From the NCBI GenBank assembly GCA_029228645.1, contig JAPTHR010000005.1:62020-126019 (forward strand): a stretch of 64,000 nt of DNA, read 5' to 3'. Shown in pieces: positions 1 to 64,000 of the stretch. The notes below the pieces were generated by a model. It did not search any database. It saw only the letters and a program-made list of their open reading frames with translations, and was not told the origin of the DNA. The translations under genes and the position numbers were made by a program. Source of the DNA: Gammaproteobacteria bacterium Milos-ODIII6. Its GTDB lineage: Bacteria > Pseudomonadota > Gammaproteobacteria > Chromatiales > Chromatiaceae. Each line of letters opens with the position of its first letter. Positions within the stretch are counted from its first letter, which is position 1.

Positions 1-1070
1 CGGAACAGGGCGCGACGCTGCCCGGGATGACCGTGGTGTGTGGCGATTCGCATACCTCTACCCATGGTGCCTTCGGGGCGCTGGCGCACGGTATCGGCAC
101 CTCCGAGGTGGAGCATGTGCTGGCCACCCAGTGTTTGATTCAGAAGAAGTCGAAGGCCATGCAGGTCGTGATCGATGGGCCGGTCGGGGCCGGTGTCACG
201 GCCAAGGACATCGTGCTCGCGATTATCGGCGAGATCGGCACAGCCGGCGGTACTGGATACGCCATCGAGTTTGCCGGCCAGGGGATTACCGACCTGTCCA
301 TCGAGGGGCGTATGACGGTGTGCAATATGGCCATCGAGGCGGGCGCCCGCGCCGGTTTCGTTGCGGTCGATCAGAAGACCATCGACTACGTCAAAGGTCG
401 ACCCTATGCGCCGAAAGGGGAAGACTGGGAAAAGGCGGTCAGCGCATGGCAGAACCTGCACTCGGACGAGGGAGCGGTGTTCGACAAAACCGTCGTTATC
501 GAGGGCGCGAGCATCCAGCCGCAGGTGACCTGGGGAACCTCGCCGGAGATGGTGGTTCCGGTGGATGCAAAGGTGCCCAACCCGGCGAATGAGTCGGACA
601 GCGTCAAGGCCGACGGGATGCGTCGTGCCCTGGATTACATGGGCCTGCAGGCGGATACGCCGATCACCGGGATCAGGGTGGACAAGGTTTTCATCGGCTC
701 CTGTACCAACTCGCGCATCGAGGATCTGCGTGCGGCCGCCGAAGTGGCGGAGGGTCGCAAGGTCGCCGACAACATCAAGCTGGCGATGGTGGTCCCGGGT
801 TCCGGCCTGGTCAAAAAGCAGGCAGAGGAAGAGGGCCTGGACCGCATCTTCGTCGAGGCCGGCTTCGAATGGCGCGAGCCGGGCTGCTCCATGTGCCTGG
901 CGATGAATGCCGACCGGCTCGAGCCCGGCGAGCGCTGCGCCTCGACCTCGAACCGCAACTTCGAGGGTCGCCAGGGCAAGGGTGGACGCACGCACCTGGT
1001 CAGCCCGGCGATGGCAGCCGCCGCCGCGGTAGCGGGTCATTTTGTGGATGTGCGGGGGTTGCAGAAGTGA
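1..1070 (+). CDS. leuC: 3-isopropylmalate dehydratase large subunit LeuC (5' truncated by window edge)
   Basis: This is the large subunit of isopropylmalate isomerase, which interconverts 2- and 3-isopropylmalate in leucine synthesis as a heterodimer with LeuD in the cytoplasm. The frame is open from the window edge, so the true start lies outside. About 356 residues of a family usually near 470 are present. The [4Fe-4S] ligand motifs are visible as [14 protein letters not shown] and [11 protein letters not shown], and the [20 protein letters not shown] region is typical of the aconitase superfamily. leuD follows after a repeat-filled gap of about 190 bp, then leuB, forming a leuCDB group. 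Identification is secure; only the N-terminal end is missing. Confidence 0.97.
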
Positions 1071-1246
1071 ACCGCGAAGGACGCAAAGACCGCAAAGACT
1101 CCTTGACGGTGTGCTTTGAGCAAAGGGCAACTTCCAAGTCCTATTCAGTGAGCAAAGGTTTAACTGTCCCAGGGAGCCGCGAAAGATTCGAAGCTCATAG
1201 GGTCTTTCGTCTTTTCTTCGCGCCCTTGGCGTCCTTTGCGGTTTAT
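1070..1246. repeat. Long inverted repeat between leuC and leuD
   Basis: The leuC-leuD gap holds two complementary arms, about 1070-1100 (AACCGCGAAGGACGCAAAG and onward) and about 1214-1246 (ending CCTTTGCGGTTT). They enclose about 110 bp of unique sequence. The same arm sequence recurs at 1905-2354, 3445-3583, 30702-30768 and 34492-35066. The arms could form a long stem in RNA but no T-tract follows, and leuD must be read through it. No gene is seen inside. Function is unknown. Confidence 0.75.
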
Positions 1247-1259
1247 TCGGGGGTCTCGT

Positions 1260-1898
1260 ATGCAGAAGTTTGAAAAATTCACCGGGGTGGTCTGCCCGCT
1301 GGATCGTTCCAATGTCGATACCGACGCGATCATTCCGAAGCAGTTCCTGAAGTCGATCAAGCGCACCGGTTTTGGGCCAAATCTGTTCGACGAGTGGCGT
1401 TACCTCGATCACGGCGAGCCCGGCATGGACAACAGCCAACGGCCGTTGAACCCGGATTTCGCGCTCAATGACCCACGCTATGCCGGCGCGCGTATCCTGC
1501 TGGCACGCGAGAACTTCGGTTGTGGTTCATCCCGGGAACACGCGCCCTGGGCGCTCGCGGACTATGGCTTCCGGGTGATCATCGCACCGAGCTTCGCGGA
1601 TATCTTCTTCAACAACAGCTTCAAGAACGGAATCCTGCCGATCGTACTGCCGGCGGATGTCGTGGATGGCTTGTTCGAGAAGGCGAGCGGGCCCGAGGCC
1701 TTGCAGATTGCGGTGGATCTGCAAGCGCAGGTCCTGACGGTGAGCGATGGCGAACAAATCGGTTTCGAGGTCGATGCCTTCCGCAAGCATTGCCTGCTGG
1801 AAGGCCTGGATGACATCGGCCTGACCTTGCAGCATGTGGATGACATCCGCGCCTATGAAGAACGGCGCAAATCCGAGGCTCCGTGGTTGTTCGGTTGA
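1260..1898 (+). CDS. leuD: 3-isopropylmalate dehydratase small subunit LeuD
   Basis: Small (swivel) subunit of isopropylmalate isomerase, partner of LeuC in leucine synthesis. The 212-residue product has the expected length and family signatures: [14 protein letters not shown] near the N terminus, [19 protein letters not shown] in the middle and [10 protein letters not shown] near the end. The start is placed at MQKFEKFTG, which matches the usual LeuD N terminus. An in-frame start 24 bp upstream would add residues encoded by the inverted-repeat arm and is less likely. A GGGGG run just upstream is a weak ribosome site. It lies downstream of leuC and is separated from leuB by a GxxExxY gene carried in a repeat. 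Confidence 0.97.
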
Positions 1899-1904
1899 AG
1901 ACAT

Positions 1905-2354
1905 AACCACAAAGGGCACGAAGATCACAAAGGAGTGTGATTTCTATGGAAGATTTGGGCAGAGAGTTGGTGGATAGTGCAATTTGCGTGCACAGAGAGT
2001 TGGGGCCTGGCCTGCTGGAAAGCGCCTATGAGGCTTGTCTGGCGCATGAGTTGAGGTCACGTGGAATCGAGGTGGCCAGGCAGGTATGGTTGCCCGTTTT
2101 ATACCGGGGTGTTCAGGTCGAAGCCGGGTACCGTTTGGACCTTGTGCTGGGCGGCAAGGTGGTGGTTGAACTCAAAGCTATCGATAGCCTCCAACCCATC
2201 CACGACGCGCAGCTGCTCAGCTACCTGCGCCTGAGCGGTTGTCGCTTGGGATTTCTATTGAATTTTAACGTGAGAAGGATGAAAGACGGCATAAAGCGAA
2301 TGATGAACGGTTATTGAAACCATTCCCCTTCGTGTTCTTTGTGCCCTTCGTGGT
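1905..2354. repeat. Inverted repeat enclosing the GxxExxY gene
   Basis: The left arm at 1905-1933 begins AACCACAAAGGGCACGAAGA. The right arm at 2327-2354 is its reverse complement with about 4 mismatches in 28 positions. Almost the whole interior is the GxxExxY reading frame. The arms belong to the same family as the empty inverted repeats near leuC/leuD and leuB/asd, but with an ACCAC rather than ACCGC outer end. Whether the unit is mobile is an inference. Confidence 0.75.
1946..2317 (+). CDS. GxxExxY family protein (PD-(D/E)XK nuclease-like fold)
   Basis: A 123-residue protein of the GxxExxY family (PDDEXK_3), related by fold to PD-(D/E)XK nucleases; its cellular role is not established. 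Visible motifs are the eponymous GLLESAY (residues 22-28) and a nuclease-like core with YRLDLVL followed by VVVELKA, giving Asp65, Glu75 and Lys77 as candidate metal and catalytic residues. The ATG start is preferred because AGGAG lies 10 bases upstream; a GTG 9 bases earlier is possible but too close to that site. The gene interrupts the leuD-leuB spacing, points the same way, and lies between inverted repeat arms, which suggests it was acquired together with them. The function within the leucine locus is probably unrelated to leucine synthesis. Confidence 0.85.
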
Positions 2355-2363
2355 GAATCAACT

Positions 2364-3437
2364 ATGACGAAAAGAATTTTGGTGTTGCCGGGTGACGGCA
2401 TCGGCCCGGAGATCGTCGCCGAGGCGGTCAAGGTGTTGGACAAGCTGGCGGGCGAGGGCCTCGACATCGAGATGGACGAGGGTCTGGTTGGCGGTGCGGC
2501 CTACGACGCAGTGGGGACGCCGCTGCCCGAGGCGACCCTGGACATGGCGCGTGAGGCCGATGGCATCCTGCTCGGCGCGGTAGGCGGCCATAAATGGGAG
2601 TCCCTGGATATCGCGGTGCGTCCGGAGAAGGGCCTGCTCGGTCTGCGCGCCGAACTCGGCCTGTTTTCCAACCTCCGTCCTGCGGTGCTGGCGCCGCAAC
2701 TCGCCGATGCCTCTTCGCTCAAGCCGGAGATCGTATCCGGGCTCGACATCATGATCGTGCGGGAACTGACCGGCGGGATCTACTTTGGCCAGCCGCGCGG
2801 TATCCGCACCCTCGAGAACGGTGAGCGCCAGGGTTTCAACACCCTGGTTTACGCAGAGCATGAAATCGAGCGCATCGTGCGCTCTGCCTGTGATATCGCC
2901 ATGAAACGCGGCAAGAAGCTCTGTTCGGTGGACAAGGCGAACGTGCTGGAATGCACCGAGTTGTGGCGCGAAGTCGCTACCCGGGTGGTCGAACAGGAGT
3001 ATCCTGAGATCGAACTCAGCCACATGTATGTCGATAACGCGGCCATGCAGCTGGTCAAGTGGCCCAAACAGTTCGACGTGATGGTCACGACCAACATGTT
3101 CGGCGACATCCTTTCCGACTGCGCCGCCATGCTGACTGGCTCCATCGGCATGCTCGGTTCGGCCTCGCTCAATGAGAAGGGCCAGGGGATGTACGAGCCG
3201 ATTCACGGTTCCGCGCCCGACATCGCGGGCCAGGGCATTGCCAACCCGCTGGCGACCATCCTTTCGGTGGCCATGATGCTGCGTTACAGCCTCGATCAGC
3301 CCGCCATGGCGGACCGCATCGAGGGGGCAGTGAACAAGGTCCTGGACGACGGCCTGCGCACCCCGGACATCATGTCGGATGGCATGACCGAGGTGAACTG
3401 CGAGGCCATGGGCGACGCCGTCGTCGCGGCACTTTAG
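2364..3437 (+). CDS. leuB: 3-isopropylmalate dehydrogenase LeuB
   Basis: NAD-dependent oxidative decarboxylase of 3-isopropylmalate, third step of the leucine branch; a cytoplasmic homodimer. The 357-residue length is typical. It opens with [13 protein letters not shown], has the substrate-binding arginine segment [13 protein letters not shown], the [11 protein letters not shown] loop, SVDKANVLE, and the nucleotide-binding signature [19 protein letters not shown]. The metal-binding aspartates lie in the [13 protein letters not shown] segment. The start codon lies only 9 bases past the right arm of the upstream inverted repeat, so its ribosome site may be influenced by that structure; no strong Shine-Dalgarno is evident. 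Confidence 0.97.
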
Positions 3438-3444
3438 GTTTTTG

Positions 3445-3583
3445 AACCGCAAAGGACGCCAAGGACGCCAAGGGATTCCTGCTGGAGAGCGGTTTGGTAT
3501 TTCTTCCCGCTACTGTGGCGACCGTGTTGGGGCTGCGCGATCCCAGACCAATGGACTTCGCGTCCTTTGCGCCCTTTGCGGTT
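3445..3583. repeat. Long inverted repeat between leuB and asd
   Basis: Left arm 3445-3473 (AACCGCAAAGGACGCCAAGG and onward) pairs with right arm 3555-3583 (ending CCCTTTGCGGTT) with about 4 mismatches in 29. About 80 bp of unrelated sequence lies between. It starts 8 bp after the leuB stop and ends 24 bp before asd, filling the intergenic gap. No coding capacity is seen inside. Confidence 0.75.
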
Positions 3584-3606
3584 AATTCTTGATTTCGGAA
3601 ACGGTA

Positions 3607-4725
3607 ATGAAAAGAGTAGGTTTTGTAGGCTGGCGCGGCATGGTGGGTTCGGTCCTGATGGATCGCATGCGCGCGGAAAACGATTTCGATCTGATCGACG
3701 AGCCGGTGTTCTTCACCACCTCGCAGCTTGGCCAGGCGGGGCCGGATATCGGCAAGGATATTCCGCCGCTGAAAGACGCGACCGATATCTCGGCGCTCGC
3801 TGAAATGGACGCGATTGTCACCTGTCAGGGTGGCGACTACACCAAGCAGGTATTCGCCGATTTGCGCAAGTCCGGCTGGACCGGCTACTGGATCGACGCG
3901 GCCTCGGCGCTGCGCATGGCCGATGATGCGGTGATCGTGCTCGATCCGGTCAACCGCAATGTCATCGACCAGGCGCTGAGCGATGGAAAGAAGAACTTCA
4001 TCGGCGGCAACTGTACGGTCAGCCTGATGCTGATGGGCCTGGGTGGCCTTTTCCAGAACGACCTGGTGGAATGGATGACCGCCATGACCTACCAGGCGGC
4101 ATCCGGCGCCGGCGCGCGCAACATGCGCGAACTGCTGCTCCAGATGGGGTACTTGCGCGACGCGGTCGCACCCGAGTTGGCGGATCCTGCCAGCGCGATT
4201 CTGGATATCGATCGCAAGATCACGGATGCGATGCGCTCCGAAAGCTGCCCGAACGACAACTTCGGCGTGCCATTGGCCGGCAGCCTGATTCCGTGGATCG
4301 ATGTGGCGCTGGAGAACGGTCAATCCAAGGAAGAGTGGAAGGCCGTTGCGGAGACCAACAAGATACTGGGGCGAGGCGAGGAATTGATCCCGATCGATGG
4401 CACCTGCGTCCGGATTGGCGCCATGCGCTGTCATAGCCAGGCGCTCACGGTAAAGTTGAAGAAGGATGTGCCGCTAGATGAGGTAGAGTCCATGCTGGCG
4501 GATGCCAATGCGTGGTCTCGGGTGATACCCAACGAACGGGAGTTGACCGTCCGGGATTTGAGTCCGACTGCAGTGACCGGCACCCTGGATGTGCCTGTCG
4601 GGCGCTTGCGCAAGATGAATATCGGCGCGCAGTACCTGAACGCGTTCACGGTGGGGGATCAGCTCCTCTGGGGAGCTGCAGAGCCGCTGCGTCGAATGCT
4701 TCGGATCGTTCTCGGAGCCTTGTGA
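3607..4725 (+). CDS. asd: Aspartate-semialdehyde dehydrogenase
   Basis: Reduces aspartyl phosphate to aspartate semialdehyde with NADPH, the branch point to lysine, diaminopimelate, methionine and threonine. The 372-residue protein opens with the nucleotide-binding [18 protein letters not shown]. The catalytic cysteine is Cys136 in [12 protein letters not shown], and [15 protein letters not shown] is the family signature. The start is set at MKRVGF; an upstream TTG would add six residues (MISETV) not usual in the family. It follows leuB, as in many gammaproteobacteria, and precedes fimV. Confidence 0.97.
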
Positions 4726-4811
4726 GCGCGAGGAATGTGAGCTGCGTCACATGCAACGCAAGCGTCGTTGCCTGGAAACAGTCGCGCGACAGGATCGGGC
4801 AAGGACCATAG

Positions 4812-4840
4812 TTGGTGGAAACCCTGTGCTCGGCTATATT
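4812..4840 (+). promoter_or_regulatory. Candidate sigma70-type promoter for fimV
   Basis: In the 220-bp asd-fimV gap a TTGGTG hexamer (4812-4817) lies exactly 17 bases before TATATT (4835-4840), about 105 bp ahead of the fimV start. Both boxes deviate slightly from consensus. The match is by eye only, so this is a candidate. Confidence 0.4.
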
Positions 4841-4945
4841 TAGCCCCTTATTGTCAGGTCACTTCCCATATTGACCCGCGCGCGGCCAGACAGGGAAGGG
4901 GCGGTTGCTACGGAATCGGGTGCTTAGCCCGAGGTGGGAAAATCA

Positions 4946-7900
4946 ATGCTACGTGGTCTAACGTTTGCAGTCGCCTTGGCCCTGGGAACCGTTACGGTTC
5001 CGGCCCATGCCCTCGGGCTCGGTGACATCAGGGCGCGGTCTGCGCTCAATCAGGAATTTAATGCGGACATCGATCTGCTTTCCGTTGCCGCCGGGGAACT
5101 CGACGCCGTTCGGGTAAGCCTTGCGGAGCAGAAGGAGTTCGAAAAGGCGGGCGTCGAGCGGCCTTTCTTCCTGACCCTGCTCAAGTTCCTGCCCGCGCGC
5201 CTGGAAGACGGCAGCACGGTGATCCGCGTGTCCTCGGATTTCCCCGTTCGGGAACCGTTCCTGGATTTCCTCGTGGAGGTGAATTGGCCGCGTGGGCGCC
5301 TGATCCGCGAGTACACGGTACTGCTGGATCCACCGGTAACGACCCGAAGACGCGCCCCGGCGATCAGCGCGGCGGGCACGGCCGTTCGCGCACCGGCTCC
5401 GGCAACGTCTTCGACGGCCGCGGTTGCCGCCGCGGGCGGTGAATACGGGCCGGTAGCGCAAAACGAGACCCTCTGGAGTATCGCCAAAAAGCTGCGACCG
5501 CAAGGTGGCAGCATGCACCAGACGATGATTGCCCTGCTGGAAAGCAACCCGAGGGCTTTCATCGACGGTGATATCAACCGGCTGCGCAAGGGCGCCATCC
5601 TGCGGGTGCCTTCCGCGAGCGAAGTGCTTTCGATCAGCCGCGAACAGGCACGCCAGGCGTATGCAGAGGCGCAGGAACGCTGGTTGGCACGGGCATCCGA
5701 TCGTCTGCGGGACACCAGGGCCGATACCGCCCCGGTCGATACCCCGCCGTCAGGCGATCAGCCGGAAGCCCCCGACACCGAGGCGGAATTGCGTATCGCC
5801 ACCGCCCGTCCGGAGGGCGAAGGTGAGGCCGGCGCTGGCGAGGATCGTGGCGACGAGAATGTTGGCCAGCTCAAAGACAAGCTTTTGCTGGCAAGGGAGA
5901 ATGCGGAGACCTCCCGCCTCGAATCGGAGACGCTGCGTACTGAAATCGAGGATATGCAAAAGCGCCTGGCGGACATGCAGCGTCTGCTAAGCCTCAAGGA
6001 CAACCAGCTCGCGCAGCTGCAGGCCGGCGTGGCTACGGGGGCGGAAAAGCTTCCCAAGGAGCCGGTGGGTGCGCCCGAAGTCCTGTCCGAAGCTGCGCTT
6101 GACGACGAGATGGCCCCGCCCGATGAGCCCTTGGCCGAAACATCAGCAGCGGAGTCGAGCGTCGCCGAGACGCCGGACACCCTGGCAGAAGACCTGCAAG
6201 CGCCGCTGCCTGAGACCTTGCCTCTTGCAGACGAATTACAGGCGGTGGTCGACCCGGGGCTGGAGGTGCGAGCCGAGCCGGTCGAGGAGTTGCAACTCGA
6301 CACCGGGCTGGATCTCGAGCAGGCCGTGCAGGAGGCATCCCCGGAAACGGTGGCAATTGCCGATGACTTGGATGAGACCGCCCTCCCGGATGATCTGATC
6401 ATCCAGCCGGAGACCGCGGTAGGACAGTCCGTCGTCGAAGAGAGCGTCGCCGACGCGACTGATGCCGCGGCACAGGACATGGCATTGTCGCTGCCGCAGC
6501 TCAGTGAACAGGCGCCTGTCGAGACATTGGCGGAGTCCGAGGCAGAGATCTTCGAGCCATCCGAGTCGCTATTGAGCGGTTCGCCTCTCGAGACTGACAC
6601 CTCCCCGGCGGCCGCGCCCGAGGCGGCGCCGCAACCCCTGCAACAGACCCCCACGCAGGGCGTCGCTGCGCTGGCTGCCGAGTACGGTCTGCCGGTCAAT
6701 AAGCTACGCGAGCTGTTACGTGACAAGGGTGTTCTTTACGCGCTGGTAGGCGGCGGTGTGCTCGTGCTGCTGCTCCTGCTGTCGTTGTTGCTGAGAATGA
6801 GATCGCGTCGGCGCGATGCGGTCCCCTCCGTGCCCCTCGCACCCGAGGAGAAGGCGGTCGGTCGTGACGTTTCGGTTGCGGCGGGGGCTGCGGCGGCTGC
6901 GGCGGCGTCAGATGTCGACGGTGAAACCGACGACCTTCTCCCCGACTCGCGATTCCCGGCCGCGCCGATCGATGGCCTGGAGGCATCCAACGCGGATGTG
7001 GATGCGGTCGCCGAGGCGGATGTGTATATCGCGTACGGCCGCTATCAACAGGCCGAGGATCTCCTCAAGGAGGCGATGAGCCGCGAACCCGAGAGTTTGT
7101 CGCTCAAGAACAAGCTGCTCGAGGTTTATTATGCAACCACGAACAAGGACAAGTTCAACCTGATCGCCGGCGAGATGGCGCAGGCGGGCCAGGACAAAGA
7201 GGACCCTCGCGAATGGGGCCGCATCTGCGACATGGGACGCGAACTGGATGGCCAGAATCCCTTGTACAGGGGTGCGGCGCCAATGCCGTCACCGATGTCG
7301 CTGGATAGCGACGTCGATGCCGAGGGGGGTGACAGCGCGCCTCCCGAGCATCAGGAAGTGGATCTGGTCGATTCCACCCTGAACGATATTGAGGCCGAGG
7401 AGAAACTCCTGGCCGACACGGTGGACGAGCCGCTCCTGGATATCGATGACCTGGAGGAAATCGATAACCTCGAGGATCTCGGGGACGAGTCCCTCTCCCT
7501 GGATGAACTCGAGTCCCTGGAGCTCGATATCCCGGAACGTCCCGAAGCGCCCCCCAGCGGTCGCAAGTCCGAAGATGACGGTATTGAGCTCTCAGGCCTG
7601 AGCGAGGATTCGCTGCAGTCACTGGAACTTCCCGAGCTGGACGGCGAGGGTGGTCTGCTGACCGAGCAGGCGGATCTCGAAAAGGAATCACTGGGATTCG
7701 AACTGGATGCCCTGAGCGGACTGTCCTCGCTGGAGGACGAAAGCCTGGATCGCCAATCGGACGAGAATGCCGGCGCGGCGGATGCTGGCGTGGCCGAAGA
7801 AGGTCTGGATGCGCCCATCAGTCTGGAAGACGCCTTCGGGAAAGACCTCGACAGTGACGTCGAGGTGCTCGACATCGAGGGTATCGAGGCGGACGCTGAG

Positions 7901-8056
7901 GATGCGGAAGCGGTCGGCACCAAGCTGGAACTGGCGCGCGCATTTGTCGAGATGGGCGATGGAGAAGGTGCGCGCGAAATCCTGGGTGAGGTGGTCAAGG
8001 AAGGTACCCACGAGCAGCGCGAGCAGGCAGAGAAGCTGATGGCGGATATCGCCTGA
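4946..8056 (+). CDS. fimV: FimV/HubP-type polar organiser with LysM and C-terminal TPR
   Basis: A large inner-membrane protein of 1036 residues related to Pseudomonas FimV and Vibrio HubP, which bind peptidoglycan and set up the cell pole for type IV pili, flagella and chemotaxis proteins. In order: signal peptide ending near AHA (about residue 22); FimV N-terminal domain to about 130; a LysM-like segment about 165-225 (QNETLWSIAKKL); a coiled coil about 305-358; a long acidic Ala/Glu-rich stretch; one membrane span about 596-616 followed by RMRSRRR; TPR-like repeats about 690-745; acidic Asp/Leu-rich cytoplasmic region; and a conserved C-terminal TPR block from about 988 (KLELARAFVEMGDGEGAREI). 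The ATG after GAGGTGGG is taken as the start. It sits between asd and truA, its usual place. Confidence 0.93.
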   Translation: MLRGLTFAVALALGTVTVPAHALGLGDIRARSALNQEFNADIDLLSVAAGELDAVRVSLAEQKEFEKAGVERPFFLTLLKFLPARLEDGSTVIRVSSDFPVREPFLDFLVEVNWPRGRLIREYTVLLDPPVTTRRRAPAISAAGTAVRAPAPATSSTAAVAAAGGEYGPVAQNETLWSIAKKLRPQGGSMHQTMIALLESNPRAFIDGDINRLRKGAILRVPSASEVLSISREQARQAYAEAQERWLARASDRLRDTRADTAPVDTPPSGDQPEAPDTEAELRIATARPEGEGEAGAGEDRGDENVGQLKDKLLLARENAETSRLESETLRTEIEDMQKRLADMQRLLSLKDNQLAQLQAGVATGAEKLPKEPVGAPEVLSEAALDDEMAPPDEPLAETSAAESSVAETPDTLAEDLQAPLPETLPLADELQAVVDPGLEVRAEPVEELQLDTGLDLEQAVQEASPETVAIADDLDETALPDDLIIQPETAVGQSVVEESVADATDAAAQDMALSLPQLSEQAPVETLAESEAEIFEPSESLLSGSPLETDTSPAAAPEAAPQPLQQTPTQGVAALAAEYGLPVNKLRELLRDKGVLYALVGGGVLVLLLLLSLLLRMRSRRRDAVPSVPLAPEEKAVGRDVSVAAGAAAAAAASDVDGETDDLLPDSRFPAAPIDGLEASNADVDAVAEADVYIAYGRYQQAEDLLKEAMSREPESLSLKNKLLEVYYATTNKDKFNLIAGEMAQAGQDKEDPREWGRICDMGRELDGQNPLYRGAAPMPSPMSLDSDVDAEGGDSAPPEHQEVDLVDSTLNDIEAEEKLLADTVDEPLLDIDDLEEIDNLEDLGDESLSLDELESLELDIPERPEAPPSGRKSEDDGIELSGLSEDSLQSLELPELDGEGGLLTEQADLEKESLGFELDALSGLSSLEDESLDRQSDENAGAADAGVAEEGLDAPISLEDAFGKDLDSDVEVLDIEGIEADAEDAEAVGTKLELARAFVEMGDGEGAREILGEVVKEGTHEQREQAEKLMADIA

Positions 8057-8079
8057 GCGCGCTACTGTAATCCTGATCC

Positions 8080-8099
8080 CCGCGGCCCACCGGCCGCGG
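8080..8099 (+). terminator. GC-rich hairpin after fimV
   Basis: CCGCGGCC-CACC-GGCCGCGG is a perfect 8-bp stem with a 4-base loop, 24 bp after the fimV stop. No T-run follows, so it may act as a transcription pause or mRNA end stabiliser rather than an intrinsic terminator. Confidence 0.4.
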
Positions 8100-8210
8100 A
8101 ATCGCTCTCCGGCACGAGCGCACCTGACCACGTGGCCGCTTTTTGAGGCCGGGACCTGACGAACCGAGACCGGGCGCCGAGTGCGCCCGTTTTGCTTACC
8201 GCTTGCTTGA

Positions 8211-8993
8211 ATGCGAATCGCCCTGGGAATCGAATACGACGGTAGCGCCTTCCATGGCTGGCAGGTCCAGCAGGAGGGCGTGCGCACGGTCCAGAAAGCG
8301 CTCGAAGGCGCGCTCTCCCGGGTCGCGGATCACCCCGTAAGAGTGGTCTGTGCCGGGCGGACCGATACCGGCGTTCATGCGCTCGGTCAGGTCGCTCACT
8401 TCGATACCGAGGCACGACGCTCCGGGCGCAATTGGCTGCTGGGGAGCAACGTCAACCTGCCGGATGATGTCTGCGTGACCTGGACACGGGAGGTCGATCC
8501 GGCCTTCAGTGCCCGTTTCTCGGCGCTCTCGCGACGCTACCGGTATTTCATCCTCAACCGGACGCCGCGCAGCGCGGTCCTTGCGGGCCGGGTTACATGG
8601 GTTCACCGACCGCTGGATGCCGAACAAATGCATCACGCGGCGCAGGCCCTGGTCGGGGAGCACGACTTCTCCAGCTACCGAGCCCTGGGCTGCCAGGCCA
8701 AGAGCCCGGTGCGGACCCTGCATTCGATAGAGGTGGTGCGACGCGGTGATTTCCTGGTGTTGTCGCTGCATGCGAACGCCTTCCTGCATCACATGGTGCG
8801 CAATATCGCTGGGGTTCTGATGGCGATCGGAAGGGGGGAGCGGCCGGTCGAGTGGGCAGCGGAGGTGCTGTCCCTGCGCGATCGCACACTCGGTGGGGTG
8901 ACCGCACCGCCGCAAGGCTTGTATTTCGAAACGGTAGAGTATCCCGATACCTTTGCGATCCCGCCGGCATCGGCTAGCGGATTCCCTGTCTGA
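8211..8993 (+). CDS. truA: tRNA pseudouridine(38-40) synthase TruA
   Basis: Converts uridines 38-40 in the anticodon arm of many tRNAs to pseudouridine. The 260-residue protein has the catalytic aspartate Asp52 in CAGRTDTGVHA, an N-terminal IEYDGSAFHGWQ, the RRYRYFILNR segment and the FLHHMVRNIAGVL motif near the C terminus. Length and motifs are typical. The fimV-truA-trpF order is the common gammaproteobacterial one. No strong Shine-Dalgarno is obvious ahead of the ATG. Confidence 0.97.
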   Translation: MRIALGIEYDGSAFHGWQVQQEGVRTVQKALEGALSRVADHPVRVVCAGRTDTGVHALGQVAHFDTEARRSGRNWLLGSNVNLPDDVCVTWTREVDPAFSARFSALSRRYRYFILNRTPRSAVLAGRVTWVHRPLDAEQMHHAAQALVGEHDFSSYRALGCQAKSPVRTLHSIEVVRRGDFLVLSLHANAFLHHMVRNIAGVLMAIGRGERPVEWAAEVLSLRDRTLGGVTAPPQGLYFETVEYPDTFAIPPASASGFPV

Positions 8994-9032
8994 GCGAGAT
9001 CGGGCGGCCGTTTTCGGACATAATACGCCGCC

Positions 9033-9662
9033 ATGCGAACCCGGATTAAGATCTGCGGCATCACCCGTCCCGAGGATGCCCTGGCGGCGGCCGAGGAGGG
9101 CGCGGACGCCATCGGTCTGGTGTTCTACCCGCCGAGTCCTCGTCATGTGGAGATCGGACAGGCGGCCGAGATTGCGGCGCAACTGCCGCCTTTCGTCACC
9201 TCGGTCGGCTTGTTTGTGAATGCAGATGCCGAAACCATCGCCGAGGTGGTCGCGCGGGTGGGTATTGATCTGATCCAGTTCCATGGCAACGAGTGTCCGG
9301 AATACTGCAGCGCGCACGGTAGGCCCTGGATACGTGCCCTGCGAATGAAGGATGACATCGACCTGAACAAAGAGACGGAACGTTTCTCGTCCGCGCGCGG
9401 CCTGTTATTGGACGCCTACCGGCCCGGGGTGCCCGGGGGCACCGGCGAGACCTTCGATTGGGAGCGAATCCCCCGTGGGCTCGGCCGGCAGGTGATACTG
9501 GCGGGCGGACTGGATCCGGGCAACGCGGCGCGCGCCGTCTCGACTGTCCGGCCCTGGGCAGTGGACGTGAGCGGTGGCGTGGAATCCGCCCCGGGACTCA
9601 AAAGCAGAGATCTGATCGCCGCCTTCGTGAAGGCGGTGCGACGAGGAGAAGAGATAGCGTGA
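9033..9662 (+). CDS. trpF: Phosphoribosylanthranilate isomerase TrpF
   Basis: Catalyses the Amadori rearrangement of N-(5-phosphoribosyl)anthranilate to CdRP, the third specific step of tryptophan synthesis. It is a monofunctional TIM barrel of 209 residues. The catalytic cysteine is Cys8 in [12 protein letters not shown], the general-acid aspartate lies in LLLDAYRPG, and VDVSGGVE forms the phosphate-binding loop. Its stop codon overlaps the GTG start of trpB (GTGA), so trpF, trpB and trpA are translationally coupled. Confidence 0.97.
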
Positions 9663-10858
9663 GATTGACCGAATTGCCGGATGCGGCAGGCCACTTTGGC
9701 CCCTATGGCGGCGTGTTCGTGGCTGAGACGCTCATGGAGCCGATCGACGAGCTGCGCCGGGCCTATGAAAAGTACATCCAGGATCCCGCTTTCCTGGCCG
9801 AGCTGGATGCGGATCTGCAGCACTACGTAGGTCGGCCGTCACCGATTTACCATGCCGAGCGTCTCAGCCGTGAACTCGGTGGCGCCCAGATCTACCTCAA
9901 GCGCGAGGACCTCAACCATACCGGCGCGCACAAGGTGAACAACACGATCGGTCAGGCGCTCCTGGCGCGACGCATGGGTAAGACGCGGATCATCGCGGAG
10001 ACCGGTGCCGGCCAGCACGGGGTGGCGAGTGCCACGGTGGCGGCGCGCCTCGGCCTCGAATGCGTGGTCTACATGGGCGAGGTGGACGCGGCTCGCCAGG
10101 AGGCGAACGTCTACCGGATGCGCCTGCTCGGCGCCGAAGTGCGAACCGTGTCCTCAGGTTCCAAAACGCTCAAGGACGCCCTCAATGAGGCGATGCGCGA
10201 CTGGGTCGCGAACGTGGACAACACCTTCTACATCATCGGCACGGTGGCCGGACCGCATCCCTACCCGGCGATGGTGCGCGACTTCCAGGCCGTTATCGGG
10301 CGTGAGGCGCGCGCGCAGATCCAGCAGATGACCGGCCGCCTGCCGGATGCCCTGATCGCCTGTGTCGGTGGCGGATCGAATGCGATTGGCCTGTTCCATC
10401 CCTTCCTGGAGGACGAGCAGGTCGCGATGATTGGCGTGGAGGCCGCGGGTGATGGCCTCGAGACCGGCCATCACGCCGCCCCGCTGTGCGCTGGGAAGCC
10501 GGGCGTGCTGCATGGCAATCGCACTTACCTGATGGAGGACAGTGACGGTCAGATCGTGGAGACGCACTCGATCTCCGCTGGTCTGGACTACCCCGGTGTG
10601 GGGCCGGAGCATGCGTGGCTGAAAGACACCGGCCGGGCGCGCTACGTTGCGGTGACCGACGACCAGGCGCTCGAGGCCTTCCATCGCCTGACGCGCATCG
10701 AAGGCATCATCCCGGCGCTCGAATCCAGCCACGCGATCGCGCAGGCGATCAAGATGGCCCCGGAAATGCGCCGTGACCAGATCCTGCTGATCAACCTCTC
10801 CGGCCGGGGCGACAAGGACATGCATACCGTGGCATCACGGGAGGGGCTGAAGCTATGA
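9659..10858 (+). CDS. trpB: Tryptophan synthase beta subunit
   Basis: PLP enzyme that joins indole and serine to make tryptophan, acting as an alpha2-beta2 complex with TrpA. The reading frame is open well upstream inside trpF, but the start is set at GTG 9659 because the product then begins [18 protein letters not shown] like the family and a GAGGAG lies about 11 bases upstream. The 399-residue protein has the PLP lysine Lys92 in [10 protein letters not shown], the [10 protein letters not shown] loop and the glycine-rich GGGSNAIG phosphate loop. It overlaps trpF by 4 bases and trpA by 4 bases. Confidence 0.97.
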
Positions 10859-11661
10859 GCCGTATCACAGCGACTTTCGACAAGCTGCGCGAGCAGGACA
10901 AAACGGCCCTGATACCCTTTGTCACGGCCGGTGACCCACAGCCGGACGTGACCGTGCCTTTGATGCACACCCTGGTCGAGAACGGTGCCGACATCATCGA
11001 GCTGGGGGTGCCTTTCTCCGATCCGATGGCGGACGGTCCCGTCATCCAACGCGCCAGCGAGCGGGCCCTGGTAAACCATACCTCGCTGCACGATGTGCTC
11101 GACATGGTGCGTGAGTTCCGCCGCAGTAACAGCCATACGCCGGTGGTCCTGATGGGATACCTCAATCCGATCGAGATCATGGGCTATGCCGAGTTCGCCC
11201 AGGCAGCGGCCGACGCCGGCGTGGACGGGGTGCTCACGGTGGACATCCCACCGGAAGAAGGCAGCGAAATGCTGGCCGCGTTGCGCGCGCAGGAGATTGA
11301 CCCGATTTACCTGCTCGCGCCCACCAGTACCGCGGAACGTATCCGCCGGATTACCGCCTCCGCGAGTGGATTCGTGTACTACGTCTCGCTCAAGGGCGTC
11401 ACCGGCGCATCCAACCTGGACGTCGAAGCGGTATCGCGCAAGCTCGCCGAGATCCGTGCCAGCACCGACATGCCAGTGGGGGTTGGCTTCGGCATCAAGG
11501 ATGCCGACACGGCCCGTGCAATGGGTCGTGTAGCGGACGCTGTCGTCGTCGGCAGCGCGTTGGTGTCACGGGTCGAGGAACATGCCGGCGACACTCCCCG
11601 TATCCTCGCCAGCGTGGGGGAGCTCCTGTCGACCATGCGACAGGCGCTGGACGCTCCCTGA
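10855..11661 (+). CDS. trpA: Tryptophan synthase alpha subunit
   Basis: Cleaves indole-3-glycerol phosphate to indole and glyceraldehyde 3-phosphate; indole is passed through a tunnel to TrpB. The TIM-barrel protein of 268 residues has both catalytic acids, Glu49 and Asp60, in [16 protein letters not shown]. The loop-6 region [12 protein letters not shown] and the [11 protein letters not shown] phosphate-binding segment are also intact. The ATG overlaps the trpB stop (ATGA), the usual coupling for a stoichiometric complex. Confidence 0.97.
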
Positions 11662-11741
11662 GGTCCTGCCGGACCCGACGATGTGGCGGCCCGCGACAGG
11701 CAGGCTAGAATGAACCGATTATCCAGAGAGTTGAAAATACC

Positions 11742-12605
11742 ATGAGCTGGTTCGAAAAATTGATGCCCAGCCGCATCCGTACCGAGGGTGGCAACAAAAA
11801 GGCCGTGCCCGAGGGGTTGTGGAACAAGTGTCCGAGTTGCGGTGCGGTGCTCTACCGCGCCGAGGTGGAACGCAATCTCGAAGTGTGTCCCAAGTGTTCC
11901 CACCACAATCGGATTGGTGCGCGCAAGCGTCTCGATCTCTTCCTCGACCCCGAACCGCGCGAGGAGATCGCTGCAGAGCTCGAACCGAGTGACCCGCTCA
12001 AGTTCAAGGACAGCAAGAAGTACCGCGACCGCATCTCCTCGGCGCAGAAGGCGACCGGCGAGAAGGATGCCCTGGTCGCGATGCGCGGCAAACTGAAGGG
12101 GGCCGACATCGTTGCATGCGCCTTCGAGTTCTCTTTCATGGGCGGCTCGATGGGGTCGGTTGTCGGAGAGCGCTTCGTACGCGCGGTCAATGCCGCCATT
12201 GAGAACAACTGCCCGCTGGTTTGCTTCTCGGCGAGCGGCGGCGCGCGCATGCAGGAATCGCTGTTTTCCCTGATGCAGATGGCCAAGACCTCGGCGGCCC
12301 TGAATCGCCTGGCGCGGCGTGGGCTGCCGTTCATCTCGGTGATGACCGATCCGACCATGGGTGGGGTCTCCGCCAGCCTCGCGATGCTCGGGGATGTGAA
12401 CGTCGCCGAGCCGAATGCCCTGATCGGGTTTGCCGGGCCGCGCGTGATCGAACAGACGGTGCGCGAAAAGCTGCCCGAAGGCTTCCAGCGCGCGGAGTTC
12501 CTGCTCGACAAGGGCGCTATCGACCTGATCATCGATCGGCGCGAGCTGCGCGATCGTATTGCCAATCTGCTGGGCATGATGATGGCGCGCAACAGCGCCG
12601 CCTGA
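11742..12605 (+). CDS. accD: Acetyl-CoA carboxylase carboxyltransferase subunit beta
   Basis: Beta half of the carboxyltransferase that moves CO2 from biotin to acetyl-CoA, the first committed step of fatty-acid synthesis. The 287-residue protein carries the N-terminal zinc ribbon with Cys30, Cys33, Cys49 and Cys52 (CPSC and CPKC pairs), then the crotonase-like carboxyltransferase domain with [12 protein letters not shown] and [14 protein letters not shown]. It follows trpA after 80 bp and is nearly joined to folC (1 bp gap). In enterics and many other gammaproteobacteria accD is paired with folC, dedD and cvpA as here. Confidence 0.97.
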
Positions 12606-12606
12606 G

Positions 12607-13878
12607 GTGTCGCGTACCCTTTCCGAGTGGCTGGATTACCAGTCGCACCTCCACGCCAAAGCGATCGAGCTGGGGCTGGATCGGGTCGCTGAGGTATGGC
12701 AACAACTCGGTGCGCCAGCGCCTGCGCCGCGGCTGGTCACGGTAGCCGGGACCAATGGCAAGGGCTCAAGCGTCGCGTTCCTCGAGGCCATACTGCGCGC
12801 CGCCGGGTATCGCGTTGGCTGCTACACCTCGCCGCATCTGCTGCACTACAATGAGCGCATCCGTATCGAGGGAACATCGATCGACGACCAGGCGCTGTGT
12901 GCCGCCTTTGAACGGGTTGAGCGGGCGCGCAGGAATGTGCCGCTGACGTATTTCGAGTACGGCACCCTGGCAGCGTTCTGCTGCATGCAGCAAGCCAGCC
13001 TGGATGTGGCCATTCTCGAGGTGGGGCTGGGTGGACGCCTGGATGCGGTCAACATCATCGACCCGGATATCGGGCTGATCACCGGGATTTCTCTCGATCA
13101 CACCGACTGGTTGGGCAACGACCTCGAGCGGATCGGTGCGGAAAAGGCCGGTATCGCCCGCGCCGGGGTGCCGCTGGTGTTCTCGGCGCCCGAAATGCCG
13201 GACTCGATCGCGAGGGTGGCCGCCGCGGTCGGGGCGCCCCTGTATCGCCTCGGGCGGGACTTCGACTACCGCGTCCTCGCGCAGGGCTGGCAATGGCGTT
13301 TCGGCGAGACCGTGCGCGCCGCGCTCCCTGTCCCGGCGATGCGCGGGTCGGTGCAGTTGCAGAATGCGGCCGGGGTGCTGGCGGCCCTGCACCTGCTGGA
13401 CAGTGTCGTGGTCGACCAGGGCGCGATCCGCGCGGGGCTGCTGGAGGCCCGCGTACGTGGACGTTTCGAGGTGCATCAGCGCAAGGCGCGCTGGATTCTG
13501 GACGTCGCGCACAACCCCGAAGCGGTTGCGGTGCTGGCCGGGCAGCTGGCCGAAATGCCGGTGCCGGGTACCCGCCACGCCGTGGTCGGCATGTTGCGGG
13601 ACAAGGCGCTCGCCGAGGCCCTGGCGGGCATCGATCCACTGATTGATCAATGGCACCTGCTCGATCTCTCCGATCAGGCGAGAGGCGCGAGTGCAGCGCA
13701 ACTTCTGGACGCCCTGCCGGTGCGCGCGGGCAAGCGGGCCGAGATATGCACTTCTGTCGAGCGCTGTCTCTCCGAGCTGGATCATGGCGCCGGCCCGAAC
13801 GACCAGGTGGTGGTATTCGGGTCTTTTCTTACCGTCGCTGCGGTCATGGCGTGGATGGAACCGGCGGAGCCGATATAA
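12607..13878 (+). CDS. folC: Bifunctional dihydrofolate synthase / folylpolyglutamate synthase FolC
   Basis: Adds glutamate to dihydropteroate and to tetrahydrofolates. The 423-residue Mur-ligase-like ATPase has the P-loop VTVAGTNGKGSSVAFLE near residue 50, YTSPHLLHYNERI, ILEVGLGGRLDAVN, and the C-terminal LDVAHNPEAV region. The start is a GTG one base after the accD stop, giving MSRTLSEWLDYQ, as expected for the family. Its context in accD-folC-dedD-cvpA-purF is conserved. Confidence 0.96.
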   Translation: MSRTLSEWLDYQSHLHAKAIELGLDRVAEVWQQLGAPAPAPRLVTVAGTNGKGSSVAFLEAILRAAGYRVGCYTSPHLLHYNERIRIEGTSIDDQALCAAFERVERARRNVPLTYFEYGTLAAFCCMQQASLDVAILEVGLGGRLDAVNIIDPDIGLITGISLDHTDWLGNDLERIGAEKAGIARAGVPLVFSAPEMPDSIARVAAAVGAPLYRLGRDFDYRVLAQGWQWRFGETVRAALPVPAMRGSVQLQNAAGVLAALHLLDSVVVDQGAIRAGLLEARVRGRFEVHQRKARWILDVAHNPEAVAVLAGQLAEMPVPGTRHAVVGMLRDKALAEALAGIDPLIDQWHLLDLSDQARGASAAQLLDALPVRAGKRAEICTSVERCLSELDHGAGPNDQVVVFGSFLTVAAVMAWMEPAEPI

Positions 13879-13914
13879 TCCTGCAGCTCATTTGGATCGG
13901 TTTGGGACGATACC

Positions 13915-14430
13915 TTGGAAGAAGGCCTCAAGAAACGACTGATCGGCGCCGCGGTACTGGCGTCGCTCGCGGTGATCTTTGTGCCGATGCTGGTGGAAGA
14001 GCCGGTCGACAAGGCGGCGATGGTGCGAATGCCGCAGGCGCCCGAGGCGAGGCCCTTCGAGTCCAGCCTGTTGCGCGAAGAAGTGGTGCGTCCACCACCG
14101 GCCCTCCCGCCCACGCGCCGTACCACGCCGCCGGCGCCGGATAGTTCCCCGCAAAGCGATCAGGCGACCGAGCCCACGTTCCGTACCGGGCTGAATGCCT
14201 GGGTCGTCCAGGTCGGCAGTTTTTCCAATCTGGATAACGCGCGCAGCCTGGTAGAGAAACTGCGCCAGGCGGGCTTTCAGGCGCGCGATCCGGAAACGAT
14301 CGAATTGCGCGGCAAGACGCTCTATCGCGTGCAGGTCGGCCCTGTCCTGGAAAAGGACCGGGCCCTGGCCTTGCTGCCGAGGGTCAACAAGGTGACCGGG
14401 ACCAAGGGCTCGGTCATAAGCTATCCCTGA
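13915..14430 (+). CDS. dedD: SPOR-domain cell-division protein DedD
   Basis: A septal-ring protein anchored in the inner membrane. The 171-residue product has one N-terminal membrane span (about residues 8-25, LIGAAVLASLAVIFVPMLV), a proline-rich linker, and a C-terminal SPOR domain (about 98-171: AWVVQVGSFSNLDNARSLVE to GTKGSVISY), which in this family binds denuded glycans at the septum. The assigned start is TTG (MEEGLKKRLIG), fitting the family N terminus, but a ribosome site is not clear. It lies between folC and cvpA, the standard order. Confidence 0.9.
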   Translation: MEEGLKKRLIGAAVLASLAVIFVPMLVEEPVDKAAMVRMPQAPEARPFESSLLREEVVRPPPALPPTRRTTPPAPDSSPQSDQATEPTFRTGLNAWVVQVGSFSNLDNARSLVEKLRQAGFQARDPETIELRGKTLYRVQVGPVLEKDRALALLPRVNKVTGTKGSVISYP

Positions 14431-14481
14431 TGCGGTCTGATAGACTCGCGTTTCACTAGTGGCGTTGGAGCCGATGACCGA

Positions 14482-14973
14482 ATGTCCTGGCTGGATTATG
14501 CGCTGATCGGCATCATCGCGGTCTCGGCCCTGGTCAGCCTGTTCCGGGGATTCGTCCGGGAGGCCTTCTCTCTGGCCATCTGGATTCTGGCGTTCTGGAT
14601 CAGTTGGAGTTTTTTTCGCGACCTGTCCCTGCACCTCGAGGATCTGATCAGTTCCCAAACGGTCCGCCTCGGGGTGGCTTTTGGAGCGCTGATGCTGGTG
14701 TCCCTGCTGGTTGGCGGGATGCTCAATTTCCTCATTATCGAGCTTATCGAGCGGACCGGAATGTCCGGCGCCGACCGCTTCATGGGGATGATCTTCGGTA
14801 CTTCACGAGGCGTACTGGTGGTGGCTGTACTGGTACTATTGTCGGGGCTTACCACGCTCCCACAAGAGCAGTGGTGGCATGAATCGCGTTTGATGCCTTA
14901 TTTCCAGGAGTTGGCCCTCTGGTTGAGGGACCTGCTGCCGCCCGATTTTGCGGAACATTTCCGTTACAGGTGA
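14482..14973 (+). CDS. cvpA: CvpA family membrane protein
   Basis: A small inner-membrane protein of 163 residues with four hydrophobic segments, starting MSWLDYALIGIIAVSALVSL. The family is known from colicin V production in E. coli and has been linked to envelope homeostasis; the molecular role is not settled. The conserved FRGFVREAFSL and the glycine-rich MGMIFGTSRGVLVV segments are present. It sits just ahead of purF, as in most gammaproteobacteria, and probably shares its transcript. Confidence 0.93.
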   Translation: MSWLDYALIGIIAVSALVSLFRGFVREAFSLAIWILAFWISWSFFRDLSLHLEDLISSQTVRLGVAFGALMLVSLLVGGMLNFLIIELIERTGMSGADRFMGMIFGTSRGVLVVAVLVLLSGLTTLPQEQWWHESRLMPYFQELALWLRDLLPPDFAEHFRYR

Positions 14974-14991
14974 GTGAGAGGTTGATCTGAG

Positions 14992-16512
14992 ATGTGTGGA
15001 ATCGTCGGCATTGTGGGAACCTCAGCGGTCAACCAGGCCCTCTACGATGCCCTGTTGGTGCTGCAACACCGGGGCCAGGACGCCGCTGGCATCATGACCT
15101 GTGACGACGGACGTCTGCACTTGCGCAAGGACAACGGCCTCGCCAGGGACGTGTTCGACAACGAACACATGATCTCGCTGCGCGGCAGTATGGGAATTGG
15201 GCACGTGCGCTACCCAACTGCCGGTTGTTCCTCATCGGCCGAGGCGCAGCCTTTCTATGTCAATTCGCCGTATGGCATTGCCCTGGCGCATAACGGCAAT
15301 CTGACCAATGCGGTCCAGATCAAGGAGGAACTCTTCCGCCAGGACCGGCGCCACATCAACACCGATTCCGATTCCGAGATCCTGCTCAATATCTTCGCGC
15401 ACGAACTCGCGGAATACAGCTCTTCGCTGGAGATCGACGAGCAGGCGGTCTTCAGGGCGGTCGAAGGGGTCCATCGTCGCTGCCGCGGTGGCTATGCGGC
15501 GGTCGCCCTGATTCCGGACTTTGGGGTGATCGCCTTTCGCGATCCCAATGGCATCCGGCCGGCGGTCTTCGGTTTCCGGGACAGCGAGGATGGGCCGGAG
15601 ATGATGATCGCCTCCGAGAGCGTCGCTTTGGATACCCTGGGCTTCGAACGGGTTCGCGATATCGAGCCCGGAGAGGCGGTCATCCTGATGCTCGACGGGC
15701 GGCTGCTGTCACAACAGTGCGCCGAGCGTACCCAGCGTTCACCCTGCCTGTTTGAATTCGTCTATTTCGCCCGTCCCGACTCGATCATCGACGACATCTT
15801 CGTGCACAAGGCGCGTCTGCGCATGGGCAAGAAACTGGCGCGCAAGATCCAACGCGTCATGTCCAAGGACGACATCGACGTGGTGATCCCGATCCCGGAT
15901 ACCAGCCGCACCTCGGCCATGAGCCTTGCGGCCAACCTCGGGATCCGTTTTTCCGAGGGGTTCATCAAGAACCGCTACATCGGTCGCACCTTCATCATGC
16001 CGGGACAAAGCTCGCGCAAGAAATCCGTGCGCCAGAAGCTCAACCCGATCGACGTCGAATTCAGGGGCAAGAACGTCCTCTTGGTGGATGATTCCATCGT
16101 GCGTGGCACGACCTCGCGGCAGATCGTGCAGATGGCCCGGGATTCCGGTGCGAAAAAGGTCTATTTCGCCTCTGCCGCGCCGCCGGTGCGCTACCCGAAC
16201 GTGTACGGGATCGATATGCCCTCCGCCTCCGAACTGGTGGCGCACGGACGCACCGAGGAGGATGTGTGTGCCTGGATTGGCGCGGACGGTCTGATCTACC
16301 AGGATCTGGAGGACCTCAAGGAGGCGGTGCTCAAGAAAGGCAAGACCCACGTGGATCGTTTCGACGCCTCGGTGTTCGACGGTGAGTATGTCACCGGCGA
16401 TGTCACCACCGACTATCTGGATGATCTCGAATGCCGCCGCAATGATGGCGCCAAGTCCGAGCAGGGCGCAGGGAAACAGATCAACATTCTCGGCCTGCAC
16501 AATCAGGTCTGA
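14992..16512 (+). CDS. purF: Amidophosphoribosyltransferase PurF
   Basis: First committed step of purine synthesis: transfers the glutamine amide nitrogen to PRPP. The 506-residue protein starts MCGIVGIVG, so Cys2 becomes the N-terminal nucleophile after Met removal. The glutaminase domain has GHVRYPTAG and [11 protein letters not shown]. The phosphoribosyltransferase domain has the PRPP loop [14 protein letters not shown]. Length and motifs are those of the E. coli enzyme type, with no iron-sulfur cysteine set evident. It is followed by metZ after 18 bp. Confidence 0.97.
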
Positions 16513-16530
16513 CGAGCCGGAGCAGAAGCG

Positions 16531-17721
16531 TTGGCGGATTTCGACCCGGAATGGGAACTGGCGACGCGCGCGATACGCGTAGGACACGAGCGCAGTCAGG
16601 AAGGAGAGCATTCCGAACCCATCTACATGACCTCGAGCTTTGTGTTCGAGTCGGCCGCCGAGGCGGCCGCGCGTTTCTCGGGGGAACAACCCGGTAACAT
16701 CTATGCCCGCTTCACCAATCCCACGGTGCGGGCCTTCGAGGAGCGCCTTGCGGCCATGGAAGGGGGCGAGAGCTGCGTCGCCACCGCGTCCGGCATGTCC
16801 GCCATCCTGGCGACCTGCATGGGGCTGCTGCAGCACGGCGACCACCTGGTCAGTTCACGCAGCATCTTCGGCAGTACCGTGGTGTTGTTCGACAAATACC
16901 TGTCCCGCTTTGGCATCCAAACCACCTATGTCGACCTGGATGACATGCAGGCATGGCAGTCGGCCATCCGCGAGAATACGCGCATGCTGTTCGTGGAAAC
17001 CCCGTCCAATCCGCTGACCGCGCTGTGCGATATCCGGGCGCTTGCCGAACTGGCGCATGCCCATGCCTGCGATCTGGTGGTGGACAACTGTTTCTGCACC
17101 CCGGCGCTGCAGCGGCCGCTCGAACTGGGTGCGGATATCGTGGTGCACTCGGCCACCAAGTACATCGATGGCCAGGGCCGGGGGCTCGGTGGCGCAGTGG
17201 TCGGCGATGCCAGGCGTGTCGGCGAAGAGATCTTCGGCGTGCTGCGCACTGCCGGACCGAGCATGAGTCCGTTCAATGCCTGGGTTTTTCTCAAGGGGCT
17301 GGAAACGCTCGAACTGCGCATGCGGGCCCACTCCGCCGCCGCACAGCAGCTGGCCGATTGGCTGGAGGGGCATCCGGGCGTGGAGCGGGTCTATTACCCG
17401 GGCCTGAGCAGCCATCCACAGCACGCGCTGGCGATGCGCCAGCAGAAGGCGCCGGGCGGGATCGTGGCCTTCGAAGTTGAAGGGGGCAGGGCCGCGGCCT
17501 GGCAGGTGATCGACAGCACGCGCATGCTCTCGATCACGGCCAATCTCGGCGATACCAAGACCACGATCACCCATCCCGCCAGCACCACCCACGGTCGCCT
17601 GAGCGAGGAGCAGCGCCTCGATGCGGGCATCACCCAGGGGTTGATCCGAATCGCGGTCGGTCTCGAGGCGATCGAGGATATCCAGCGGGATATTGCCAGG
17701 GGCCTGGATGCCGTTGGATGA
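16531..17721 (+). CDS. metZ: O-succinylhomoserine sulfhydrylase MetZ
   Basis: PLP enzyme that makes homocysteine directly from O-succinylhomoserine and sulfide, by-passing cystathionine. The 396-residue protein belongs to the Cys/Met metabolism PLP family: the PLP lysine lies in HSATKYIDGQGRGLGG, with SGMSAILATCMGLLQ and FVETPSNPL earlier and the C-terminal ATLTHPAST-like segment TTITHPASTTHGRL. The start is a TTG giving MADFDPEWELATRAIRVG. The purF-metZ pair is common in Pseudomonas-like genomes; family members with gamma-synthase activity cannot be excluded from sequence alone. It overlaps the next gene by 14 bp. Confidence 0.92.
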   Translation: MADFDPEWELATRAIRVGHERSQEGEHSEPIYMTSSFVFESAAEAAARFSGEQPGNIYARFTNPTVRAFEERLAAMEGGESCVATASGMSAILATCMGLLQHGDHLVSSRSIFGSTVVLFDKYLSRFGIQTTYVDLDDMQAWQSAIRENTRMLFVETPSNPLTALCDIRALAELAHAHACDLVVDNCFCTPALQRPLELGADIVVHSATKYIDGQGRGLGGAVVGDARRVGEEIFGVLRTAGPSMSPFNAWVFLKGLETLELRMRAHSAAAQQLADWLEGHPGVERVYYPGLSSHPQHALAMRQQKAPGGIVAFEVEGGRAAAWQVIDSTRMLSITANLGDTKTTITHPASTTHGRLSEEQRLDAGITQGLIRIAVGLEAIEDIQRDIARGLDAVG

Positions 17722-18295
17722 GCGACGCCTCCGCTGGGAGGCGCGCTATGCGCAGACGCCTGCGCCCGCCCGCCGGCCCGCCAGCGTTCTGCGGCGAGCT
17801 GCTTTCCTGCTGCCGCCCAAGGGCGATGCCCTGGACCTCGCCTGCGGACTGGGAGGGAACGCCCTTTTTCTTGCACAGCGGGGCTTGCACGTGACCGCCT
17901 GGGATTACGCCCCGTCCGCGATTGCGGAGCTCGGCAAAGCGGCCGACCGGGCGGGCCTTTCGATCCGCGCCGAAGTGCGTGATGTCGTGGCCCAGCCCCC
18001 GATGCCCGCGAGCTTCGACGTCATCTGCGTGAGCTATTTTCTGCAGCGTGAACTGGCCCCGGCATTGAGCGCGGCGCTGCGTCCGGGTGGATTGATATTC
18101 TACGAGACCTTCGCGCGCGAAGCGGTGAATACACAAGGACCAGGCAATCCGGCCTACCGGCTGGCGCCGAATGAGCTGCTCGAGCTTTTTTCGGACCTGC
18201 GCGTGCTCGAATACCGCGAGTACGGTCGCGTCGGGGATCCAGCCCGTGGGGCGCGTGATAGCGCGAGCCTGGTGGCGCAAAAGGCAGCGTCTTGA
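17708..18295 (+). CDS. Class I SAM-dependent methyltransferase, substrate unknown
   Basis: A 195-residue methyltransferase. Motif I is clear in ALDLACGLGGNALFLAQRG, with the acidic end of strand 2 in VTAWDYAPSAI and motif IV-like FDVICVSYFL. It resembles the small TehB/UbiE-like fold, but nothing identifies the substrate. The start MPLDERRLRWEARYA is used; it overlaps metZ by 14 bp, implying coupling. A further in-frame start 15 bases upstream is possible. Tentatively part of the purF-metZ transcript. Confidence 0.85.
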   Translation: MPLDERRLRWEARYAQTPAPARRPASVLRRAAFLLPPKGDALDLACGLGGNALFLAQRGLHVTAWDYAPSAIAELGKAADRAGLSIRAEVRDVVAQPPMPASFDVICVSYFLQRELAPALSAALRPGGLIFYETFAREAVNTQGPGNPAYRLAPNELLELFSDLRVLEYREYGRVGDPARGARDSASLVAQKAAS

Positions 18296-18318
18296 AAAAG
18301 AGAGCGGTACAGAGGTGT

Positions 18319-18339
18319 CGGAGTCGATAAGCGACTCCG
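18319..18339 (+). terminator. Hairpin after the methyltransferase gene
   Basis: CGGAGTCG-ATAAG-CGACTCCG forms a perfect 8-bp stem, 24 bp past the methyltransferase stop. There is no T-tract, so intrinsic termination is doubtful; it may mark the end of the purF-metZ unit. Confidence 0.4.
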
Positions 18340-18414
18340 GTAGCGGCGCCCGGGAAATCGGCGTGCCGGCAACACCGGAGGGGTTGAGCTGCGATGAACT
18401 GGAGGGCTGCAGCC

Positions 18415-18873
18415 ATGCATGAGAGTAGTCGCTTGAAGCGGGTTTCCATTCAACTGTTGCTGGTCCTGGCGCTCCTGGGTGGGCCGGTATTCGGCGCTGA
18501 GCTGGTGTGCAACATCATCGGCACCCAGGATGCGGAGTGGCGCGGCTCGGAATACCGCCTGTCCCAGTCGAAGAAATACCGCGAGTTCAACCCGCTCTGG
18601 TTCGTGACCGGCGACGCGCCCAGGGTCGCGCATCCGGACCCGGAGAATGGCGCCTGGATTTGGGACGATCTCAGCCTGCTGCGCAGCGCCGAGGGTCGTC
18701 TTTATTCCGGCACTTTGCAGCGGGGAGGGGTTCTGAGCGCCGCATTGAACGAAGCGGAAACCCTCATCCTGCTCAATTACCTCGGAACGTCATCGCAGGA
18801 TGGCGTCACCGTGATGAAATCCACCAATGTGGTGGCGGAGTGTGTCGCTTTCAGGCGACCACCAGCACGATGA
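18415..18873 (+). CDS. Hypothetical secreted protein
   Basis: I do not recognise this 152-residue protein. It has a basic N terminus (SSRLKRVS) followed by a hydrophobic stretch LLLVLALLGG ending near FGA, which looks like a signal peptide; the mature part is about 120 residues with two cysteines (near LVCNIIG and VAECVAF) and no clear domain. Two starts are plausible: ATG 18394 after GGAGGGG and ATG 18415 after GGAGG. The latter puts the signal peptide closer to the N terminus and is used. The gene stands alone between the methyltransferase and a convergent LysR gene. Confidence 0.65.
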   Translation: MHESSRLKRVSIQLLLVLALLGGPVFGAELVCNIIGTQDAEWRGSEYRLSQSKKYREFNPLWFVTGDAPRVAHPDPENGAWIWDDLSLLRSAEGRLYSGTLQRGGVLSAALNEAETLILLNYLGTSSQDGVTVMKSTNVVAECVAFRRPPAR

Positions 18874-19003
18874 GGGGCGATCGGGGCGTCGCGCAACGAT
18901 CGCGGTCCCAGGAAACGACTTTTGCGCCAGCCGCTCTGATTCGCTGATCGAGTCCCGGCTCGGAGGCGAGAGCGGGGCATCAAGGAGTGCGCAGGCGCCT
19001 CGA

Positions 19004-19876
19004 TCAGGGCCCGGCGAGTAGTTGCTCGACGAAGGCCTCGGAGGCCGCCGACAGGCGGGCCTGCCGACGTGAAATAACCGCCAGGCGACGGCGTATCCGC
19101 AGGCCTCGCAGTTTCAACTCGACCACATCCGGCTGCAGCCCCAGCGCCAGGCGACTGACAAAGGCGAGGTGGCCGGTGCTGGCGACCATGCGCAGGATAG
19201 AGGGGATCGAGCGCAACTCCATGACCACGTGGGGTTCCAGGCCGGCCTCGCGCACCGCCTGATCGATCAGCTGGCGCAGCGCGGTGCCGGCCTCGAAACC
19301 GACAAAGCCCTGGTCGGCCAACCCGGCCACCTCGAGATCCTGGCGTTGCGCGAGTGGATGGTCGCGGGCGGCCACCAGCACGATGTCGTCGTCCATCAGG
19401 GCGCGGCTGAGCAACTCGCCCGAGCGGACCGGCAGGGTCACTATCCCAAGCTCGAGACGACCCTCGAGCACGTCCTCGGCGATCTCGCTGCTACCGGCTT
19501 CCTTCATCTGGAACAGGATGCGCGGGTGGCTTCTCTGGAAGCGCGCAATCGCGCTCGGGAGGATGAAAGAGACCGCGGTCGCGCCGCCGCCGATACGCAC
19601 CCGGCCGAGTTCCAGTCCCTGGTGCAAGCGGATCTCCTCGCGCAGGTTGTTCCAGCTGGTCAGCAGGCGTTGCCCGGACTGCAGGGCCAGGCGGCCTTCC
19701 TCGGTCAGCTCGATGCCCTGCCGACTGCGGGTGAACAGGCGCGCGCCGAGTTGTTCCTCCAGCTGTTGTACCCGCCGGGAGAGTGCCGATTGGGTCAGGC
19801 CCAGGCGCGCGGCGGCCTGCGTTATCGAGCCGGTTTCGGCGACGGTGACAAAGGAGCGGGTCAGCTGGAGATCCAT
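19004..19876 (-). CDS. LysR-family transcriptional regulator divergent from acnB
   Basis: A 290-residue LysR-type regulator. The winged helix-turn-helix occupies about residues 1-60 (MDLQLTRSFVTVAETGSITQ, then QSALSRRVQQLEEQLGARLF), followed by an effector-binding domain with IRIGGG-like RVRIGGGATAVSF and DDDIVLVAARDHPLA. The frame is open upstream, but MDLQLTR matches the normal LysR N terminus and is chosen. It is transcribed away from acnB with a 109-bp shared control region. By analogy it probably controls acnB and itself; the effector is unknown. Confidence 0.9.
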   Translation of the reverse strand: MDLQLTRSFVTVAETGSITQAAARLGLTQSALSRRVQQLEEQLGARLFTRSRQGIELTEEGRLALQSGQRLLTSWNNLREEIRLHQGLELGRVRIGGGATAVSFILPSAIARFQRSHPRILFQMKEAGSSEIAEDVLEGRLELGIVTLPVRSGELLSRALMDDDIVLVAARDHPLAQRQDLEVAGLADQGFVGFEAGTALRQLIDQAVREAGLEPHVVMELRSIPSILRMVASTGHLAFVSRLALGLQPDVVELKLRGLRIRRRLAVISRRQARLSAASEAFVEQLLAGP

Positions 19877-19878
19877 AC

Positions 19879-19893
19879 ATGCAAAATTAGCAT
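19879..19893. promoter_or_regulatory. Candidate LysR-type operator (T-N11-A dyad)
   Basis: ATGCAAAATTAGCAT is a dyad with 4-bp arms (ATGC/GCAT) and an AT-rich centre, matching the T-N11-A pattern known for LysR-family sites. It lies only 2 bp from the regulator's start and about 95 bp upstream of acnB, in the divergent region, a normal position for autoregulation. Identified by eye only. Confidence 0.5.
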
Positions 19894-19985
19894 GAATAAT
19901 ATGAAAACTATCTGTTTTACGAATGTTTCCTGGACGGCTAGAGTTCGACCTGAATCTGAACATTCCGTCGAGCCTGAGGTGAGCC

Positions 19986-22592
19986 ATGCTTGAACAATAC
20001 CGAGTCCACGTCGAAGAACGCGCCGAGCAGGGGATCCCGCCGCTGCCGCTGAACGCCGAGCAGGTCGGTCAACTGGTCGAACTGCTCAAGAACCCCCCGG
20101 CCGGCGAGGAGGACTTCCTGGTCGACCTGATCACCAACCGGGTTCCACCGGGTGTCGACGAGGCCGCGTACGTGAAGGCGGGCTTTCTGGCAGCACTGGC
20201 CAAGGGAGAGACCGCTTCCCCGCTGATCGACAAGGGTCGCGCGATCGAGCTGCTCGGCAGCATGCTTGGCGGTTACAACATCCAACCCCTGATCGAACTG
20301 ATGGACGATCCGGCGCTTGGTGAGTTGGCCGCCGAGCAGTTGAAGTACACCCTGCTGATGTTCGACGCCTTCCACGATGTGGAAGAGAAGGCCAGGGCAG
20401 GCAATCCCAATGCCCAGGCCGTTCTGCAATCCTGGGCCGACGCCGAATGGTTCACGCGCAAGGAGAAGGTGCCGGAGACGATCCGCCTGACCGTGTTCAA
20501 GGTGGTTGGCGAGACCAATACGGACGATCTCTCGCCGGCGCAGGATGCCTGGTCACGTCCCGACATTCCGCTGCATGCCCTGGCGATGCTGAAGAACGAG
20601 CGTGAAGGCATCCAACCGGACGAGTCTGGCAAGGTTGGCCCGATCTCAAAAATAGAGGCGCTCAAGGCAAAGGGCCTGCCACTGGCCTATGTCGGTGACG
20701 TGGTTGGCACCGGCTCGTCGCGAAAGTCGGCTACCAACTCGGTGTTGTGGCATATGGGTAACGACATTCCTTTCGTGCCCAACAAGCGTCAGGGCGGGGT
20801 GGTCCTGGGCGGCAAGATTGCGCCGATTTTCTTCAACACGGTCGAAGACTCGGGCGCGCTCCCGATCGAATGTCCTGTGGACGCGCTGAACACCGGCGAC
20901 GAGATCGTGCTCAAGCCCTACCAGGGCAGGATCGAGGATGCCGCTGGCACGGTCATCAGCGAGTTCGAACTCAAGACACAGGTGCTGCTCGACGAGGTGC
21001 AGGCCGGTGGGCGCATCCCCCTGATCATCGGCCGCAGCCTGACCGCGAAGGCGCGCGAATCGCTCGGGCTGGGCCACAGCGAGGCCTTCCGTCGACCGGT
21101 CGATCCCGAGGACAGCGGTAAGGGTTTCACCCTGGCGCAAAAGATGGTCGGCAAGGCCTGTGGCGTGGCCGGTATCCGTCCAGGCACGTACTGCGAGCCG
21201 CGCATGAGCACGGTCGGCAGCCAGGACACCACCGGTCCGATGACCCGCGACGAACTCAAGGAACTGGCCTGCCTGGGATTCTCGGCCGACCTGGTGATGC
21301 AGAGCTTCTGCCACACCGCGGCTTATCCCAAGCCGGTCGATATCAATACCCAGCACACGCTGCCCGACTTCATGCAGACCCGTGGCGGGGTTTCGCTGCG
21401 TCCCGGCGACGGCATCATCCACAGCTGGCTGAACCGCATGCTGCTCCCCGACCAGGTGGGCACCGGGGGCGATTCGCATACCCGCTTCCCGATCGGGATA
21501 TCCTTCCCCGCGGGTTCCGGTTTGGTCGCCTTCGCCGCCGCGCTCGGGGTCATGCCGCTGGATATGCCCGAGTCCGTCCTGGTGAAGTTCAGCGGCGAGA
21601 TGCAGCCCGGCATCACCCTGCGCGACCTGGTCAACGCCATCCCTTACGCGGCCATCCAGCGCGGCCTGCTGACGGTCGAGAAGAAGGGCAAGAAGAACGT
21701 CTACAACGGCCGCATCCTGGAAATCCAGGGGCTGCCCGAGCTGACCGTGGAACAGGCCTTCGAGCTCTCCGATGCCTCGGCCGAGCGTTCAGCGGGTGGT
21801 TGCACCATCGAGCTCTCGGAGGCGTCGATCGCGGATTACCTGCGTTCGAACATCGTGATGCTGCGCTGGATGATCGACAACGGCTACCAGGACGCACGCA
21901 CCCTGGAGCGGCGCGCGCGCGCCATGGAGGAATGGCTGGCGAACCCGTCCCTGATGCGCGCCGACCCGGACGCGGAATACGCCGAGGTCATCGAGATCAA
22001 CATGTCCGAGATCACCGAACCATTGCTCGCCTGCCCCAATGATCCGGACGACGTCAAATCGCTGTCCGAGGTCGCTGGCGAGCGTATCGACGAGGTCTTC
22101 ATCGGCTCGTGCATGACCAACATCGGTCACTTCCGGGCGGCAGGCAAGCTGTTGCAGGCGGCCGGCGAGGTGATCCCGACCCGCCTGTGGATCGCGCCGC
22201 CAACCAAGATGGACGAGCACCAGCTGATGGAGGAGGGTTACTACAACATCTTCGCCACTTCGGGTGCGCGCACCGAGATGCCGGGCTGCTCGCTGTGCAT
22301 GGGCAACCAGGCACGGGTCGCGTCCAACTCGACCGTGGTTTCCACCTCGACCCGCAACTTCCCCAACCGCCTCGGACAGGGGGCCAACGTATATCTGGCT
22401 TCGGCCGAGTTAGCGGCAATCGCCGCGGTGCTGGGTAAGTTGCCCTCGGCCGACGAGTACCTGAAGTTTGCGTCAAAGATCGACAGCATGGCGCCCGAGA
22501 TCTATCGCTATCTGGAATTCGACAAGATGCCCGACTTCACCGATGCGGCCGAACATGCGAAGAACGAGGTCGTGGTCAAGCTCGCGATGTGA
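19986..22592 (+). CDS. acnB: Bifunctional aconitate hydratase 2 / 2-methylisocitrate dehydratase
   Basis: Aconitase B, which isomerises citrate to isocitrate in the citric-acid cycle and can dehydrate 2-methylisocitrate. The 868-residue length is that of E. coli AcnB. It has the N-terminal HEAT-like helical domain ([20 protein letters not shown]), the swivel domain placed before the catalytic domains ([18 protein letters not shown]), and the iron-sulfur ligands in [12 protein letters not shown] and [18 protein letters not shown] lies just upstream of ATG. It is divergent from a LysR regulator and convergent with a FlhB-like gene 18 bp downstream. Confidence 0.97.
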
Positions 22593-22610
22593 TCTCCGGT
22601 GGTGGCCGGG

Positions 22611-22988
22611 TCAATACTCGCTCCGGTCATTTCCTGAAATTGCAGGCAATGGTCCGGGGTTGTCGCTTTCGCTTGGCGGGTTGAAGCCGTCTGGCGTGCG
22701 TCCGGCGACCACGTAGGCAAAGGCGATCACCTCCGCGACGGCGCGATACAGTTCCTCCGGAACCTCTTCGCCGAGAGGGATCTGGACTAGCGCCGTGGCC
22801 AGGCCGGCGTTAGGGTACAGCGGTATGTCGTGAGCTTCCGCCAGGCGCAGGATCTCACGCGCGCCCTGGTCATTGGCTTTTGCGGTGACACGCGGCGCAT
22901 TGTCGCCATCGTAGTGCAGTGCCACCGCGATATCGCGGTGGCCTGAAACCACGCCTTTGGATGACTCGGGAGGCGACGGGCGCTTCAT
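22611..22988 (-). CDS. FlhB C-terminal-domain-like protein lacking the NPTH cleavage site
   Basis: A 125-residue soluble protein resembling the cytoplasmic export-switch domain of FlhB/YscU. The FlhB-like blocks IAVALHYDGDNAPRVTAK, AREILRLAEAHDIPLYPN and PLGEEVPEELYRAVAEVIAF are clear. There is no membrane domain. The position of the autocleavage motif NPTH reads SGHR here, so self-cleavage is not expected. Its ATG overlaps the stop of the FliK-like gene by 4 bp, so the two are translationally coupled. No other flagellar gene is in the window. A longer upstream in-frame start is considered a shadow. Confidence 0.8.
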   Translation of the reverse strand: MKRPSPPESSKGVVSGHRDIAVALHYDGDNAPRVTAKANDQGAREILRLAEAHDIPLYPNAGLATALVQIPLGEEVPEELYRAVAEVIAFAYVVAGRTPDGFNPPSESDNPGPLPAISGNDRSEY

Positions 22989-24127
22989 GCCCGTTCGTCC
23001 AGCAACTGCCTGGAGGGGCGTTCCGTCCCGGGGGCCTGGCCCTGCAATGCGCTGACCGCCGACACTTCCAGGCCGGCGTCGTTCAACATCTTTTCCAGGC
23101 GGGGAAGGGCCTGTTCGAAACGCGCAGCCGTGGATGCCTTGTCCGACCAGAAGCCGCACTGCACGCGCTTGTGCGAGAGCGCGATGCGGCTCATTACCCT
23201 GCCGAGCTCACCGAAATCGAAATCCACCTCCACTTTCCAGGTCGCATGGGGGGAGGCGGAGTCCGGATTGTCTTCCGCCTCCCGGCGTATTCTCAACTCG
23301 AGATGTTCGCGGCGGTTGTTGACCAGCAGGGGCAGGTCCATTTGCCAGAGTGACTGGCCCGTCTGCTCATTGCTGCCCAGGGCCAGGGTCTGGTGCGCCT
23401 GGATGCGGGTAATCGCGCCTTCCACCAGGCGCATCAGACGATTCAGCAGTTGATCGGCGTTCGAGGGTAACCTGCCTTCCGGCTTGTCGGCCGCATCCTT
23501 GCCCAGGCTGTTGACACGGCTCTCCGGTTGCATCTGATTGAGCAGGCGCAACAGCAGCAGCTTGCGGTCAGCGTTGTTGACTGCACCCGCACGGACCAGC
23601 TGCGGTTCCATGAACAGGCCTGAATTCTCGAGTGCGCGACGCAGATCCGACGGCGTCAGCCGGGCAAGGTCGGTCGCCGGTGGGGCGAGCAGCTGGAAAG
23701 CCTGGGTGACGGTGGGCAGGCGGGCCAACGCACTTGCCGGCAGCTGCTGGACCAGTTGTTTGAGGCCTTGTATTTGTTGCGCCAGGTCGGCTGGTGGCAG
23801 TTGCCGCCGGAGCGCCTGGTGCTTGAGTTGCTGGATGGGATCCAGACGCGCCGGGTCCTGGAGAATGCGCAGCACCGGGTCCGGCAGGCCTTTTTCCACG
23901 CGCAACAACAGTTTCTGTCCCTCCGGCAGGGATTGCGGGGCGAGTGCGCTGAGCAGGTGATTGCCGATCTGCAGTTGCACCCGGCCGGGCGAGAGGCGAT
24001 TCAGAACGACCGCCTGCAGGACCTGGGCGGGCTTGAGTTGGCGCAGCAGCGCGCCGGTCTCGTTCGAGAGCCGGTCCAGCTGCGGTCGCAGGGCAGGGGT
24101 ATTGAGCAGGCTGCCAAGTGAATCCAT
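22985..24127 (-). CDS. FliK-like (flagellar hook-length control domain) protein
   Basis: A 380-residue Gln/Leu-rich protein whose C-terminal part (about 255-365) matches the FliK/Flg_hook domain: SLWQMDLPLLVNNRREHLEL, VDFDFGELGRVMSRIAL and FWSDKASTAARFEQALPRLE. The rest is long, helical and low in conserved motifs, as in FliK proteins. FliK measures hook or needle length and contacts FlhB-C, and here the next gene is an FlhB-C-like protein. It is divergently placed from a small secreted protein, with about 107 bp between. Whether it works in hook-length control is unproven, since the main flagellar cluster is not here. Confidence 0.78.
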   Translation of the reverse strand: MDSLGSLLNTPALRPQLDRLSNETGALLRQLKPAQVLQAVVLNRLSPGRVQLQIGNHLLSALAPQSLPEGQKLLLRVEKGLPDPVLRILQDPARLDPIQQLKHQALRRQLPPADLAQQIQGLKQLVQQLPASALARLPTVTQAFQLLAPPATDLARLTPSDLRRALENSGLFMEPQLVRAGAVNNADRKLLLLRLLNQMQPESRVNSLGKDAADKPEGRLPSNADQLLNRLMRLVEGAITRIQAHQTLALGSNEQTGQSLWQMDLPLLVNNRREHLELRIRREAEDNPDSASPHATWKVEVDFDFGELGRVMSRIALSHKRVQCGFWSDKASTAARFEQALPRLEKMLNDAGLEVSAVSALQGQAPGTERPSRQLLDERA

Positions 24128-24234
24128 ATCCTGAGTATTGGCGGCAGCGCACCGGAAAAATCCAGCTGTGCTAGGATCGAACTGTCCTGGATGGACAATT
24201 CAAAACATGCATTGCGTTCAAGGAGGAACTCGAG

Positions 24235-24501
24235 ATGCAAGCAGCCTTTATTAATACCCGTTTGTCTTTGATGTTGGCCGGATTGGTGGCGATGGCGCCG
24301 CTGTCGGCGGCGGAAACCCAGTGCAAGCAGATGGCCCAGTCCGAGTGCATGGCGGAATCCGCCTGCACCTGGGTCGGCGGCTATGTGCGCAAGGATGGTC
24401 GCGAGGTCAGCGCCTATTGCCGGAATGCGCCCGTGAAGCCGCAAAAACCGCACTCCACGACGGGCCTGCCGCAAGGGAAGGAAAAAACCGTCGAGGGCTG
24501 A
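24235..24501 (+). CDS. Small cysteine-containing secreted protein
   Basis: An 88-residue protein with a signal peptide (LSLMLAGLVAMAPLSAAET, cut probably after SAA) and a mature part of about 60 residues with four cysteines (TQCKQ, SECMAE, SACTW, AYCRN), then a Lys/Pro-rich tail. The AAGGAGG just upstream of the ATG is a strong ribosome site, supporting expression. I do not recognise the family. A role in the periplasm is likely from the signal; nothing more can be said. It is followed by a hairpin, so it may be monocistronic. Confidence 0.75.
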   Translation: MQAAFINTRLSLMLAGLVAMAPLSAAETQCKQMAQSECMAESACTWVGGYVRKDGREVSAYCRNAPVKPQKPHSTTGLPQGKEKTVEG

Positions 24502-24519
24502 TCACCCGGCCCTGTTGGT

Positions 24520-24544
24520 CCCTGTGTCGCTCTGCGACACAGGG
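24520..24544 (+). terminator. Strong hairpin between small secreted protein and antiporter
   Basis: CCCTGTGTCG-CTCTG-CGACACAGGG is a perfect 10-bp stem starting 19 bp after the upstream stop. No T-run follows, so it is a terminator-like or mRNA-stabilising structure rather than a textbook intrinsic terminator. Confidence 0.45.
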
Positions 24545-24608
24545 ACTACCCGCATACACGCCTGTGCGGGCCGCTGCTATGGTTCGGTTTTCCAACCGGG
24601 CCGTCACC

Positions 24609-25781
24609 ATGGAACCCCATTCGATCGGTTTTACGGTTTTTCTGGTATTCACCGGGGCGGCGCTGTTCGCCACGGCCGCTCTTTTTGCACGCCAGTCGCT
24701 ACTGGTAGCCTATATCCTGCTGGGCATGCTCCTGGGTCCCTGGGGCCTCGGATTGGTGGACGACCCCGACCTGGTACGGGACATTGCCGAATTCGGAATC
24801 GTCTTTCTGCTCTTTCTCCTGGGTCTGAATCTCCAGCCCCAGGATCTGTTGCGCATGGTGCGCAAGACCACCGTGGTAACGCTGGCGAGCTCCCTGCTTT
24901 TTGCCACGGTCGCTTTTGCGGTGGCGGTCGCTTTCGGCTTCGGTTGGATCGAAGCACTGCTCATCGGCGGGGCAGCGACCTTTTCCAGCACCATCATCGG
25001 GCTCAAGCTGTTGCCCACGACCGTGCTCCATCACCAGCGGACAGGCGAGGTCATTATCAGCATTCTGCTTTTGCAGGATCTGCTCGCGATCCTGCTTCTG
25101 CTGTTGGTTCAGGGCTCCAGCCTGGTCAACGATTCGCCCGCCTTCGACCTGCTGCTGCCGCTGATTGGGCTGCCCTCGATGATATTCATCGCCTGGTTTC
25201 TCAATCGGTACGTGCTTCTCCCGCTGATCCGCCGATTCGATCGAATTCAGGAATATGTCTTCCTGATGACGATCGGCTGGTGCCTGGGGATGGCCGAGCT
25301 GGCGCAATCCATCGGCCTGTCCGCGGAGACGGGGGCCTTCATCGCGGGCGTCACACTCGCCTCAAGCCCCGTGTCGCTGTTCATCTCGGAAAGTCTCAAG
25401 CCCTTGCGGGATTTCTTCCTCATTCTTTTTTTCTTTTCCCTCGGGGCGGGCTTCGACATCGGGATGGTGGGTGAGGTGATTTTACCGGCCGCCACAATCG
25501 CCGCGCTGCTGCTGTTGCTGAAGCCGGTGGTATTCCGGATGTTGTTGAAACGCACCGGGGAGTCGGACGACCGTTCCAGGGAAATCGGTTTTCGCCTCGG
25601 CCAGATGAGTGAGTTCTCGCTGTTGCTCGCCGTGGTGGCAATAGAGCGGCAGGTCATCAGCGATGCCGCCTCCTACCTGGTCCAGCTCGCCACCTTGATC
25701 ACCTTTCTGGTCTCCTCCTATATCGTGGTGCGCCGCTTCCCAACCCCGATTGCCGTCAGTGATCAACTGCGCCAGGACTGA
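24609..25781 (+). CDS. Cation:proton antiporter, CPA2 (KefB/NapA-type) family
   Basis: An integral membrane protein of 390 residues with about 11-12 hydrophobic segments, typical of Na+/H+ exchanger domain proteins. It shows LLVAYILLGMLLGPWGLGLVDD at the start, the GGAATFSSTIIGLKLLP segment, and AETGAFIAGVTLASSP, which aligns with the ion-binding region of CPA2 transporters. No cytosolic TrkA-N/RCK domain follows, unlike KefB/KefC. The start MEPHSIGFTVFL is used; ATG 24579 would add ten polar residues. The exchanged ion (Na+ or K+) cannot be told from sequence. Confidence 0.88.
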   Translation: MEPHSIGFTVFLVFTGAALFATAALFARQSLLVAYILLGMLLGPWGLGLVDDPDLVRDIAEFGIVFLLFLLGLNLQPQDLLRMVRKTTVVTLASSLLFATVAFAVAVAFGFGWIEALLIGGAATFSSTIIGLKLLPTTVLHHQRTGEVIISILLLQDLLAILLLLLVQGSSLVNDSPAFDLLLPLIGLPSMIFIAWFLNRYVLLPLIRRFDRIQEYVFLMTIGWCLGMAELAQSIGLSAETGAFIAGVTLASSPVSLFISESLKPLRDFFLILFFFSLGAGFDIGMVGEVILPAATIAALLLLLKPVVFRMLLKRTGESDDRSREIGFRLGQMSEFSLLLAVVAIERQVISDAASYLVQLATLITFLVSSYIVVRRFPTPIAVSDQLRQD

Positions 25782-26011
25782 TTTCTGTCCCTGGTAATAC
25801 AAGCGACATCTGTCAGCACTAGACTCGTCCGCAATCTCCGGGAACTTCGCCTGGTTCAGGGATGCCAAAGCGGAATCGGAAATAAATGCTCAAAAGAATG
25901 CCGGGGCGGCCGATACCACAACCCTGAAGACAAGGATGCCCGAACCGCCCGGCAGGCAAATCAAGCGGCGCATCGAGATACGGAATACACGTGATAAACG
26001 AGAATAGAAAA

Positions 26012-26227
26012 ATGAACAAGAGGAAACGCAGGGAGCCGATGGTCATAGCGTTCAAAGATCCCAAGCGCGTACGCGAGGAGATCGCCTGCATCGAAAGCCG
26101 GCTCGCCGAGATCGGTCCGGATGGCGACTGCGCGTATGAGAACGCAATGATTCGCCAGTTCGAAAAGCAGGTCGAGATGCGCCGCGTCTGGCTGGAGTCT
26201 GAATTCCAGGCCGCCTACAACGGCTGA
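26012..26227 (+). CDS. Small basic hypothetical protein, helical
   Basis: A possible 71-residue protein (MNKRKRREPMVIAFKDPKRV and onward) rich in charged residues, with a predicted helical EEIACIESRLAEIG and QFEKQVEMRRVWLESEF. I do not recognise it. The start is uncertain: GTG 25991, ATG 26012 and ATG 26039 are all possible, and none has a strong ribosome site at the right spacing. The 208 bp before it hold no other feature I can see. Codon use looks like that of the neighbours, giving modest support that it is real. Confidence 0.42.
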   Translation: MNKRKRREPMVIAFKDPKRVREEIACIESRLAEIGPDGDCAYENAMIRQFEKQVEMRRVWLESEFQAAYNG

Positions 26228-26333
26228 CAGGACCAGCGGCGGGCGCCACTGCTGCGTGCCGCCTATAACCAGAGCCAAAGCCAGAACGTACTCATACGCC
26301 AGCGCCTGAATGGCTCCGACAGCCTCCTCCGCG

Positions 26334-26352
26334 GGGAGGCAGGCTGCCTCCC
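26334..26352. other. Hairpin in otherwise featureless gap
   Basis: GGGAGGCA-GGC-TGCCTCCC is a perfect 8-bp stem. It lies in the roughly 260-bp stretch between the small basic protein and trmO, where I see no gene. With no T-run, it is only a weak terminator candidate. Confidence 0.35.
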
Positions 26353-26485
26353 ACCACCCATCTTCGGGAATCCCTCCCGCTTGAGCAACGCTGAAGCGCT
26401 GCTTTCACGCGCGTTGTTTTTCTGAGCAGAGAATGGATTGCGGTTAAGCTCGCGGCAGTGTCCTGTTCAGAGTAATGGATGGTTG

Positions 26486-27205
26486 ATGTCCGAGATCCCG
26501 GAATCGCTGCAATTGGAAGCCATCGCCCGTGTCATCTCGCCGTACCAGGAAAAATTCGGGGTGCCGCGGCAACCCGGACTGGTGCCGGGTGCGCGTGGCT
26601 GGCTGCAGATGATGCCGGAATTCGCGCGCCCGGAGGCGTTCGATGGTTTGCAGGGCTTCAGTCATATCTGGGTGATCTTCGGCTTTCATCTCTGCGCCGG
26701 GCAGCACCGTCTCAGGGTAAGGCCGCCGCGCCTGGGGGGTAACCGCGAGCAGGGCGTGTTTGCGACACGCTCTCCCTTCAGGCCGAACAAGCTGGGGCTG
26801 TCGGTGCTGCGATTCGAGGGGCTGGATCTGTCCGGCGACGGCGTCAGGCTGGCTGTTTCGGGCCTGGACCTGGTGGACGGCTCGCCGATATTCGATATCA
26901 AACCGTACCTCCCGTACAGCGACTGTATTCCTGATGCATTGGGTGGATTTGCCGGATCCGCGCCCGAGAATCGCCTGCGAGTGGTGTTCGCGCCCGAGGC
27001 GGAGCGCGCCCTGGAAAGCCTTCCGGAAGGGGCAGCCGCTGCACGTGAATTGATCGTGCAGACCTTGAGCCTCGATCCACGGCCTGCCTACCGGGGGGAT
27101 GCCGACGACCGGGTCTATGGCACCCGGCTGCAGGGCAGAGACGTTCGATGGCGTATCCGCTCAGGCCAAGTGGAGGTCGTGGAGATCGTGCCCTTATCTG
27201 CCTGA
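26486..27205 (+). CDS. trmO: tRNA (N6-threonylcarbamoyladenosine(37)-N6)-methyltransferase TrmO
   Basis: SAM-dependent enzyme that adds a methyl group to t6A37 in tRNA-Thr. The 239-residue protein has the family (TsaA/YaeB) blocks: FSHIWVIFGFHLC, the RPPRLGGN and FATRSPFRPNKLGLSVLRFE motifs, and the hallmark DGSPIFDIKPYLPYSD. The C-terminal domain follows as in E. coli YaeB. The start at MSEIPESLQLEAIARVISPY fits the family better than an upstream in-frame start. It stands between a small hypothetical gene and convergent cnoX. Confidence 0.92.
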   Translation: MSEIPESLQLEAIARVISPYQEKFGVPRQPGLVPGARGWLQMMPEFARPEAFDGLQGFSHIWVIFGFHLCAGQHRLRVRPPRLGGNREQGVFATRSPFRPNKLGLSVLRFEGLDLSGDGVRLAVSGLDLVDGSPIFDIKPYLPYSDCIPDALGGFAGSAPENRLRVVFAPEAERALESLPEGAAAARELIVQTLSLDPRPAYRGDADDRVYGTRLQGRDVRWRIRSGQVEVVEIVPLSA

Positions 27206-27245
27206 AACCAGGGGTGCGCAGTCGACCGCTCGCATTCCACTCACA

Positions 27246-28106
27246 TCAATGCATCAGGTTGAACAGGCGGCGTCGCGCCTGAGCTACCAGGGGGTCGTCA
27301 CCCAGCATGTCGAACAGGCGCAACAAGGCCTGGCGTGCCGCCCCGTCTGAATAGTCCCGGTCCGAGGCCATCAACGCCAGCAGCAGTTCCACGGCGGAAG
27401 CGTGGTCGCCAGACTGCACCTGAAACATCGCCAGCTTGTATCGCGCCTCGCTATCTTTGGGATCGTTTGCGATGCGCGCTTGCAGTGCCTGCAATTCGCT
27501 GGCCTTCGGGGCGTCTTTGGCGAACAGCAGTTGATTGCGCAGAGCGTTCACCTCCGGCGATTCCTGTTCCTCAGCCGGCAGCGAATCCAGGATCGCGCCG
27601 GCCGCCTCGAGGCCACCGCCGGCGGCGTGTATCTGCGCCATCGCCAGGGTGATGCGGGCATTTCCGGGATCCGAGAGGCGTGCCTGTTCCAGGAGCGAAA
27701 GCGCCGAAGCACTGTCGCCCGCTGCGAACGCCTGCAAGGCCGCTTCGACCTGGCTGTCCGACTCGCGCGGCATGTGCTTGTCCAGGAAATCCCGGATAGC
27801 CGACTCCGGTAAAGCGCCGGAGAATTCATCCACTTCCTGACCGTTCAGGAACAGCTTGCAATTGGGGATCGAACGGATCCCGAACTGCGTGGCGATCGAC
27901 TGGTTCTCCTCGGTGTTCAACTTGGCGAGCGCGAAGCGGCCCGCGTACTCCTGTGCGAGTTTTGCAAGCGTCGGCATCAGCATTTGGCAGGGTTGGCACC
28001 AGCTCGCCCAAAAGTCGACCAGAACCGGGCGCTGCTGGGAGCCCTGGATGACGATCTGCTCGAAGTTGCCCTCGTTGACGTCGAAGATGTGAGGTGAATC
28101 GCTCAT
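27246..28106 (-). CDS. cnoX: Thioredoxin-fold co-chaperone CnoX (YbbN)
   Basis: A 286-residue protein with an N-terminal thioredoxin domain (about 1-110) and C-terminal TPR-like helical repeats (about 120-286), the architecture of YbbN/CnoX, which guards proteins under oxidative chlorine stress and hands them to GroEL. It has a complete thioredoxin-type active site WCQPC (Cys37, Cys40), whereas E. coli CnoX has SQHC, so this one is likely redox-active. It is divergent from trxC with 130 bp between, containing palindromes. Confidence 0.9.
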   Translation of the reverse strand: MSDSPHIFDVNEGNFEQIVIQGSQQRPVLVDFWASWCQPCQMLMPTLAKLAQEYAGRFALAKLNTEENQSIATQFGIRSIPNCKLFLNGQEVDEFSGALPESAIRDFLDKHMPRESDSQVEAALQAFAAGDSASALSLLEQARLSDPGNARITLAMAQIHAAGGGLEAAGAILDSLPAEEQESPEVNALRNQLLFAKDAPKASELQALQARIANDPKDSEARYKLAMFQVQSGDHASAVELLLALMASDRDYSDGAARQALLRLFDMLGDDPLVAQARRRLFNLMH

Positions 28107-28162
28107 GTTGCCGCCAGATCAGTTTTCATAAAGTTGTTTAGATAGTGGCCCGATGGGCGCAA

Positions 28163-28205
28163 TTCAAGCTTGAACATGCCCTGCGTGCCCTCATCATGAT
28201 GAGGG
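28163..28205. promoter_or_regulatory. Two perfect palindromes in the cnoX-trxC divergent region
   Basis: TTCAAGCTTGAA (28163-28174, 12 bp) and CCCTCATCATGATGAGGG (28188-28205, 18 bp) are perfect dyads inside the 130-bp gap between the two divergent thioredoxin-fold genes. The second ends 31 bp before the trxC start. They could be operators for a shared regulator or an RNA hairpin in the trxC leader; the regulator is unknown. Confidence 0.45.
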
Positions 28206-28236
28206 AGGATTTTCACCTTATCGGGGGTTTGCCGCC

Positions 28237-28674
28237 ATGTCAGAAGCTTTGCATGTTGTCTGTCCTGCCTGTGGCGGGGTCAACCGGGTACCGGCGACCC
28301 GCCTGTCGCAGAATCCCAAATGTGGCCGGTGCAAGGAACCACTTTTTGCGGGCAGCGCGCAACCGGTTTCGGGCGCGGCTTTTTCTCAGCAGTTGCAGCG
28401 CAGCGATATCCCGTTGCTGGTGGACTTCTGGGCGCCCTGGTGCGGCCCCTGCCGCATGATGGCCCCGGCCTTCGAGCAGGCGGCCCAGCAGCTCGAGCCG
28501 CAGGTGCGGCTGTTGAAGCTCAATACCGAGGAGGAACAGGCGGCCGCGAGTCAGTTCGGGATCCGGGGCATTCCCACGATGATACTTTTTGCTGGCGGCA
28601 GGGAGGTCAATCGGGTCTCAGGGGCCATGGACGCGGGCGGTATCGTCAACTGGACGCGTCAGGCGCTCGCATGA
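28237..28674 (+). CDS. trxC: Thioredoxin 2 (TrxC)
   Basis: Zinc-containing cytoplasmic disulfide reductase. The 145-residue protein has the N-terminal zinc ribbon of TrxC (Cys9, Cys12, Cys29, Cys32) and a thioredoxin domain with active site WCGPC (Cys69, Cys72). FGIRGIPTMILFAGG supplies the conserved cis-proline. In enterics trxC belongs to the OxyR regulon; here it is divergent from cnoX, suggesting shared oxidative-stress control, though no OxyR site was identified. Confidence 0.95.
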   Translation: MSEALHVVCPACGGVNRVPATRLSQNPKCGRCKEPLFAGSAQPVSGAAFSQQLQRSDIPLLVDFWAPWCGPCRMMAPAFEQAAQQLEPQVRLLKLNTEEEQAAASQFGIRGIPTMILFAGGREVNRVSGAMDAGGIVNWTRQALA

Positions 28675-28777
28675 GCCTGCGTTCCTGGCGCGGACCGGGT
28701 CTGGCTGCAGCTGATCTGCCTGGCAGTGGCGCCAACGCCTGCGGTCCTTTCGGGCTGTCTGGCGGGAAGTCTTGACC

Positions 28778-28783
28778 TATAAT
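28778..28783 (+). promoter_or_regulatory. Consensus -10 hexamer upstream of the hemerythrin-like gene
   Basis: TATAAT lies about 120 bp before the hemerythrin-like start, in the 231-bp gap after trxC that otherwise shows no gene. No good -35 hexamer stands at 16-18 bp, so this is a weak candidate. Confidence 0.3.
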
Positions 28784-28905
28784 TGAAAACGGCGCACCTT
28801 CCGAGTGACGAGGTGTCCGATTGATCGGAATTACCGGTCTGGACCAGCGAAATTCATAGAGCGTGATGAACACGCCTGACAGTATCCACACCTTAAGGAG
28901 GCGAT

Positions 28906-29343
28906 ATGACGACGTTACGAGAGCTCAAGGCTCAGCAGGGGGAAATCCGCGAGATCAGCAAGGCGGTCCTGAACCTCATGACCCCCGAGCAGCAGTCGGT
29001 AGCCACGATAGCCAAGATTACCCACACGCTCTTATGCGATCTCTGTGACAAGGTTACGATTCACCTGGCCGAGGAGCATCAGGGTATCTTCCCGACGTTG
29101 CTGAGCCGAGGTGATCAGAAGGTCAAGAACATGGTCTGGGGCTTTATCAACAACGACAAACCGCTTCGTGACAGCTTCGGCAAATACAAGAAGCAGTGGT
29201 TGAAGGAATGCAATTACGACGTGACTCCCGCGTTCATCAAAGAAACGCGGCAGATACTCGAGATGCTGGAAGAGCGCCTCCACCTGGAGGATACCTCCAT
29301 GATTCCCCGTCTCGAGGAAGTCGGAGCGTTTGCCCAGGCGTGA
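28906..29343 (+). CDS. Hemerythrin-like domain protein
   Basis: A 145-residue all-helical protein resembling the hemerythrin HHE cation-binding family. Two half-motifs are visible: HLAEEHQGIFPTLL (about 53-66) and ERLHLEDTSMIPRL (about 123-136), which would place His53, Glu57 or His58, His126 and an acidic partner near a di-iron site, plus His40. Some usual histidines of classic hemerythrins cannot be placed, so metal binding is inferred. A strong AAGGAGG lies 7 bases before ATG. An intrinsic terminator follows, so it is probably monocistronic. Confidence 0.75.
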   Translation: MTTLRELKAQQGEIREISKAVLNLMTPEQQSVATIAKITHTLLCDLCDKVTIHLAEEHQGIFPTLLSRGDQKVKNMVWGFINNDKPLRDSFGKYKKQWLKECNYDVTPAFIKETRQILEMLEERLHLEDTSMIPRLEEVGAFAQA

Positions 29344-29385
29344 GGCCGGCTTCATACCCGGACATACCCTGATTCAGCAGGCTGG

Positions 29386-29418
29386 CGGCCCTCTCTCCGG
29401 AGCAGGGCCGTTTTTTTT
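29386..29418 (+). terminator. Rho-independent terminator after the hemerythrin-like gene
   Basis: CGGCCCT and AGGGCCG form a 7-bp GC-rich stem around an 11-base loop, followed directly by eight T. It lies 43 bp past the stop and separates this gene from carA. Confidence 0.9.
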
Positions 29419-29562
29419 GGTGCAAGCATGGCGTTCGTCCGCGTTTTCCCGTAATATTTTTGACCCAAGACCGGCATACCAGGCCGGGCCAAGAGATCCC
29501 GTTATTCAGACCTCCGAGGAGCAGCTTGCGCGGGTTCCTCCGGTTTTTGTGCGCGTGTGGAA

Positions 29563-30702
29563 ATGACCAGATCGGCAATTCTTGTTCTCGAAGACGGCAG
29601 CATCTTTCGCGGCCAGTCCATCGGCGGTGATGGCTTGGCCACGGGAGAGGTGGTATTCAATACCGCCATGACCGGTTATCAGGAGATCCTGACGGATCCC
29701 TCGTATGCGCGGCAGATCGTTACGCTGACTTATCCGCATATCGGGAATGTCGGGGTGAACGCCGAGGACGAGGAGTCGGGCCATGTGCATGCCGCCGGCC
29801 TGGTGATTCGCGATCTGCCCTTGATGATGAGTAATTTCCGTGCTGAAAAGCCGCTCCAGGACTACCTGGTGGAGCATGGGATCGTGGCGATCGCGGGCAT
29901 CGACACCCGCCGTTTGACCCGCATCCTGCGCGACAAGGGGGCGCAGAACGGTTGCATCATGGCCGGAGACAAGCTCTCGGACGCCACCGCCCTGGCCGCT
30001 GCCCAGGCCTTTCCCGGCCTCAAGGGCATGGATCTCGCGAAAGAGGTCACCACCGGCTTCCAGTACGGGTGGGCTCAGGGGAGCTGGACGCTGCAGGGGG
30101 GGCTGCCCGATGCGCCGCACCCCATTGAAGAGAAACTGCCTTTGCACGTGGTGGCGTACGACTTCGGGGTGAAGCGCAACATTCTGCGCATGCTGGTGGA
30201 TCGGGGGTGTCGGGTCACCGTGGTGCCAGCGATAACGCCGGCGCCAGAGGTGCTCGCGATGAATCCGGACGGCGTGTTCCTGTCGAATGGCCCGGGCGAT
30301 CCGGAGCCCTGCGACTACGCGATCGAGGCGATCCGTGAGGTCCTGGCGGCGGGTATACCGACTTTTGGAATCTGTCTCGGCCACCAATTGCTCGGCTTGG
30401 CCAGTGGGGCCCGCACCGTCAAGATGAAATTTGGCCACCACGGTGCCAATCACCCCGTGCAGGAGCTTGCCAGCGGGCGGGTGATGATCTCCAGCCAGAA
30501 CCACGGCTTCGCTGTGGACGGGGACAGTCTGCCGGACAATCTCGAAGCCACGCACAAGTCCCTGTTCGACGGGTCTTTGCAGGGTATCCATCGTTCCGAT
30601 TGCCCGGCATTCGGCTTTCAGGGGCACCCTGAGGCCAGCCCGGGTCCGCACGATGTGGCGCCGGTATTCGATCACTTTATCGAGTTAATGGAAAACAATT
30701 GA
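29563..30702 (+). CDS. carA: Carbamoyl-phosphate synthase small subunit (glutaminase)
   Basis: Hydrolyses glutamine and passes ammonia to CarB for carbamoyl phosphate, used for arginine and pyrimidines. The 379-residue protein begins [17 protein letters not shown] like other CarA proteins; GTG 29557 would add only two residues. The class I amidotransferase domain has the catalytic cysteine in [10 protein letters not shown] (near residue 270) and the His/Glu pair in [12 protein letters not shown]. It precedes carB with one repeat element between. No arginine or pyrimidine operator could be recognised by eye upstream. Confidence 0.97.
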
Positions 30703-30768
30703 CCGCAAAGGGCACCAAGTACGCAAACACATTGCGTTTCTCCTGGCGCTCTTTGCGTACCTCGCGGT
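30702..30768. repeat. Short inverted-repeat element between carA and carB
   Basis: ACCGCAAAGGGCACCAAGTA and onward (30702-30727) faces a reverse-complement arm (30741-30768, ending CTCGCGGT) over a small loop. Arms and outer ends match the repeats at leuC/leuD and leuB/asd, making this the most compact member. It fills almost the whole carA-carB gap. Confidence 0.65.
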
Positions 30769-30777
30769 TGATTCAAA

Positions 30778-33700
30778 ATGCCTAAACGTTCAGATATCCA
30801 GACTATCCTGATGATCGGAGCCGGCCCGATCGTGATCGGCCAGGCATGCGAGTTCGATTATTCGGGTGCGCAGGCTTGCAAGGCTCTGCGCGAGGAAGGT
30901 TTCCGCGTCGTGTTGGTGAACTCCAACCCCGCCACGATCATGACCGACCCCGAGATGGCTGATGCGATCTACATCGAGCCGATCAACTGGTCGACGGTGG
31001 AGAAAATCATCGAGAAGGAGCGCCCGGAGGCGCTCCTGCCCACCATGGGTGGCCAGACCGCGTTGAACTGCGCCCTCGACCTGGTGCGGGAGGGCGTTTT
31101 GGAGAAGTACGGCGTCGAGATGATCGGCGCCTCCAGGGAGGCGATCGACAAGGCCGAGGATCGGGATCTCTTCCGTCAGGCGATGCGCAAGATCGGCCTG
31201 GACATGCCACGCTCGGCGATCGCCCACTCCATGGAGGAGGCGCACCAGGTGCAGGCCTCGATCGGCTTCCCATCCATCATCCGGCCTTCCTTCACCATGG
31301 GCGGCTCCGGCGGTGGGATTGCCTACAACCGGGAGGAGTTCGAGGAGATCTGCGCGCGTGGGCTCGATCTGTCGCCAACCAACGAGCTGCTGATCGAAGA
31401 GTCGATTGTCGGCTGGAAAGAGTACGAGATGGAGGTCGTGCGCGACCGCGCCGACAACTGCATCATCATCTGCTCGATCGAGAACCTGGACCCGATGGGT
31501 GTGCACACCGGCGACTCGATCACCGTCGCGCCGGCGCAGACCCTGACCGACAAGGAATACCAGATCATGCGCGATGCCTCGCTGGCAGTGTTGCGCGAAA
31601 TCGGGGTGGACACCGGGGGTTCGAACGTCCAGTTCGCGATCAACCCCGAGAGCGGGCGCATGATCATCATCGAGATGAATCCGCGCGTATCGCGCTCCTC
31701 GGCGCTGGCGTCCAAGGCCACCGGCTTTCCCATCGCCAAGGTGGCGGCCAAGTTGGCGGTCGGATATACCCTGGACGAGTTGAGCAACGAGATAACCGGC
31801 GGCATCACGCCGGCTTCGTTCGAGCCTTCGATCGACTACGTGGTCACCAAGGTGCCGCGCTTCGCGTTCGAGAAATTTCCCCAGGCGGACGATCGCTTGA
31901 CCACCCAGATGAAGTCGGTGGGTGAGGTCATGGCGATTGGCCGCACCCAGCAGGAGTCTCTGCAGAAGGCCCTGCGCGGCCTGGAAACCGACAAATGCGG
32001 TCTCGATCCGATGGTCGATCCGCAGGCGGAGGGCGCGCGTGAGACGGTACAGCGCGAGATACACACCCCCCGCGCCGAGCGTCTCTGGTACCTCGCGGAT
32101 GCCTTCCGTGTGGGAATGAGCATGCAGGAGGTGCAAACCGCGACCGGCATCGATCCCTGGTTCCTGGTCCAGATCGAGGACCTGGTACGTGAAGAGGCGC
32201 TGGTGGCGGAGCAGGGGCTCTCAGCGCTGGATGCAGAACGGCTGTGGGCACTCAAGCGCAAGGGCTTTTCCGACATGCGCCTGGCGCAACTCGTCGGCGC
32301 GAACGAGGCCGATGTGCGTGCCAGGCGGCACGAACTGAACATCCGCCCGGTGTTCAAGCGCGTCGATACCTGCGCTGCGGAGTTCGCTTCCAGCACGGCT
32401 TACCTGTACTCCACCTACGAGGAGGAGTGCGAGGCCGAGCCGACCGACAACGACAAGATCATGGTGCTCGGAGGCGGGCCGAACCGCATCGGCCAGGGCA
32501 TTGAGTTCGATTACTGTTGCTGTCACGCGGCCTACGCGATGCGCGAAGACGGTTACGAGACCATCATGGTCAACTGTAACCCCGAGACGGTATCCACCGA
32601 CTATGACACCTCGGACCGGTTGTATTTCGAGCCGCTCACGCTCGAGGATGTGCTCGAGGTCATTCACCGGGAAAAGCCCAAGGGCATCATCGTGCAGTAT
32701 GGCGGACAGACACCGCTCAAACTGGCGCGGGACCTTGAAGCCGCGGGTGCCCCGATCATCGGCACCTCGCCGGATTCCATCGATGCGGCCGAGGATCGCG
32801 AGCGCTTCCAGCATTTGATCGTGCAGGAAGGCCTGTTGCAGCCGCCAAACCGTACCGCGACCGAGGACGAGCAGGCCGTCAGGCTCGCGCAGGAAATTGG
32901 CTACCCGCTGGTGGTACGCCCCTCCTACGTGCTCGGTGGTCGGGCCATGGAGATCGTTTACAGCGAGGAAGACCTGCGGCGTTACATGCGCGAGGCGGTG
33001 TCGGTATCCAATGATTCACCGGTATTGCTCGACCGGTTCCTCGATGATGCGATCGAGGTGGACGTGGATGCCATCAGCGATGGTGAGGATGTTCTGATCG
33101 GCGGGATCATGGAACACATCGAGCAGGCAGGCGTGCACTCCGGCGATTCGGCCTGCTCGCTGCCGCCCTATACGCTCAGCCGACAGGTTCAGGATCGCAT
33201 GCGCGACCAGATGCGCGCCATGGCGCGTGCGCTCAAAGTGGTCGGCCTGATGAATGCCCAGTTCGCGATCAAGGATGACGATATCTACATCCTCGAGGTC
33301 AACCCGCGCGCGTCGCGCACTGTGCCTTTCGTATCCAAGGCCACCGGCGTGCCGCTGGCCAAGATTGCCGCGCGCTGCATGGCCGGGACGAAACTTGCCG
33401 AGCTCGGGGTCACCGGCGAGGTGATTCCGCATAACTTTTTCGTCAAGGAAGCTATCTTCCCGTTCATCAAGTTCCCTGGTGTGGATACCCTGCTGAGCCC
33501 CGAAATGAAATCCACCGGTGAGGTGATGGGCGTCGGCAAGACCTTCGGCGAGGCCTTTGGCAAGGCGTTGGCCGGCAGCGGGGTGACCCTGCCGCGCGCT
33601 GGCAAGGCGCTGCTGTCGGTGCGCGATGCGGACAAGCGGCGTGTCGTGCGAGTGGCTGCCGACCTGGCGGCACTCGGCTTCGGCTTGTATGCAACCGGGG

Positions 33701-33993
33701 GAACCTGTGACGCCGTCAAGGCCTCCGGTATCGCGTGTGAACGGGTGAACAAGGTCACCGAAGGGCGGCCACACATCGTGGACATGATCAAGAACGGCGA
33801 TTTCAACCTGATTATCAACACCACGGAGGGTAAGCAGGCCATCATCGATTCCGCATCCATCCGCAGCTCGGCCCTGCAACACAAGGTCAGCTACACGACC
33901 ACGATCGCCGGTGCGGAGGCGACCGTGTTGGCTCTGAGGCAGATGGATGATCTCGAGGTGCGCAGCCTGCAGGAACTGCACGCCAAGGTTTGA
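30778..33993 (+). CDS. carB: Carbamoyl-phosphate synthase large subunit
   Basis: Makes carbamoyl phosphate from bicarbonate, ammonia and two ATP. The 1071-residue protein has the two homologous ATP-grasp halves (first begins [20 protein letters not shown], second around residue 555 with [18 protein letters not shown]). It ends with an MGS-like allosteric domain from about residue 935 ([20 protein letters not shown]). Its length equals the E. coli enzyme. It follows carA and is followed 27 bp later by greA. Confidence 0.97.
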
Positions 33994-34020
33994 CGACTAC
34001 CCGTATCGAGGAAAGCAGAC

Positions 34021-34497
34021 ATGGATAAGCATCCGATGACATTGCACGGTGCGGAGCGACTGCGCGCCGAGCTGAGCGAACTGAAGACGGTCAAGCGACC
34101 GGCGGTGGTGGCCGCGATTGCCGAGGCGAGAGCCCACGGGGATCTCAAGGAGAATGCGGAATATCACGCCGCGCGCGAGCAGCAGGGGTTCATCGAGGGC
34201 CGCATCAAGGACATCGAATCCAAGCTGTCGCATGCGCAGATCATCGATGTTTCATCGCTGGATGCCGGTGGCAAGGTGGTCTTTGGGTCCACCGTGGTCC
34301 TGCTCGATCTGAATGCCGACCAGGAAAAGACCTACCAGATCGTCGGCATCGACGAGGCGGATCTCAAGCACAACAAGATCTCGGTGACGTCACCGATTGC
34401 CCGCAGCCTGATTGGCAAAATGGAGGGCGACGAGGTCACCCTGCAGGCCCCGGGGGGAACGCACGAATTCGAGGTGCTCGAAGTCCGCTACGAGTAA
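34021..34497 (+). CDS. greA: Transcription elongation factor GreA
   Basis: Rescues backtracked RNA polymerase by stimulating transcript cleavage through the secondary channel. The 158-residue protein has the N-terminal coiled coil (about 1-75: [37 protein letters not shown], carrying the acidic tip residues) and the C-terminal FKBP-like domain with [20 protein letters not shown]. The carB-greA-yhbY context is conserved. The last codons (RYE, TAA) lie inside the first unit of the tandem repeat that follows. Confidence 0.97.
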
Positions 34498-35066
34498 GAA
34501 GGGAACCGCTAAGGACGCCAAGGCCGCGAAGGGTCGCCTTGCTCAAGGAAACTTTATTTCCCTGGCATGAAACTGAGTCCGATCAGAAAGCCGAAACCTG
34601 CGAGAAGGCAGTGTGCCCTCGGATCGAAGACTTGGCGTACTTCGCGTCCTTTGCGGTTCAGGTGGAGGGAAGCGCGACCTTACGAGTAAGAAGGGAACCG
34701 CAAAGGACGCCAAGGTCGCGAAGGGTCGCCTTACTCAAGGGAACTTTATTTCCCTGGCATGAAACTGAGTCCGATCAGAAAGCCGAAACCTGCGAGAAGG
34801 CAGCGTGCCCCTTGGATCGAAGACTTTGCGTACTTCGCGTCCTTTGCGGTTCAGGTGGAGGGAGGCGCGACCTTACGAGTAAGAAGGGAACCGCAAAGGA
34901 CGCCAAGGTCGCGAAGGGTCGCCTTGCTCAAGGGAACTTTATTTCCCTGGCATGAAACTGAGTCCGATCAGAAAGCCGAAACCTGCGAGAAGGCAGCGTG
35001 CCCCTTGGATCGAAGACTTTGCGTACTTCGCGTTCTTTGCGGTTCAGGTGGAGGGAAGCGCGACTT
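34492..35066. repeat. Three tandem copies of a ~192-bp greA-yhbY intergenic unit
   Basis: Units start at 34492, 34684 and 34877, each near-identical (spacing 192 and 193 bp). Every unit runs from GAGTAAGAAGGGAACCGC, which includes the last greA codon and stop, to GGTGGAGGGAAGCGCGAC, which in the last unit encodes the C-terminal end of the convergent yhbY. Within each, arms AACCGCAAAGGACGCCAAGG and CTTCGCGTCCTTTGCGGTTC are inverted, the family seen at the other loci. Open frames across the units are not convincing genes. The 546-bp gap holds nothing else. Confidence 0.9.
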
Positions 35067-35340
35067 TGGGCTTTTTCTCGTTGCGCCTGAACAAAACGGC
35101 CATCTGGCCGATGTGTTGCACGAGTTCCGCTCCGGTGGCGGCGGTGATGCGCTCTATCAGCTCGATGCGATCAGCCTTTTCCGTGGCAATTTTCACCTTG
35201 ATCAGCTCGTGCGCGTCGAGTGCGCCGGAGAGTTCCTCCAGAACCGAATCGCGCAACCCGTGCTGACCGACCCAGACTACCGGTTTGAGATGGTGGGCCA
35301 GGCTCTTGAGGTGGCGAATCTGTTTGGCGGAGAGCGACAT
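35044..35340 (-). CDS. yhbY: CRM-domain RNA-binding protein YhbY
   Basis: A 98-residue protein of the YhbY/CRM family, which binds pre-50S ribosomal particles. It starts MSLSAKQIRHLKSLAHHLKP and has the CRM GxxG-like loop in VWVGQHGLRDSVL and the IKVKIATEKADR strand. It is convergent with greA and divergent from rlmE, the standard layout. Its last codons (KVALPST, stop) fall inside the third unit of the tandem repeat. A very long frame that continues upstream antisense to ftsH is not part of it. Confidence 0.93.
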   Translation of the reverse strand: MSLSAKQIRHLKSLAHHLKPVVWVGQHGLRDSVLEELSGALDAHELIKVKIATEKADRIELIERITAATGAELVQHIGQMAVLFRRNEKKPKVALPST

Positions 35341-35445
35341 GGTCTGTGTTCCAGGAAAAGGCGGGTAATATAGCAGCTTGTTTACGGCGCGGTGCGCTGA
35401 CCGTGCCGCTGCTCCTGGGCCGCGGCCACAATTCCGGTGGGATCC

Positions 35446-36066
35446 ATGGGTAAATCCAAGAGTAGCCATCGCTGGATGCAGCGACATGTCAACGACGAGT
35501 ACGTCAAGCGTTCCCAGAAAGAGGGCTATCGCTCGAGAGCCGCTTACAAACTGTTGGAGTTGCAGGAGCGGGACCGTTTCCTGAAGCCCGGCCAGGTGGT
35601 TGTGGACCTGGGGGCGGCGCCGGGTGGCTGGTCGCAGGTCGCTGCCGGTCTGGTCGGCCCGCAGGGAATGGTGATAGCGCTCGATCTGCTGGACATGGAT
35701 CCGATACCGGGCGTGCAGTTCATCCAGGGTGATTTTCACGATCTCGACGTTCTGCAGCGTCTGCAAGATGTTCTGGACGGGCGACCCGTTGACCTTGTGC
35801 TTTCCGATATGGCCCCCAATATCAGCGGTATCTCGGTAGTGGATCAGCCGCGCGCCATGTATCTGTGCGAACTGGCGCTCGATTTTTGCCGGGAATCCCT
35901 GCGCGAGGGTGGGGGCTTCGTCGCCAAGGTATTCCAGGGTGAGGGTTTCGATGCCTTCTACCAGGAGACGAGAGCGAGCTTTGGCCGCGTAGTGACGCGC
36001 AAGCCCAAGGCCTCCCGCCCTAAAAGTCGTGAGGTTTATTTGGTGGCAGGGAATTATCATTCGTAG
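35446..36066 (+). CDS. rlmE: 23S rRNA (uridine(2552)-2'-O)-methyltransferase RlmE (FtsJ/RrmJ)
   Basis: Methylates U2552 in the A loop of 23S rRNA, late in 50S assembly. The 206-residue protein has SAM motif [16 protein letters not shown] and the K-D-K-E tetrad regions [31 protein letters not shown] and REVYLVA. The start [14 protein letters not shown] is chosen over a GTG three codons earlier. It lies between divergent yhbY and ftsH, as in E. coli. Confidence 0.96.
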
Positions 36067-36171
36067 TACGTTTCCAAGGGTTAGCCGCCCGAGTCGGGTC
36101 GGATGCTGCTGGGGCGGTGGGATTCCCGTGCCGGCGTAGTCACCTCCAGGAACAGTGAGAGGATCGGGATA

Positions 36172-38106
<1,935 letters not shown>

Positions 38107-38134
38107 TCCGGACAGTTTCCCGCCAAAGGCTGCG

Positions 38135-38166
38135 GCCGGGCCGGGTTCTCCCGGCCCGGCTTTTTT
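38135..38166 (+). terminator. Rho-independent terminator after ftsH
   Basis: GCCGGGCCGGG-TTCT-CCCGGCCCGGC is a perfect 11-bp GC stem with a 4-base loop followed by six T, 29 bp past the ftsH stop. The folP start lies just 12 bp downstream, so folP must be partly read through or has its promoter inside this region. Confidence 0.93.
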
Positions 38167-38178
38167 GTGGTGCAGAAT

Positions 38179-38997
38179 ATGTCGCATGATCCAACGCGTC
38201 CCCAGGTCATGGGGATACTCAATGTCACGCCGGACTCTTTCTCCGATGGCGGTCGTTTCAACCGTCTGAACGATGCGATCAGGCGGGCGGAGCAGCTGAT
38301 CGGGGAGGGCGCCGATATCCTGGATGTCGGTGGCGAATCGACCCGCCCGGGGGCTGAGCCGGTCAGCGAGGCGGTCGAGCTGGATCGCACCGTTCCGGTG
38401 ATCGAGGCGATCCGCTCGCGCTTCGATACACCGGTGTCCATCGACACCAGTAAGCCCGCAGTCATGGCCGCTGCCGTTGCGGCCGGGGCCGGTATGATCA
38501 ACGATGTGAACGCCCTGCGGGCCGCCGGGGCGCTCGAGACAGCCGCACGACTCGATGTGAGGGTGTGTCTCATGCATATGCAGGGTCTGCCACGCAGCAT
38601 GCAGCATGATCCGCGCTATGGGAATGTCGTGGCCGAGGTGCGGGATTTCCTGCTCGAGCGCGCCGAGTGCTGCGCCGCGGCGGGTATCAAGCGGGAAAAC
38701 ATCCTGCTCGATCCCGGCTTCGGCTTTGGCAAATCCCTGACGCACAATCTTTTGCTGCTAAAGCATCTCGATGTACTCGTCGATACAGCTTATCCGGTGG
38801 TCGTGGGTATTTCGCGCAAGTCCATGATCGGCAGGATCACCGGTCGTGAGACCGACGGGCGACTCGCCGGTAGCCTGGCGGCCGCGCTGCTCGCGCTGGA
38901 GGCCGGCACGGCCGTGTTGCGGGTCCACGACGTGGCTGAGACCGTCGATGTGGTCAAAGTGTGGCAGGCGGTGAATTCAATCGATACCTCGAATTAG
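38179..38997 (+). CDS. folP: Dihydropteroate synthase
   Basis: Joins 4-aminobenzoate and a pterin pyrophosphate to give dihydropteroate in folate synthesis; the sulfonamide target. The 272-residue TIM barrel has MGILNVTPDSFSDGGRF, LDVGGESTRPGAEPV, VSIDTSKPAVM and LLDPGFGFGKS. The start MSHDPTRPQVMG is preferred; GTG 38167 would begin at the terminator's T-tract. It precedes glmM by 15 bp, as in most gammaproteobacteria. Confidence 0.96.
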   Translation: MSHDPTRPQVMGILNVTPDSFSDGGRFNRLNDAIRRAEQLIGEGADILDVGGESTRPGAEPVSEAVELDRTVPVIEAIRSRFDTPVSIDTSKPAVMAAAVAAGAGMINDVNALRAAGALETAARLDVRVCLMHMQGLPRSMQHDPRYGNVVAEVRDFLLERAECCAAAGIKRENILLDPGFGFGKSLTHNLLLLKHLDVLVDTAYPVVVGISRKSMIGRITGRETDGRLAGSLAAALLALEAGTAVLRVHDVAETVDVVKVWQAVNSIDTSN

Positions 38998-39012
38998 CGG
39001 AGAACAGAACGC

Positions 39013-40356
39013 ATGACAAGGAAATACTTCGGTACAGACGGTATACGGGGCACCGTGGGCCGCTGGCCGATCACGCCGGAATTCGTCCTCAAGCTGGGAT
39101 GGGCGGCTGGCAAGGTCATCGGTGGGGGGCAGGGCGGCAAGGTCCTGATCGGCAAAGACACGCGTATCTCCGGCTACATGTTCGAATCGGCGCTCGAGGC
39201 GGGCCTGAGTGCCGCGGGAGTGGATACCCGCATGCTCGGCCCGATGCCGACGCCGGGTATCGCCTATCTGACCCGTACCCTGCACGCCGATGCCGGCATC
39301 GTCATCAGCGCTTCGCACAACCCGCACAGGGACAATGGGATCAAGTTTTTTTCCTCGGATGGGTACAAGCTGCCGGATGAGATCGAGGCAGACATCGAGA
39401 AGATGATCGACCAGCCCATGGACTCGGTGACCTCCGAGCGTCTCGGGAAAGTGCGGCGTCTGGACGATGCGCGCGGACGCTACATCGAGTTTTGCAAGTC
39501 CACCATCCCGGCGCGCATGGATTTTTCGGGGGTTAAAGTGGTGGTGGATTGCGCCCACGGCGCGGCTTATCACATTGCGCCAAATGTGTTCGAGGAGATC
39601 GGGGCGGAGGTTTTCACGATCGGGACAGAGCCGAACGGCTTGAATATCAATGACGGGGTTGGTGCCACCGCGCCGGAGGCGCTGCAACAGGCGGTCCTGG
39701 AACATGGCGCGGACTTTGGGGTGGCCCTGGATGGTGATGGCGACCGCCTGATACTGGTCGACGCGGAAGGTCAGATCCGTGACGGCGACGATATCCTGTA
39801 CGTCCTGACCAGTTCCCGGATACGTACCGGCGAGATGGTGGGAGACCTGGTCGGAACCCTGATGTCCAATCTCGGGCTGGAGGTGGCGCTGCGCGCACAG
39901 GGCGTTGGTCTCACCCGCGCCAAAGTCGGCGATCGCTACATCCTGGAGGAACTCCGCGCCAGGAAATGGCTCCTTGGTGGAGAGCCTTCCGGCCATATCA
40001 TCTGCCACGATCGAACGACCACCGGCGACGGCATCGTGTCCGCGCTCCAGGTGCTCGCGGAGATGCATGCCACCGGCAAGAGCCTGTCGGAGCTGTGTCG
40101 CGGGGTGAGCAAGTTCCCGCAGACACTGATCAATGTCGCGCTCGGGGACAATCTGGCGAGCGAGATCATGCAAGCCAGTCCAGTTCAGGCGGAGGTCGCG
40201 CGGGTCGAGAACGAGATGGGGGATGAGGGGCGGGTGCTGCTGCGGCCATCGGGAACCGAGCCCCTGATCCGGGTCATGGTCGAGGGGCGGGATGGCGATC
40301 TGGTGCTGGCCAAGGCACAACAGATCGCGGACGTGGTGCGCTCTGCCTGCCAATGA
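39013..40356 (+). CDS. glmM: Phosphoglucosamine mutase
   Basis: Converts glucosamine 6-phosphate to glucosamine 1-phosphate for UDP-GlcNAc and the envelope. The 447-residue protein opens [20 protein letters not shown]; the phosphorylated serine is Ser101 in [13 protein letters not shown]. The metal site [11 protein letters not shown] and the C-terminal phosphate-binding [15 protein letters not shown] are intact. It forms the folP-glmM pair. Confidence 0.97.
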
Positions 40357-40420
40357 CTCGCGCACAGGCGCGTTGGTTCACCCCGTCTGGCAGTTTGCGT
40401 CGGAACGCGATGCAAGCGCA

Positions 40421-40449
40421 TTGATTTGCGCTGCAACTGCCGTTAAAGT
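40421..40449 (+). promoter_or_regulatory. Candidate sigma70-type promoter for tpiA
   Basis: TTGATT (40421-40426) and TAAAGT (40444-40449) are separated by exactly 17 bp, about 45 bp before the tpiA start in the 137-bp glmM-tpiA gap. Four of six bases match consensus in each box. By eye only. Confidence 0.45.
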
Positions 40450-40493
40450 ACGCCGCCTGAATTAATACGCCCGCAACCCCGAGAGGAAGTACT

Positions 40494-41249
40494 ATGCGTC
40501 AGCCATTGGTCGCCGGCAATTGGAAAATGAACGGTACCCGCAGCAGCATCCAGGAACTGTTGGATGGCGTGAAGGGTGGCATGGGGGAAGTGACCACGGC
40601 CGAGGTGGCGGTCTGCTGCCCACACATCTTCCTGGCTGACGTACAACAGCAGTTGCAGGGGTCCGCTGTCGCGTGGGGCGGCCAGGATATCTCGGTACAC
40701 GAGTCCGGGGCCTACACGGGTGAGACCGCCGGTGGCATGCTCGCCGAGTTCGGGTGCAAGTACGTGATCATCGGCCACTCCGAGCGGCGCAGCTACCATG
40801 GCGAGAACGACCAGACGGTCGCGGAGAAGTTCGCTGCGGCGCGCAAGGCCGGGCTGGTGCCGATCCTCTGTGTGGGTGAGACCCTGGAGGAGCGTGAAGG
40901 CGGCATCACCGAGGAGGTGGTCGGGCGTCAACTCGACGCGGTCGTGTCCCACTGCGGGATCGATACGCTGGCTGAGGGTGTGGTTGCCTACGAACCCGTT
41001 TGGGCCATCGGCACCGGCAAGACGGCGACGCCCGAGCAGGCTCAGGACGTACACGCTTTTATCCGCGCCCGCATTGCCGCTGCCAACTCCGCTGTCGGAG
41101 AGGGCATGCAGATTCTCTACGGCGGCAGCATGAACGCGGGCAATGCCGCTGAGCTGCTCGCGCAGGCAGACATCGATGGCGGCCTGATCGGCGGTGCATC
41201 GCTGAAAGCCGCTGATTTTCTAACCATAGCTAAGGCGGCGAACGCCTGA
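40494..41249 (+). CDS. tpiA: Triosephosphate isomerase
   Basis: Interconverts dihydroxyacetone phosphate and glyceraldehyde 3-phosphate in glycolysis and gluconeogenesis. The 251-residue TIM barrel has Lys11 in AGNWKMNG, the catalytic histidine in IIGHSERRSY and glutamate in AYEPVWAIGTGKTATPEQ, and the phosphate loop YGGSMNAGNA. A GAGAGGAAG lies just before the ATG. It is followed by secG and tRNA-Leu. Confidence 0.97.
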   Translation: MRQPLVAGNWKMNGTRSSIQELLDGVKGGMGEVTTAEVAVCCPHIFLADVQQQLQGSAVAWGGQDISVHESGAYTGETAGGMLAEFGCKYVIIGHSERRSYHGENDQTVAEKFAAARKAGLVPILCVGETLEEREGGITEEVVGRQLDAVVSHCGIDTLAEGVVAYEPVWAIGTGKTATPEQAQDVHAFIRARIAAANSAVGEGMQILYGGSMNAGNAAELLAQADIDGGLIGGASLKAADFLTIAKAANA

Positions 41250-41273
41250 AAAGGGCCGGTCCGGGGTATCTGA

Positions 41274-41702
41274 ATGGAAAGCGCACTCGTCGTCATACAC
41301 CTGCTGCTTGCGATCGCCCTGGTGGCGCTGGTGCTGATTCAGCACGGCAAGGGGGCGGACATGGGTGCGGCCTTTGGCTCCGGCGCCTCTGCCACGGTGT
41401 TCGGTTCGGCAGGTGCGGGCAATTTCCTCAGCCGTGCCACCGCCGTCATAGCGACTTTGTTTTTCGTCACGAGCCTGGCGCTGGCCTATTTCGCGATGAA
41501 CACCGGGGGTGAGGCGTCCCTGATACAGGCCGAGCAGGTCGCACCGGCTGTGTCGGGTGAGGAGTTGGCGCCAAGCGGGGATGTCCCGATACCAATGGAG
41601 CAGGGGCTGCCGGCGGATGCGCTCGACAGCGACGTGCCGGTCCTGCCCGGTGACGCGGGTGGCCCGAGCGGTAGCGACGTGCCATCCTTGCCGTCCAATT
41701 GA
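41274..41702 (+). CDS. secG: Preprotein translocase subunit SecG
   Basis: Auxiliary subunit of the SecYEG channel. The 142-residue protein has two membrane spans (about 4-22 and 55-73) joined by the conserved loop [20 protein letters not shown]. It carries an unusually long, acidic, Pro-rich C-terminal tail of about 65 residues compared with E. coli SecG (110 residues). It follows tpiA by 24 bp and precedes tRNA-Leu by 19 bp. Confidence 0.94.
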
Positions 41703-41721
41703 TCTGAAGATGAGTTTTTTT

Positions 41722-41806
41722 GCCGAAGTGGTGGAATTGGTAGACACGCTATCTTGAGGGGGTAGTGGCGAGAGCCGTGCCGGTTCGAGTCCGGCCTTCG
41801 GCACCA
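41722..41806 (+). tRNA. tRNA-Leu (anticodon GAG)
   Basis: An 85-nt class II tRNA with acceptor arm GCCGAAG paired to CTTCGGC, encoded CCA end, T arm CCGGTTCGAGTCCGG and a long variable arm GTGGCGAGAGCC. The anticodon stem CTATC/GGTAG encloses loop TTGAGGG, giving anticodon GAG at 41756-41758. It sits between secG and nuoA, as in many gammaproteobacteria. Confidence 0.96.
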
Positions 41807-41811
41807 TATCG

Positions 41812-41847
41812 AACGGTATCATCCCCAGTCGGTGATACCGTTTTTTT
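41812..41847 (+). terminator. Rho-independent terminator after tRNA-Leu
   Basis: CGGTATCA and TGATACCG form a perfect 8-bp stem around an 11-base loop, followed by seven T. It lies 7 bp past the tRNA CCA end and separates tpiA-secG-tRNA from the nuo operon. Confidence 0.93.
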
Positions 41848-41896
41848 ATGTCTGCTAAAATCTTATTAAATCAACAAGTTAAGCTGTTCGCCCTGT

Positions 41897-41925
41897 TTGA
41901 CACAGGCGGGGGCGACGGTTATCCT
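41897..41925 (+). promoter_or_regulatory. Sigma70-type promoter for the nuo operon
   Basis: A consensus -35 TTGACA (41897-41902), a 17-bp spacer and TATCCT (41920-41925) lie about 60 bp ahead of nuoA, directly after the tRNA-Leu terminator. This is the best-looking promoter in the window for the 14-gene operon. Confidence 0.65.
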
Positions 41926-41983
41926 CTGGCGCGCCTGAATCGCATATACAAAAGCTAGCTTGCACCCTCGGGGGCTCGGTCTC

Positions 41984-42340
41984 ATGCTGGAAAACTATTT
42001 CCCTGTCCTCGTCTTCCTCGCCGTAGGCCTGTTCGTCGGTGTGGCGGCGATCGGAATCGGGTTTGTCCTCTCCCCGAACCGGCCGGACAGCGAAAAGCTC
42101 TCCCCTTACGAGTGTGGTTTCGAGGCCTTTGAGGATTCGCGCATGAAGTTCGACGTGCGCTACTACCTCGTGGCCATCCTGTTCATCATTTTCGACCTCG
42201 AGATCGCCTTCCTCTTTCCCTGGGCCGTTGTGCTCGATCAGGTGGGCATGGTGGGCTTCTGGGCAATGATGTTGTTCCTCGGGGTGCTGGTGGTCGGTTT
42301 CATCTACGAATGGAAAAAGGGGGCGCTCGAATGGGAGTAG
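41984..42340 (+). CDS. nuoA: NADH-quinone oxidoreductase subunit A
   Basis: Membrane subunit near the quinone site of complex I. The 118-residue protein has three membrane helices and the family motif [20 protein letters not shown], with [11 protein letters not shown] later. The start [15 protein letters not shown] is used. It opens the nuo operon and overlaps nuoB by 10 bp. Confidence 0.96.
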
Positions 42341-42807
42341 AAGGCGTTCTGCAACAGGGGTTTGTCACTACCACGGCGGACAAACTCATCAATTGGGCCC
42401 GAACCGGGTCGATGTGGCCGATGACCTTCGGCCTGGCCTGCTGCGCGGTTGAAATGATGCATGCGGCCGCGTCGCGTTACGACATGGACCGGTTTGGCAT
42501 CATCTTCAGACCCAGCCCCCGTCAATCCGACGTGATGATCGTTGCCGGGACGCTGGTCAACAAGATGGCGCCCGCTCTGCGGAAGGTCTACGACCAGATG
42601 GCCGAGCCGCGCTGGGTCATTTCCATGGGCTCCTGCGCCAACGGTGGCGGCTACTACCACTATTCCTACGCGGTGGTGCGCGGTTGCGACCGCGTGGTGC
42701 CGGTCGATATCTATGTCCCCGGCTGTCCGCCGACCGCGGAAGCCCTGCTGTACGGCGTGATTCAGCTACAGAACAAGATTCGCCGCACCAACACGATCGC
42801 TCGTTGA
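42331..42807 (+). CDS. nuoB: NADH-quinone oxidoreductase subunit B
   Basis: Peripheral-arm subunit that carries cluster N2, the last iron-sulfur centre before quinone. The 158-residue protein has the expected cysteines: the adjacent pair Cys37-Cys38 in [10 protein letters not shown], Cys102 in [11 protein letters not shown], and Cys132 in [13 protein letters not shown]. The start [11 protein letters not shown] overlaps the end of nuoA. Confidence 0.97.
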
Positions 42808-42835
42808 GTGGCAAACAAAAGAGACGCCCAGGTTA

Positions 42836-43543
42836 ATGACTCCGGAAGAACGACTGGAAGAATTGGACGAAGCCCTCGAGGAACTGCTTGAGGACTTCGA
42901 GGGGTGCTCCCGCGAGACCGCGCGGGGGGAGCTGACACTGACTGTTCCCCGCGAGAACCTGCTTGCGGTGATGCAGTTGTTGCGCAGCAGTACCCCGGTC
43001 GCGATGGAGCAGTGTGTCGACGTCTGCGGCGTCGACTATGCCGATTACGGCCTGTCCGAGTGGGTCACCCGGGACGCGGCCAATGCGGGTTTCGAGCGTG
43101 GCGTGGAGCGCGGAGAGCGCCCGGAGGCGGCGCCGGAAAATCGATTCGGCGTCGTTTATCACCTTCTCTCGCACACCCACAACGTGCGCATGCGGGTGAA
43201 GACTTTTCTCGATGCGGACAACCCGGTGGTCGACTCGGTCGTGGATATCTGGTCCTCCGCGAACTGGTTCGAACGCGAAGCCTTCGATCTCTATGGAATC
43301 CTGTTTGCCGGACATCCGGACCTGCGTCGGCTACTCACCGACTACGGCTTTATCGGCCATCCCTTCCGCAAGGATTTTCCGCTGATCGGGGACGTCGAGA
43401 TGCGCTACGACCCGGAACAGGGTCGGGTCGTATACGAGCCCGTCAGTATCGAGCCGCGTACCCTGGTGCCGCGCGTGATCCGTGACGACATGCGTTACGA
43501 GTCGGGCTGGAAACCCGAGCAGCCTGAAACAGAGGTGGACTGA
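42836..43543 (+). CDS. nuoC: NADH-quinone oxidoreductase subunit C
   Basis: The 30-kDa subunit of the peripheral arm. The 235-residue protein has the signature [20 protein letters not shown] followed by [20 protein letters not shown]. It is separate from NuoD, unlike the fused NuoCD of E. coli. The acidic N terminus ([20 protein letters not shown]) is weakly conserved in the family. Confidence 0.96.
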
Positions 43544-43546
43544 AGC

Positions 43547-44800
43547 ATGTCCGAGATTCGCAACTACACCCTCAATTTCGGGCCCCAGCATCCCGCGGCG
43601 CACGGGGTATTGCGTCTGGTCCTGGAGATGGACGGAGAGGTGATCGAGCGCGCCGACCCGCACGTTGGACTGCTGCACCGCGGTACCGAGAAGCTGGCGG
43701 AGAGCAAGCCTTACAACCAGTCTATCGGTTACATGGACCGCCTCGATTATGTGTCCATGATGTGCAACGAGCACGGGTACGTGCGCGCGATCGAGAAATT
43801 GCTCGATATCCAGGCGCCGGAACGTGCGCAGTACATCCGCACCATGTTCGACGAGATCACCCGCATCCTCAACCACCTGATGTGGCTGGGCACCCACGCG
43901 ATCGATGTCGGCGCCATGACCATGTTCCTGTACTGCTTCCGGGAGCGTGAGGACCTCATGGACTGCTACGAGGCGGTGTCCGGTGCGCGCATGCATGCCA
44001 CCTACTATCGTCCCGGCGGGGTTTACCGTGACCTGCCCGACCAGATGCCACGCTTCGAGGCCGGGCGCTTCTGCAGCGAGAAGGACGCGCAGCGGCGAAA
44101 CCGGGCGCGTGAAGGCTCGCTACTCGACTTCATCGAAGATTTCGTGGCGCGCTTCCCGAAACTGGTTGACGAGTACGAAACACTGCTGACCGACAATCGC
44201 ATCTGGAAACAGCGCACTGTCGGAATCGGCGTGGTGTCCCCGGAGCGCGCCCGCCAGCTCGGCTTCAGTGGTCCGATGCTGCGTGGCTCGGGTGTCGCCT
44301 GGGATCTGCGCAAGAAACAGCCTTATGCGGCCTATCGCGAAGTGGACTTCGATATCCCGATCGGGACCAACGGGGACTGCTACGACCGCTACCTGGTGCG
44401 CGTCGAGGAGTTGCGCCAGTCCACCCGGATCATTGCCCAGTGCGCGCGGTGGCTGCGCGAAAATCCCGGGCCTGTGATGATCGACGATCACAAGATCGCA
44501 CCGCCGAAGCGTGTCGACATGAAGGACGACATGGAGGCCCTGATCCATCACTTCAAGCTGTTCACCGAGGGGTATTGCCCCCCCGAAGGCGAAGTCTATG
44601 CGGCCGTCGAGGCGCCGAAAGGGGAGTTCGGTTGTTACATCGTGTCGGATGGCGCCAACAAGCCGTACCGGCTCAAGGTCCGGGCACCGGGTTTCGCGCA
44701 TATTTCCGCGATGAACGAGATGGCCAAGGGCCACATGCTGGCCGACGTGGTGGCGATCATCGGCACCATGGATATCGTGTTTGGAGAGATCGACCGGTGA
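43547..44800 (+). CDS. nuoD: NADH-quinone oxidoreductase subunit D
   Basis: The 49-kDa subunit that forms the quinone-binding cavity with NuoB. The 417-residue protein starts [20 protein letters not shown], contains [10 protein letters not shown] and the [11 protein letters not shown] segment, and ends GEIDR as expected. It begins 3 bp after nuoC. Confidence 0.97.
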
Positions 44801-44831
44801 GTAACACGGACCGATTCACGGAGTCTGATTC

Positions 44832-45362
44832 ATGAGCCTGCGTATTGAACCCATGCAACGGGTACAGAAGGCGGAGAACAAGGATGAACTCCTGACCCCC
44901 GAGATTCGAGCGGATATCGATGCATGGATCGCGAAGTACCCCGAGGAGTGGAAACAGTCCGCGTGCATGGCGGCTTTGAGCATTGTTCAGGATGCCAATG
45001 GCGGCAGTCTGACCACCGCGCTGATGGATCAGGTCGCGGATTACCTGGATATGCCGCCGATCGCGGTTTACGAGGTCGCGACCTTCTACTCCATGTACGA
45101 GCACAAGCCGGTGGGCCGGCACAAGATCTGTCTCTGCACCAATGTCTCCTGCATGATCAATGGCTCCGACGACATCTATGAGCATCTGCGGACCCGTCTT
45201 GGCATTGGCTTTGGCGAGGTCACAACGGATGGGCGATTCAGCCTCAAGGAGGTCGAGTGCCTGGGTGCTTGCGGTGGCGCCCCGATGATGCAAATCGGGC
45301 ACAACTATTACGAGAACCTGACGCTGACCCTGGTGGATCAGATTCTGGATGGACTGGAGTGA
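44832..45362 (+). CDS. nuoE: NADH-quinone oxidoreductase subunit E
   Basis: The 24-kDa subunit of the NADH-input module with the [2Fe-2S] cluster N1a. The 176-residue protein has the four ligands Cys102, Cys107, Cys143 and Cys147 (CTNVSC and ECLGAC), after the helical YYEVATFYS-like segment VYEVATFYSMYEHKP. Confidence 0.96.
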   Translation: MSLRIEPMQRVQKAENKDELLTPEIRADIDAWIAKYPEEWKQSACMAALSIVQDANGGSLTTALMDQVADYLDMPPIAVYEVATFYSMYEHKPVGRHKICLCTNVSCMINGSDDIYEHLRTRLGIGFGEVTTDGRFSLKEVECLGACGGAPMMQIGHNYYENLTLTLVDQILDGLE

Positions 45363-45365
45363 GTC

Positions 45366-46631
45366 ATGGCGAATGAAGTCTGCTTCAGAACCCTGCACAA
45401 AGACCGGCCATGGCGGCTCGACACCTATGTCGCGGAAGGCGGCTACGAGGCCCTGAAGAAGATCCTCAGTGAAGGGATCGGACAGGATCAGATCATTGAC
45501 ATGGTCAAAGGGTCCGGGCTGCGTGGTCGTGGTGGAGCGGGATTCCCGACCGGTTTGAAGTGGAGTTTCATCAATCGTACCGCCCCTGGCGAGAAGTACG
45601 TGGTGTGTAATTCGGACGAGGGTGAACCGGGGACTTTCAAGGACCGCGACATCCTGCGCTACAACCCGCACGCATTGATCGAAGGCATGATCATTGCCGG
45701 CTACGCGATCGGCGGGGAGACGGGATACAACTACATCCGCGGGGAGTTCTGGGAGCCCTACGAGCGCTTCGAGGCGGCACTTTCCGAGGCGCGTGAGGCA
45801 GGCTTGCTCGGTGAGAACATTCTGGGTTCCGGCTTCAACTTCGAGCTCCACACCCACCTTGGTGGAGGGGCCTATATTTGCGGCGAAGAGACCGCGTTGC
45901 TGGAGTCGATTGAGGGCAAAAAGGGGCAGCCACGCTTCAAGCCGCCTTTTCCCGCGCTGTTCGGCCTGTATGGCCGCCCGACCGTGATCAACAACACGGA
46001 AACACTGGCCTCGATACCCGACATCATCCGCCTGGGAGCGGATTGGTTCCGCGAACTTGGGGTTGAGAACAGTGGCGGCTGCAAGCTGTTCTCCGTTTCC
46101 GGAAACGTCAATCGCCCGGGTAACTTCGAGGTGCCCATGGGAACCCCGTTTGCCGAGTTGCTGGAGATGGCGGGCGGTATGCGCGACGGGCGCAGCCTCA
46201 AAGCGGTTATCCCGGGCGGGTCCTCGGCGCCGGTGCTGCCCGGCGAGGTCATGATGGATCTGCGCATGGATTACGACAGTATCCAGCAGGCTGGATCGAT
46301 GCTCGGCTCGGGCGCGGTGATTGTGATGGACGACAGCAACTGCATGGTCAAGGTGCTGGATCGGATCTCCTACTTCTACTTCGAGGAGTCCTGTGGCCAA
46401 TGCACCCCTTGCCGCGAGGGGACTGGCTGGATGCACCGCGTGGTCCATCGCATCGAAAAGGGCCAGGGCCGCCCGGAGGATCTGGATCTTCTGGATGATG
46501 TCGCGAACAAGATCATGGGTCGCACCATCTGCGCGCTGGGCGACGCGGCGGCGATGCCGGTGGCGAGCTTCGTGCAGCATTTCCGTGATGAGTTCCAGTA
46601 CCACATCGACCACAAGAAGTGCATGGTGTAA
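45366..46631 (+). CDS. nuoF: NADH-quinone oxidoreductase subunit F
   Basis: The 51-kDa subunit that binds NADH, FMN and [4Fe-4S] cluster N3. The 421-residue protein has the nucleotide loop [16 protein letters not shown], the FMN-site [16 protein letters not shown], and cluster ligands [12 protein letters not shown] near residue 342. It starts 3 bp after nuoE; nuoG begins 5 bp after it. Confidence 0.97.
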
Positions 46632-46636
46632 CCGGC

Positions 46637-48967
46637 ATGACGGACGAAACGATTACGATCGAGGTGGATGGCTGCTCGCTGGAGGCGAAAGCGGGGCAGA
46701 TGTTGATCGAGGTGACCGACGCCGCGGGTATATCCGTACCGCGGTTCTGCTATCACAAGCACCTTTCGATTGCCGCCAACTGCCGCATGTGTCTGGTGGA
46801 GGTGGAAAAAGCACCCAAACCGCTGCCTGCCTGCGCCACGCCGGTAGCCGACGGGATGAAGGTCTTCACCCGTTCGCCGCTCGCTCGTGCCGCGCAGAAG
46901 GGCACCATGGAGTTCCTGCTCATCAATCACCCGCTGGACTGTCCGATCTGTGACCAGGGTGGCGAATGCGAATTGCAGGACGTGGCGGTCGGCTATGGTG
47001 GCGATGTGTCGCGTTACACCGAAGCCAAGCGAGTCGTCCGGGACGAGGATATCGGCCCCCTGATCGCAACCGACATGACCCGCTGCATTCACTGCACGCG
47101 TTGTGTGCGTTTTGGTGGGGAGATCGCGGGCCTGCGCGAACTCGGGGCCACCGGCCGGGGCGAGCATATGCGCATCGGCGTGTTCGTCGAACAGGCGCTG
47201 AATTCAGAACTGTCGGGCAACGTGATCGACCTGTGCCCGGTCGGGGCGTTGACCTCCAAGCCATTCCGCTTTGCCGCGCGTTCCTGGGAGTTGATCCAGC
47301 AGGACGGCATAGCGCCGCACGACGGGGTTGGCAGCAACGTGCGTCTGCATGTACGCAGAAACGAAGTCATGCGGGTGGTGCCGAAGGAAAACGACGCCGT
47401 CAACCAGACCTGGATCTCTGACCGCGACCGGTTTTCCTACCAGGGGCTACAGACCGACGATCGTCTTGAAGTGCCCATGCTGCGCGAGAACGGCAGGCTG
47501 CGCGAGGCGGACTGGGACGAGGCGCTGCAGGCCGCTGCGAGGATCCTGCTGGATACGCCCGAGGGGAACCTGGGTACCCTGGTCTCGCCGAGTGCCACCC
47601 TCGAGGAACTGTTCCTGGCCGGCAAGCTGACGCGCGCCCTGGGCAGCGACAGCATCGACCACCGCCTGCGGCAGCAGGATTTCCGCGGGGACGTCGCTGA
47701 CCCGGCAATGCCCTGGCTGGGGCGCCGTTTCGCAGATATCGAGAACAACGAGGCGACCCTGATCGTCGGTTCCTGGCTGCGCAAGGATCAGCCCCTCCTC
47801 AACCTGCGCGTCAGGCAATCCGTGCTGAACGGCGGCGTCGCCATGGCGATCAACCCGGCCGACCTCGACTTCAACTACGACCTCGATGTGGACGTGGTAT
47901 GCAAGCCTTCCGAGATGGTGCAGGAACTCGCCGGTGTGGCCGCCGCCCTGGGTGCTTCGACGGAAGGGATCGCGGTCACGCCCGATGAGGCGCACAAAAC
48001 GGCCGCCAGGCTGCTGCAGCAGGCAGGTAAAGGCATGGTCCTGCTTGGCAGCGCGGCGCTGATGCACCCCGATTACGCCCTGTTGCGTCGCCTGGCAGCG
48101 AATATTGCGCGGGCCGCTGGTATCGAATGGGGTTCGACCGGCTTTGGGGCCAATGACACCGGCGCCTGGCTGGCGGGGGCGGTGCCGCATCGCCGCGCGG
48201 ACGGATCAGCGGGGCAGGGCAAGGACGCCAAGTCCATGCTGGATGGCCCCAGCGAAACCCTGCTGCTTCTCGGCTGCGAACCCGATGCGGATTTTGCGGA
48301 TCCGCAGCGAACCGCGGGCGCCCTTGGCAGCGCTAAGGTGATTGCCTTGAGCAGTTATCGCTCGGATGCGCTCCTGGCGGCTGCGGATGTTGTTCTGCCG
48401 GTCGCCACGTTTGCCGAAACCTCCGGTACCCTGGTCAATCTGCAGGGTGACGTGCAGAGCTTCGTGGCCGCCATAACGCCTCCAGGGGAAGCCCGTCCCG
48501 CATGGAAGGTGCTGCGCGTGCTTGGCAATCTGGTCGATGCGGATGGCTTCGAACACAACAGCAGCACCGAAGTTCGCGATGAACTCCTGCAGTTGCGTGG
48601 CCAGATCCAACCCGACAACACCCTTGGCGAGTCGGCTGAATGCCCGCAGGGTTTCCTGCCGGCTGGTCTGCAAAGGATTGGCGGCATCCCGATGTACGGG
48701 CTGGACGCGATCACTCGCCGGGCGGCGGCGCTGCAGGCGACCCCGGACGCCTGGGATGGCACTCTTCGTCTGAATGCAGCGACGGCGGCCGGCCACTCGA
48801 TCGAGCCTGGTGGGCGGGTCAGACTGGTGCAGGACGGCTTGAGCGTGGAATTACCGGTCAGCGTGGATGAGCGCGTCCCGGATGATTGCGTGTGGTTGCC
48901 TGCGGCCGTGCAGGAGAGCGCGGGGCTTGGATGCAGCTTCGCGTCGGTCAGCGTGGAGAAGGCCTGA
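46637..48967 (+). CDS. nuoG: NADH-quinone oxidoreductase subunit G
   Basis: The 75-kDa subunit carrying several iron-sulfur clusters in the peripheral arm. The 776-residue protein has the N-terminal [2Fe-2S] ligands ([19 protein letters not shown] and PACATP), the His/Cys cluster [17 protein letters not shown], a [4Fe-4S] set in [15 protein letters not shown], and a C-terminal molybdopterin-oxidoreductase-like domain with no molybdenum function in this family. The start [12 protein letters not shown] is used; its stop overlaps nuoH by 1 bp. Confidence 0.96.
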
Positions 48968-50022
48968 TGGATGGATTGATCTCATTCTGGGAGGCGCTGC
49001 CGGAGTTGGTGCGGATCATGCTCAAGATCGTCGCGATCATGTTGCCGCTGATGATCACGGTTGCCTACTACACCTATCTCGAACGCAAGGTCATCGGGCA
49101 CATGCAGGTGCGCATGGGGCCCAACCGGGTCGGCTTGTTCGGTTTCCGCCTGCTCGGTCTCGGGCAGCCGATCGCCGACGCGGTCAAGCTGATGTTCAAG
49201 GAGATCGTGATCCCGAGCGGCGCCAACAAGCTGCTGTTCCTGATCGCACCCATGATCACGATCGCGCCGGCGCTGGCCGCCTGGGCGGTCTTCCCGTTCG
49301 ACGCGGAACTGGTCCTGGCGGATATCAATGCCGGGCTTCTGTATATCCTGGCGCTGACCTCGCTCGGAGTTTACGGCGTGATCATCGCCGGCTGGGCGTC
49401 GAACTCCAAGTATGCGCTGCTCGGTGCGATGCGCTCGGCAGCCCAGATCGTCGCCTACGAGATCGCCATGGGCTTTGCCCTGGTCGGGGTGTTGGTGGCC
49501 GCGGGGAGCCTCAACCTGCGCGAGATCGTGATGGCGCAGGAGGGCAGTCTGCTGCACTGGTACTGGCTGCCGCTGCTGCCGTTGTTCCTGATCTATTTCA
49601 TTTCCGGTGTGGCCGAGACCAACCGGGCGCCTTTCGATGTGGCCGAGGGCGAATCCGAGATAGTCGCCGGTTTTCACGTCGAGTACTCAGGCATGACCTT
49701 CGCGGTGTTCTTCCTCGCCGAGTACGCCAACATGATCCTGATCTCGGCCTTGAGCGCACTCATGTTCCTCGGCGGTTGGTTGTCCCCGTTCCAGGGCACG
49801 CCGCTCGAGTCCTGGTTCGCCTGGGTCCCGGGTATCCTCTGGCTGCTGCTCAAGACTTTCATCTTCATGTTCCTGTTCCTCTGGTTCCGCGCGACTTTCC
49901 CCCGCTACCGTTACGACCAGATCATGCGTCTGGGTTGGAAGGTATTCATTCCGATCACGATCGTGTGGATCGTGGTGGTCGGGTTGATGAAGGTCAATCA
50001 GGCGCCGTGGTGGTTCAACTGA
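48967..50022 (+). CDS. nuoH: NADH-quinone oxidoreductase subunit H
   Basis: Membrane subunit at the junction of the two arms, which shapes the quinone entry channel. The 351-residue protein has eight or nine membrane helices and the conserved [20 protein letters not shown] and [20 protein letters not shown] loops. The ATG overlaps the nuoG stop (TGATG), so coupling is tight. Confidence 0.97.
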
Positions 50023-50040
50023 GGCCGTAGGCAGAACGAC

Positions 50041-50529
50041 ATGAACAAAATCGTCAGCTACATTCGCAGCCTTTTCCTGTTCGAACTGTTCAAGGGCCTG
50101 AGCCTGACTGGTCGCTACATGCTCACCCGTCCGTTCACTCTCGAATATCCGGAAGAAAAGGCGCCGGTGTCACCGCGTTTTCGCGGCCTGCACGCGCTGC
50201 GGCGCTATCCCAACGGCGAGGAGCGGTGTATCGCCTGCAAGCTGTGCGAGGCCGTGTGTCCAGCGCTCGCGATCACGATCGAGGCGGAACCCCGCGATGA
50301 CGGATCCCGCCGCACCACGCGTTATGACATCGACCTGTTCAAGTGCATCTACTGCGGCTTCTGCGAGGAGTCCTGTCCGGTGGACTCGATCGTGGAGACG
50401 CGTATCTACGAGTACCACTTCGAGGAGCGCGGGGAGCAGATCATGACCAAGGACAAACTGCTTGCCATCGGCGACCAGTACGAAGAACAACTCGCGGCCG
50501 ACCGCGCCGCCCAGGCCACGGTGCGCTAG
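50041..50529 (+). CDS. nuoI: NADH-quinone oxidoreductase subunit I
   Basis: The 23-kDa ferredoxin-like subunit with clusters N6a and N6b. The 162-residue protein has two complete CxxCxxCxxxCP motifs: Cys63-Cys73 in [12 protein letters not shown] and Cys102-Cys112 in [12 protein letters not shown]. Confidence 0.97.
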
Positions 50530-50544
50530 GAGAGGCGGATAGTC

Positions 50545-51150
50545 ATGAGTTTCGAGAAGTTCCTTTTTTATCTGTTCGCGGTGCTGCTGCTGGGCGCCGC
50601 CGTGATGGTGATCACACGCCGGAACCCGGTCCATTCGGTCCTTTTCCTGGTGCTGGCGTTTTTCAATGCGGCCGGGCTGTGGATGCTTGCCGAGGCGGAG
50701 TTCCTCGCAATCGCGCTGGTGCTTGTGTACGTCGGCGCGGTCATGGTGCTGTTTCTGTTCGTGGTGATGATGCTGGACATCAACGTCGCCGAGCTGCGTG
50801 CGGGTTTCGTGCGCAGTGCGCCGGTCGCATTGGTAGTGGCGGTCATCATGGCGGCGGAACTGGTGGTGGTCCTCGGACCGGCCCGTTTCGGGCTCGACAG
50901 TTACGCGGCGCCTGATCGTCATCCGGCGGACTACAACAACACCGCAGAACTCGGTCTGGCGCTGTTCACCCAGCACATCTACGCCTTCGAGATTGCCGCA
51001 GTGATCCTGCTGGTGGGGATCGTGGCCGCCATCAGTCTCACGCTGCGGCGACGGCCTGAAACCAAGTACCTCGACCCGGCCAGCCAGGTGGGCGTCAAGG
51101 CGAAAGACCGTCTCAAGATCGTCAAGATGGATCCGGAGGAAAACGCATGA
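50545..51150 (+). CDS. nuoJ: NADH-quinone oxidoreductase subunit J
   Basis: Membrane subunit with five hydrophobic helices; the 201-residue protein has the [20 protein letters not shown] segment and the [20 protein letters not shown] helix typical of NuoJ, plus a polar C-terminal tail. It overlaps nuoK by 4 bp. Confidence 0.96.
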
Positions 51151-51452
51151 TCGCTCTCTCGGATTACCTCATCGTGGCCGCGATTCTTTTCTCCATCAGC
51201 GTGGCGGGCATCTTCCTCAACCGCAAGAACGTGCTCCTGCTGCTGATGTGCGTGGAACTGATGCTGCTCGCGGTGAATATCAATTTCATCGCCTTTTCGC
51301 ATTTCCTGTCCGACGTGAACGGACAGATCTTCGTCTTCTTTATTCTCACTGTGGCCGCGGCCGAGGCGGCCATCGGCCTTGCCATCCTGGTGGTGCTGTT
51401 CCGCACCCGCCGAACGATCAACGTGGCCGATCTGGATGCTCTCAAGGGCTGA
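51147..51452 (+). CDS. nuoK: NADH-quinone oxidoreductase subunit K
   Basis: Small membrane subunit of 101 residues with three helices. It shows [20 protein letters not shown], which carries the conserved membrane glutamate, and [20 protein letters not shown] with the second. Its ATG overlaps the nuoJ stop. Confidence 0.97.
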
Positions 51453-51465
51453 TGAAGGATTCGAG

Positions 51466-53478
51466 ATGATGGACTACATACTTCTCACCATCGTACTGGC
51501 CCCGCTGGCGGGTTCCCTGATTGCCGGTCTGTTCCGGAACCAGGTCGGACGCGCCGGTGCGCACTGGACGACCATCATCGGGGTCGGTATCTCCTGCGCG
51601 CTTTCGTTCTACGTGTTCTATCAGTACGCCTTCAACGGCGCGCCGGTGCACAACGAGACGGTCTACACCTGGATGGTGGTGGACGGCCTGCGCATGGAAA
51701 TCGGCTTCCTGGTCGACCGCCTGACCGCGATGATGATGGTGGTGGTCACCTTCGTCTCGCTCATGGTGCACATCTACACCATCGGCTACATGGCCCACGA
51801 AGAGGGTTACCAGCGCTTTTTCAGCTACATCGCGTTGTTCACCTTCTCTATGCTGATGCTGGTGATGTCGAACAACTTCCTGCAGCTGTTCTTCGGCTGG
51901 GAGGCCGTGGGGCTGGTTTCCTATCTGTTGATCGGTTTCTACGTGAAGCGGGAAACCGCCATTTTCGCCAACCTCAAGGCCTTCCTGGTCAACCGCGTGG
52001 GTGACTTCGGATTCATCCTCGGTATCGCTGCGGTCGCGATGTACATGGGGACCCTCGATTACTACGAGGCCTTCGAGCGTGCGCCGGCGCTGGCAAATGC
52101 GACGGTCGTGGTCTGGGGTGACGATGCCTGGTCGTTGATGACGCTGATCTGCATTCTGCTGTTCGTCGGCGCCATGGGTAAATCGGCCCAGGTGCCGTTG
52201 CACGTGTGGCTGCCGGACTCCATGGAGGGCCCGACCCCGATATCGGCGCTCATCCACGCCGCTACCATGGTCACCGCCGGTATCTTCATGGTGGCTCGGA
52301 TGTCGCCGTTGTACGAACTCTCCGAGACGGCGCTCAGTTTCGTGCTGATCATCGGCGCGACCACCGCGTTCTTCATGGGGCTGATCGGCATCATCCAGAA
52401 CGATATCAAGCGGGTGGTGGCCTACTCGACGCTGTCCCAGTTGGGCTACATGATCGCGGCCCTGGGTGCCTCTGCCTACGCGGCGGGACTGTTCCATCTC
52501 ATGACCCATGCCTTCTTCAAGGCGCTGCTGTTTCTGGCGGCGGGCTCGGTGATCATCGGCATGCACCACGATCAGGACATCCGCAACATGGGCGGGATGC
52601 GCAAGTACATGCCGATCACCCACTGGACGTTCCTGATCGGAACCCTGGCCCTGATCGGATTCCCGGGCTTTGCCGGCTTTTTCTCGAAGGACGCGATTAT
52701 CGAAGCGGTCCATTTCTCACGCATCTTCGGCAGTGACTACGCCTACTGGCTGTTGCTGAGCGGCGTATTCGTGACCGCGCTGTACAGCTTCAGGCTTTAC
52801 TTCATCGTGTTCCACGGCAAGGGGCCGCGCCACTTCGAACCGCACCATGACGTGCATGACGAGAACGGCGATGCGGAAGCGCAGGAACATCATCCCGTGC
52901 ACGACGAGCCAAAGCCGCACGAATCGCCATGGGTGGTTACGGTGCCGCTGGTGCTGCTGGCAATACCCTCGGTGGTGATCGGCTACCTGGCGATTGGCCC
53001 GATGCTCTTCGGGGAATATTTCGACGGGACCCTGACCGTGGCTCCGATTCATGCGACCTTGTCGGAGATCGATTTCCACGGCGCCGCAGGATTCATCCTG
53101 CATGGCCTTTCCGGCCCGGCGGTCTATCTCGCTGCCGCCGGTGCGCTGGTCGCCTGGTTCGTCTACACGAGAAAGCCGAATATCGCTACCGACCTCGCCA
53201 GGCGTTTCAGCTGGATCTATCGCGTGCTCGATAGCAAATACGGATTCGATTCGTTTAACCAATGGTTTTTCGCCGGCGGAGCGCGCCAGCTGGGCAAGGT
53301 TCTTTGGCAGGCCGGCGACCGGGCGTTTATCGATGGCGCGGTGGTCAATGGGTCCGCCAGGTCGGTTGCCTGGCTGGCGTCGGTCACGCGCTACCTGCAG
53401 ACCGGGTACCTGTACCATTACGCCTTCGCGATCATCCTTGGCCTCCTCGGCTTGCTGAGCTGGTTCGTGATTCGTTGA
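51466..53478 (+). CDS. nuoL: NADH-quinone oxidoreductase subunit L
   Basis: The largest antiporter-like, proton-pumping subunit of complex I. The 670-residue protein has about 16 hydrophobic helices, the lateral helix at the C terminus, LFFGWEAVGLVSYLLIGFY, MGKSAQVPLHVWLPDSMEGP and the IQNDIKRVVAYSTLSQLGYM lysine segment. A His/Glu-rich loop (HDVHDENGDAEAQEHHPVHD) lies near residue 470. The ATG (MMDYILLTIV) follows GAAGGA; the upstream open frame inside nuoK is not coding. Confidence 0.96.
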   Translation: MMDYILLTIVLAPLAGSLIAGLFRNQVGRAGAHWTTIIGVGISCALSFYVFYQYAFNGAPVHNETVYTWMVVDGLRMEIGFLVDRLTAMMMVVVTFVSLMVHIYTIGYMAHEEGYQRFFSYIALFTFSMLMLVMSNNFLQLFFGWEAVGLVSYLLIGFYVKRETAIFANLKAFLVNRVGDFGFILGIAAVAMYMGTLDYYEAFERAPALANATVVVWGDDAWSLMTLICILLFVGAMGKSAQVPLHVWLPDSMEGPTPISALIHAATMVTAGIFMVARMSPLYELSETALSFVLIIGATTAFFMGLIGIIQNDIKRVVAYSTLSQLGYMIAALGASAYAAGLFHLMTHAFFKALLFLAAGSVIIGMHHDQDIRNMGGMRKYMPITHWTFLIGTLALIGFPGFAGFFSKDAIIEAVHFSRIFGSDYAYWLLLSGVFVTALYSFRLYFIVFHGKGPRHFEPHHDVHDENGDAEAQEHHPVHDEPKPHESPWVVTVPLVLLAIPSVVIGYLAIGPMLFGEYFDGTLTVAPIHATLSEIDFHGAAGFILHGLSGPAVYLAAAGALVAWFVYTRKPNIATDLARRFSWIYRVLDSKYGFDSFNQWFFAGGARQLGKVLWQAGDRAFIDGAVVNGSARSVAWLASVTRYLQTGYLYHYAFAIILGLLGLLSWFVIR

Positions 53479-53503
53479 TGCCGAAGTAGGGTTGGAAGAG
53501 ATT

Positions 53504-55018
53504 ATGAGTGCTGACTGGCCAATACTGAGCGTCACGATCTGGCTGCCGATCATCGGTGGTCTGCTGGTGCTGATGAGTGGGGACAAGGCCCCTAACGTTA
53601 GCCGTTGGGCCGCGCTGTGGGTCGCAATACTGACTTTCGTCGTGAGCATCCCCCTCTACGCCGGATTCGATAGCTCGACGGCGCAGATGCAGTTCGTGGA
53701 AAACGTTCCCTGGATTCCAATGTTCGAGGTCAACTATCACCTCGGCGTGGATGGCATATCGATGCCGCTGATCCTGCTGACAACCTTTATCACGGTGTTG
53801 GTGATCATCGCCGGCTGGGAAGTGATCCAGTACAAGCCTTCACAGTACATGGAGGCCTTCCTGATCATGGAGGGTGTCATGGTTGGCGTGTTCTCAGCAC
53901 TGGATGCGATGCTGTTCTACGTCTTCTGGGAGGCGATGCTGATCCCGATGTTCGTCATCATCGGTATCTGGGGTGGGCCGCGCCGGGTGTATGCCACTAT
54001 CAAGTTCTTCCTGTACACCTTCCTCGGGTCGGTGTTCATGCTGGTCGCCCTGATATACATGTACTTCAAGTCCGGCTCGATGGGGATACTTGCCTTCCAC
54101 GACCTGCAACTCGACCTGACCGAGCAGATCCTGATATTCATCGCCTTCCTGCTGGCGTTTGCGGTCAAGGTGCCGATGTGGCCGGTGCATACCTGGTTGC
54201 CGGATGCGCACGTGGAGGCGCCCACCGGGGGTTCGGTGATCCTGGCGGCGATCATGCTCAAGATCGGTGGTTATGGTTTTCTCCGGTTCAGCCTGCCGAT
54301 TACGCCGGATGCAAGCCACACCCTGGATTGGCTCATCATCGGCATGTCTCTGATCGCGGTGGTCTACATCGGCTTCGTCGCACTCGTGCAGCAGGATATG
54401 AAAAAGCTGATCGCGTACTCCTCGATCGCCCACATGGGCTTCGTGACCTTGGGATTCTTCATTGTGTTCATGATTTTCGCGCGCACCGAAGTCGACAGCG
54501 GCGCGATCCTCGGGGTTCAGGGGGGCATGGTCCAGATGATCTCGCACGGGTTTATCTCGGCGGCCATGTTCCTGTGCGTCGGGGTGCTGTACGACCGGCT
54601 GCACAGCCGGGAGATATCTGACTACGGGGGCGTGGTCAATGTGATGCCGTGGTTCGCTGTCTTCATGGTTTTCTTCGCCATGGCGAATGCCGGGCTGCCC
54701 GGCACCTCCGGTTTCGTGGGCGAGTTCATGGTGATTCTGGCGAGCTTCCGGGCGGACTTCTGGTTCGCCGTCCTGGCCGCGACGACCCTGATCGTTGGCG
54801 CCGCCTACACCCTGTGGATGGTCAAGCGCGTGGTATTCGGAGAGGTTACTTCCGAGGGCGTCGCCGCCCTGCAGGACATCAATGCCCGCGAGGCACTGGT
54901 GCTGACCTCGCTTGCCATCGCCGTCCTCGCCCTCGGCCTGTGGCCGGCTCCGCTGATCGAGGTGATGGACGCATCCATCGGCAATCTCGTCCAGCACATT
55001 GGCGTCAGCAAGCTGTGA
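53504..55018 (+). CDS. nuoM: NADH-quinone oxidoreductase subunit M
   Basis: Second antiporter-like subunit of complex I. The 504-residue membrane protein has FYVFWEAMLIPMFVIIGIWG, KVPMWPVHTWLPDAHVEAPT and VQQDMKKLIAYSSIAHMGFV, conserved in the Mrp/NuoM family. A GAAGAG lies just ahead of ATG. Its stop codon overlaps a possible GTG for nuoN. Confidence 0.97.
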   Translation: MSADWPILSVTIWLPIIGGLLVLMSGDKAPNVSRWAALWVAILTFVVSIPLYAGFDSSTAQMQFVENVPWIPMFEVNYHLGVDGISMPLILLTTFITVLVIIAGWEVIQYKPSQYMEAFLIMEGVMVGVFSALDAMLFYVFWEAMLIPMFVIIGIWGGPRRVYATIKFFLYTFLGSVFMLVALIYMYFKSGSMGILAFHDLQLDLTEQILIFIAFLLAFAVKVPMWPVHTWLPDAHVEAPTGGSVILAAIMLKIGGYGFLRFSLPITPDASHTLDWLIIGMSLIAVVYIGFVALVQQDMKKLIAYSSIAHMGFVTLGFFIVFMIFARTEVDSGAILGVQGGMVQMISHGFISAAMFLCVGVLYDRLHSREISDYGGVVNVMPWFAVFMVFFAMANAGLPGTSGFVGEFMVILASFRADFWFAVLAATTLIVGAAYTLWMVKRVVFGEVTSEGVAALQDINAREALVLTSLAIAVLALGLWPAPLIEVMDASIGNLVQHIGVSKL

Positions 55019-55041
55019 ACATCGGAATATCGGTTAGCTCA

Positions 55042-56481
55042 ATGCAATACGATTTGATAAGCCTGCAACCGGTTATGCCGGAAATCTTCATGCTGGGCGC
55101 GGCCTGCCTGGTGCTCGTCGTCGACCTCTTTCTCACCCAGCGCACGCGGATGTGGACCTATGGTCTGACCCTCGCCACCCTGCTGGGAGCCATTGCACTC
55201 ACCGCGTGGGCCGCAGGCCCGGAACGGCAGGTCTTGTTCGATGGCAGCTACGTGCGCGATCCGGTATCCGACGTTCTCAAGATTGCACTCCTGACGATCA
55301 CTGTCTTCGTCATGGTGTACGCCCGGGACTACCTGCTGCAGCGCGGAATCTACCGCGGCGAGTTCTACACCCTGGCGCTGTTCGCCTCACTCGGCATGAT
55401 GATCATGGCGTCCGCGGGCAACTTCCTCACGGTCTACCTGGGTCTGGAACTGCTGGCGCTGAGCATGTACGCCCTGGTGGCCTTCGACCGTGATTCGGTG
55501 AAAGGCTCCGAGGCGGCGATGAAGTACTTCGTGCTGGGCGCGTTGGCTTCGGGTCTGCTGCTGTACGGGATGTCGATGTTGTACGGTGCCACCGGCACCC
55601 TCAATCTCGCCGCCATGTCGGAGGTGATCGCCGCCGGCAAGGCCGAGGAAACGGTGCTGGTATTCGGACTTGTGTTCGTAGTCATCGGGATCGCATTCAA
55701 GTTCGGTGCCGTCCCCTTCCACATGTGGGTGCCCGACGTGTATGACGGCGCCCCCACCGCCGTGACCCTGTTCCTCGGAAGTGCCCCCAAGATCGCCGCA
55801 TTCGCACTCGCGATTCGTCTTCTGGCGGATGGGGCAGGGGGCCTGTCCGCGCACTGGTCGGACATGCTGATCATTCTGGCGGTAGCATCGCTGGCGATCG
55901 GCAACATCGTTGCGATCGCGCAGACCAACGTCAAGCGCATGCTCGCCTACTCCACGATTTCGCATGTCGGCTTCATCTTCCTCGGCTTCGTCGCGGCCGA
56001 CGGCCGCGGCTACGGGGCCGCCTTGTTTTACACCGTGGTCTACGCACTCACGGCGGCAGGCGGTTTCGGTCTGCTTACGATCCTCAGTCGCAAGGGGGTC
56101 GATGCAGAAACCCTGGACGACCTCAAGGGCCTCAATGATCGTAGTCCCTGGCTGGCGGGCATGATGCTCCTTATCCTGTTCTCCATGGCCGGGGTGCCGC
56201 CCACGGTCGGGTTCTTCGCCAAGCTCTTCGTGCTTGATGCCGTGGTCCAGGTGGATATGGTCTGGTTGGCGATCGTTGCAGTCTTCTTCTCTATCATCGG
56301 CGCCTACTATTACCTGCGTGCGATCAAGATGATGTACTTCGACAAACCGATAGATGATCACCCGATCGTCGCATCGGTCGACAGTCGTGTTGCTATGTCC
56401 GTGAACGGCCTGGCCGTGCTGCTCCTGGGTATCTTCCCGACGGCTTTGTTACAGGCCTGTCGAACAGCCTTCGGCGGGTGA
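55042..56481 (+). CDS. nuoN: NADH-quinone oxidoreductase subunit N
   Basis: Third antiporter-like subunit, ending the 14-gene operon. The 479-residue protein starts MQYDLISLQPVMPEIFMLG, has FLTVYLGLELLALSMYALVA, KFGAVPFHMWVPDVYDGAPT and IAQTNVKRMLAYSTISHVGF. A GTG at 55015 overlapping the nuoM stop (GTGA) is an alternative start adding nine residues. The next feature is tRNA-fMet, 67 bp on. Confidence 0.96.
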   Translation: MQYDLISLQPVMPEIFMLGAACLVLVVDLFLTQRTRMWTYGLTLATLLGAIALTAWAAGPERQVLFDGSYVRDPVSDVLKIALLTITVFVMVYARDYLLQRGIYRGEFYTLALFASLGMMIMASAGNFLTVYLGLELLALSMYALVAFDRDSVKGSEAAMKYFVLGALASGLLLYGMSMLYGATGTLNLAAMSEVIAAGKAEETVLVFGLVFVVIGIAFKFGAVPFHMWVPDVYDGAPTAVTLFLGSAPKIAAFALAIRLLADGAGGLSAHWSDMLIILAVASLAIGNIVAIAQTNVKRMLAYSTISHVGFIFLGFVAADGRGYGAALFYTVVYALTAAGGFGLLTILSRKGVDAETLDDLKGLNDRSPWLAGMMLLILFSMAGVPPTVGFFAKLFVLDAVVQVDMVWLAIVAVFFSIIGAYYYLRAIKMMYFDKPIDDHPIVASVDSRVAMSVNGLAVLLLGIFPTALLQACRTAFGG

Positions 56482-56548
56482 TTTGAACAGTTGGCCGGGA
56501 AAGGGGCTTGTAAAATCAGCCGGCCTTCGGTATAGTCTGCCCTCCAGA

Positions 56549-56625
<77 letters not shown>

Positions 56626-56629
56626 AATA

Positions 56630-56657
56630 AAAAAAGCCGCTGAAAAGCGGCTTTTTT
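56630..56657 (+). terminator. Rho-independent terminator after tRNA-fMet
   Basis: AAAAAAGCCGC and GCGGCTTTTTT form a 5-bp GC core extended by A-T pairs around TGAAAA, with a T6 run at the end. It starts a few bases past the CCA end. Confidence 0.9.
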
Positions 56658-56676
56658 ATTGCCAACAACAAGCCAA

Positions 56677-56691
56677 ATTTGAACCTACGAC
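56677..56691 (-). repeat. Inverted copy of the tRNA-fMet T-arm
   Basis: ATTTGAACCTACGAC is the exact reverse complement of the T-arm segment GTCGTAGGTTCAAAT of the neighbouring tRNA-fMet. It lies about 50 bp past the tRNA. Possibly a relic of recombination at the tRNA. Confidence 0.7.
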
Positions 56692-56750
56692 GTTTCAAAA
56701 CAGGCAGGTTCACAAGCGCCGTCAGGCGCGCAGCTCGAGCGCAGCGAGTC

Positions 56751-56769
56751 AATCCTGCCCCCTCTACCA
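56751..56769 (+). repeat. Direct copy of the tRNA-fMet 3' end
   Basis: AATCCTGCCCCCTCTACCA repeats the last 19 bases of the tRNA (56607-56625) with one mismatch, 144 bp downstream; GGCAGGTTCA at 56703-56712 looks like the matching 5' half of the T arm, split by about 38 bp. This is the pattern left when an integrase uses a tRNA 3' end, but no integrase is seen. Confidence 0.7.
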
Positions 56770-56826
56770 AAATTTCCAAAAGCCAATTCGAAACAAAGAC
56801 TTGGGATTTCTTGTTGCCCGAAAGTC

Positions 56827-56840
56827 GATTTGAACCTACG
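56827..56840 (-). repeat. Second inverted copy of the tRNA-fMet T-arm
   Basis: GATTTGAACCTACG is the exact reverse complement of CGTAGGTTCAAATC in the tRNA T arm, about 150 bp after the first inverted copy. Together the three fragments fill the roughly 400-bp stretch before arsR, in which no gene is supported. Confidence 0.65.
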
Positions 56841-56997
56841 TTGGAAATCGTCAAATATCTTCGCTTGCTCCGCTTTGTCTGGATCGGCAAACGAACCGGT
56901 TGTATCTGCCTTCTCAGCTAATGCCAGCCGAGTTGGCAACTCGGGAGTAGGGGAGTAAGCGCAGATCTCCCACCTCCGCTTTTTCCGATATATTCGA

Positions 56998-57030
56998 TTG
57001 ACGGTATATGGCGTTAACGTTATATTCCGT
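56998..57030 (+). promoter_or_regulatory. arsR promoter with overlapping palindromic operator
   Basis: TTGACG (56998-57003) and TATATT (57021-57026) are 17 bp apart, a good sigma70 pair. The 30 bases 57001-57030 form a dyad with 12 of 15 pairs matching (ends ACGG/CCGT, centre GTTAAC), covering spacer and -10. The pair ends 8 bp before the arsR ATG, so transcription should begin at or just before it. Repression by ArsR binding here is inferred. Confidence 0.7.
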
Positions 57031-57033
57031 CAG

Positions 57034-57387
57034 ATGGATATATTGGCATCAAACCTGTTCTCGGCCCTGTCCCACGAAACCCGCCTGCGCTGCGTCATGC
57101 TGCTGATGCAACACGATGAGCTGTGCGTTTGCGAACTAACCCATGCGATTGGCGCGGCGCAGCCGCACGTCTCGCGCCACCTCGCGCAGCTGCGCAAACT
57201 CGGACTGCTCGTTGATCGTCGCGAAGGGCTGTGGATTCACTACAGGATCAACCCTGCTTTGCCGCAGTGGGTGGCCGACTTGCTGCAAAACACGCTAAGT
57301 GGGGTGCAGGTCCTTCCCCCCTTCAAGGACGATGCCGATGTCCTCGGGCAAATGCCCAATCGGCCCGGCGCTCCTAGGTGCGCCTGA
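57034..57387 (+). CDS. arsR: ArsR-family arsenical-resistance repressor
   Basis: A 117-residue winged-helix repressor of the ArsR/SmtB family. The metal-binding ELCVCELTHAIG (Cys31, Cys33) at the recognition-helix region is the As(III) site of E. coli-type ArsR, and QPHVSRHLAQLRKLGLL is the DNA-reading helix. The third cysteine of the E. coli triad is absent (Thr36 at the matching place). ATG 57034 is used; an upstream TTG overlaps the promoter. No Shine-Dalgarno exists, consistent with a leaderless mRNA. It overlaps the acr3 remnant by 50 bp. Confidence 0.88.
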   Translation: MDILASNLFSALSHETRLRCVMLLMQHDELCVCELTHAIGAAQPHVSRHLAQLRKLGLLVDRREGLWIHYRINPALPQWVADLLQNTLSGVQVLPPFKDDADVLGQMPNRPGAPRCA

Positions 57388-57568
57388 AAGGGTGCTCCTG
57401 TGCATCGTCACGGGGATCGCACTGGGACATTGGCTGTCAGCTCCTTTTCAGCAACTTGGCCAAATGGAAGTGGCGCAGGTCAACCTGCCGGTCCTGCTGT
57501 CGGTGGTAAAGATCGTCAACAACATCAAAGGCTGGTACGAGGCCGGCCTGCTTACCCGAGGGGAATAA
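57338..57568 (+). pseudogene. Internally deleted remnant of an Acr3-type arsenite transporter
   Basis: A 76-residue frame whose first part, VLLCIVTGIALGHWL and QQLGQMEVAQVNLPV, matches the N terminus of Acr3 arsenite permeases. The rest, LLSVVKIVNNIKGWYEAG, looks like a C-terminal end of that family. About 270 codons of the transporter core appear to be missing, with the frame kept. It cannot form the ten-helix permease. It begins inside arsR and its end (GAGGGGAATAACG) supplies the ribosome site for the next gene. The Acr3 C-terminal match is from memory and less certain than the N-terminal one. Confidence 0.65.
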
Positions 57569-57570
57569 CG

Positions 57571-58494
57571 ATGAAAACAACACTCATGTCGCTGTTGATG
57601 GCTATTGGCCTGTCCATCGCGTCGCTGGCGCAGGCCAATCCGGATTTCCTCGTCGATGCCGACTGGCTGGCCGAACATATCGAGGATGACAATCTGGTGG
57701 TGCTGGAGGTGCGCTACCACCCGCATCGTCATCATACGGTTGGGCATATTCCCGGAGCGATCCAGGTGAAGCGTTTCAAGGACCTCGCGGACAACCAGTC
57801 GCTTACCGTGACGCGCTTTCCGTCACGTGAGCAATTCCAGCAGACCTTGCGTGACTGGGGCGTGAGCATGGATTCCACCCTGGTGATCTATGACGACACT
57901 CGCACGGTAACCAGTGCGCGCCTGTGGGTGTTGCTCAAGCTGTATGGCTTCCCGATGGACCAGGTAAAGGTACTCAACGGTGGCACCGTCGCCTGGTCGG
58001 CCTTTGAAGAAATCACCCAGGAGCCTACCGAGGTTCGGGAGCCGAGCACTATCGAACTTGCCCCCGCCGATCACTCGATGTTCGTCGAGTTCCCGGAAAT
58101 CTATGATCACGTCGCCGCAGGCAAGACTTCGGATGTCGTGCTGATCGACGCGCGCCCGACCGATCGCTATGCAGGTGGTAGCCACCATGGCGTGGCCGAA
58201 GGTCATATTCCGGGTGCGATCAATATCATCAGCATGGATGGCACCGATGGTGAGTCACAGACCTGGCGTTCAGACGAGTTCCTGGCCGAGATGTACAAGT
58301 CCGTACCCAAGGAAAAGGCCGTCTACGTGTACTGCGATGACGGTTTCCGCATGAGTCTTGCCTACCAGCAACTGACCCACCTGGGTTACCAGGATGTGCG
58401 CCTGTACAACGGTGGCTGGTCGCATTGGGGCAACTGGCTGGACCTGCCGACCGTCACTGGCGACAAGCCCTTTGCCGGAGATTTCGAGCTGTGA
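57571..58494 (+). CDS. Periplasmic rhodanese (sulfurtransferase), two-domain
   Basis: A 307-residue thiosulfate sulfurtransferase-like protein with a signal peptide (LMAIGLSIASLAQA, cleaved about residue 22). The first rhodanese domain (about 25-150) has Asp109 in VIYDDTRTV where the catalytic cysteine would be, so is inactive. The second (about 170-290) keeps Cys255 in VYVYCDDGFRMS. This is the usual TST arrangement: sulfane sulfur transfer between thiols or to acceptors in the periplasm. Its GTGA stop overlaps the next gene. Its presence behind arsR suggests sulfur chemistry linked to arsenic stress; the substrate is unknown. Confidence 0.9.
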   Translation: MKTTLMSLLMAIGLSIASLAQANPDFLVDADWLAEHIEDDNLVVLEVRYHPHRHHTVGHIPGAIQVKRFKDLADNQSLTVTRFPSREQFQQTLRDWGVSMDSTLVIYDDTRTVTSARLWVLLKLYGFPMDQVKVLNGGTVAWSAFEEITQEPTEVREPSTIELAPADHSMFVEFPEIYDHVAAGKTSDVVLIDARPTDRYAGGSHHGVAEGHIPGAINIISMDGTDGESQTWRSDEFLAEMYKSVPKEKAVYVYCDDGFRMSLAYQQLTHLGYQDVRLYNGGWSHWGNWLDLPTVTGDKPFAGDFEL

Positions 58495-59414
58495 GCCGCT
58501 GGATATCCAGCCTGTTGCTGAGTTTTTATTCGCTCAGTGGCTGGGCCGTTGATCTCAAGGTCGAACCGGTGGTGGACAATGTCTACGCCATTGTCGGTGA
58601 GATCGGCCCGCGCACACCCGAGAATCACGGCCTCAACAACACCCTTGGGTTCGTGGTGACCGAAGAGGGTGTGGTGCTGGTCGGTTCCGGCGCAACGCCG
58701 CTTGGCGCGAAGCGGGTGGAGGACGCAGTTGCCAGCGTCACCGACAAGCCGATCCGCCTGCTGGTGAATATCGGGGTGCAGGATCACCACTGGATGGGTA
58801 ATAGCTACTTTGCTGACAAGGGCATCCCTATCAAAGCGCTCGCCCGTACCGTTGACAGCCAGCGGCAACAGGCGGAGGCACACATCGGCCGTCTGACCGC
58901 TCAGGTGGGGGATGAGGCAAAAACCGTCGTCCCCACTCACGCGACAGACATCGTGGATGCGGACAGCCAGTCCTTCGAATTCGGTGGCGTGACATTCGAG
59001 TTGCGGTGGCCGGGTGACGGTCATTTCGTCGGCGATGCCGTGCTGTGGTTGCCGCAGACACGCACCCTGTTCACCGGGGACTTCGTGTTCCTCGACCGCC
59101 TGCTGGGCATTCATCCCACCACGCCGGTTGCGAAGTGGCAGCAATCGTTTCACCAGATCGAGAAGCTGGCCCCTACGCACCTGGTGCCTGGCCACGGCCA
59201 TCCTGCGGACATCGCAAAGGCAAAAGCCGAGACGGGTGACTACCTCGACTGGTTGGTCGCAGGTGTCAGCGAGGCACTGGAGGACTGGCAGGAACTCGGT
59301 GACACCGTCGAGCAGATGGGGGACGCACCGGCATTCGCGCATCTGCAGTTCTTCGATGGCTGGCACAAGCGCAATGTCCACCAGACCTATATGCAGTTGG
59401 AGGCCGCGAGGTAG
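58491..59414 (+). CDS. Metallo-beta-lactamase-fold secreted hydrolase with altered motif
   Basis: A 307-residue protein of the MBL fold with an N-terminal signal peptide (SSLLLSFYSLSGWAV). The first zinc motif is not HxHxDH: it reads NIGVQDHHWMGN (93-104), keeping only the last histidine(s). The other ligands His178 (GDGHFVGD), Asp197 (GDFVFLD) and His235 (LVPGHGHPAD) are intact, so a one- or two-metal site is possible. Some SoxH-like, quinoprotein-associated MBL proteins show similar GGQDH patterns from memory. It is a GTG start coupled to the rhodanese gene. Confidence 0.85.
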   Translation: MSRWISSLLLSFYSLSGWAVDLKVEPVVDNVYAIVGEIGPRTPENHGLNNTLGFVVTEEGVVLVGSGATPLGAKRVEDAVASVTDKPIRLLVNIGVQDHHWMGNSYFADKGIPIKALARTVDSQRQQAEAHIGRLTAQVGDEAKTVVPTHATDIVDADSQSFEFGGVTFELRWPGDGHFVGDAVLWLPQTRTLFTGDFVFLDRLLGIHPTTPVAKWQQSFHQIEKLAPTHLVPGHGHPADIAKAKAETGDYLDWLVAGVSEALEDWQELGDTVEQMGDAPAFAHLQFFDGWHKRNVHQTYMQLEAAR

Positions 59415-59419
59415 CTACC

Positions 59420-59656
59420 ATGGATGTGATTCTCAAATCCACCATCACCTGTCCGATGTGCGGCCATGTGTCCGAAGAGACCATGCCAACCGACGCCTGC
59501 CAGTGGTACTACGAATGCAAGGGATGCGGGGAGCTGCTTACGCCACTGAAGGGCGACTGCTGCGTTTTCTGTTCCTTCGGCACGGTGCCGTGTCCCCCCA
59601 TCCAGCTGGATGGCAAAAGTTCCTGCTGCAACCCGGATTCGGATTGTTGTGGCTGA
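59420..59656 (+). CDS. GDCCVxC-domain small cysteine protein
   Basis: A 78-residue cysteine-rich protein with GDCCVFCSFGTVPCPPIQ (46-62), the signature of the GDCCVxC family, members of which are sometimes selenoproteins. All positions here are ordinary codons (TGC/TGT), so it is a cysteine form. It also has a zinc-ribbon-like CPMC/CKGC pair (Cys11, Cys14, Cys33, Cys36) and a CC-CC tail. The family tends to occur with mercury, arsenic and redox genes; function is undefined. It follows 5 bp after the MBL gene. Confidence 0.88.
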   Translation: MDVILKSTITCPMCGHVSEETMPTDACQWYYECKGCGELLTPLKGDCCVFCSFGTVPCPPIQLDGKSSCCNPDSDCCG

Positions 59657-59677
59657 CTTGTTTGAAAGAGGTTTGAA

Positions 59678-59917
59678 ATGAAAAACATCAAAGTGCTCGG
59701 TTCGGGCTGCAAGAACTGCGAAACCACGGCCAGGCTTATTCAAATTGCCGCTGAGCAGGCCGGTGTCGAAATCGAACTGGAAAAAGTCACTGACATGGCG
59801 CAGATCATGGGCTTTGGGGTGATGTCGACACCCGGTGTGGTGGTCGATGGAAAGGTCGTACACGCCGGTGGTCTTCCGGGGCCGGACCAGGTGCGCAACT
59901 GGGTCACGCAGGACTGA
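59678..59917 (+). CDS. Mini-thioredoxin (redox-active disulfide protein)
   Basis: A 79-residue thioredoxin-fold protein with a CxxC at Cys11-Cys14 (GSGCKNCETT) and the conserved cis-Pro turn in MGFGVMSTPGVVVDGKVV. Such small redox-active disulfide proteins accompany permeases of the ArsP/DUF318 family. It starts 21 bp after the GDCCVxC gene with AGAGG ahead of the ATG. Redox partner and target are unknown. Confidence 0.9.
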   Translation: MKNIKVLGSGCKNCETTARLIQIAAEQAGVEIELEKVTDMAQIMGFGVMSTPGVVVDGKVVHAGGLPGPDQVRNWVTQD

Positions 59918-60035
59918 CGCCGGGGTTCATGAGCATGAATACACACCTTCATGACGTGCTGAGCCTTGCAGATCAGGAATGCCTGATAAGGAACTGGCAA
60001 ATGAGAGCCGTGTATCGCTAAACGAGAGTCACAGC

Positions 60036-60989
60036 ATGTTTGAGTGGTTTGCCAACCAGGTCGTGTATGCCGGAATGGGTCTGTCACCCGATTCAGATCT
60101 GGGTGCAGCGGTGCATTTCTTTGTCATGGATGTCGCAAAGATCTTCGCCTTGCTGGTGATCGTGATTTACCTCATGGGACTGCTGCGCGCCCTGTTGTCG
60201 CCGGAGAGAGTCCGGGATTTTGTGCGTGGTCGCCCTGACTGGCAGGCACGCGGCTTTGCGGTGACCTTGGGAGCTGCCACGCCTTTCTGTTCCTGTTCCT
60301 CGGTGCCCTTGTTTATTGGATTTGTCGAGGCCGGCATCCCGCTGGGTGTGACTTTCTCGTTCCTGATTGCCAGCCCGATGATCAACGAGGTCGCGGCGGT
60401 GATCCTGGTCGGCATACTGGGTTGGAAGCTGGCTGCCCTTTATGTGCTGGCTGGATTGTTGGTGGCCTGGTTCGGTGGGCTTGCCATGCAGGCATTCAAA
60501 CCGGAACGCTGGGTTGAGGGCTACGTCTGGAAAATCCAGATGGGACAGGCCAATCTGCCCGAGCCGGACAAATCCTTTGCCGGACGACATCGCTACGCTG
60601 TCGCGGAGGTCCGGGAGATTGTCGGGCGCATCTGGAAATGGGTGCTGCTGGGCATAGGGGTCGGGGCGCTGTTCCACGGCTTTGTCCCGGAGGAGTGGGT
60701 CGGTGAAAACCTGGGTGGTGATGCCTGGTACACCGTGCCCGTTGCGGTGATCATGGGCATTCCGCTGTATTCCAATGCCACCGGGGTAATCCCGGTCGCC
60801 GAGGCGATGCTGAGCAAGGGTGTCGCAGTGGGAACCACCCTGGCCCTGATGATGAGCGTGGCCGCCCTGTCGCTGCCGGAGATGCTTATCCTGCGTAAAG
60901 TCATCAAGTGGCAGGCGCTGGCCCTGTTTGCCGGCGTGCTCGCTGTAGCGTTCACCCTGGTCGGTTGGGCATTCAACGCGCTTACCTGA
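60036..60989 (+). CDS. Permease of the ArsP/DUF318 family
   Basis: A 317-residue membrane protein with about 8 helices and the family motif TPFCSCSSVPLFIGF (Cys85, Cys87). Family members export trivalent organoarsenicals (ArsP), and others have been tied to different substrates. A second conserved block is GIPLYSNATGVIPVAEAML. The start MFEWFANQVVYAGMG fits family N termini and has GAGAG upstream; ATG 59979 lies in the loop of a small hairpin (ATCAGG-AATG-CCTGAT) and is less likely. It closes the operon-like run that starts with arsR. Confidence 0.87.
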   Translation: MFEWFANQVVYAGMGLSPDSDLGAAVHFFVMDVAKIFALLVIVIYLMGLLRALLSPERVRDFVRGRPDWQARGFAVTLGAATPFCSCSSVPLFIGFVEAGIPLGVTFSFLIASPMINEVAAVILVGILGWKLAALYVLAGLLVAWFGGLAMQAFKPERWVEGYVWKIQMGQANLPEPDKSFAGRHRYAVAEVREIVGRIWKWVLLGIGVGALFHGFVPEEWVGENLGGDAWYTVPVAVIMGIPLYSNATGVIPVAEAMLSKGVAVGTTLALMMSVAALSLPEMLILRKVIKWQALALFAGVLAVAFTLVGWAFNALT

Positions 60990-61105
60990 GTCTCGCGAGC
61001 TTTTGCAGAGGTGGCGCAGGAATTGACCCTCGCCGGTGCAGGCGCTGACGATGTGATTACCCGGCGTCGGCAGTCTGAACCGCCGCGGACGGTCTTTGCG
61101 CCGGG

Positions 61106-61954
61106 TCAGATATACAGGATACCGTCACGCCGGTTGTGCAGGGGGTCCTGATCCTCGGTAAGACCCCGGATGCGCGCTTCAACCCGGATGGCGCTCATCA
61201 GCTCATTGTCGATCACCTCAGGGTACATCGAGAAAAAGCGGGCCACCTCTTTGGCATGAGGGCGGGACGCCTGTTCCATGCGCAGGCGATCCCCCTGTTC
61301 GAGTCCGTGCAGCATCAGCAAGCGGGTTGATTGGCGGGTGATGTAGCGTTGGCACAGCGCGCGATCCTCCTCGTTTTCCCAGTCTTCACGGAGCAGCAAA
61401 GCAGGAAAAGTATCCGGCTCGCTCGGTCGGCGCCGGAACCAGCGGGCCTTGGGTTTGGAGCCGGCCCGCTCTGCAACCAGCCTTTCGAGCCGATAATTGA
61501 CCGGCGCAAGGTTGCCTGAGCGCTCATCCTCGGTGGATTCGATCGGCATCACGGCGGCGGGTAGCGCTGTCCATTCCGGGTGAACCGGGAAGGTGCTCAT
61601 CTGCTCGGCCTTGGTGCAGCTGAATATCAATGCCAGCGGGGATTCGTCCATCGGGTCGAGCAGCCAGTATTCGAACTCGTCGGCGGCCGTGAATGGCAGC
61701 GTCGCATCGGCAAGGTATCCGGTCAGTTCCAGTATCCGCTCATCGATCGCGTGCCCTTCGTGAGTGCCTTGTTCGCTGAGGCGCGACAGTTCGCTGTGCC
61801 GAATATAGGCGACCCGCCGGAAGTTGGCCGCCTGCAGGAAATGGATTTCCCAGCTTTTGCCATCCATGCTGACAGCCCTCGCACGCTCCGACTCCGCGAT
61901 TTGCACCAGTCCGGAATAGGGTGGCATGAGACGCTGGGAATATGATCTGACCAT
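61106..61954 (-). CDS. Uncharacterised cytoplasmic protein
   Basis: A 282-residue protein (MVRSYSQRLMPPYSGLVQIA and onward) with no signal peptide, membrane span or motif I recognise. It has a Pro-rich mid-section and a basic patch SKPKARWFRRR; the C-terminal quarter is helical (LMLHGLEQGDRLRMEQ). The start is set at MVRSYSQ with GGAG about 11 bases upstream; the frame is open 63 bases further. It is oriented against the ars operon. Base use is like neighbouring genes, so it is probably native. Confidence 0.65.
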   Translation of the reverse strand: MVRSYSQRLMPPYSGLVQIAESERARAVSMDGKSWEIHFLQAANFRRVAYIRHSELSRLSEQGTHEGHAIDERILELTGYLADATLPFTAADEFEYWLLDPMDESPLALIFSCTKAEQMSTFPVHPEWTALPAAVMPIESTEDERSGNLAPVNYRLERLVAERAGSKPKARWFRRRPSEPDTFPALLLREDWENEEDRALCQRYITRQSTRLLMLHGLEQGDRLRMEQASRPHAKEVARFFSMYPEVIDNELMSAIRVEARIRGLTEDQDPLHNRRDGILYI

Positions 61955-62133
61955 GGTGATTGCCTGCTCCTGATTCCATTGGCGAAAACGACATCGCTCG
62001 CAGTCGATTCGCAGCAACGGATCCGGTAAGTGCTTAACACGAATAATGATGTGGACATTGTATTCGCCGAGACGCTGCGCCGGCAGTGGAATCAGTTAAT
62101 ATCCGCGCACTAGCTGTCGAGGACACCGAATCA

Positions 62134-62469
62134 ATGCCAAAGTACATTTTTATCTATCTCGGGGGAGAAACGCCGGCGAGCCCGGGAGAGGCGAAGCAAC
62201 ACTTCATGGACTACGAGAACTGGCTGAGATCCCTGGGGAGCGCGGTGGTAAGCCCGGCGATTCCTTTCAAGGACACGCACACGGTGCAGCCCGACGGCAA
62301 AATAGAGCCGGGTACCACCACGGGGATGTCCGGCATGAGTATCATCCAGATGGCAACGATGGAGAAGGCCTTGGAGGCGGCAAAAGCCTGCCCCTTCCTC
62401 GCAATTGGCGGCACCCTCGAGGTGTCGGAAATGCTCGAGGTGGCGCCGCCGACCAACAAGCCGAACTGA
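62134..62469 (+). CDS. YCII-related (YciI-like) domain protein
   Basis: A 111-residue protein resembling the YCII-related family of small, dimeric ferredoxin-like enzymes and putative stress proteins: MPKYIFIYLGGETPASPGEA at the start, then YENWLRSLGSAVVSPAIPF and AKACPFLAIGGTLEVSEML. The start at MPKYIF is chosen over longer frames. Divergent from the 282-residue gene. Function in this family is generally unproven. Confidence 0.8.
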   Translation: MPKYIFIYLGGETPASPGEAKQHFMDYENWLRSLGSAVVSPAIPFKDTHTVQPDGKIEPGTTTGMSGMSIIQMATMEKALEAAKACPFLAIGGTLEVSEMLEVAPPTNKPN

Positions 62470-62532
62470 CGCCGGGCACTGTCAACTCTTCACGGGATAA
62501 ATCCTGTTGTCAGCAGGCGAGGGCGCAGAGAC

Positions 62533-62853
62533 ATGGGTGACACACTGGTACAAAAACATCTTTTTCACGGCACACAGGAATTACGCATTCTTGACGATGT
62601 GGTGAAGGTGAAGATCAGTAAACCGCTACGGGGGGAGAAGGAGCTGGACTTCGTTCTCGCGTCGCTCAATCCGGAACCGGTCCTGAAAGACAACCGTCTG
62701 GAGTTCTACGGACGGGTAAAATGCGGGCCGATGATATCGCTGTACCTCAACAAGCCTGATCCGGAAACCTTCGACGCCTTCGTCGCAGAGCTAACGACCC
62801 GTATCCGCAAGGAGTACGGTGCCTTCACCGGTTGGAAAGACCCATCTGCTTGA
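62533..62853 (+). CDS. Uncharacterised protein, paralogue A of a tandem pair
   Basis: A 106-residue protein (MGDTLVQKHLFHGTQELRIL and onward) I do not recognise. It shares most of its length with the N-terminal half of the next gene: QKHLFHGT versus QKHLLKGT, SLNPEPVL versus VLNPEPVI, and a final EYGAFTG versus EYNVFSG. So the two arose by duplication of one domain of about 95 residues, rich in beta-strand-like alternation. GAGGGCGCAGAG lies upstream. Confidence 0.72.
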   Translation: MGDTLVQKHLFHGTQELRILDDVVKVKISKPLRGEKELDFVLASLNPEPVLKDNRLEFYGRVKCGPMISLYLNKPDPETFDAFVAELTTRIRKEYGAFTGWKDPSA

Positions 62854-62902
62854 GCCAAGGCATGATCAACAGCCGCCGTATCCGCCACCAATAGTGGGAA
62901 GC

Positions 62903-63541
62903 ATGGTTACTACACTTATCCAGAAGCACCTCCTGAAAGGCACCTACGAGTTCGAGATCGCCGGTGAGCAACTGAACGTACGCATCAAGGCGCCATTCAA
63001 GGGAGAGGAAACGCTCAGCGTCATGCTGACGGTGCTCAATCCCGAGCCGGTGATCAGCAAGTCGGGTCTCGATTTCGTGAGCCGCGTGAATGGCGAACCC
63101 CTGGTCTCACTGATGCTGGCCAAACCCAATCCCAAGGTGTTCAACGAGTTCGTCAACACGCTAAAGGAGCGTGCTGCGGTGGAGTACAACGTGTTCTCCG
63201 GTCTCAGGCCGGGGGGCGCAGCCGAAGGAATTCAGACCAATGTCTTCGAAGAACCACCCGAGTTCGAAGAACCCGGTGATGATGCCGCACTGCCCAGGAG
63301 GCCAGTGGATGTCGAGCAGGTCGATATTGCGATTCGTATGCTTGAGACGCACCTCGGTGCCGATCAGACAAGCGAGTTGATCGACGCTCTTCAGGTGTTG
63401 CGATCGGCGCCAGAAGAAGACGCAAACCTTGATCAGGTTTTGAGGGTGTTCAGCGGGCTGGGTCCAAGCCAGGGCGCGGTACTGACCTACGCGCCTTATC
63501 TCTCATTCCTGATGTCTGGAGATTCTTTCGGCAGGGACTGA
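62903..63541 (+). CDS. Uncharacterised protein, paralogue B with C-terminal extension
   Basis: A 212-residue protein. Residues 1-105 repeat the domain of the previous gene; then an acidic linker (NVFEEPPEFEEPGDDAALPR) and a second segment from about residue 138 (VEQVDIAIRMLETHLGADQT and following, ending SFLMSGDSFGRD) with helical, TPR-like character. No known domain was recognised. The start MVTTLIQKHLLKG matches the paralogue; an upstream extension is not conserved. Confidence 0.72.
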   Translation: MVTTLIQKHLLKGTYEFEIAGEQLNVRIKAPFKGEETLSVMLTVLNPEPVISKSGLDFVSRVNGEPLVSLMLAKPNPKVFNEFVNTLKERAAVEYNVFSGLRPGGAAEGIQTNVFEEPPEFEEPGDDAALPRRPVDVEQVDIAIRMLETHLGADQTSELIDALQVLRSAPEEDANLDQVLRVFSGLGPSQGAVLTYAPYLSFLMSGDSFGRD

Positions 63542-63587
63542 GTGGCCGCAGAGCGCGGCTGTGATGGGTCGTGTTGCAACAGGGATT

Positions 63588-63618
63588 GGCTACGCGGGCC
63601 GGGCTGGCTCGCGTAGCC
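63588..63618. terminator. Hairpin between paralogue B and the small convergent gene
   Basis: GGCTACGCG (63588-63596) and CGCGTAGCC (63610-63618) form a perfect 9-bp stem with a 13-base loop between two converging genes. It may serve as a bidirectional terminator, but no T-run is visible on either strand. Confidence 0.45.
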
Positions 63619-63625
63619 ACGCAGA

Positions 63626-63787
63626 TCAGGGGCGCTTCGGCGTCTTGTATTCCGCTTCTTTCTGGAACGACTCCCAGATGGTGTCGTACCCGACGTAGCC
63701 TTGCTCGTTGGGTTCTTTCTGACGGGTGGTCAGAAACTCCGCATGGCCGGTAGGAACTTTTGGGCGCTCTTTCTTTTGCTCACTCAT
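63626..63787 (-). CDS. Small 53-residue hypothetical protein
   Basis: A 53-residue frame (MSEQKKERPKVPTGHAEFLT and onward, ending EYKTPKRP) with a good ribosome site, AGAGGTGAT, 3 bases before ATG. It is highly charged, with no membrane span or signal peptide, and carries a GYVGYDTIWESFQKEAEY segment. I do not recognise it. It is shorter than most gene-finder cut-offs. The region between it and the window end shows no other gene. Confidence 0.6.
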   Translation of the reverse strand: MSEQKKERPKVPTGHAEFLTTRQKEPNEQGYVGYDTIWESFQKEAEYKTPKRP

Positions 63788-64000
63788 GTATCACCTCTAA
63801 TAGCGAGACTGCGAGATGGCCGTTGCAGGAAATAGCAGCTGAAAACCATCGCAATTCCGCATTGTTCCATTTTTTGACCACGAAGAGAATCCCGAATCGT
63901 GTTGAATGCCCGCGCGGAGCCCGGCGGGCGGCGCTACCGGTTCGGCAGTTGAGGGGTACATCGGCAGGATCCTTCCTGCGCGGCGCCGGGACGAATGTCC

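Follow-up and report, generated by a model that had tools for sequence, protein, structure and literature searches.

BigR/SqrR-type persulfide operons combine an ArsR-family repressor with a persulfide dioxygenase and a rhodanese. The locus described here, located in a 64,000-nucleotide stretch of DNA from Gammaproteobacteria bacterium Milos-ODIII6 (the window, meaning the whole of that stretch), shares with these operons an ArsR-family repressor joined to rhodanese and MBL-fold genes; however, its ArsR carries the arsenic-type CVC motif and is not a BigR (41.1 bits in the HMM search, below the BigR cut-off of 155), and its MBL-fold protein lacks HxHxDH and has a signal-like start. The ars operons treated in a review (PMC6205960) comprise ArsR, Acr3, GAPDH-ArsJ, ArsM and ArsP, and their regulator, pumps and gapdh-arsJ pair resemble those of the fuller copies found here, whereas the cluster here adds a rhodanese and an MBL-fold protein, with arsC, acr3 and arsJ lost from the window copy; the words rhodanese and lactamase each occur 0 times in the review text. 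According to the accessible portion of another paper (PMC12997753), a non-cytoplasmic rhodanese and a SoxH-like MBL-fold protein are also found in the PQQ-dehydrogenase clusters of P. putida (PP_2666, PP_2677, PP_2678), and the PQQ-cluster operon of M. extorquens AM1 contains a thioredoxin-like gene, as here; that set, which also includes SoxYZ-like proteins, stands beside PQQ dehydrogenases that have adjacent cysteines, and is given a suggested role in maturation or redox work and a minimal mutant phenotype in the conditions tried. Unlike the PQQ-dehydrogenase clusters, the window locus contains ArsR and ArsP, and its proteins fall well short of the cut-off scores for TIGR04558, TIGR04559 and TIGR03865.

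The excerpted account of Thioalkalivibrio jannaschii ALM2 (PMC6620896) offers a further parallel, compared by description: this strain is likewise a sulfur oxidiser with a rhodanese-related gene beside ars genes, and its rhodanese-related operon beside arx/ars was strongly up at 5 mM As(III), although that operon is described with a glycosyl transferase, unlike here, and no counterpart of it adjoins ars in the sister strain ARh2. No description of a rhodanese-MBL pair in ars operons was recognised in the literature searched, which is no proof of absence, and, as judged from gene content, the window locus and its relatives appear to represent a variant form of the ars operon that is apparently undescribed.

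The sequence-only reading had proposed a run from arsR to a permease at 57034-60989, with gaps of 2, 5, 21 and about 118 bp and a GTGA junction. Reading frames and HMM families confirmed the run, and reading frames the spacing, with the GTG start of the MBL gene inside the rhodanese stop. The features are as follows:

56998..57026, + strand: sigma-70-type promoter TTGACG-17-TATATT, immediately 5' of arsR
57021..57042, no strand: operator-like dyad TATATTC-N8-GAATATA, covering the -10 and the arsR start, recognised by eye from an alignment
57034..57387, + strand: arsR, an ArsR/SmtB repressor with ELCVCE (reading frame and HMM)
57398..57568, + strand: acr3 remnant with an internal in-frame deletion of ~0.8 kb (DNA and HMM matches)
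57571..58494, + strand: exported two-domain rhodanese, active loop C255-DDGF-R260
58491..59414, + strand: MBL-fold protein, signal-like start, SoxH-like, remodelled metal site NxGxQDHxW(L/M)GN
59420..59656, + strand: GDCCVxC domain protein (NF041374)
59678..59917, + strand: mini-thioredoxin of the MTH895/ArsE family (TIGR00412)
59899..59988, + strand: remnant covering the beginning of a dual-specificity phosphatase gene, the corresponding gene being uninterrupted in the related locus L070
60036..60989, + strand: ArsP_1 permease, longest frame from 59979

The permease is a member of the ArsP_1 family (PF03773, 214.6 bits against a cut-off of 32.3), and the two small proteins belong to NF041374 (103.2 bits, cut-off 40) and TIGR00412 (90.8 bits, cut-off 62), respectively. 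The names SaoE efflux transporter (NF040736, 119.8 bits, below the cut-off of 325) and SO_0444 transporter (also under its HMM cut-off) were rejected for the permease, and a literature search on GDCCVxC and SaoE gave only unrelated work among the matches listed.

The repressor matched NF007528 (104.9 bits, cut-off 97) and the HTH_5/ArsR family, and the CVC motif, which we take to mark an As(III)-type ArsR when placed in the DNA-binding helix, was present in all 23 ArsR proteins of the related loci (22 matching the pattern, the other reading RCVCD). The regulator heading the run is thus As(III)-type by its ELCVCE motif, in line with the earlier proposal. The promoter search yielded one hit in the region versus 1.7 expected in shuffled sequence, which is weak alone; TTGA and TATATTC were kept unchanged 5' of arsR in three related loci (L021, L070 and L071), and the dyad of the window copy has one mismatch.

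The rhodanese domain was matched in two stretches (128.8 bits, cut-off 22.2), and the rhodaneses of these loci form one family with the signature LEVRY[HY]PH; among the best 80 of 155 relatives, the active loop reads CHDGFR in 75 and CDDGFR in the other 5. Export was assessed with a home-made signal-peptide rule rather than SignalP; its anchor was located in 66 of the 80 rhodaneses (best 80 of 155 relatives), 64 of which passed fully. Both members of the pair had been read as exported, which agrees well with the signal-like start of the window rhodanese (hydrophobic core 2.54, against the rule's 1.8) and is less clear for the MBL-fold protein, whose core of 1.71 lies just below the threshold; the anchor was found in 16 of the 24 MBL proteins, and all 16 passed.

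The MBL fold is present (Lactamase_B, 26.8 bits, cut-off 22.7), and the protein is a relative but not a member of TIGR04558, the quinoprotein relay SoxH-related metallohydrolases (150.7 bits, below the cut-off of 300). Among the 24 MBL loci within the best 80 of 155 relatives, QDHxW occurs in every protein and HxHxDH in none, whereas MBL paralogues with HxHxDH were found in the same genome in L151 and L152. Hydrolysis, the chemistry first attributed to this protein, is therefore doubtful, since the metal motif is remodelled, and assignment as a persulfide dioxygenase or a canonical MBL hydrolase was rejected on the same count. No dioxygenase appeared among the matches listed (50 in each of two MBL searches), which excludes nothing alone.

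A fuller second cluster (L021) lies on contig C15 of the same genome; it has arsC, gapdh, arsJ and an acr3 that is intact. Within 56001-62200 of the window no match to arsC, gapdh or arsJ was found and acr3 is a remnant only; these As(III)/arsenate pump and reductase genes are present in the C15 copy. In the remnant, acr3 residues 30-61 are matched at 57398-57493 and the last ~24 codons continue in frame, with two DNA matches overlapping by 7 bp (57486-57492); the remnant was rejected as a small functional protein for want of positive evidence. The phosphatase remnant aligns with the L070 gene over 30 aa (40% identity, E 0.002), and the DNA match to L070 extends to 59969, inside its phosphatase gene.

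Searching other genomes for the gene set, as the sequence-only reading had advised, revealed that the set recurs more often than by chance. Across 26 genomes, 27 rhodanese loci were placed, and 19 of them have acr3, arsJ or ArsP_1 no more than 10 kb away, versus 0.43 expected under uniform gene placement, a model that ignores contig ends, clustering and kinship. These rows comprised 35 of 38 ArsP_1 (three second fragments of a gene being excluded), 16 of 24 acr3 over cut-off and 18 of 22 arsJ likewise over cut-off; conversely, for 11 of those 16 acr3 genes a rhodanese is found within 10 kb. Of the rhodanese loci from the best 80 of 155 relatives, 43 have flanks of 5 kb or more on each side; Acr3, ArsJ, ArsP or ArsM occurred in 26 of these, and 17 had none of the ars genes searched, ars context being defined by BLAST matches to Acr3, ArsJ, ArsP, ArsM and ArsR over set scores, with ArsB and ArsH outside the set. 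That rhodanese-MBL pairs might never stand near ArsR or permease genes proved not to be the case, as 10 of 17 adjacent pairs have ars genes next to them. Even so, the pair lacks specificity for arsenic: the other 7 pairs (one flank being short in two cases) and the 17 full-flank rhodanese loci lack the ars genes searched.

Among 80 loci (best 80 of 155 relatives), 21 have rhodanese, ArsP and mini-thioredoxin together on one strand; 8 of the 21 are without Acr3 or ArsJ in the fetched stretch, and 6 of these 8 have the MBL gene; the bare set, usually with MBL, thus recurs, which sets a minimal gene set to test. Overall, MBL accompanies the rhodanese in only 24 of 80 loci (best 80 of 155 relatives) and is absent from the Sulfuricella plasmid cluster, where the rhodanese is present. 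The MBL-ArsP association is weak (11/19 versus 6/24, one-sided p 0.03, uncorrected over four tests), and the MBL co-occurrence test used only matches with E <1e-100 (9 genomes) of 52 genomes with any match. One rhodanese (genome G003) is cut by a contig end and one MBL gene (G006) reaches a contig end. Among the labels given to neighbouring genes, 'CMDlike' is a placeholder for which no family matched, and 'sigma' is a placeholder from the annotation of one similar cluster.

Sulfur oxidisers are numerous among the carriers. In one class-wide sample, a soxB match was present in 13 of 13 rhodanese-positive genomes versus 151 of 369 overall, and dsrA in 12 of 13 (one a short fragment) versus 117 of 369; moreover, 42 of 80 named carriers (best 80 of 155 relatives) are assigned by name to a sulfur-oxidising genus or to Chromatiaceae. 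Culturable carriers include Thiocapsa, Allochromatium and Sedimenticola. ArsM is over cut-off in the genome of the window, and AioA is not (best 86 bits in the search for AioA). An aioA gene near the rhodanese was seen in only 2 of 80 loci (best 80 of 155), both Thiocapsa, and the operon was accordingly rejected as an arsenite-oxidase cluster.

As a whole, the best explanation, which we hold tentatively, is that the window locus is a pruned copy of the ars cluster of a sulfur-oxidising gammaproteobacterium and an ArsR-controlled module for sulfur exchange between a periplasmic rhodanese and arsenicals, in which the exported rhodanese, MBL-fold protein, ArsP-type permease, mini-thioredoxin and GDCCVxC protein would have been kept. 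ArsR, as its motif suggests, may sense trivalent arsenicals and release the operon; ArsP and the two small cysteine proteins would then export trivalent arsenicals, probably methylarsenite from ArsM, while in fuller copies Acr3, by its family, would export arsenite. In the periplasm, the rhodanese could charge its Cys255 with sulfane sulfur drawn from thiosulfate or polysulfide and hand this sulfur to the exported arsenical, giving a pentavalent thio-arsenical that may be less prone to re-enter the cell or to bind thiols; this step could also run in reverse, with thioarsenate as a thiosulfate analogue. At the weakest step, the MBL-fold protein may act on the thio-product or the rhodanese persulfide, perhaps releasing sulfide and arsenate. 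Because the pair also occurs without arsenic genes, its core or original job is probably sulfane-sulfur handling, with repeated recruitment into ars operons. A recurrent exported pair apparently suited to moving sulfur in an ars cluster may indicate joint handling of arsenic and sulfur outside the cytoplasm, and the repeated occurrence of rhodanese and MBL in ars operons of sulfur oxidisers provides further concrete candidates for purification and assay.

It is conceivable, though unlikely, that in sulfur oxidisers the periplasmic rhodanese thiolates arsenite or methylarsenite delivered by Acr3 or ArsP and the MBL-fold protein turns the product into arsenate or methylarsenate plus sulfide. If so, arsenite would undergo net oxidation by sulfane sulfur without a molybdenum arsenite oxidase, in a genome without AioA over cut-off. 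According to PMC6620896, arsenite is oxidised by Thioalkalivibrio thiocyanoxidans in medium with thiosulfate although the organism has no known enzyme for this step; the authors infer an unknown arsenite-oxidising enzyme, their own candidate being a Soe-like protein. The induced rhodanese operon does not lie beside ars in this strain, which, like the authors' preference for a Soe-like enzyme, counts against the explanation tentatively held above. The literature searched contained no recognised report of an arsenical as a rhodanese substrate.

A serious possibility, if still short of probable, is that the pair performs ordinary periplasmic sulfur work, such as mobilising thiosulfate or polysulfide or repairing thiols and disulfides, and is merely co-induced with arsenic defence, as trivalent arsenicals hit the same thiols; an arsenical would then not be a substrate. 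The pair stands alone in Candidatus Thioglobus (L072 and L073) and in other loci without the ars genes searched, Sulf_transp (4 of 80) or TauE (6 of 80) genes are neighbours among the best 80 of 155 relatives, and a comparable set of rhodanese, SoxH-like MBL and SoxYZ lies beside PQQ dehydrogenases, as the accessible portion of PMC12997753 describes. In the 17 full-flank loci without ars genes no further conserved partner was seen; in 4 of them a porin, TauE, Sulf_transp or single-domain rhodanese gene lies nearby. However, the linkage to arsenic genes is far above chance and the window copy retains the pair and ArsP under an arsenic-type ArsR. Moreover, the rhodanese tree (a quick tree with 32 of 80 inner branches open) calls for at least 13 changes of ars context, about as with shuffled labels (mean 15.0), so that this context is not one inherited accident; of the 83 rows, 62 could be scored for ars context and 67 for MBL adjacency, the others having flanks too short.

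We consider it improbable that the rhodanese strips sulfur from thioarsenates of sulfidic water while the pumps handle the arsenite. As(III) is more toxic than thioarsenates, and such dethiolation would free the more toxic form outside the inner membrane, although many carriers are sulfur oxidisers, monothioarsenate resembles thiosulfate (an argument in the excerpts of PMC6620896), and thioarsenates occur in sulfidic water, where resistance mechanisms are expected to exist, with reduction and efflux unverified (PMC6205960, available part).

Lower still in probability is a decaying, functionless window copy whose work is done by the C15 copy. Three deletions and the acr3 and phosphatase-gene remnants would fit such decay, but all six retained genes are intact open frames with dN/dS of 0.038-0.144 in the 11 window comparisons, out of 12, that gave a value, and the promoter and dyad are conserved. 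Given that 9 of the 11 ratios have dS above 1 and that the branches extend to before the deletions, these values are not datable to after the losses; 2 of the 18 ratios in the set were saturated (ArsR window-L021 and Rhod L021-L070).

Finally, it is very improbable that the rhodanese reduces arsenate in the periplasm in the manner of the rhodanese-fold Acr2/Cdc25 arsenate reductases, which do exist and have an HCX5R loop (PMC10135228, in the part available), as CxDGFR, the six-residue CX4R sulfurtransferase form, is present in 80 of 80 rhodaneses (best 80 of 155 relatives) and the fuller clusters already have an ArsC-like gene.

The gene run at 57034-60989 (arsR, an acr3 remnant, rhodanese, an MBL-fold protein, GDCCVxC, mini-thioredoxin and an ArsP-type permease) stands in the reading frames as the sequence-only reading described it, and HMM scans confirmed the family of each gene. 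The rhodanese and MBL genes overlap via a GTGA junction. Both products had been read as exported, and signal-like basic, hydrophobic starts were clear in the rhodanese, with the MBL of the window falling just below the threshold of our home-made rule. A candidate promoter precedes arsR:

56998-57026: promoter-like TTGACG-17-TATATT, from a pattern search that alone performs no better than on shuffled sequences.

Three related loci retain its TTGA and TATATTC parts upstream of arsR, along with a dyad TATATTC-N8-GAATATA (read by eye). The last 19 bases (56607-56625) of a tRNA-Met gene at 56549-56625 are repeated with one mismatch at 56751-56769, 144 bp downstream and just before the run (two matches found, 0.02 expected), and this repeat could be either the remnant of a tRNA or a trace resembling an attachment site.

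The window occupies G000:C21:62020-126019, and a fuller copy on contig C15 of the same genome (L021) has the order arsR, arsC, acr3, rhodanese, MBL, GDCCVxC, mini-thioredoxin, a dual-specificity phosphatase gene split over two frames, gapdh, arsJ and arsP. The order is identical in a symbiont of Ctena orbiculata (L070), where ACR3 (380.8 bits, cut-off 282.8), ArsJ (603.1, cut-off 400) and the ArsJ-associated GAPDH (559.7, cut-off 450) exceeded their cut-offs and the ArsC-like protein (50.8 bits) lay below its cut-off of 174.3. Relative to these two loci, the window copy is without arsC, the acr3 interior, most of the phosphatase gene, gapdh and arsJ; the matches of its two acr3 pieces overlap by 7 bp, and the C15 acr3 is the only one over cut-off in this genome. 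The genome also has a short third match to ArsP_1, in a 127-aa frame at G000:C3:74779-75105. All six retained genes are intact, with dN/dS of 0.038-0.144 in 11 of 12 comparisons of the window with L070 or L021 (the twelfth, ArsR against L021, being saturated); as dS exceeded 1 in 9 of these 11 ratios and the branches extend to times before the deletions, the values reflect long-term constraint and do not show selection acting after the genes were lost. In synonymous distance the nearest two for ArsR, GDCCVxC, mini-thioredoxin and ArsP are L021 and L070, and for rhodanese and MBL the window and L070, suggesting exchange between copies.

An alignment scan of genomes yielded 155 relatives of the rhodanese, and the best 80 were kept. 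Among these 80, the catalytic loop reads CHDGFR in 75 and CDDGFR in 5, which by sequence is the CX4R sulfurtransferase form; the protein has two domains (structure model pLDDT 81), and, among solved structures, those closest to it in sequence are rhodaneses and thiosulfate and mercaptopyruvate sulfurtransferases. A sulfur-oxidiser genus (including Thiodiazotropha, Sedimenticola, Thiocapsa, Thiohalocapsa and Thioglobus) or Chromatiaceae appears in 42 of the best 80 titles, the remainder being mostly other Gammaproteobacteria, plus a small number from Alphaproteobacteria and elsewhere. In one sample of the class, the rhodanese occurred in 13 of 369 genomes and was confined to those bearing soxB (13/13 vs 151/369 overall); dsrA matched in 12/13 vs 117/369, one of the 12 (G136) being a fragment below cut-off (one-sided P ~7e-6 for each enrichment, kinship ignored). 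The genome of the window has soxB, dsrA and ArsM over cut-off, and no AioA-type arsenite oxidase over cut-off was found in it. AioA lies less than 5 kb from the rhodanese in two Thiocapsa loci, L079 (10979-13450; 1235.6 bits, cut-off 359) and L077 (98% identical).

Acr3, ArsJ, ArsP or ArsM was present in the fetched stretch of 41 of the best 80 loci (42 counting ArsR). Among the 43 loci flanked by 5 kb or more on each side, 26 have one of these genes and 17 have none. In a second set of 27 rhodanese loci from 26 genomes, 19 had acr3, arsJ or ArsP_1 no more than 10 kb away (0.43 expected by chance), and 11 of 16 acr3 genes had a rhodanese at that range. Contigs of equal length occur in both collections, which are therefore not independent, and kinship inflates such P values. 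On a quick rhodanese tree, ars context required at least 13 changes over 62 scored rows, close to the number given by shuffled labels (mean 15.0; 26/200 reached 13), whereas MBL adjacency required 12 over 67 rows (shuffled mean 16.6; 2/200) and so tracks descent more than ars context does.

The MBL was present in 24 of the best 80 loci, and in 17 it adjoins the rhodanese in the same orientation; ars genes accompany 10 of these pairs and are absent from 7, two of which (L142, L148) have little flanking sequence on one side. In a comparison of 93 relatives, 5 genomes have both the close MBL clade (E < 1e-100) and the rhodanese, 4 the MBL alone and 10 the rhodanese alone (one-sided P = 0.005). 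The MBL was associated with ArsP (11/19 vs 6/24, P = 0.03) but not with Acr3 (7/19 vs 10/24, P = 0.74; both uncorrected). In 21 of the best 80 loci, rhodanese, ArsP and mini-thioredoxin are encoded on one strand, and in 8 of these Acr3 and ArsJ are absent from the stretch, three (L095, L104, L138) having less than 3.5 kb on one side. Six of the 8 carry the MBL (L074, L112, L117, L118, L128, L138; in L112 it is 4 kb away on the opposite strand), and this bare module is nearly the gene set surviving in the window copy. A Sulfuricella denitrificans plasmid carries arsR-rhodanese-arsC-acr3-GDCCVxC-permease-arsM-thioredoxin, with the MBL missing, near a molybdopterin oxidoreductase and moaA.

The MBL model (pLDDT 94) best matched 8d2z (Z 32.5), chlorothalonil dehalogenase 6uxu (Z 32.3) and CphA carbapenemases (Z ~26.8). 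The HxHxDH motif was found in none of the 24 MBL proteins; 22 have NxGxQDHxW(L/M)GN; in the remaining two, L148 and a truncated frame, QDHxW is retained and a single letter is changed. Alignment with canonical paralogues from the same genome shows G95 and Q97 in place of the first two histidines and H99 in place of the aspartate, and H178, D197 and H235 are invariant in 21 sequences, pointing to a putatively single or unusual metal site. The pair has kinship with the quinoprotein relay SoxH family but scores below its cut-offs; clusters of that family likewise include a non-cytoplasmic rhodanese (PMC12997753). Further paralogues with other altered motifs (ENGQGH, NTNSQPH etc.; L150, L153, L154, L156, L157) suggest that the SoxH-like lineage with remodelled metal sites is wider. 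As a comparison, loci around seven MBL paralogues with 35-39% identity (L022, L033-L038) matched nothing in the wider reference set, bar a weak hit of 62.8 bits in L035 to an ArsM-type methyltransferase. An eighth paralogue (L031, G083:C2; 41%) does adjoin genes for ArsP, mini-thioredoxin and an ArsC-like protein. Only a short stretch there matches the rhodanese, which this cluster may have lost.

The most economical single account is that a module for sulfane sulfur has been recruited to arsenic defence. Arsenic would induce the operon, ArsP would presumably export trivalent arsenicals, the rhodanese might exchange sulfur with arsenicals, and the MBL may act on the thio-product; arsenicals as putative sulfur acceptors or donors form the most specific step. 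Against an arsenic-specific role, the rhodanese and the rhodanese-MBL pair also occur without ars genes. Among the papers listed by our literature search, we recognised no description of the pair within ars operons; an ars review never mentions rhodanese or lactamase and expects thioarsenate resistance to exist (PMC6205960). Another study describes a Thioalkalivibrio strain oxidising arsenite without a known oxidase, for which its authors prefer a Soe-like oxidase, and a second strain with an arsenite-induced rhodanese operon beside ars/arx (PMC6620896).

Other neighbours recurred among the best 80 loci. In many clusters a ~110-aa protein is found close to ArsP and mini-thioredoxin; the one in L026 (2668-2997) matched nothing in NCBIfam at E 1e-5 or in Pfam at E 0.001, and it has homologues in 13 loci. 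A Porin_1-type protein (L079 7539-8840 and homologues) lies near the rhodanese in 9, mostly just upstream. A Sulf_transp gene (YeeE-type, PF04143; checked in L102) is upstream of the rhodanese in L102, L103 and L109, where no ars gene was found. Near the rhodanese of L121, a 1028-aa P-type cation ATPase is fused to a DsbB domain (12267-15353), with relatives in L098, L115 and L129.
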